A stretch of DNA of 22,278 nt from the IMG/VR virus record IMGVR_UViG_3300025120_014686, positions 1-22,278 of that record. One strand, 5' to 3'. The position numbers and the translations under genes were made by a program. The stretch is from a virus. The notes under the pieces were generated by a model. It was not told where the DNA came from. It ran no database searches and saw only the letters and a program-made list of their open reading frames with translations. The stretch's first letter is position 1, and every line of letters starts with the position of its first letter. This document shows positions 1-22,278 of this stretch, piece by piece.

Positions 1-542
1 TCTGCGACATAAGAGGGTTCACTCCTATCAGTGAGAAGTACAAAGGCAATCCTGAGGGTCTCACAAAACTTATAAACAGATTCCTCACACGCATGACCAA
101 TGTCATAATCGCAAACGGTGGTACCATAGACAAGTTCATGGGTGATTGCATAATGGCGTTCTGGAATGCACCCATAGAAGATCTTCGACACGAGCAACAC
201 GCTGTTCAGGCCGCAATCCAAATGCAGGAGGAACTTTTAAGACTTAATGTGCAGTTGGCGGCAGAAGGACTTCCAACCATAGCCATAGGCATAGGAATAA
301 ACACAGGCGAAGCATTGGTCGGTAATATGGGATCAGATCAAAGGTTTGATTATTCAGTAATAGGTGATGCAGTCAACTTGGCGGCAAGGTTAGAAAGTTC
401 TAGCAAAACACTTGGTAAAACGCTTGTGATAGGCCAGGACACTTTCAAGGCCGCAAAACTGGATTATAACTTTGAATACATAGATCAGATTACAGTCAAA
501 GGTAAGACCGAAGAAATAAAAGTGTACACAGTCAAACATTAA
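1..542 (+). CDS. Class III adenylate/guanylate cyclase catalytic domain, 5' truncated by window edge
   Basis: The reading frame is open from the first base (codons at 3, 6, ...), so the gene begins before the window; the ATG at 93 is internal. The visible 179 codons are a nearly complete class III cyclase domain, which makes cAMP or cGMP from ATP or GTP. CDIRGFTPISEKY carries the first metal-binding Asp. IDKFMGDCIMAFW carries the base-contacting Lys and the second metal Asp. FDYSVIGDAVNLAARLE carries the second base-contacting residue and the transition-state Asn and Arg. All key positions look intact, so an active enzyme is expected. The Lys/Asp pair is the one usual for ATP, so adenylate cyclase is more likely (family knowledge). 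Any regulatory N-terminal domain is out of view. The stop codon TAA lies within the TAAATA box before the next gene. A cyclase is unusual cargo for a phage. Confidence 0.93.
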   Translation, partial: CDIRGFTPISEKYKGNPEGLTKLINRFLTRMTNVIIANGGTIDKFMGDCIMAFWNAPIEDLRHEQHAVQAAIQMQEELLRLNVQLAAEGLPTIAIGIGINTGEALVGNMGSDQRFDYSVIGDAVNLAARLESSSKTLGKTLVIGQDTFKAAKLDYNFEYIDQITVKGKTEEIKVYTVKH

Positions 543-545
543 ATA
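538..545 (+). promoter_or_regulatory. TAAATA late-promoter-like box
   Basis: ATTAAATA overlaps the cyclase stop codon and lies 8 bases before the ATG at 554. It resembles the T4 late core TATAAATA. If used, the transcript would have only about 3 bases of leader. It is AT-rich and short, so it could be chance. Confidence 0.3.
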
Positions 546-553
546 CACACATA

Positions 554-832
554 ATGAGCTTTTGGAATTTAGTAGCAGAACTTGGTATGCCCATAGCGGC
601 CACAGTGGGTCTTGGTGCATTTATAATGGTTATTATAAAATACATACTAGGGTCGGTGGTCAGTAGTATCAATTTCATTGAGAGTGTGATTACACAACTT
701 GATAATCGTGTCAAGACCATGAACAATGACATACTGAAGATAGACCAAGAGGTGTCCGAACAACTTGGACTGCCTGTTGACACTGATAGGATTGCAAGAG
801 CAGACGGTAAACTGGACGCAAGGAAAGACTGA
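554..832 (+). CDS. Small membrane protein with coiled coil, holin-like (first of tandem pair)
   Basis: This 92-residue protein has one hydrophobic segment near the N-terminus (about residues 9-35: GMPIAATVGLGAFIMVIIKY). A polar heptad-like region follows (about 40-75), with a charged C-terminus. The layout, a Gly/Pro-containing TM segment then a short coiled coil, matches the BhlA/YvrJ/UviB group of small holin-like proteins by pattern only. Such proteins could permeabilise the inner membrane at lysis, but virion or membrane-anchoring roles are equally possible. The stop codon TGA overlaps the ATG of the next gene (TGATG), so the two are translationally coupled. The next protein has the same architecture, suggesting duplication. 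Confidence 0.75.
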   Translation: MSFWNLVAELGMPIAATVGLGAFIMVIIKYILGSVVSSINFIESVITQLDNRVKTMNNDILKIDQEVSEQLGLPVDTDRIARADGKLDARKD

Positions 833-1059
833 TGGACATAGTAACATTGATAAACGATTATGGATTTCCAGTGGTGGCTGTGTTCTTCCTGGCTTATTTC
901 ATATGGTATCTATACAACTATATCGTTAATCAAATCAAGCCAAAACTTGGATCCACTTCAGCAACACTGATAAAACTCATAGACAGGGTAAGATTGCTAG
1001 ACAACGATCTTATCAGATTGCAAACTAAAGTACGCACTTTGCAGAAAAACAAGAAGTAG
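832..1059 (+). CDS. Small membrane protein with coiled coil, holin-like (second of tandem pair)
   Basis: This 75-residue protein starts at the A of the preceding stop codon. The N-terminal INDYGFPVVAVFFLAYFIWY is a clear TM segment (about residues 7-30) with the GFP.V.V.FL.Y pattern typical of YvrJ/BhlA-like proteins. It is followed by LIKLIDRVRLLDNDLIRLQTK, a leucine-rich coiled coil, and a Lys-rich tail. It parallels the upstream protein in order and spacing of elements. A holin/antiholin-like pair is one reading; a hetero-oligomeric membrane scaffold is another. No lysozyme or spanin gene was recognised nearby, which limits the lysis interpretation. Confidence 0.75.
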   Translation: MDIVTLINDYGFPVVAVFFLAYFIWYLYNYIVNQIKPKLGSTSATLIKLIDRVRLLDNDLIRLQTKVRTLQKNKK

Positions 1060-1083
1060 TAGTTTAATTTACACAGTTTCTGA

Positions 1084-1091
1084 TTTAAATA
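1084..1091 (+). promoter_or_regulatory. TAAATA box abutting the start codon at 1097
   Basis: TTTAAATA is separated by 5 bases from the ATG at 1097, and no Shine-Dalgarno lies between. With T4-late geometry (box at -13 to -6) transcription would begin at the A of the ATG. This is one of several such placements in the window. Confidence 0.4.
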
Positions 1092-1096
1092 TTTGT

Positions 1097-1360
1097 ATGA
1101 AATACCTTATGATAATGATAATATGTTTTGCCGAGGACACCTGTCAGGCAGTGTTTGACGCCGCACAATTTAACACCTACGACCAGTGTATGGCACAGGC
1201 TCTTCCAGTGAGCAGATACATGAGAGATGTATACACAACTTCAGCAGGCGAAATACATTGTTTGTCACAGGATGACTACACAGAATATAAGTTGTTCATA
1301 GAAAATGGTGGTAAGCCAACGCTCAGCCTTAACCATCCAGACAAGATGTCAAGCATCTAA
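1097..1360 (+). CDS. Small hypothetical protein, hydrophobic N-terminus, Cys-containing
   Basis: This 87-residue protein is not recognised. Residues 1-11 (MKYLMIMIICF) are hydrophobic but too short for a normal TM helix and lack a clear signal-peptidase site. Four Cys residues (10, 16, 31, 55) are spread through a polar domain with many Asp, Gln and Tyr, so disulfides or metal binding are possible. The gene stands alone, 37 bases after the holin-like pair and 34 bases before the exonuclease. It has no Shine-Dalgarno, but a TAAATA box sits 5 bases before its ATG. Coding is supported by the conserved direction, the close fit between its neighbours, and its codon use. Confidence 0.7.
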   Translation: MKYLMIMIICFAEDTCQAVFDAAQFNTYDQCMAQALPVSRYMRDVYTTSAGEIHCLSQDDYTEYKLFIENGGKPTLSLNHPDKMSSI

Positions 1361-1389
1361 TTGACATTACCACATTTCCATAGTATAAT
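1361..1389 (+). promoter_or_regulatory. Perfect-consensus sigma70 promoter
   Basis: TTGACA (1361-1366), a 17-base spacer, and TATAAT (1384-1389) match the bacterial housekeeping consensus at every position with the optimal spacing. The ATG at 1395 begins 5 bases after the -10 box, so the transcript would start at or next to that ATG. An in-frame ATG at 1407 would give an 11-12 base leader instead. Confidence 0.85.
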
Positions 1390-1394
1390 TGTGC

Positions 1395-1934
1395 ATGATC
1401 CACGCGATGATAGATCTGGAGACTTTAAGCACAAATCCCAATGCCACAATACTGACCGTTGGTGGTGTTAAATTTGATCCATACACAACAGTAGAACCCG
1501 CACAAGGAATGTATTTCCGTGTGGACGTGGACTCTCAGACAGAAATAGGTAGAGACGTTATGCAGGACACACTGGACTGGTGGGGCAAACAAGATCCTGA
1601 GATAATGGACGAGGCTCTAGGCGACAAGGATCGTATCTCCTTGGAGGCAATGATTAAGACAGTCAACAAATGGTCGGTTGGAGTTGACGTATTCTGGTGC
1701 CAAGGCCCATTGTTTGATTATGCTATACTTCAAAATTTTTATTCGCAACTGGGACATCCTGTGCCATGGCAATACTGGCAGATAAGGGATTCAAGAACAC
1801 TGTTCAGTCTTGTGCCACGTGACCCAACAGAGACAAGGACTGGACTACACAACGCACTCGAAGACTGCTATTTCCAAGCAAGGAAGGTGCAGAAAGTATA
1901 TGCACAGTTAGGCATCAAGAATGCTAGATATTAA
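1395..1934 (+). CDS. DEDDh 3'-5' exonuclease, DexA/RecE C-terminal type
   Basis: This 179-residue protein carries the full DEDDh set. MIDLETLS has Asp7 and Glu9, GPLFDYAIL has Asp108, and LHNALEDCYFQA has His152 and Asp157. DWW (about 61), the RDSRT motif (about 131) and the FDP segment after the first strand match the pattern of phage T4 DexA and the C-terminal exonuclease of E. coli RecE (ExoVIII), from memory. It would remove nucleotides from 3' ends of DNA or RNA; DexA acts on single-stranded DNA. Members of this group are about 180-230 residues, so it is full length. A TTG at 1389 opens the frame earlier but lies in the -10 box; ATG 1395 or 1407 is the likely start. It has its own strong promoter, which suggests early expression. 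The end overlaps the next gene by 14 bases. Confidence 0.9.
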   Translation: MIHAMIDLETLSTNPNATILTVGGVKFDPYTTVEPAQGMYFRVDVDSQTEIGRDVMQDTLDWWGKQDPEIMDEALGDKDRISLEAMIKTVNKWSVGVDVFWCQGPLFDYAILQNFYSQLGHPVPWQYWQIRDSRTLFSLVPRDPTETRTGLHNALEDCYFQARKVQKVYAQLGIKNARY

Positions 1935-2187
1935 ACTAATCTACAAACAATTGGCAACAACTGTTTTGTTCTATCTGAGATTTGATCTACAACTGCATTT
2001 CTTCTGGGCTTTGTTCCTTACATTGTTTGCAGTGTTTTGGCAACCATTGATATACCTGGGATTGGTAGCGACAGTGATCAAGGAAGCATTGGATCTATGG
2101 ATCAAAGGACACTGGAGTTGGGATGACGTTGTGTTCGGTGTCGCTGGTTGTATTGTGGGTGCATACTTCGTGGGAGTAATGTCATGA
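1921..2187 (+). CDS. Small membrane protein, weakly DUF2279/YfiM-like
   Basis: This 88-residue protein has about three hydrophobic segments (residues 25-42, 45-56 and 70-87). The arrangement LHFFWALFLT, then a Gly/Ala-rich segment followed by KEALDLWIKGHWSWDDVVFG and a final Gly-rich helix recalls the DUF2279/YfiM layout. In that family an H..G/A segment precedes KE..D and W.D before a Gly-rich helix. This is a pattern match only. The function is unknown; a role at the inner membrane in lysis or superinfection exclusion is possible. It overlaps the exonuclease end by 14 bases and shares ATGA with the next gene, so it is co-transcribed from the promoter at 1361. Confidence 0.72.
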   Translation: MLDIKLIYKQLATTVLFYLRFDLQLHFFWALFLTLFAVFWQPLIYLGLVATVIKEALDLWIKGHWSWDDVVFGVAGCIVGAYFVGVMS

Positions 2188-2534
2188 AGTGGTACAACAT
2201 AGAAGATCTATACACTGTAGAAAAATACAAAATTAAACACAGCAAAACACCCAAAACCAAATGGATAAGATTAAATTGCGTATATAAAATAAAAATCAAT
2301 AACAAGATTGTGCATGTTGGAAGATCAGATACCTGTAAAAAACATGGAGGTGCGGAGAAAGTCAGGAAGGCCCTGGTAAATCTGCTTGGCCTCTGGGAAT
2401 ACAATCCGTCGGTTACAAAAACAAAAAGTTGGGAAAAAATAAGATTGCAACACAGACCAAATTCTAGTAATATAAAGATAGGAATTATAGAAACAAATGC
2501 AATCAAAAAAATCTATCTACAAGAAAGAATATGA
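2184..2534 (+). CDS. Hypothetical protein with possible degenerate GIY-YIG-like fold
   Basis: The start is ATG 2184, which overlaps the preceding TGA (ATGA); the earlier in-frame start at 2148 would run deep into the upstream gene. This basic 116-residue protein contains CVYKIKINNKIVHVGRSDT (residues 32-50). That resembles the first two strands of a GIY-YIG nuclease (VYKI...NGK.YVG.S), with HVG in place of YIG, followed by a Lys/Arg-rich helix. EINA-type IIETN near residue 105 could be the late Glu. The match is weak and the active site looks incomplete, so this may be a nuclease relic, a DNA-binding derivative or a coincidence. It is AT- and Lys-rich compared with its neighbours. Confidence 0.6.
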   Translation: MKWYNIEDLYTVEKYKIKHSKTPKTKWIRLNCVYKIKINNKIVHVGRSDTCKKHGGAEKVRKALVNLLGLWEYNPSVTKTKSWEKIRLQHRPNSSNIKIGIIETNAIKKIYLQERI

Positions 2535-2898
2535 ACCTGTTGACAATGTAGAAGAAAGCATATGGATGGGAAACGACACACCCATTGAAGAAACAGATTA
2601 CACTTACGTTTTTAATGACAAGTATCCATGCGTCAAAGGACACAAACTTTTTATTCCAAAACAAAATAATCCTGAGTACGTAGGTAAATCTTATGGATTG
2701 GCCTATCAGTATGGCAAGGACAAAATCAAAGCAGGAGAGATGGCCGGTTTCAACGTTGGCATGAACTTAGGGGAGTGTGCAGGTCAGACAGTGATGTGGC
2801 CACACATACATTTTATTCCTCGACACGAAAATGACGCTGATAAGATAGGCGGAATGAGACATGCTCATCCTGGCGCTGATCATAAGAAGTATTACTAA
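2497..2898 (+). CDS. HIT-family hydrolase/transferase-like protein
   Basis: This 133-residue protein carries the HIT fold signatures. KGHKLFIPKQ (residues 48-57) matches the conserved GH.L.IPK strand. GQTVMWPHIHFIPRHEND (97-113) matches the histidine-triad strand. In the usual HxHxHxx motif the first His is here Trp101, while the middle (catalytic) His103 and the third His105 are kept. HIT enzymes hydrolyse or transfer nucleotide phosphates such as AMP-lysine or dinucleoside polyphosphates; the substrate here is unknown. The ATG at 2497 lies 38 bases inside the previous gene, and no other in-frame ATG precedes the conserved part closely. A start at the Met24 codon is less likely. The end overlaps the next gene as TAATG. 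Confidence 0.82.
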   Translation: MQSKKSIYKKEYEPVDNVEESIWMGNDTPIEETDYTYVFNDKYPCVKGHKLFIPKQNNPEYVGKSYGLAYQYGKDKIKAGEMAGFNVGMNLGECAGQTVMWPHIHFIPRHENDADKIGGMRHAHPGADHKKYY

Positions 2899-3152
2899 TG
2901 TCTAGAAAGAAAAAAAAACATCGACCAATCTATGTTTCACCCGACGGTGGCGAAACCGTTTATGAACAATTATCAAACGGTGACAGGATCTTGGTGGAGC
3001 AATCACAGAGAGCAAAGGACGAGGAGACCGCCTATGAAGAAGCAGAAATGATGGGAGCAGAAGCGATAGAACTGCGAAGAAAATATCCAACGCTACAAAA
3101 AGCCTGGGACAAATATCGCACCGTATGGCATTTAATCACAGGAAATCAATGA
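2898..3152 (+). CDS. Small charged hypothetical phage protein
   Basis: This 84-residue protein begins on the last base of the HIT gene stop. The N-terminus is strongly basic (SRKKKKHRP), the middle is acidic and helical (about residues 37-62), and the C-terminus has YPTLQKAWDKYRTVWHLI, an amphipathic helix rich in aromatics. No family is recognised with confidence; small proteins of this shape are common in T4-like marine phages (recollection). A nucleic-acid or virion role is possible from the charge pattern alone. It is the last gene of the unit that starts at 1395, followed by an 82-base gap. Confidence 0.72.
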   Translation: MSRKKKKHRPIYVSPDGGETVYEQLSNGDRILVEQSQRAKDEETAYEEAEMMGAEAIELRRKYPTLQKAWDKYRTVWHLITGNQ

Positions 3153-3221
3153 TCTGTGCACCTTTATTCCGTTCCACTTTTACCAGCAGTATGCAGACGT
3201 CTGTGTGCGTTTAAAGGGGTG

Positions 3222-3229
3222 ATTAAATA
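3222..3229 (+). promoter_or_regulatory. TAAATA box abutting the start codon at 3235
   Basis: ATTAAATA ends 5 bases before the ATG at 3235, the spacing that would put a T4-late-type start on the ATG itself. An AAAGGGG stretch at 3213-3219 could serve as a distant Shine-Dalgarno if a longer transcript is made. The rest of the 3153-3234 gap shows no other signal. Confidence 0.4.
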
Positions 3230-3234
3230 AGATT

Positions 3235-3876
3235 ATGACCAAGTATGTTAGTGTAATAGGCAACGGTGAGAGCAGGAGAGGGTTTGACATAACTCCTTTA
3301 AAAAGTGTTACAACCATGGTGGGTTGTAATGCACTGTTTAGGGATCATAATTTAGAATATGTGGTTTGTGCTGACAAGCATATGTGCCAAGAGGCCGCTA
3401 ACACAGTTGGTAAAAATACCACGATCTACACCAGAGAAAATTGGTACAAACAGTTTGCATATTGGCCCAATGTAAGGTGTGTGCCCAATCTACCATATGA
3501 AGGAGATAAGAGGCAGGACGACCAGTTCCACTGGGGTACCGGACAGTTCGCCGCACTGGTCGGAATGAGTTTCAAACCAAAAGCAATTTTCCTAGTCGGA
3601 ATGGACCTCTGGGGTCTTGGCAAAGAGAACAAGCCAGACAATGTAAACAACATCTACAAGGGCAGTAAAGGATACACGTACATCAAGAGACCTGTGGATC
3701 CAAGTTACTGGATATACCAATTCAACAAACTATTTGAACATTCAGAGTGCAGATGGATCATCGTCAATGAAGAAAATTGGAAAATGCCCGAGGAATGGAA
3801 AGCAAACAAAAATGTTTTCCAAGACACTTACCAGGGACTGGCCAAGTGGATAAACGTTCAGTTGACAAAAAAATAA
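3235..3876 (+). CDS. GT42 sialyltransferase/MptE (DUF115)-like Rossmann protein, copy 1
   Basis: This 213-residue protein opens with SVIGNGESRRGFD (residues 6-18), then MVGCNALFRDH (28-38) and, later, HWGTGQFAALVGMSF (99-113) before IFLVGMDLWG (118-127). The same order occurs in GT42 sialyltransferases such as Cst-II and in the related DUF115/MptE-like group: GNGPS, a CN..F. motif, TSG...A...A and L.G.D. This is from memory of those families. A nucleotide-dependent transferase acting on surface glycan, or a pyrophosphokinase-like activity, is therefore plausible, but the catalytic residues of GT42 cannot be assigned by eye. A paralog lies at 9370-10113. The gene stands alone between two promoter-containing gaps. 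Confidence 0.8.
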   Translation: MTKYVSVIGNGESRRGFDITPLKSVTTMVGCNALFRDHNLEYVVCADKHMCQEAANTVGKNTTIYTRENWYKQFAYWPNVRCVPNLPYEGDKRQDDQFHWGTGQFAALVGMSFKPKAIFLVGMDLWGLGKENKPDNVNNIYKGSKGYTYIKRPVDPSYWIYQFNKLFEHSECRWIIVNEENWKMPEEWKANKNVFQDTYQGLAKWINVQLTKK

Positions 3877-3889
3877 TCTCATATAAAAT
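3862..3889 (+). promoter_or_regulatory. Sigma70-type promoter inside the end of the upstream gene
   Basis: TTGACA (3862-3867), a 16-base spacer, and TAAAAT (3884-3889) lie across the end of the GT42-like gene. The ATG of the glycosylase gene begins 6 bases after the -10 box, with no Shine-Dalgarno. This predicts a leaderless transcript. Confidence 0.6.
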
Positions 3890-3895
3890 TATTGT

Positions 3896-4306
3896 ATGAT
3901 TAAACCAATGGTGGACCACCTAATGGTGCAACAGCAAATAAAGTCTCCTCACAAAAAATGGAAACACATGGTGGGGGTAATGTGTCTTAATCTGACATAC
4001 CGTAAGCACGTAAAGATAATTTTACCAAAATTGTTTGCCCGGTACCCTAGCCCACAAGCATACCTACGTGGCAAATTGCACACACAACAACAAATGTTGA
4101 AACCGTTGGGCATGTGGGAAGTCCGATCAAAGAGAATTAGAAAGATGACAGAACAATACCTCACTTGGAACAAAAAAGAAGCAAGTGATCTACATGGCAT
4201 AGGCAAGTATGGATCCGACAGTTATCAGATATTTTTTAACAATCAAATTCCGCCTAACGTACAAGACAAGGAATTGAAGAAATACATTGACAAACTAATA
4301 GGATAG
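3896..4306 (+). CDS. MBD4-like HhH-GPD DNA glycosylase
   Basis: This 136-residue protein matches the glycosylase domain of MBD4 through most of its length. MLKPLGMWEVRSKRI (67-81) corresponds to the LLKPLG..DLR.K.I segment. LHGIGKYGSDSYQIF (99-113) is the helix-hairpin-helix followed by the catalytic Asp, here Asp108. The C-terminal KELKKYIDKL matches the HKLNKYHDWL end. These comparisons are from memory. MBD4 enzymes excise thymine or uracil from G:T and G:U mismatches. There is no Cys cluster for a 4Fe-4S centre, as in MBD4 and unlike endonuclease III. The protein is close to the minimal catalytic domain in length. Either it repairs deaminated cytosine or 5-methylcytosine in phage DNA, or it attacks host DNA. 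It is driven by its own promoter. Confidence 0.88.
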   Translation: MIKPMVDHLMVQQQIKSPHKKWKHMVGVMCLNLTYRKHVKIILPKLFARYPSPQAYLRGKLHTQQQMLKPLGMWEVRSKRIRKMTEQYLTWNKKEASDLHGIGKYGSDSYQIFFNNQIPPNVQDKELKKYIDKLIG

Positions 4307-4314
4307 TTTATAAT
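4287..4314 (+). promoter_or_regulatory. Consensus sigma70 promoter, 16-base spacer
   Basis: TTGACA (4287-4292) and TATAAT (4309-4314) both match consensus, with a 16-base spacer; the -35 box lies in the last codons of the glycosylase gene. The ATG at 4321 begins 6 bases after the -10 box. An AAGGA at 4315-4319 is too close to the ATG to be an ideal Shine-Dalgarno. Confidence 0.75.
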
Positions 4315-4320
4315 AAGGAT

Positions 4321-4626
4321 ATGTTAGATAAAATAAAAGATGGAGATCTAGTTACTCTTAAATTGACTTCAGGAGAAGAAGTCATTGGAAAATTCACTGG
4401 CAAAGCAGACTCATACATCAGTATAGAGAAAGCACTTGTGCTGATGCAAGGTCCACAAGGATTAGCATTTGGTACATTTTTCTCCACTGCCAAACAAGAC
4501 GAGGCCTTTAACCTATTCACAGATAAGTTGATCACAATAGCACACGTCAATGACAAGATAGCAGACGAGTACAATCGAGTGTTCAGCCCGATAAAGACTC
4601 CTAAAAAACCTAGCATAATCACATAA
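4321..4626 (+). CDS. LSm/Sm-like small beta-barrel protein
   Basis: This 101-residue protein begins IKDGDLVTLKLTSGEEVIG (residues 5-23), the classic Sm1-type opening in which a strand with a hydrophobic D.V.L.L..G.E..G pattern forms the first turns of the barrel. A second strand set follows (SYISIEKALVLMQ), then LITIAHVNDKIADEYNRVF. Sm-like proteins form rings that bind RNA (Hfq, LSm). Similar short phage proteins exist in marine T4-like phages (recollection), and their role is not established. No clear Sm2 motif is visible, so RNA binding is an inference. It has its own consensus promoter, and its stop overlaps the start of the next gene (TAATG). Confidence 0.7.
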   Translation: MLDKIKDGDLVTLKLTSGEEVIGKFTGKADSYISIEKALVLMQGPQGLAFGTFFSTAKQDEAFNLFTDKLITIAHVNDKIADEYNRVFSPIKTPKKPSIIT

Positions 4627-4880
4627 TGGCACACTTTGACAAACACTCAACAAGCATCAAGGCACTGGTAGACGTATCCGAGGCAATGTTGAATGCCATG
4701 GAACAACACGGTATCGATCCAGAGACCGTGTCAAATAGAAATGAATTCACTGTGATGATACACTTTTTAAAAAGTATTATAGACGGTGAGTTAAATATAC
4801 CAAATGAACTAACGGATCGCATCAGAGACACAGCGTACCAGATGGACATTGATCAAAAGATTGACAAAAAGTTGAACTGA
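4626..4880 (+). CDS. Small helical hypothetical protein
   Basis: This 84-residue protein starts on the last base of the LSm-like gene stop and is therefore coupled to it. It is predicted all-alpha from its sequence: KALVDVSEAMLNAMEQHG, a central NRNEFTVMIHFLKSIIDG and a charged C-terminal helix ending DQKIDKKLN. No Cys cluster, TM segment or known motif is seen. It is acidic and soluble. Being second in a two-gene unit with an LSm-like protein, it might be its partner, but there is no direct sign of this. Confidence 0.7.
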   Translation: MAHFDKHSTSIKALVDVSEAMLNAMEQHGIDPETVSNRNEFTVMIHFLKSIIDGELNIPNELTDRIRDTAYQMDIDQKIDKKLN

Positions 4881-4911
4881 TGATCGAGAGGACTCAAGAC
4901 TTTCAACCCTC

Positions 4912-4919
4912 TATAAACA
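4912..4919 (+). promoter_or_regulatory. Possible late-promoter-like box before the QueD-family gene
   Basis: TATAAACA in the 69-base gap (4881-4949) differs from TATAAATA at one base. It lies 30 bases before the ATG at 4950, leaving room for the AAGGAG Shine-Dalgarno at 4939-4944. It has the same layout as the units starting at 16386 and 18368. Weak by itself. Confidence 0.3.
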
Positions 4920-4949
4920 CTCTGCAAGTCATCAAAACAAGGAGAAACG

Positions 4950-5399
4950 ATGACTTACTACTCAACTAAAACATACGGACACAACATAGGACTATCTGCG
5001 GTGTTTAGACAACCCAACGCAGACCACTCCCACTGTCACTTACTGCACGGATACAGTCTTGCTTTCAAATTTACATTTGGTTGCAACGATTTAGACAATA
5101 AGAACTGGGCGGTGGACTTTGGTGGATTAAAACCATTAAAGGGATGGTTAGAAGATCACTTTGATCATAAAATGGCACTTGATAAAAACGACCCACAGTT
5201 AGAAAAATTGCAAGAACTTGAACAGCATGACCTAGCCGAAGTTAGAATATTTGATGGTGTTGGTGCAGAAATGTTTGCCAAACATGCATTTGATTTCGCT
5301 GACCAATTGATCAGGGAAAAAACAGATGGCAGATGTTTTGTAGACAGCGTGGAGTGTATGGAACACGGAGCCAACAGTGCCATCTACAGAAAAGACTAA
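4950..5399 (+). CDS. queD: QueD/6-pyruvoyl-tetrahydropterin synthase family protein, divergent zinc site
   Basis: This 149-residue protein has the family's core segments: SHCHLLHGYSLAF (27-39), WAVDFGGLKPLKGWLEDHFDHKMAL (53-77) and a C-terminal VECMEHGANSAIY. QueD makes 6-carboxytetrahydropterin from dihydroneopterin triphosphate on the way to preQ0, queuosine or 7-deazaguanine DNA bases. Compared with E. coli QueD, the first zinc His is Phe19 and the third is Tyr35; Cys29 and His33 remain. I recall a proteobacterial/phage subfamily with the same FR...SHC..LHGY pattern, where neighbouring His residues may replace the ligands, so activity is plausible but not shown. It has a strong Shine-Dalgarno (AAGGAG, 4939-4944). 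No queC, queE or folE is in the window. The end overlaps the next gene by 23 bases. Confidence 0.85.
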   Translation: MTYYSTKTYGHNIGLSAVFRQPNADHSHCHLLHGYSLAFKFTFGCNDLDNKNWAVDFGGLKPLKGWLEDHFDHKMALDKNDPQLEKLQELEQHDLAEVRIFDGVGAEMFAKHAFDFADQLIREKTDGRCFVDSVECMEHGANSAIYRKD

Positions 5400-6516
5400 A
5401 TTTTTACCTGATACTGTTGAAGTTGGGTTAAATGACATTTCTTACAATATAAAAGTTTACGACACACATCTAGGTAGCAGATGGATAAAAGCACTTAAGG
5501 ATAATCTAGCACATCAAAGGGTACTAGAAAAAAACTTTTGCTTTTTGGGTTTTGCAGACTCCAAAAGAAATCTTAGTTTCCTGTGTCGTGAACTTAACAA
5601 AAACATTAATCAAATAAATTCATTTGTTTTCGATCCGCCATACCAAAGGATAGATCCTTTTTCTCCCGATGATTTTCAGTTCAGTGGCAGTCTACCAGTA
5701 GGAAAAGCAGTGAACGGGGACACAACGGTAACACCCGGACTTAGGCTGAAACACGAGTCTTGTAATTTATTGCATAGGTACTTTGAGGAACTGCAAGGCA
5801 CGGCATGGCATTTGTCGGAATTTTACAAACAGGCAGACACTCATACAAAATACGCAATAAGACAATTGAACAACATATGCCATGAAATAGAAAGTTGGGT
5901 CATTACTGATCGGAAAAAAATACTCGAACCTGAATGGATGCGTCCTTCACAAATAACAACTTTTTTAAACGCACCTAGATACGACCTACACGATGATGAT
6001 TACAGTTTGTTCCAGCAGAACAGATATGATCGAGAACTAGGCGGTGTCTACCTGCATTGGTCACAGGTGGGTAAAACCTTATACGAAGTTTTCAGAGACG
6101 AGGATGCCCCTAAAATGACAGAAGCACTGTGTTCAGAAATAAATCATCAAAAATATTATTCTGGAGAATTTGACATAGAATGGGGTCAAACTATAACAGA
6201 AAACAGTAATTTCAAAAAACAAGAGATGGACAAATTTAGACAATGGTTGAAAAACAACGACTATGATTGGTATGACCCTAAACTATCTCTAGGCTATATT
6301 AAACTGGGACAGGTTGACCTGCAAACATTTGGAAACAATGCTACTATAACAAAAATACATGACGCCATGGGTAAGAATTTAAATATAAGCAGTATAAAAG
6401 TTGTATCAAATTTGACTGTTGAATGTGTTTATCCTTACACACTAGACAGCGACAACTGGAAACAAATGCAAATTGATGAACTAGGACGAGGATATGAATC
6501 ACGTAGTATGCGTTAA
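5377..6516 (+). CDS. Large hypothetical phage protein, GTG start
   Basis: This 379-residue soluble protein is not recognised. The first possible start is GTG 5377, inside the QueD gene; the next in-frame Met is about residue 188, which would lose half the protein, so GTG (or another non-ATG codon just downstream) is required. Visible features are an early beta-rich part, a His- and Trp-rich centre (about residues 128-150, LHRYFEELQGTAWHLSEFY), LGGVYLHWSQVGKTLYEVF (about 223-241) and a C-terminal IKLGQVDLQTFGNN. No nucleotide-binding or DxD motif is evident. It ends 23 bases inside the next gene. Its size and place at the head of a glycosyltransferase cluster suggest a role in that pathway, without proof. 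Confidence 0.75.
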   Translation: MPSTEKTKFLPDTVEVGLNDISYNIKVYDTHLGSRWIKALKDNLAHQRVLEKNFCFLGFADSKRNLSFLCRELNKNINQINSFVFDPPYQRIDPFSPDDFQFSGSLPVGKAVNGDTTVTPGLRLKHESCNLLHRYFEELQGTAWHLSEFYKQADTHTKYAIRQLNNICHEIESWVITDRKKILEPEWMRPSQITTFLNAPRYDLHDDDYSLFQQNRYDRELGGVYLHWSQVGKTLYEVFRDEDAPKMTEALCSEINHQKYYSGEFDIEWGQTITENSNFKKQEMDKFRQWLKNNDYDWYDPKLSLGYIKLGQVDLQTFGNNATITKIHDAMGKNLNISSIKVVSNLTVECVYPYTLDSDNWKQMQIDELGRGYESRSMR

Positions 6517-7192
6517 ATGGGGCAACAAGTATGTTTCGGAATATGTCAATGTGCTGAGAAACATGGTCAAACGGAATTGCACACTTGATTATGAATTTCA
6601 CTGTTTGACAGATGACCCAAACGGACTAGACCCAGCAGTTGATGTAATCAGATTGCCGAAAGACCCATGGATAAAAACATGGTGGAGCAAGTTATGGATG
6701 TTCTCGCCGGAAATGCCACTCAAAGGTAACATACTCTTCTTTGACCTGGACGTTGTAGTATTTGACAACATCGATACTTTGTTCACACACAACCCAGGCA
6801 AGTTTAATATCATAAGGGACTTCAATAGATGTAGGATCAATGACTGGAAAACATCAAATTCCAGTTGCATGAGATGGGAGTCCGGTACTATGAACTACCT
6901 ATGGAATGAATTCAAGCAAAATCCTACACAAATTATGCAGTCAAATCACGGAGACCAAGACTGGATAACAAAGAGAGCAAAGCAAGACATTAATTGGTTC
7001 CCCGACGAATGGATCAGATCATACAAATGGGAGATGGTTGGCTACAAAGATACAAAATTATTAACCAAGGATGGCAAGAAATATTTCAAGACCCCAGCAC
7101 GGATAGAAAAAGGAAACAAAGTTGCAGTGTTTCACGGCTCTCCAAATCCAATGGAGTGTGCCGACCAATGGGTAATAGACAATTGGAAGTAG
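6494..7192 (+). CDS. GT-A glycosyltransferase, GT8-like
   Basis: In this 232-residue protein, ILFFDLDVVVFDNIDTLF (80-97) holds the DxD metal motif (Asp84/Asp86), followed by SNHGDQDWI (150-158) and a C-terminal VAVFHGSPNP. This is the order found in GT8-type transferases: DxD, then DQDW, then a hydrophobic strand ending in HG/G..KP that binds the diphosphate. These enzymes move a sugar from a UDP-sugar in retaining fashion; donor and acceptor are unknown. It starts at ATG 6494 with ACGAGGA as Shine-Dalgarno, within the end of the preceding gene. No TM segment is seen, so it is cytoplasmic. Targets could be the virion, phage DNA or host envelope glycan. Confidence 0.87.
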   Translation: MNHVVCVKWGNKYVSEYVNVLRNMVKRNCTLDYEFHCLTDDPNGLDPAVDVIRLPKDPWIKTWWSKLWMFSPEMPLKGNILFFDLDVVVFDNIDTLFTHNPGKFNIIRDFNRCRINDWKTSNSSCMRWESGTMNYLWNEFKQNPTQIMQSNHGDQDWITKRAKQDINWFPDEWIRSYKWEMVGYKDTKLLTKDGKKYFKTPARIEKGNKVAVFHGSPNPMECADQWVIDNWK

Positions 7193-7196
7193 TAAC

Positions 7197-7679
7197 ATGA
7201 AACTAGAATTTTATTTTAAAAATATTAATGGTGTTGGCGAAAAACAACCTGTCTGCAGAATTGCACTTAATGGTTCAGACCTCTACACTGGTAAAGTAAA
7301 GGAAAAAGTAATACTAGATAGCGTCCACAACGACCATAATACTCTGAAAATATTTTTTGAAAATAAAGAAGGAAGAGATACCATAATTGACGATCAGAAT
7401 CAAATCAAGCAGGACTTGAATTTTGAATTGGAACGTTTAATCGTAGATGGCATAGATCTTAAACACCTTATATGGGAAAGTAAATATATTTCCAAAGACG
7501 ATATCATTGAGTCTTGTTTGTTCTTTGGACCAAAAGGCCACTGGGAGATTAATTTTGATTCCCCGATACTCAAGTGGGTACTTCGCACAAACCATGCCAA
7601 AAACAAAAACGATCCCGACTGGGAAGAGGGCTATAACTATTACGAGGAAGCATGTCTGAAATTAGAAAAGATAAAATAA
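7197..7679 (+). CDS. Beta-rich hypothetical protein, possibly carbohydrate-binding-like
   Basis: This 160-residue protein is not firmly recognised. The N-terminal two-thirds alternates short hydrophobic strands and turns (VCRIALNGSDLYTGKV, NTLKIFFENKEGRDTI, ELERLIVDGIDLKHLIW), typical of a beta-sandwich. The NG..LY.G strand, an N.L.I..ENK strand and DT/D residues resemble carbohydrate-binding modules in pattern only. The C-terminus is helical (WEEGYNYYEEACLKLEKIK). It begins 4 bases after the glycosyltransferase and overlaps the aminotransferase-like gene by 28 bases, so it is made with them. A sugar-recognition or scaffold role is an inference from neighbours. Confidence 0.72.
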   Translation: MKLEFYFKNINGVGEKQPVCRIALNGSDLYTGKVKEKVILDSVHNDHNTLKIFFENKEGRDTIIDDQNQIKQDLNFELERLIVDGIDLKHLIWESKYISKDDIIESCLFFGPKGHWEINFDSPILKWVLRTNHAKNKNDPDWEEGYNYYEEACLKLEKIK

Positions 7680-8713
7680 CCAAGATAGCATGGGCACTGA
7701 TGACTGCCTCTGTTCAGAAAAAATTAGATGTTCCTGGGGAGTACCTATGGAATATTCCTGTAAGCAATGATTTTAACGAAATACGATCAAAGACATGGAG
7801 TGTGTTTTCTAGTGGTAATTGTATCAAAGACAAGGAAGCCATAGAATTTATAAATGGGGTGCAACTAAACAAATTCCTACAAGACCCACACATTGTTAAA
7901 AGATACGAAGAGTATTTCCCTACATGGTTGAAAAAATGCTCCAGGTTCCGATTGAATGGCATAGATGATTTCAAATGTAGTTCATTGTCACAGGGATCTC
8001 AGGAATACTTCATTAATTTTTACCTGACTCATCGGAATAAAAGATTCAGAATACTAAAAGGCGAATACTGGTGGCACATGGAGGTGTGGAAAAATATGGG
8101 TATTGAATGGGAGTACATCGAAAATGACAATATAAAAGCAAATGATGTGGTGATAGTAAGTTTTCCATTCGCTAGATTAGGAGACAAGCACCCACAATTA
8201 GACAGTGTGTTGGACCAATGTGAAAAGATAGGTGTGCCTGTGATGTTAGATTTCATTTATCTGCCCAACGTTACCTATGAAAATTTACAAATTGATCTTA
8301 CACGGTCATGCATCCAGTCCTTGAGCTTCAGTTTGAGTAAGGCATATCCTGTGGCAAACGGCCGAGTGGCTATAAGAATGACGAGGGACAAAGTTTATGA
8401 TCCCATGCAGATAAGCAATGACGAAAATGTTGCTAATAGATTAGCCGCAGGTCTTGGACTTGCAGTGATGGAACATTTCAAAGTAGACTACATGGTCGAG
8501 AAGTATCAAAAAGAGCAAGAGCATTGGTGTAAAGTTTTAGGATTGCAACCAACCAAGGTGGTTCACTTCGCACTGGGAGAACCCTATACAGAGAACGGCA
8601 GGAAGACAAACAAAAGATTCTTCAGCGAGTTCAATGATCAGCAAAACAGATATAATCTAGGACCACTATTCGCAAACAAAAATCTGCTCACCAAAATGGG
8701 ATACTATGAGTAA
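7652..8713 (+). CDS. PLP-dependent fold-type I aminotransferase-like protein
   Basis: This 353-residue protein shows the fold-type I pattern. CSSLSQGSQEYF (109-120) corresponds to the PLP-phosphate loop, and DVVIVSFPFARLGDKHPQLD (165-184) to the V.L..P.NP.G strand. GVPVMLDFIYLP (194-205) carries the pyridine-N Asp200, and SLSFSLSKAYPVANGRVAIRM (223-243) carries the Schiff-base Lys230 and the phosphate-binding Arg238. The Asp-Lys spacing of 30 fits. The key residues look intact, though the protein is shorter than usual and the FPFARLG loop replaces NP.NP.G. In a glycan cluster it may make an amino-sugar or act on an amino acid. Start ATG 7652 has a GAGGA Shine-Dalgarno. It overlaps both neighbours. 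Confidence 0.82.
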   Translation: MSEIRKDKITKIAWALMTASVQKKLDVPGEYLWNIPVSNDFNEIRSKTWSVFSSGNCIKDKEAIEFINGVQLNKFLQDPHIVKRYEEYFPTWLKKCSRFRLNGIDDFKCSSLSQGSQEYFINFYLTHRNKRFRILKGEYWWHMEVWKNMGIEWEYIENDNIKANDVVIVSFPFARLGDKHPQLDSVLDQCEKIGVPVMLDFIYLPNVTYENLQIDLTRSCIQSLSFSLSKAYPVANGRVAIRMTRDKVYDPMQISNDENVANRLAAGLGLAVMEHFKVDYMVEKYQKEQEHWCKVLGLQPTKVVHFALGEPYTENGRKTNKRFFSEFNDQQNRYNLGPLFANKNLLTKMGYYE

Positions 8714-9020
8714 AAGTTTTGGCAATATCGCTGTAAAGAGGGCATCGCCTAGTATGAGTGAAGTGCCGGACAACTGTGGATATATGCAACAGTTTGAATT
8801 TAACGTGGACATGAACAGTAACGGTGTAATGGGTGAATGTATAGACTGGTGTCAAAATAACTGTGTAGGTAAGTGGGGTTGGTGGTTCGAACCTGCTGGT
8901 GATATAGATAATCCAAAGAACCATTGGGAGCATCAGAACGCATACATGAGCTTCGAAAAGCAAAGAGATGCCACAAGGTTTTGGATATCTGTTGGAGTAA
9001 AAAACAGTGGAAGGAAATAA
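8706..9020 (+). CDS. Small hypothetical protein, Trp- and Cys-rich
   Basis: This 104-residue protein overlaps the aminotransferase-like gene by 8 bases. It contains NVDMNSNGVMGECIDWCQNN and CVGKWGWWFEPAGD (middle), with four Cys (24, 45, 49, 54) and many Trp, and ends with DATRFWISVGVKNSGRK. The FWISV-type C-terminal strand and the CIDWCQ.N segment recall small phage proteins of unknown function in marine T4-like genomes (recollection). No catalytic motif is seen. The start is ATG 8706, and there is no obvious Shine-Dalgarno, consistent with coupling to the upstream gene. Confidence 0.72.
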   Translation: MSKSFGNIAVKRASPSMSEVPDNCGYMQQFEFNVDMNSNGVMGECIDWCQNNCVGKWGWWFEPAGDIDNPKNHWEHQNAYMSFEKQRDATRFWISVGVKNSGRK

Positions 9021-9034
9021 GGATAATTAGTAGT

Positions 9035-9370
9035 ATGAACTTATTTGAAATTACAGATGAAGCAAAGAATCAAATCGAGAAACTTCTCGAAAAAAATCCA
9101 GGAAAGTATGCGGTCAGCCTAGCGGTGCTAGGTGGTGGCTGTGCAGGATTCAAGTACGACTGGGGATTTGCTGACACAAAAGAAAGTGTTAGTGAGAATG
9201 ATCATGTCGAGGACTGGCACACAGGCAGATTCGTGGTTGACGAAACATCCATGCTATATGTAGCCGGTACTAAAATTGACTGGGTGGAGGAAACTTTTGG
9301 ATCACAGTTTGAAATATCAAATCCCAACAGCTCTAGTTCTTGTGGCTGTGGAGAATCATTTGGCATATAA
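9035..9370 (+). CDS. A-type iron-sulfur carrier protein (HesB/IscA/ErpA family)
   Basis: This 111-residue protein carries all three conserved cysteines. LGGGCAGFKYDWGF has Cys36, and the C-terminal SSSSCGCGESFGI has Cys103 and Cys105. The length equals that of IscA/ErpA. These proteins receive Fe-S clusters from the ISC or SUF scaffold and deliver them to apo-enzymes. Phage-borne copies are known in T4-like marine phages and are usually explained as support for host Fe-S supply during infection (family knowledge). The start is ATG 9035; a longer frame from 8924 runs into the upstream gene and adds residues foreign to the family. AAGGA at 9011-9016 is a distant Shine-Dalgarno. The stop shares a base with the next ATG (TAATG). 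Confidence 0.93.
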   Translation: MNLFEITDEAKNQIEKLLEKNPGKYAVSLAVLGGGCAGFKYDWGFADTKESVSENDHVEDWHTGRFVVDETSMLYVAGTKIDWVEETFGSQFEISNPNSSSSCGCGESFGI

Positions 9371-10113
9371 TGGATACTGCTTTCATAATAGGCAACGGTG
9401 AATCAAGAAATATTTTCCCAATAGAAAAACTCAAAGGCAACGGTACCATATATGGTTGTAATGCCATCTACAGAGATCATCCAATGCTGTGTGATCACAT
9501 AGTTGCTGTTAGTCCTGAGATGTATGAAGAACTGGCACAATGGCACAACAAAGGCAAGGAGTCTCCACGGATATATGGAATCAACGATATCAGCAAATGG
9601 AATTACATCTGCAAGGGCGACAATGTCATGGATGTACCACTGGGACTGAAAATTTACAGAGTTTGGAGAGGAGGCAACCTTAAGAAGGGAGGCAAGGTGA
9701 AAACGAATGATTTCTCCCTGGCGAAAGGATCTGGCTGTAGTGCAATTTTGCTGGCCGCAGAATCTGGTATAAAAAATATTGTGATTATGGCGTTCGACAT
9801 AATGGGAGCAAAACAATGGGAAATAGAAACACCAAGCAGGTTACAGAACAATATCTACAAAAATTCTAAAAATTATCCTAACAGGGAAAGCATGAAGGCC
9901 TATCTAAAGTATGAATGGATGTACCAATTGAGGCAAATAATAAGACAGTTTCCAGAAACTAATTTCTATTTCATAAACAGGAAAGAGTACCTAGAAGGCA
10001 ACCCTTTCTTGAGATGGTACTTTGACCAGCCAAATATAAAGTGTGGGATATACGCCGATCTCCAAAGATGGATTGAAGGTTACCGTGATGACATCAAGTG
10101 GAAACAACTATAA
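9370..10113 (+). CDS. GT42 sialyltransferase/MptE (DUF115)-like Rossmann protein, copy 2
   Basis: The start is ATG 9370 (TAATG overlap); the frame from 9340 would overlap the Fe-S gene. This 247-residue protein is a paralog of the gene at 3235. FIIGNGESRNIFPI (5-18), IYGCNAIYRDH (27-37), SLAKGSGCSAILLAAESG (116-133) and IVIMAFDIMG (137-146) fall in the same order. It has a longer central section (about residues 60-115, rich in Lys and Trp) and a longer helical end (YEWMYQLRQIIRQFPETNFYF). The GNG.S loop and the GS/TSG loop suggest nucleotide-sugar or nucleotide-diphosphate binding. Its place after a GT8-like transferase and an aminotransferase supports glycan assembly. It ends 6 bases past the stop of the convergent zinc-finger gene. 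Confidence 0.8.
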   Translation: MDTAFIIGNGESRNIFPIEKLKGNGTIYGCNAIYRDHPMLCDHIVAVSPEMYEELAQWHNKGKESPRIYGINDISKWNYICKGDNVMDVPLGLKIYRVWRGGNLKKGGKVKTNDFSLAKGSGCSAILLAAESGIKNIVIMAFDIMGAKQWEIETPSRLQNNIYKNSKNYPNRESMKAYLKYEWMYQLRQIIRQFPETNFYFINRKEYLEGNPFLRWYFDQPNIKCGIYADLQRWIEGYRDDIKWKQL

Positions 10114-10386
10114 AGTTGTAGTACTGCTGGCGTCAAGTTTGTAAACCCTACGCATTTTCACACCTACAGCCTGGGCGAACTTCTTTGAATCGCACTTGTT
10201 ACAGACGTGTTTGTAGTCATTTGAAGCACGGTCAGGGTCCACCTTGCTCTTGGGCCTCATGAAGGTCGCTGAACAGCAGTCACACTTGAACACATATATA
10301 ACATTTTTCCTGTGATAATTGTGTATTGTACCCAGTTTGCTCTCCCTCTTATACAACTTCATTGTTTTAAGCGTTTCTATGAACAT
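10108..10386 (-). CDS. Small zinc-finger protein, convergent with the glycan operon
   Basis: This 92-residue protein (ATG at 10386, or 84 residues from ATG 10362) is the only minus-strand gene supported. FKCDCCSATF (about 33-42) and HVCNKCDSKKF (about 60-70) give two CxxC knuckles about 24 residues apart, a four-Cys zinc ribbon. The basic segment MRPKSKVDPDRASNDYKH between them and the basic ends fit nucleic-acid binding. It could be a small transcription regulator or the zinc part of an HNH-like protein, but no HNH residues are seen. The open frame extends to 10788, but that part is antisense to the first fibre gene. A TAAATA box lies 5 bases before ATG 10386. Confidence 0.78.
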   Translation of the reverse strand: MFIETLKTMKLYKRESKLGTIHNYHRKNVIYVFKCDCCSATFMRPKSKVDPDRASNDYKHVCNKCDSKKFAQAVGVKMRRVYKLDASSTTTL

Positions 10387-10391
10387 ATTAT

Positions 10392-10399
10392 TATTTAAT
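10392..10399 (-). promoter_or_regulatory. TAAATA box for the minus-strand zinc-finger gene
   Basis: Read on the minus strand this is ATTAAATA, 5 bases before the ATG at 10386, with no Shine-Dalgarno. It overlaps the plus-strand box at 10397-10404, forming a back-to-back pair. Confidence 0.4.
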
Positions 10400-10404
10400 A
10401 AATA
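10397..10404 (+). promoter_or_regulatory. Late-promoter-like AATAAATA before the first fibre gene
   Basis: AATAAATA followed by C differs from T4 late TATAAATA at one base. It is 13 bases before the ATG at 10418, leaving a leader of about 8 bases. The same AATAAATAC sequence recurs at 16349 and 18338, before other structural genes. Confidence 0.6.
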
Positions 10405-10417
10405 CGAATAACAGATT

Positions 10418-11752
10418 ATGGCAAGATTAAACATAGACACAGGAACACTAGGAAATCCGGCGACAGGCGATACTTTACGTACCGCTATGACCAAGGTCAA
10501 CACCAATTTCACAGAATTGTACGACTCAGATCTGTTGGCACTTGTTGGTGGACTAATAAAGACACAGACAACCAATGGTGACATCAAACTCCAACCCAAC
10601 GGCACAGGATCCGTTGAGGTTGATCGGATCAAGTTTTCAGGTGATGATATTACTTCACTAGTTACAAATGGCTCAATAAACATCACAGGTAATGGAACAG
10701 GTAGTGTTGGGGTCGAAGGTATGAATTTCACAGGCAATGTGATAAGTTCTGATTCAAACGCCGACATAATATTGACACCAGGCGGCACGGGTGATGTTGT
10801 TGCTGGTGCTATAAGAATTCATGGGACATCTTTAAGTGCAGACGACAGTTCCACTATTAATATTAACGAAGGATTAATTGTAGACGGAGATCTTACAGTG
10901 ACAGGCTCATTTGATCTTGAAGGATTAGCCGTAGGCACACTAGACGTCGATAACTTAAATTTCAATGACAACACCATAAGTTCAGATTCAAACGCAGATA
11001 TAAACATAGCACCAGGTGGCACAGGAAACCTAGTGCTTGACACAGATTTGGTCAGCGTTGGTGGTGGTTCCGAGGTTGGACACATATCATCCAATGGTGC
11101 ATTCAATTTATTGCTATCTACAAACGGTGATACAGATTCAGGATCCATAGAGATCGTTGATGGTGCAAATGGCGACATCACAATAGAGAATAATGGCACA
11201 GGTGACATACTGTTGAAAGCAGGTGGTCAAGTAGGCATAGGTGCACTAAGCTCACCTGACACTTCATTACACATCAAAAGTGCGGCGGCGAAAGTAACAC
11301 TACAAAGGACTTCTGACGCAAACACACCTGGCATAAGTTTCCAAAATTCAGGCGGAAACGTGAGAGCGGAACTGATGATGGATGGCTCTTCAGGTACTTC
11401 GAATACAGTATTTGTGAACACACATGACGGCTCTTCATTGGCAGAAAGATTCAGAGTAACACACACTGGGGCCAAGGTCACAGGAACATTAGACATTGAC
11501 AGTGGTATCAGCATCACAGACAACACCATAACAACGTCGGCATCAAATGCTGACCTAGAGTTGGACGCATCAGGTACCGGAAATGTTGCATTGGCAAGAC
11601 CAATAATAATGGCTTCATTCACAACCACACAGAGAGATGCACTCACTGCCGCAAATGGGATGATCATCTACAACACCACTACCAATCAGTTTGAGGGGTA
11701 CGAGAACGGTGCATGGGTGAGCCTAAAAGCAGACACGGCTGACGCAGGATAG
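10418..11752 (+). CDS. Fibre-like structural protein 1 (444 aa)
   Basis: The N-terminal domain (about residues 1-40, with GDTLRTAMTKVNTNFTELY) is shared with the next three genes and probably attaches to the virion or trimerises. The body is made of degenerate beta repeats such as SSDSNADIILTPGGTGDVV and SSDSNADINIAPGGTGNLV, each about 20 residues with N and GTG turns. The rest includes a segment with RFRVTHTGAKVTGTL and a C-terminal domain TTTQRDALTAANGMIIYNTT...GYENGAWVSL, a module common at the tips of phage fibres (recollection). Repetitive beta fibres usually bind host receptors or form whiskers. It is the first of four head-to-tail paralogs, ending 3 bases before the next. Confidence 0.85.
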   Translation: MARLNIDTGTLGNPATGDTLRTAMTKVNTNFTELYDSDLLALVGGLIKTQTTNGDIKLQPNGTGSVEVDRIKFSGDDITSLVTNGSINITGNGTGSVGVEGMNFTGNVISSDSNADIILTPGGTGDVVAGAIRIHGTSLSADDSSTININEGLIVDGDLTVTGSFDLEGLAVGTLDVDNLNFNDNTISSDSNADINIAPGGTGNLVLDTDLVSVGGGSEVGHISSNGAFNLLLSTNGDTDSGSIEIVDGANGDITIENNGTGDILLKAGGQVGIGALSSPDTSLHIKSAAAKVTLQRTSDANTPGISFQNSGGNVRAELMMDGSSGTSNTVFVNTHDGSSLAERFRVTHTGAKVTGTLDIDSGISITDNTITTSASNADLELDASGTGNVALARPIIMASFTTTQRDALTAANGMIIYNTTTNQFEGYENGAWVSLKADTADAG

Positions 11753-11755
11753 AAC

Positions 11756-14551
11756 ATGGCCCAGGAAATTATCAACATCGGAGTACAGCCTGATGATGGT
11801 ACAGGCGATACTATCAGGGGTGCCGGTGTCAAATTAAACGCAAACTTCACCGAACTTTTTGCCGAGCCGGCTGTTCTCTCTGACATAGACGTAATACAAA
11901 ATAACATAAGCACAACTGCCAGCGACGCAGACATAGTAATCAAACCTTCAGGAACAGGGGCCGTGGTTTTCCCAGCGATTACCATCGATGACAACAACAT
12001 TAAAACAACAAGGACCAATGATAATTTAGTAATCACGCCTAGTGGTTCGGGTCAATTGGTCATAGACGGAATAGGCTTCTCAGGAACTTCAATAGTGGCC
12101 ACAGACTCCAGCACTGTGAACATAAACGAGAACTTGATCGTGGATGGAACAATTAACACTGGAGCCGCTACTTTAGATTCTGCAGTGACCATCAACTCGA
12201 CGCTGGGAGTAACTGGCGTGAGCACACTCTCAACCCTTACTGTCACTGATGCATCATCATTCGTTGGAACAGTGACCATAGATAATTTAAGTTTCAATGA
12301 CAACATCATAGCCACTGCCTCCAATGCAGATCTAAATCTTACACCAGGTGGCACAGGTTCTGTGGTGTTACCCGGTATCACAATCGATGATAACAATATT
12401 ACAGGCACAAGGTCAAATGAGGATCTGAACATAACTGCAAGTGGTTCGGCCGACGTATTATTGGGACCAATCAGAATAAATGGAACAACTTTAGACAGTT
12501 CAGACTCAACCACAATGAACATCAATGATGCAGTCATAGTTGACGGGACAATAACTGCAGACACACCAACGTTCAATGGTGCGGTTGTTGCCAATTCAAC
12601 CCTAGATGTAACAAGTGGTACAACACTATCAACCCTGACTGTGTCGGGTGCGTCATCTTTCGTTGGAACAACAACAATAGACAATTTAAGTTTCAATGAC
12701 AACATCATTTCTACCAGTTCGAACGCAGATTTGAACCTTACACCAGGTGGGACAGGTGTTGTAAATGTCAGTAACCTTACTATAGATTCAAGCGTAAATC
12801 TGACCGATAACATCATCAAGGTGACTAGGTCCAATGATGACTTCATTCTTACAGCCAACGGCACAGGTTCTGTGCAGATGTCAAAAGTTTCGATGAGCTC
12901 GGGCACTGTTGACGACGTGCCTATAGGCGGTACAACGCCAGCGGCAGGAACATTTGATACAATAGCATTCACAAGTGCAACAATCTCGGCGGACGGAGTT
13001 ACCATAACGGACAACACTATCAAAGCCAACAGGTCCAATGATAATTTGGCGTTTGCCGCCAATGGTTCAGGACACGTACAAATCAATGGTTTCCAACTTC
13101 CATCCGCGGATGGCACCACAGGACAAGTGTTTAAAACAAACGGATCAAAGGTGTTAAGTTTTCTAAGTTCGCCTGTGTTACTCGGAATCTCTGACATACA
13201 AGATGCCTCAACAACCATATCATTCCAAACAACCACAGAGATTGATCACGTGACTGCAGTGGGCGTCCATGACAGGATAGAGTCGGCCACGGTGGTACAA
13301 GACAGTTGGGCAACATCCAAGTATGACGGTGCATGGTACCTTGCAGTGAACAGAGACGACGCAAGTGATGAATTTGAAATCACAAAGCACTCCGTGGTTC
13401 ATAACAATTCAGGTGCTTTCCTTTCAACATCTATCAATGCAAAAACAGGCACCAATAATCACATAAACACAACCGTAGACGTGGACAGTGGAAATGTAAG
13501 ATTATTGGGCACTGGAAGTTCACCTGAGAACTCCCTGTCTTTTTATAGGATAGGCTTGGGAGATGATGATTCCACAGGATACTCTGGTGAGGACGAGGCG
13601 GCAGTCGTAATCAACACAGACGTTGACAGTGCAAGTGAAGTTATAGACTCATGGGCACACGCATCATTCAGAGGTGCAAAGTATTACATTTCAGTCAACA
13701 ACGCATCAAAAACAGAATGCAGTAATCTAGAGTGTTCCGTAGTTCACAACGGTACAACAGCCACAGTTTCAGTATATAATGTTGTAAACACAGGAGACAA
13801 TGACTTGATCGGTTTGACGGCGGCCCTTAATGGATCAAATCTTGAACTTAAGGCCACAGGATTAGAACCTAACCTTAGGGTACACGCATACAGGGTAAGA
13901 TTGGCTGATGACGAAGCGGACAGGAGTTCAACAAACATCAACGTGATAGGAGAGGTAACAGTATCGAGTTCAACAACAACACTGGATACCTTCAGCACAG
14001 GCACATACCAAGCCGCACACTACATTATAGTTGCCCATAATTCAGGAGAAGGCCATTCGTCCATCACTGAAGCCGCGGTAGTGAGTGATGGCACAACCGC
14101 ATTCATCTCACAGTATGGACTTAACAGTACAAAAGGCTCAGATCAAATTTTATTGACCGCTGGACACTCTGGAACTACAACAACACTTTCAGCAACTTCG
14201 ACTTCGGGCGGATCAACTACGGTAAACGCATACAGGGTTAACCTCACAAGAGGCGAAGGTACGTCTACCGCGGTAGCAACACTTGATTCTGTCTCAGCAT
14301 CGGTATACAGGGTAGCCAAATACAATGTGCAGGTAGTAGATGCCGCTGGATCAAAATTTGAACTTTTTGAAGCAAACGTGGTGCACGACGGGTCAACAGC
14401 ATATGTAAGTACATTCGCACATGCAGGTAGTCACACTGACTTGATCACAGTATCCGCAGACATTGACAGTGGAAATTTAAGGTTGAGAGGCACAATAAAT
14501 AACACTAACGACCACGTGGTTAAAGTGGTTAGAAGGGTAATTGAAGTATAA
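11756..14551 (+). CDS. Fibre-like structural protein 2 (931 aa) with four C-terminal repeats
   Basis: The N-terminal adaptor (residues 1-40, DGTGDTIRGAGVKLNANFTELF) is shared with the neighbouring fibre genes. Residues 45-440 are beta repeats with SN.DLN.TP.GTG.V and D.NI turns, including a 133-residue internal duplication (from residues 148 and 281). Residues 445-500 hold a junction (GFQLPSADGTTGQVFKTNG) also found in protein 3. Residues 515-931 are four tandem modules of about 90 residues (starting near 515, 629, 742 and 843), each with a W/S.YR.AKY.V strand, a VVH.G.TA strand and an R.Y/VRV end. Protein 3 has one such module. These are likely receptor-binding or shaft domains. It is the largest gene in the window and appears coupled to its neighbours (3- and 2-base gaps). 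Confidence 0.86.
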   Translation: MAQEIINIGVQPDDGTGDTIRGAGVKLNANFTELFAEPAVLSDIDVIQNNISTTASDADIVIKPSGTGAVVFPAITIDDNNIKTTRTNDNLVITPSGSGQLVIDGIGFSGTSIVATDSSTVNINENLIVDGTINTGAATLDSAVTINSTLGVTGVSTLSTLTVTDASSFVGTVTIDNLSFNDNIIATASNADLNLTPGGTGSVVLPGITIDDNNITGTRSNEDLNITASGSADVLLGPIRINGTTLDSSDSTTMNINDAVIVDGTITADTPTFNGAVVANSTLDVTSGTTLSTLTVSGASSFVGTTTIDNLSFNDNIISTSSNADLNLTPGGTGVVNVSNLTIDSSVNLTDNIIKVTRSNDDFILTANGTGSVQMSKVSMSSGTVDDVPIGGTTPAAGTFDTIAFTSATISADGVTITDNTIKANRSNDNLAFAANGSGHVQINGFQLPSADGTTGQVFKTNGSKVLSFLSSPVLLGISDIQDASTTISFQTTTEIDHVTAVGVHDRIESATVVQDSWATSKYDGAWYLAVNRDDASDEFEITKHSVVHNNSGAFLSTSINAKTGTNNHINTTVDVDSGNVRLLGTGSSPENSLSFYRIGLGDDDSTGYSGEDEAAVVINTDVDSASEVIDSWAHASFRGAKYYISVNNASKTECSNLECSVVHNGTTATVSVYNVVNTGDNDLIGLTAALNGSNLELKATGLEPNLRVHAYRVRLADDEADRSSTNINVIGEVTVSSSTTTLDTFSTGTYQAAHYIIVAHNSGEGHSSITEAAVVSDGTTAFISQYGLNSTKGSDQILLTAGHSGTTTTLSATSTSGGSTTVNAYRVNLTRGEGTSTAVATLDSVSASVYRVAKYNVQVVDAAGSKFELFEANVVHDGSTAYVSTFAHAGSHTDLITVSADIDSGNLRLRGTINNTNDHVVKVVRRVIEV
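12197..12773 (+). repeat. 399-base internal duplication in fibre gene 2
   Basis: Copies begin at 12197 and 12596, an offset of 399 bases (133 codons). Both encode STL.VT..TLSTLTV..ASSFVG and then TIDNLSFNDNII and SNADLNLTPGGTG. The DNA stays nearly identical over the TTTAAGTTTCAATGACAACA stretch (around 12287 and 12686). Confidence 0.8.
13298..14548 (+). repeat. Four tandem about 90-codon C-terminal modules in fibre gene 2
   Basis: The modules start near residues 515, 629, 742 and 843. Shared pattern: a short S..TS.Y..AKY..V strand, an EANVVHDGSTAYVS-type strand, a DL/I...AD.DSGN.RL segment and a closing YRV.L. The copies are diverged at DNA level, so the duplication is old. The first copy is the most divergent; the last is closest to the single copy in fibre gene 3. 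Confidence 0.78.
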
Positions 14552-14553
14552 AC

Positions 14554-16320
14554 ATGGCACAGCAATCGTTAAACCTAGGAACAAACGCAAATGACGGAAC
14601 AGGTGACACTCTTCGTGTCGCAATGGACAAAGTCAATGATAACTTCACAGAGCTTTATAACTCACCGTTGTTCTCAGGGCATCTGACTTTTGCTGGAAAT
14701 GAGATCAGTGCAACAAGGTCAAACGACGACATAGTTTTCGTACCATCGGGAACAGGATCTGTATCGTTTCCTTCAATAAAGATCAACGACAACAACATAG
14801 AGGGTCTAAGGACAAACGAGAACATTAATTTGGTGCCCAACGGTACAGGTTCAGTTGTGTTTGGAGCGATAAAGATCCAAGGCACATCCTTTAGTTCGGA
14901 CGATTCTACTATAATCAATATCAACGATGGTCTAATAGTTGACGGTACTATAAATGTTTCTGGCACAGCGACAATCACAGGGGCGGCCAGCCTAGGATCG
15001 ACACTAGCGGTATCATCAGCACTGACCACACTTTCAACACTTAATGTAACCGGTGCAACCAGTTTGGTTGGCACAACCACTATCGATAATTTAACCTTGA
15101 ATGACAACATAATAGGTTCAAGTTCAAACGCTGACATAATCTTAACACCCGGCGGAACAGGTTCTGTAGTCTTACCAGCGGTCACTATCAATGATAACAA
15201 CATCACAGGCACAAGATCTAACGATGATCTTAACATAAATGCGAGTGGTACTGGTGTAATTAAAATTGGTGCACTGAAATTTGATGGTACAAGTATCAGT
15301 TCAGACGATTCTACAACAGTCAACGTCAACGATAACCTAATAATAGATGGCACCTTGACTACCACAGGGGCGGCCACTTTCACAGGAGCAACCAACCTGG
15401 GATCTACATTGGCTGTGCCATCGGCACTAACAACACTTTCGACTTTGAATGTTACTAGCACTACAGGTTTAGTAGGTACAACAACTATTGATAATTTAAC
15501 ATTCAACGATAACACAATAGGTTCGAGTTCAAATGCTGATATAAACCTAACGCCTGGAGGCACAGGCTCGGTGATCTTATCTAGTTTGACCATTGACTCG
15601 AACATCAACATCACAGACAACGAAATTAAAACAACACAGTCCAACTCGGATCTTGTTATAGCACCAGCAGGCACAGGTCAGGTGGTGTTAAGCAAAGCAG
15701 ATATCAACGGTGGTACCATAGACGGCACAGTTATTGGCGGAACAACGCCTGCCGCAGGATCATTTACAACGCTATCAACCACAGCGTCATTGACCATAGA
15801 CGGCATCACAATAGCAGACAACACTGTCAGCACAAATGAATCAAATTCAATTCTCGAACTATCAGGTAATGGAACTGGTGGTGTTACGATTAGTGGATTT
15901 ACTTTTCCAACATCTGATGGTAGTGACGGACAATTCCTAAAGACAGATGGTTTGGGTAATCTTGCCTTTGCCACTGCATCAGCAACACTAAGTCATTCAG
16001 ATATAGGAGACGGTACCACAACGGTTGCCACCTCTACGACAAGCACCCTTAACCAGTTTGATAAAACAGCACATAGGAGTGCCAAGTATTTTATATCAGT
16101 GTCAGATGCAACAAACAGCAGGTTCGAGATAGTAGAAGCAAATGTTATTACCGACGGTACCAATGCTTTTGTAACAACATTTGGTTCGGTAAGTGATCAC
16201 GCCACAGGGTTGGCAGTTTACTCTGCAGATGTTGACGGTGATAATGTAAGGTTAAGAGTCACTAACATTTCCGATAACAGCACAGTCTTTAAATTCCAGC
16301 GTATTGCTATAGACGTGTAA
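14554..16320 (+). CDS. Fibre-like structural protein 3 (588 aa)
   Basis: It has the same adaptor (DGTGDTLRVAMDKVNDNFTELY, residues 14-35) and the same repeat body as protein 2, including a 135-residue duplication (see repeat 14971-15590). A VIGGTTPAAG segment (about residue 390) and GFTFPTSDGSDGQFLKTDG (about 450) align with protein 2. The C-terminus (about residues 494-588) is one copy of the RSAKYFISVSDATNSRFEIVE module ending FQRIAIDV. It looks like protein 2 shortened by three C-terminal modules, or protein 2 is this one expanded. It starts 2 bases after gene 2, and a 65-base gap follows it. It is probably a homotrimer fibre or part of a hetero-fibre with its paralogs. Confidence 0.86.
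   Translation: MAQQSLNLGTNANDGTGDTLRVAMDKVNDNFTELYNSPLFSGHLTFAGNEISATRSNDDIVFVPSGTGSVSFPSIKINDNNIEGLRTNENINLVPNGTGSVVFGAIKIQGTSFSSDDSTIININDGLIVDGTINVSGTATITGAASLGSTLAVSSALTTLSTLNVTGATSLVGTTTIDNLTLNDNIIGSSSNADIILTPGGTGSVVLPAVTINDNNITGTRSNDDLNINASGTGVIKIGALKFDGTSISSDDSTTVNVNDNLIIDGTLTTTGAATFTGATNLGSTLAVPSALTTLSTLNVTSTTGLVGTTTIDNLTFNDNTIGSSSNADINLTPGGTGSVILSSLTIDSNINITDNEIKTTQSNSDLVIAPAGTGQVVLSKADINGGTIDGTVIGGTTPAAGSFTTLSTTASLTIDGITIADNTVSTNESNSILELSGNGTGGVTISGFTFPTSDGSDGQFLKTDGLGNLAFATASATLSHSDIGDGTTTVATSTTSTLNQFDKTAHRSAKYFISVSDATNSRFEIVEANVITDGTNAFVTTFGSVSDHATGLAVYSADVDGDNVRLRVTNISDNSTVFKFQRIAIDV
14971..15590 (+). repeat. 405-base internal duplication in fibre gene 3
   Basis: Copies begin at 14971 and 15376, an offset of 405 bases (135 codons). 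Both encode TGA..LGSTLAV.SALTTL, then STLNVT, LVGTTTIDNLT and SSSNADI.LTPGGTGSV. The second copy is cut short near 15590, where a different junction segment starts. Confidence 0.82.
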
Positions 16321-16348
16321 TAATTACATTAGGTTTACAAAACAAAAC

Positions 16349-16356
16349 AATAAATA
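16349..16356 (+). promoter_or_regulatory. Late-promoter-like AATAAATA before fibre gene 4
   Basis: AATAAATAC sits in the 65-base gap (16321-16385), 29 bases before the ATG. A transcript from about 16362 would carry the TAAGGAG Shine-Dalgarno at 16368-16374 with 11-base spacing, a textbook leader. Confidence 0.65.
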
Positions 16357-16385
16357 CTTCACAACAATAAGGAGTAATACACAAC

Positions 16386-18131
16386 ATGGCACGACAAGCA
16401 ATAAACATAGGATCTAGCGCCAACGACGGCACAGGTGATCCATTACGAACAGCATTTGATAAAGTTAATGATAACTTTGTAGAATTATACGGTACAGATA
16501 ACGATATTAACACACTAGACGCAAACTTAGATGTAAGAACATTCGAGATTACAACTGGCGTTACTAACGGCGACATCACTGTTACTCCAAATGGCACAGG
16601 TGCCATAAAACTTGGTGCTATGAAATTCGTTGGTACAACATTGAGTTCAGATGACTCAACACAGATAACAATCGCTGAAAACATTGAGTCTACAGGAACA
16701 CTTACAGTTGCTGGTGCATTGGAGAGTGGAACATCTTTAAAATTAGCCACAGGTGCTACTGTAACAGGTATTTTAGACGAAGATGCGATGGGCACTGACT
16801 CTGCTACACAGTTAGCAACACAACAATCTATCAAGGCATACGTGGACAGCACAGTTACAGCACAGGATTTAGATTTTGCATGTGATGATTCTACAACACT
16901 TAACATTGATTTAGATTCTGAGGCACTACAATTCTCAGGCGGTGATGGTATAACAACCGCAGGAACACTAAACACCGTAACCATAGCGATCGATTCATCA
17001 GTGGTTACATTATCGGGTACACAGGCATTAACAAATAAAGATATTATTTCACCTACTATATCCTCACCAACAATTACAGGAGCAACTACAACAGGTTCAT
17101 TGACAACTAATGAAATCACCTCGAATGGTTCAAACGCAAACATCACTGTTAATCCACAAGGTTCAGGAACGGTAGAGCTTGGCGCCACAACTAACATCAC
17201 AGGTGCCGCAACAGTTTCAACAACACTAGATGTTACTGGAGCAACAACACTAGCAGGTGGTGCCACTGTGGCTGGTTTATTGACAGCAGGCTCAGTAACT
17301 ACCAACGAGATAACAAGTAATGGATCAAATGCAGATATCACTATAGATCCCACAGGAACTGGTGCTATCGCATTGACTGGTCCTATTACAGCAACAGGAG
17401 TACAAACTACAACAGGACAATTAAACGTAGATAACCTTAGACTTGACGGCAACACTTTATCAGCAACGTCAGGCGCTATAACATTGACACCAGCAGACGG
17501 ACAAAGTTTAACTGTAAGTGGTACAGGTGTTAAACTAGTAGCCGCTGAAACGCAGTTTACTTTAATGGAAGCCACAACTGTAAGAACTGATTTTATATCA
17601 AGTGACACATCCAATGCTGACATTGACATCACAACACAAGGTACTGGTGTCGTAAAAATTGAAGACACACAACTTACACTGACTGGATCATTCCTGCCAG
17701 CAATACACACATTCGTGGCAACGGACGCTATAACAATAGCGGAACACGCCGGAAGAACTTTGTTGCTTGGTGAAGTTGGTGGTAACGCATTGGTAACACT
17801 GACACTGCCAGATGCAACAGGTAGCGGTGCAACATACAAATTTATAGTTTCTGTTGCAAACACATCAAACTATGTGATAAAGGTACCGGATGCAGACAAC
17901 ACAATAGATGGTATAATGATGTACCTAGATGAAGATGGAACAGCGGTATCGGCCTTCCCAACAGTGGCGACTTCAGATACTATCACAATTAACGGTGGTA
18001 CTACAGGCGGCATTATTGGTGACTATCTTGAAATAGTTGACATAGCGGCTGACCAATATCACGTAAGAGGTGTGATGAGGGTGGCGTCAGGTGCCAACCC
18101 AGCGACACCATTTAGTGCTACAGTAAGTTAA
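16386..18131 (+). CDS. Fibre-like structural protein 4 (581 aa)
   Basis: It has the adaptor domain (NDGTGDPLRTAFDKVNDNFVELY, residues 14-36) and a repeat body. Residues 138-160 read TQLATQQSIKAYVDSTVTAQ, and a VVTLSGTQALTNKDIISP-type segment (about 205-222) is common in phage fibres (recollection). TTNEITSNGSNA..I occurs twice, 65 residues apart (17103 and 17298). The C-terminal part from about residue 435 (FLPAIHTFVATDAITIAEHAG, GEVGGNALVTLTLPDATGSG) is a separate domain not shared with fibres 1-3 and would be the tip or exposed head. It is the only fibre gene with its own AATAAATA box plus a normal Shine-Dalgarno, suggesting it is the most strongly expressed of the four. Confidence 0.86.
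   Translation: MARQAINIGSSANDGTGDPLRTAFDKVNDNFVELYGTDNDINTLDANLDVRTFEITTGVTNGDITVTPNGTGAIKLGAMKFVGTTLSSDDSTQITIAENIESTGTLTVAGALESGTSLKLATGATVTGILDEDAMGTDSATQLATQQSIKAYVDSTVTAQDLDFACDDSTTLNIDLDSEALQFSGGDGITTAGTLNTVTIAIDSSVVTLSGTQALTNKDIISPTISSPTITGATTTGSLTTNEITSNGSNANITVNPQGSGTVELGATTNITGAATVSTTLDVTGATTLAGGATVAGLLTAGSVTTNEITSNGSNADITIDPTGTGAIALTGPITATGVQTTTGQLNVDNLRLDGNTLSATSGAITLTPADGQSLTVSGTGVKLVAAETQFTLMEATTVRTDFISSDTSNADIDITTQGTGVVKIEDTQLTLTGSFLPAIHTFVATDAITIAEHAGRTLLLGEVGGNALVTLTLPDATGSGATYKFIVSVANTSNYVIKVPDADNTIDGIMMYLDEDGTAVSAFPTVATSDTITINGGTTGGIIGDYLEIVDIAADQYHVRGVMRVASGANPATPFSATVS
17103..17355 (+). repeat. 195-base internal duplication in fibre gene 4
   Basis: Copies begin at 17103 and 17298, offset 195 bases (65 codons), encoding TTNEITSNGSNANITVNPQG and TTNEITSNGSNADITIDPTG. 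Only about 20 codons are clearly repeated. The unit is shorter than those in fibre genes 2 and 3. Confidence 0.7.
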
Positions 18132-18173
18132 TAGTTAACTTTAAAATACAACTAGTCTTTCAACGACACAAGA

Positions 18174-18332
18174 ATGAAGAGACATTTTAGTAGACAGAAA
18201 CAGTATAGGTCTCCACAATCTGAAATTAAGCGATTGGAGGAGGCTATACGGCGTGAACAGGACGCAACGGAACGTGAGTCTTTGAGACAGCACCTTGAAC
18301 ATTGGATTCGCACACAGAAAAATCCTAGGTAA
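18174..18332 (+). CDS. Small basic coiled-coil-like ORF, 52 residues
   Basis: The frame from ATG 18174 to TAA 18332 encodes MKRHFSRQKQYRSPQSEI followed by KRLEEAIRREQDATERESL and ending RTQKNPR. It is strongly charged and helical, with Arg/Glu/Gln heptad character. It fits the gap between fibre gene 4 and the Ig-like gene with no conflict, and its codon use is like that of its neighbours. No Shine-Dalgarno or promoter is clear upstream (18132-18173 is AT-rich with nothing else). It is similar in style to the small coiled-coil protein at 21394 (IKEL/RIEEWHK), so it may be a minor structural or chaperone-like protein. Confidence 0.6.
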   Translation: MKRHFSRQKQYRSPQSEIKRLEEAIRREQDATERESLRQHLEHWIRTQKNPR

Positions 18333-18337
18333 TTACC

Positions 18338-18345
18338 AATAAATA
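18338..18345 (+). promoter_or_regulatory. Late-promoter-like AATAAATA before the Ig-like gene
   Basis: AATAAATAC occurs 22 bases before ATG 18368. TAAGGAGT at 18352-18359 is a strong Shine-Dalgarno with 8-base spacing, so the predicted transcript (about 18351) starts right at it. Confidence 0.65.
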
Positions 18346-18367
18346 CCCTTGTAAGGAGTAAGTTTTA

Positions 18368-20812
18368 ATGGCAACACCAGTGTGGACAACCACTGCAGGT
18401 AAAATTGCAACTATTGATGAACAAGCATCGTTTTCGCTACAACTAGAAGCGAACACTACCGATTCAACGGCCATCACTTACTCCGTGATAGCAGGAAGCC
18501 TACCAGCAGGAATGCAGGTTACCACAGACGGCTTACTGACAGGTACTCCGGCTGAGGTTGCCAAAAGAACTCTTTACACCTTCGTCGTGCGAGCCACGGC
18601 CGGTACCTCTATTACAGACAGGAATTTTTCATTGGACGTGCAAGGAGAAGACGCTCCAACATTTACTTCAGCATCTGGCCAACTACAACTTGATGATTCT
18701 ACAAGGACCGGACTTTACTGGGCACTCGATGGTGAGCAAGTAAGTTTTCAAATACTGGCTACAGATTCGGATACTAGGGACGGACACAATCTCGTTTACT
18801 CTATAGATGAAGGGATTTTGCCTCCAGGGTTGACCATGACTTCAACTGGGTTGATATCTGGTATAGTAAAGTTGACAGATGATTATTTCGAGGACTCTAC
18901 TACAATTATTGCACAGACATTCGCTTTGACAATCAGAGTAAGCGATGGAACGACAGTGACAACGCAGTCAAATAATATTTTTGTCTACTCAGCGGATTAT
19001 TGGAATATTAATAATTCTAGCATCACTACAGACATGACAGAAATAAACAATGTACCGGTTACAATGGATCATACTTCAGAACGTAGACCGGTCTTTGAAA
19101 CAGGATCTGACCTTGGCACTTTTAGACATGATAATGTATTGGTAATAAAAATAGATGTATTAGATGCTGATCCATTATCGGGCACTTTAGTATATTCAAT
19201 TCAATCTGGCTCCTTACCTACAGGCGTTTCTATTGATACAAGTACTGGAGAACTACACGGAAATCTTGATAGGCAGTCTGCGGTTGAAACCACGTATAAT
19301 TTTACGGTAAGGGCAAATAAAGTTTTAGCAGAAGGTAACGTGTTCGCAGACCAACAGTTCACTATGAAAGTCATAGGCGAAATAGACATAGGAATTGCGT
19401 TTACAACAGCCGATACTGTTGGAACACTCACAGCAGATATTCCTAGCACCCTTTCAATAGAAGCAGTAGCAGAAGAAACAGATCGTGTTTTAAGTTATAC
19501 AGTAACCGGAGGTGCTTTGCCAACTGGTATTACATTATCCGAACAAGGAAACATAATTGGCACTATAGATCCAAGTGACTTTACGGATTCAACAAGAGCA
19601 TTCACTTTTACAGTAACGGTCAGTGATCAATACCAGTCAGCGGCAACATCCAAAGTGTTCACATTAAACATTGACATACCTTTTACAACAATCGAATATG
19701 GAAACATGTCAGGACGTTCTACCTCGTTTATCGATCAAAATATTTTTTACAATTTAGCACAAGACAATAACATCAATTCACCGGAGAATATTTACAGACC
19801 GGAAGACAGCAACTTTGGTATGAAAAATAAACCTGAGATGTTAATGATGGCAGGATTAGAGGCACAGACACTTACAGCCTTCCAACAACAGATGGAGCAA
19901 AACCATTCCCCTAAAACTTTATACTTCGGTGATGTTAAGACAGCCATCGCCAAAGAAGGAACAACCACAAAATATGAAGTGGTCTATGTAGAAATAAAAG
20001 ACAGTTTAGTCAATAACGACGGACAAGCAGTTTCGAGTTCAATTAACCTAAGAGATGCGGTAGTGAAGCCTATGCTAGGACCTAGGGCATCTAGTATGAA
20101 CGCCACTGCTGATTATCTTGTATATGAAGTCACTACCGATGGCGGCCTGTCGTTCAGCACCTCAGGTTCAAAAGTAAGATTTGCAAACCAATTGAGTGCT
20201 GACTTAGGATTCATTACGACTGTGTACCCTAATGCTGTGGCCAATATGAGATCAAGAATGAAAAGCCTCGGACACAAAGAATATGACTATCTACCATTAT
20301 GGATGAAGACCACGCAGGCAGGAGATCTGGCCCCTTTAGGCTTCGTCCTGGCCGTTCCTATCTGTTATTGCAAACCAGGAACGTCAGCACTTATCAAAAA
20401 AAGAGTAGAAGATAAAAAATTAACATTCAAAAATATTGCTTTTACCGTAGATAGATACTTGGTAAGCAAAAGTAAAGTTGCAACAGAAACATTCACAGGT
20501 GACGGATCAACTACTAGTTTCGTTGTAGACGAGCTAATACACGAGCAAGATATCTTAGTAAAAGAAGGAACAGCCACAGTTTCAGTAGGACAGGGCGTGA
20601 CTGCTGATAATAATGTCACTCCGGCCTACCTTACAGTAGACGGAACGCTAAGATCAGCAGATCATGAACTAGGCATAACTTTAACTCATAATACTACCAC
20701 TAAAAAGACAACAATTACTTTTACCAAAGAAGTCCCACAATCAGGTACAATAATTAAGGTGCAGAGAAGCAACGATAAATATCTTAAATTTAGAGATAAA
20801 GGAATTCAATAA
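18368..20812 (+). CDS. Virion structural protein with four Ig-like (He_PIG-type) domains
   Basis: In this 814-residue protein, residues 1-93, 94-208, 236-337 and 343-437 are four cadherin/Ig-like domains, each with the He_PIG signature: YSV.AGSLPAGM...DGLLTG (38-59), YSIDEGILPPGL (144-155), YSIQSGSLPTGV (276-287) and YTVTGGALPTGI (377-388). Residues about 452-814 form a separate region with FIDQNIFYNLAQDNNINSP, YEVVYVEIKDS and FTGDGSTTSFVVDELIHEQD, of the kind seen in phage baseplate or tail-tip proteins (recollection). Ig-like domains on virions bind cell-surface carbohydrate weakly and help adsorption (family knowledge). Its own promoter and Shine-Dalgarno indicate strong late expression. 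TAA overlaps the next ATG. Confidence 0.86.
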   Translation: MATPVWTTTAGKIATIDEQASFSLQLEANTTDSTAITYSVIAGSLPAGMQVTTDGLLTGTPAEVAKRTLYTFVVRATAGTSITDRNFSLDVQGEDAPTFTSASGQLQLDDSTRTGLYWALDGEQVSFQILATDSDTRDGHNLVYSIDEGILPPGLTMTSTGLISGIVKLTDDYFEDSTTIIAQTFALTIRVSDGTTVTTQSNNIFVYSADYWNINNSSITTDMTEINNVPVTMDHTSERRPVFETGSDLGTFRHDNVLVIKIDVLDADPLSGTLVYSIQSGSLPTGVSIDTSTGELHGNLDRQSAVETTYNFTVRANKVLAEGNVFADQQFTMKVIGEIDIGIAFTTADTVGTLTADIPSTLSIEAVAEETDRVLSYTVTGGALPTGITLSEQGNIIGTIDPSDFTDSTRAFTFTVTVSDQYQSAATSKVFTLNIDIPFTTIEYGNMSGRSTSFIDQNIFYNLAQDNNINSPENIYRPEDSNFGMKNKPEMLMMAGLEAQTLTAFQQQMEQNHSPKTLYFGDVKTAIAKEGTTTKYEVVYVEIKDSLVNNDGQAVSSSINLRDAVVKPMLGPRASSMNATADYLVYEVTTDGGLSFSTSGSKVRFANQLSADLGFITTVYPNAVANMRSRMKSLGHKEYDYLPLWMKTTQAGDLAPLGFVLAVPICYCKPGTSALIKKRVEDKKLTFKNIAFTVDRYLVSKSKVATETFTGDGSTTSFVVDELIHEQDILVKEGTATVSVGQGVTADNNVTPAYLTVDGTLRSADHELGITLTHNTTTKKTTITFTKEVPQSGTIIKVQRSNDKYLKFRDKGIQ

Positions 20813-21378
20813 TGGCAAGTAACATAGTACCAGGAAACATAGACGGAACGTATCCTAAAGCAGGGCAGGACAACAGCTCACAAGGTTTTAGAGATAATTT
20901 TTCTTCTACTAAAGACAACTTTACGGAAGCAAAAACGGAAATAGAAGACCTACAGACTAACAAGGCTAATCTAAATGCCAGCAGTGATTTTACAAACAAT
21001 GAAGTTACAAGGGCAAAGTTTAAAAATACTTCAGAAACTGTATATGCTCATGGTAGCGTGAGTAGTGGCAGTGTTACACTGAACCATGCTAATGGACATT
21101 ACCAAACTTTGACCATAACAGCAGACACAACTTTTACATTCACTAATTTCCCAGCCACTGGATCGTTAGGAAGATTTATTTTAGATATCACCGTGGCTCC
21201 TGCTTCCTCAGGAATACTAACTTTTCCAAGTGCTGTGATAAAAGCAGATAACGTAACAGGTAGTGACGGAACATCAGACCAAATTACTACAGGTATTGGT
21301 AGAGCACTTTATGAATTCATGTCACCAGACGGTGGCACAACTGTATTGATGCATGAACTAGGTAAACAATACGCTTAA
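20812..21378 (+). CDS. Short fibre-like or tail-associated protein (188 aa)
   Basis: The N-terminus (residues 9-40, GQDNSSQGFRDNFSSTKDNFTEA) is a variant of the adaptor seen in the four fibre genes: the pattern G.D.S..FR.NF......NFTEA keeps the FRDNF and NFTE elements. A short coiled coil (EIEDLQTNKANLN) follows, then a beta domain (VSSGSVTLNHANGHYQTLTI, TFTFTNFPATGSLGRFILDI). This ends in TALYEF-like RALYEFMSPDGGTTVLMHELGK. It is far shorter than the other fibres, so it may be a short fibre or a connector. The start overlaps the preceding stop by one base; AAGGA lies 10-14 bases before. Confidence 0.82.
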   Translation: MASNIVPGNIDGTYPKAGQDNSSQGFRDNFSSTKDNFTEAKTEIEDLQTNKANLNASSDFTNNEVTRAKFKNTSETVYAHGSVSSGSVTLNHANGHYQTLTITADTTFTFTNFPATGSLGRFILDITVAPASSGILTFPSAVIKADNVTGSDGTSDQITTGIGRALYEFMSPDGGTTVLMHELGKQYA

Positions 21379-21393
21379 TAACTAAGGAGTCAA

Positions 21394-21645
21394 ATGTACT
21401 TCCATCCATTACAAGAAGAGATAGGCAACATGTCCGAAGAGGACATCTCCAAACGTATCAAAGAGCTGTCAAGAAAAGTTGCTATCGCGAGACGTGGCAG
21501 GAATCCTGAGCTACTTTTCAATCTCCAACAAGCACTAAAGACATACCAAGATGCCGTCAGACAGAAACGTATTGAAGAATGGCACAAGAACAATAAGAAG
21601 TTAAGGAACGAGCCAGACCTAGGCGACCTGGTCAACATCGACTAG
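21394..21645 (+). CDS. Small coiled-coil protein, probable structural or assembly factor
   Basis: This 83-residue protein has a strong Shine-Dalgarno (AAGGAG at 21384-21389). It is nearly all helix: DISKRIKELSRKVAIARRG, PELLFNLQQALKTYQDAVRQ and KRIEEWHKNNKKL, then an acidic tail. The central part is basic. Small proteins of this shape sit among tail or baseplate genes in marine T4-like phages (recollection), with no activity known. The stop TAG lies directly before the TAAATA box of the next gene. Confidence 0.78.
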   Translation: MYFHPLQEEIGNMSEEDISKRIKELSRKVAIARRGRNPELLFNLQQALKTYQDAVRQKRIEEWHKNNKKLRNEPDLGDLVNID

Positions 21646-21651
21646 TAAATA
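21644..21651 (+). promoter_or_regulatory. TAAATA box abutting the start codon at 21658
   Basis: AGTAAATA begins within the stop codon at 21643-21645 and ends 6 bases before ATG 21658, without a Shine-Dalgarno. This gives the same near-leaderless layout as at 1097, 3235 and 10386. Confidence 0.35.
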
Positions 21652-21657
21652 GTTTTG

Positions 21658-22278
21658 ATGTCAAACACATTTACTTGGAAGACTACATTCAAATCCATTA
21701 TTATTGTCGACGGAGAACTTTTCTCTAATAAGTATCAAGCCAACATATCGTTAACTCCACACACTGCCGATTTAAAAGAACAAACAGAATACTTTGAAAG
21801 GTTAAAAAATCTTTTCGAGCAAGTTTTTGCCAACACAATAACAACATGGCGAGATGAACCATTATACCATACATTAAAGAAAAGTTCCACAAATAGATTT
21901 ATTGAATTACCAAAGCCTCCCTATGACCAAATCATGGCCGCGGTTTGTTTTTGCAAAGCAAATGCAGTTCTAGATTCAGTTATTACCATTAATTTTATTG
22001 AATTGTCTTCATGGCAAGGTGATGGAATTACCTATATGGTTGACAAAAACAGCAAAGAACTTATACTATTAGATAGACCCGATTGGTTTTCTGCTAAATT
22101 TAGTAAGTTTGATCCATGGTGGTTGAGGGCAGACACGGCAACATATGATCAAGAACTTGACAAAGGCATTTACACAGGACATTTCAGTTGGAACAATCAA
22201 AAGATTCCTGTTGACAAACAGCACGAGTATCATGCTAAAATATTTGAGTTCCAACCAAAGGTTTTAGATGGCGGAAAA
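21658..22278 (+). CDS. Hypothetical phage protein, 3' truncated by window end
   Basis: The frame is open from ATG 21658 to the last base (207 codons, no stop), so the gene continues past the window. The protein is not recognised. It starts MSNTFTWKTTFKSIIIVDGE and has a helical EYFERLKNLFEQVFANTITTW segment (about 42-62) and a Cys-containing MAAVCFCKANAVLDSVI (93-109). A beta part follows (GITYMVDKNSKELILLDRPD), then WWLRADTATYDQELD (about 157-171). The aromatic-rich, mixed alpha/beta character fits a soluble virion or assembly protein. Position after the fibre genes suggests a structural-module gene, without further evidence. Confidence 0.75.
   Translation, partial: MSNTFTWKTTFKSIIIVDGELFSNKYQANISLTPHTADLKEQTEYFERLKNLFEQVFANTITTWRDEPLYHTLKKSSTNRFIELPKPPYDQIMAAVCFCKANAVLDSVITINFIELSSWQGDGITYMVDKNSKELILLDRPDWFSAKFSKFDPWWLRADTATYDQELDKGIYTGHFSWNNQKIPVDKQHEYHAKIFEFQPKVLDGGK

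Follow-up and report, generated by a model that had tools for sequence, protein, structure and literature searches.

Does a virus begin the messengers of some of its non-structural genes on the ATG itself, leaving the ribosome no leader to bind? The question is raised by a virus record that consists of a 22,278 bp fragment (hereafter the window, meaning this whole stretch of DNA), where three genes are each preceded by a sigma70 promoter lying immediately before the start codon (Table 1). We found no named phage close to the window at the DNA level, and its source is an uncultured marine virus, one that infects bacteria judging from its relatives. The window holds the end of an adenylate/guanylate-cyclase gene, the exonuclease gene, QueD and structural proteins similar to T4 gp9/10. 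The similarity of gene 3896 to endonuclease III comes from a PF00730 match (E 9e-4) that is below the curated cut-off, and from distant homologues annotated with that name. Further along, at 10418-18131, four structural proteins encoded in succession share the motif ..NDGTGDxLRxAxxKVNxNFTELY, or a near variant of it, at the N terminus; the first of them has a weak match to T4 gp9/10, and the strand opposite all four genes has long open frames.

Table 1. Promoters and predicted leaderless genes of the window (distances are from the end of the -10 box to the ATG).
Feature	Position	Strand	Description
sigma70 promoter TTGACA-N17-TATAAT	1361..1389	+	12/12 match; 5 nt before ATG 1395
predicted leaderless gene, 3'-5' exonuclease	1395..1934	+	PF16473 Rv2179c-like, 1.2e-33; phrog_255
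sigma70 promoter TTGACA-N16-TAAAAT	3862..3889	+	11/12 match; 6 nt before ATG 3896
predicted leaderless gene, 136-aa protein	3896..4306	+	weak HhH-GPD / endonuclease-III-like similarity
sigma70 promoter TTGACA-N16-TATAAT	4287..4314	+	12/12 match; 6 nt before ATG 4321
predicted leaderless gene, 101-aa protein of unknown function	4321..4626	+	phrog_527

A preliminary description of this DNA had placed three sigma70 promoters just ahead of these ATGs, and all three are there, with exactly the coordinates, spacers and distances it gave. They have the conserved -35 TTGACA and -10 TATAAT of the sigma70 type, at a spacing within 15-19 nt, and are the best three matches in the first 12 kb. The second overlaps the 3' end of the preceding ORF (3235-3876), and the -35 of the third lies within the coding end of gene 3896. 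Only two other sites in the window match at 11/12 or better (~6170 and ~22040); both are inside genes and neither has an ATG 4-9 nt after its -10. Windows simulated with a first-order Markov model contained an average of 1.0 site matching at 11/12 or better when both strands were counted, and 0.02 strong sites with an ATG at distance 5-6 were expected, against three in the real window. That the first two genes have no Shine-Dalgarno, as had been claimed, was borne out, and the same can be said of the third: the AAGGAT before ATG 4321 ends 1 nt from the ATG and is replaced in homologues by AGTAAT, AGTATT, AAGATT or TTAGGT, so it is neither a usable nor a conserved Shine-Dalgarno, and none of the three genes has one.

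The arrangement is deeply conserved. For each of the three genes, up to 80 homologous loci were retrieved, and about 60-100 distinct upstream regions per gene keep the -35, the -10 and a gap of 4-9 nt, mostly 5-6. For the exonuclease the distance is 5 or 6 in all 66 distinct promoter-bearing regions, for gene 3896 it is 6 in 58 of 60, and for gene 4321 it spans 4-9, with a mode of 6, among 102 distinct regions. Information content in these upstream regions peaks over the -35 and the -10, and the promoter stays with its gene while the neighbouring upstream genes differ widely between homologues. Five loci with unlike upstream DNA (L009, L018, L029, L053, L081) still have the promoter 6 nt from the ATG, and two others (L140/L141), which carry an extra start-proximal codon (ATG ACT ATT CAC), retain the 6-nt gap. 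In contig G010 the exonuclease is a second gene without a promoter, and it is the 295-aa protein there whose ATG follows TTGACATTACCA...GTAGTATAAT after 6 nt. We also observed the same or nearly the same promoter sequence before unlike first genes at four exonuclease loci (L112, L129, L159 and L166), encoding exonuclease, 295-aa, 63-aa and 255-aa proteins, each with its ATG 6 nt past the -10; by sequence, it is as if genes had been swapped behind a fixed promoter.

The preliminary description had proposed looking for -10 boxes enriched beside start codons in relatives, and the outcome is strongly positive. In 18 related records, 38 of the 53 perfect promoters have an ATG 5-8 nt after the -10, and the reversed pattern, used as a control, gave seven sites, one of them with an ATG at that distance. 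Fifteen assembled records, together 717 kb with 975 genes, gave 43 site/distance matches among 947 genes for sites scoring 11/12 or better with an ATG 4-9 nt away, the three seed families (homologues of 1395, 3896 and 4321) being left out, versus 4 among 4531 in-gene ATGs, which makes the arrangement about 50 times commoner at gene starts; some of these records are near-duplicates, so the events are not all independent. Across the genomes the distance is again 4-9, with a mode of 6. The arrangement occurs in 17 gene families of the 15 records, 12 of them with more than one member, and these include the clamp loader, a GroES-like protein, DnaJ, a UvdE-like nuclease, a QueE-like radical-SAM protein and an NDP-sugar dehydrogenase (names given by homology and sequence, several by eye and without a family search); the sliding clamp has a weaker match, 10/12. 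On the other hand, of the 158 sites that score 11/12 or better in the contigs, 73 are without an ATG 4-9 nt downstream, and on inspection many of these lie in genes or on the minority strand. A conserved TTGACA-N16-TATAAT was also seen within what looks like coding sequence, away from any start codon (G003 46425, G004 35652, G005 33717, G006 34228, G010 27879, with homologues in G001, G002 and G007), which is possibly a conserved codon run and not a promoter. In the DnaJ homologues of G001, G002 and G007 (L243, L254 and L270; contigs of 32% G+C) the promoter is kept at a gap of about 12 nt with no Shine-Dalgarno, and a 5-nt leader is possible there.

Translation signals differ sharply between genes with and without the arrangement. 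A Shine-Dalgarno of at least 4 nt precedes 1.6% of the 62 arrangement genes versus 48% of the 913 others (shuffles, 13.6%). The base at -1 is a pyrimidine in 53 of the 62 (85%), versus 389 of the 913 (43%), and it is never G in the arrangement genes; this pyrimidine excess is expected if the A of the ATG is +1. Starts located 4-9 nt behind strong promoters are 82 ATG, no GTG and three TTG, the last of which look incidental. Leaderless messengers are recognised in sequence by a start that is AUG rather than GUG or UUG, with no Shine-Dalgarno before it, and this is what these genes have. The same association holds within single families, where a Shine-Dalgarno is found in none of 64 exonuclease homologues with the promoter versus 9 of 20 without it, and in none of five clamp loader homologues with the promoter versus 41 of 57 without it, although Fisher tests on these counts ignore phylogeny and the sequences are related. 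Since leadered promoters with AGGAG are found in the same contigs (G003 38095, G004 27291), leadered and leaderless modes would coexist and can be told apart.

Could A/T-rich DNA imitate such promoters by chance? Single -10-like hexamers are indeed common, and matches as weak as 9/12 are no more numerous in the window than in shuffles (41 vs 33 +/- 6), but the excess of strong sites at distance 5-6 and their deep conservation leave this idea almost no room; it is already refuted because the promoters are conserved. A more serious view is that ordinary leadered promoters lie close to the ATG by accident, with the true start further upstream or transcription running through from an operon, and with the -10-like DNA serving as an A/T-rich standby site for translation. 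The same-strand gene arrays would permit read-through and A/T-rich DNA commonly precedes start codons, but the -35 TTGACA is as well conserved as the -10 and spacing is held at 15-18 nt, promoters scoring 11/12 or better are concentrated 4-9 nt from the ATG and rare otherwise, and in the exonuclease and clamp loader families no promoter-bearing homologue has a Shine-Dalgarno. We consider this explanation improbable.

We regard as equally improbable that the promoters are genuine and the ATGs as annotated go unused, so that the transcript starts near the ATG and a later start codon, with its own ribosome-binding site, is where translation begins. The exonuclease does have a second ATG 15 nt downstream (1410), but this ATG has no Shine-Dalgarno before it, and the codons that precede it (Ile-His-Ala) are conserved among homologues with silent variation. 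The first ATG is also kept in promoterless homologues, several of which have a Shine-Dalgarno, and it is to the first ATG that the promoter holds a constant distance.

The reading we favour, with a probability of about 0.86, is that these are genuine promoters for host sigma70, with +1 on the A of the ATG or within 1-2 nt of it, giving leaderless mRNA for non-structural genes. With the -10 at -12 to -7, a 6-nt gap puts +1 on the A of the ATG, and a 5-nt gap brings this A one base earlier, which is still a common start distance for sigma70. With a gap of 5, 7 or 8 nt the leader may be 0-2 nt long, and gaps of 4, 7 and 8-9 nt, mainly in homologues of gene 4321, could leave one of 1-2 nt. Host RNA polymerase with sigma70 would start on the ATG and produce a 5'-triphosphate mRNA beginning with AUG, and ribosomes, as 70S or as 30S with initiator tRNA, would bind this terminal AUG directly, with no need of a Shine-Dalgarno. 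Such expression would in this clade be the default for first genes behind a strong sigma70 promoter, mostly non-structural ones, and genes inside operons, with a minority of promoters, would use a leader and a Shine-Dalgarno. The earlier proposal that the mRNA begins at or near the ATG thus gains support from sequence, namely from the promoters, their conservation and fixed distance, the missing Shine-Dalgarno (often present in promoterless homologues), the ATG starts and the -1 pyrimidine; transcription start, leaderless translation, early timing and host are inferred. As a helper of leaderless initiation we considered a phage-encoded ribosomal protein S21, and rejected it: PA5oct and HTVC008M do carry S21, but no PF01165 was found in 18 clade records, which are fragments.

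A search with the clamp loader of a related contig placed PA5oct-like jumbo phages first (54% identity), followed by Phosso, a Sinorhizobium phage, and Atu_ph07, an Agrobacterium phage, and these jumbo phages are the nearest named relatives by this protein (44-54% identity). All three share the gene order around their homologous clamp loader, with a GroES-like gene a short way upstream and PhoH after it, and PA5oct and Atu_ph07 also have DnaJ. However, in 41 kb regions of PA5oct and Atu_ph07 the strong promoters are mostly 19-36 nt or more before the ORF start, several with a Shine-Dalgarno, the 41-kb region of Phosso has no strong promoter, and in none of these regions is the clamp loader leaderless. 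The T4-like pelagiphage HTVC008M is, like the present virus, marine, with an alphaproteobacterial host and sigma70-like promoters, but these read TTGACT-N17-TATAAT, mostly with TGTGA before the -10, and usually lie 10-32 nt before the ATG, some with AAGGA; one is at 6 nt. In a sister group (clamp loader ~71-72% identical; contigs of 150-237 kb), 10 of 37 perfect promoters have an ATG at 5-8 nt.

To see the arrangement in wider context, distance profiles were made on fetched contigs of a separate environmental viral sample, picked by an unrelated promoter pattern. There, 28 of about 110 strong promoter-ORF pairs (~1/4) have leaderless geometry; 25 of the 28 are without a Shine-Dalgarno, and 43 of the 60 pairs that are 18-40 nt apart have one. 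The present clade is therefore an extreme case of a broader pattern. Regarding the host, genome matches were confined to two co-binned phage contigs in one alphaproteobacterial MAG, MED657, which is weak evidence for a host assignment; one contig of this MAG, C13, is nearly all phage of the present clade. A clpP-like gene of MED657 itself has a perfect promoter 6 nt from its ATG. At the end of the otherwise phage contig C13 (L610, ~57.4-58.5 kb) we noted a gene for cytochrome b (PF00033, 225 bits) whose ATG lies 5 nt behind a perfect promoter, and a second copy on contig C18; it is a respiratory gene carried by the phage or else the result of a join in the assembly. The preliminary description had called systematic leaderless expression of non-structural genes unusual: the systematic part stands, by sequence, in 17 families and the phage group appears to use it routinely, but the rarity holds only in part, since the geometry recurs in a quarter of the sampled viral pairs and alphaproteobacterial cases are known (PMC3616915).

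Gene finders and expression models for phage commonly assume a leader and a Shine-Dalgarno. A clade without a Shine-Dalgarno at its sigma70-driven non-structural genes would alter the annotation of start sites in environmental phages, and would supply natural pairs of leadered and leaderless homologues for the study of leaderless initiation in Gram-negative hosts. Translation at the start of infection could in this way be freed from Shine-Dalgarno pairing, or promoter-ATG cassettes could ease gene exchange. We give about even odds to the widest version of this idea, in which leaderless sigma70 expression is standard for the first genes of early transcription units in the clade and mainstream (~1/4 of strong sigma70 promoters) in environmental phages, and the promoter-plus-ATG cassette of ~35 bp is a unit for gene swapping with no ribosome-binding site to rebuild.

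The closest classical cases are the lambda cI gene, transcribed from pRM, and leaderless mRNAs that have been investigated in E. coli (cited in PMC3160421, PMC4631060). Like the genes described here, lambda cI is a phage gene with a sigma70 promoter, a start codon at the 5' end or close to it, a requirement for AUG and no Shine-Dalgarno, but it is a lone repressor gene of a temperate phage, whereas the arrangement here extends over 17 families, replication and chaperone genes included, across a clade. The sequence criterion and geometry, a TATAAT-like box some 12 bp upstream of the start codon, are identical to those published for bacterial leaderless genes (Zheng et al. 2011, PMC3160421). That work concerns cellular genomes, mainly Actinobacteria and Deinococcus-Thermus, and rates Proteobacteria as Shine-Dalgarno-dominated; the portion of it drawn on here describes no phage clade (PMC3160421). 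In Sinorhizobium meliloti, 171 leaderless transcripts have their start sites on the AUG, and all of them use AUG (PMC3616915). They would share with the present genes an alphaproteobacterial setting, a +1 on the AUG and the exclusive use of AUG, but are a minor class in that host, and in this phage clade the arrangement would be the main class of strong promoter. Taken with the published -10 criterion (PMC3160421), these transcripts mean that the machinery is ordinary. Leaderless genes are thus already known, and what is new is their predicted systematic use for the non-structural genes of a phage.
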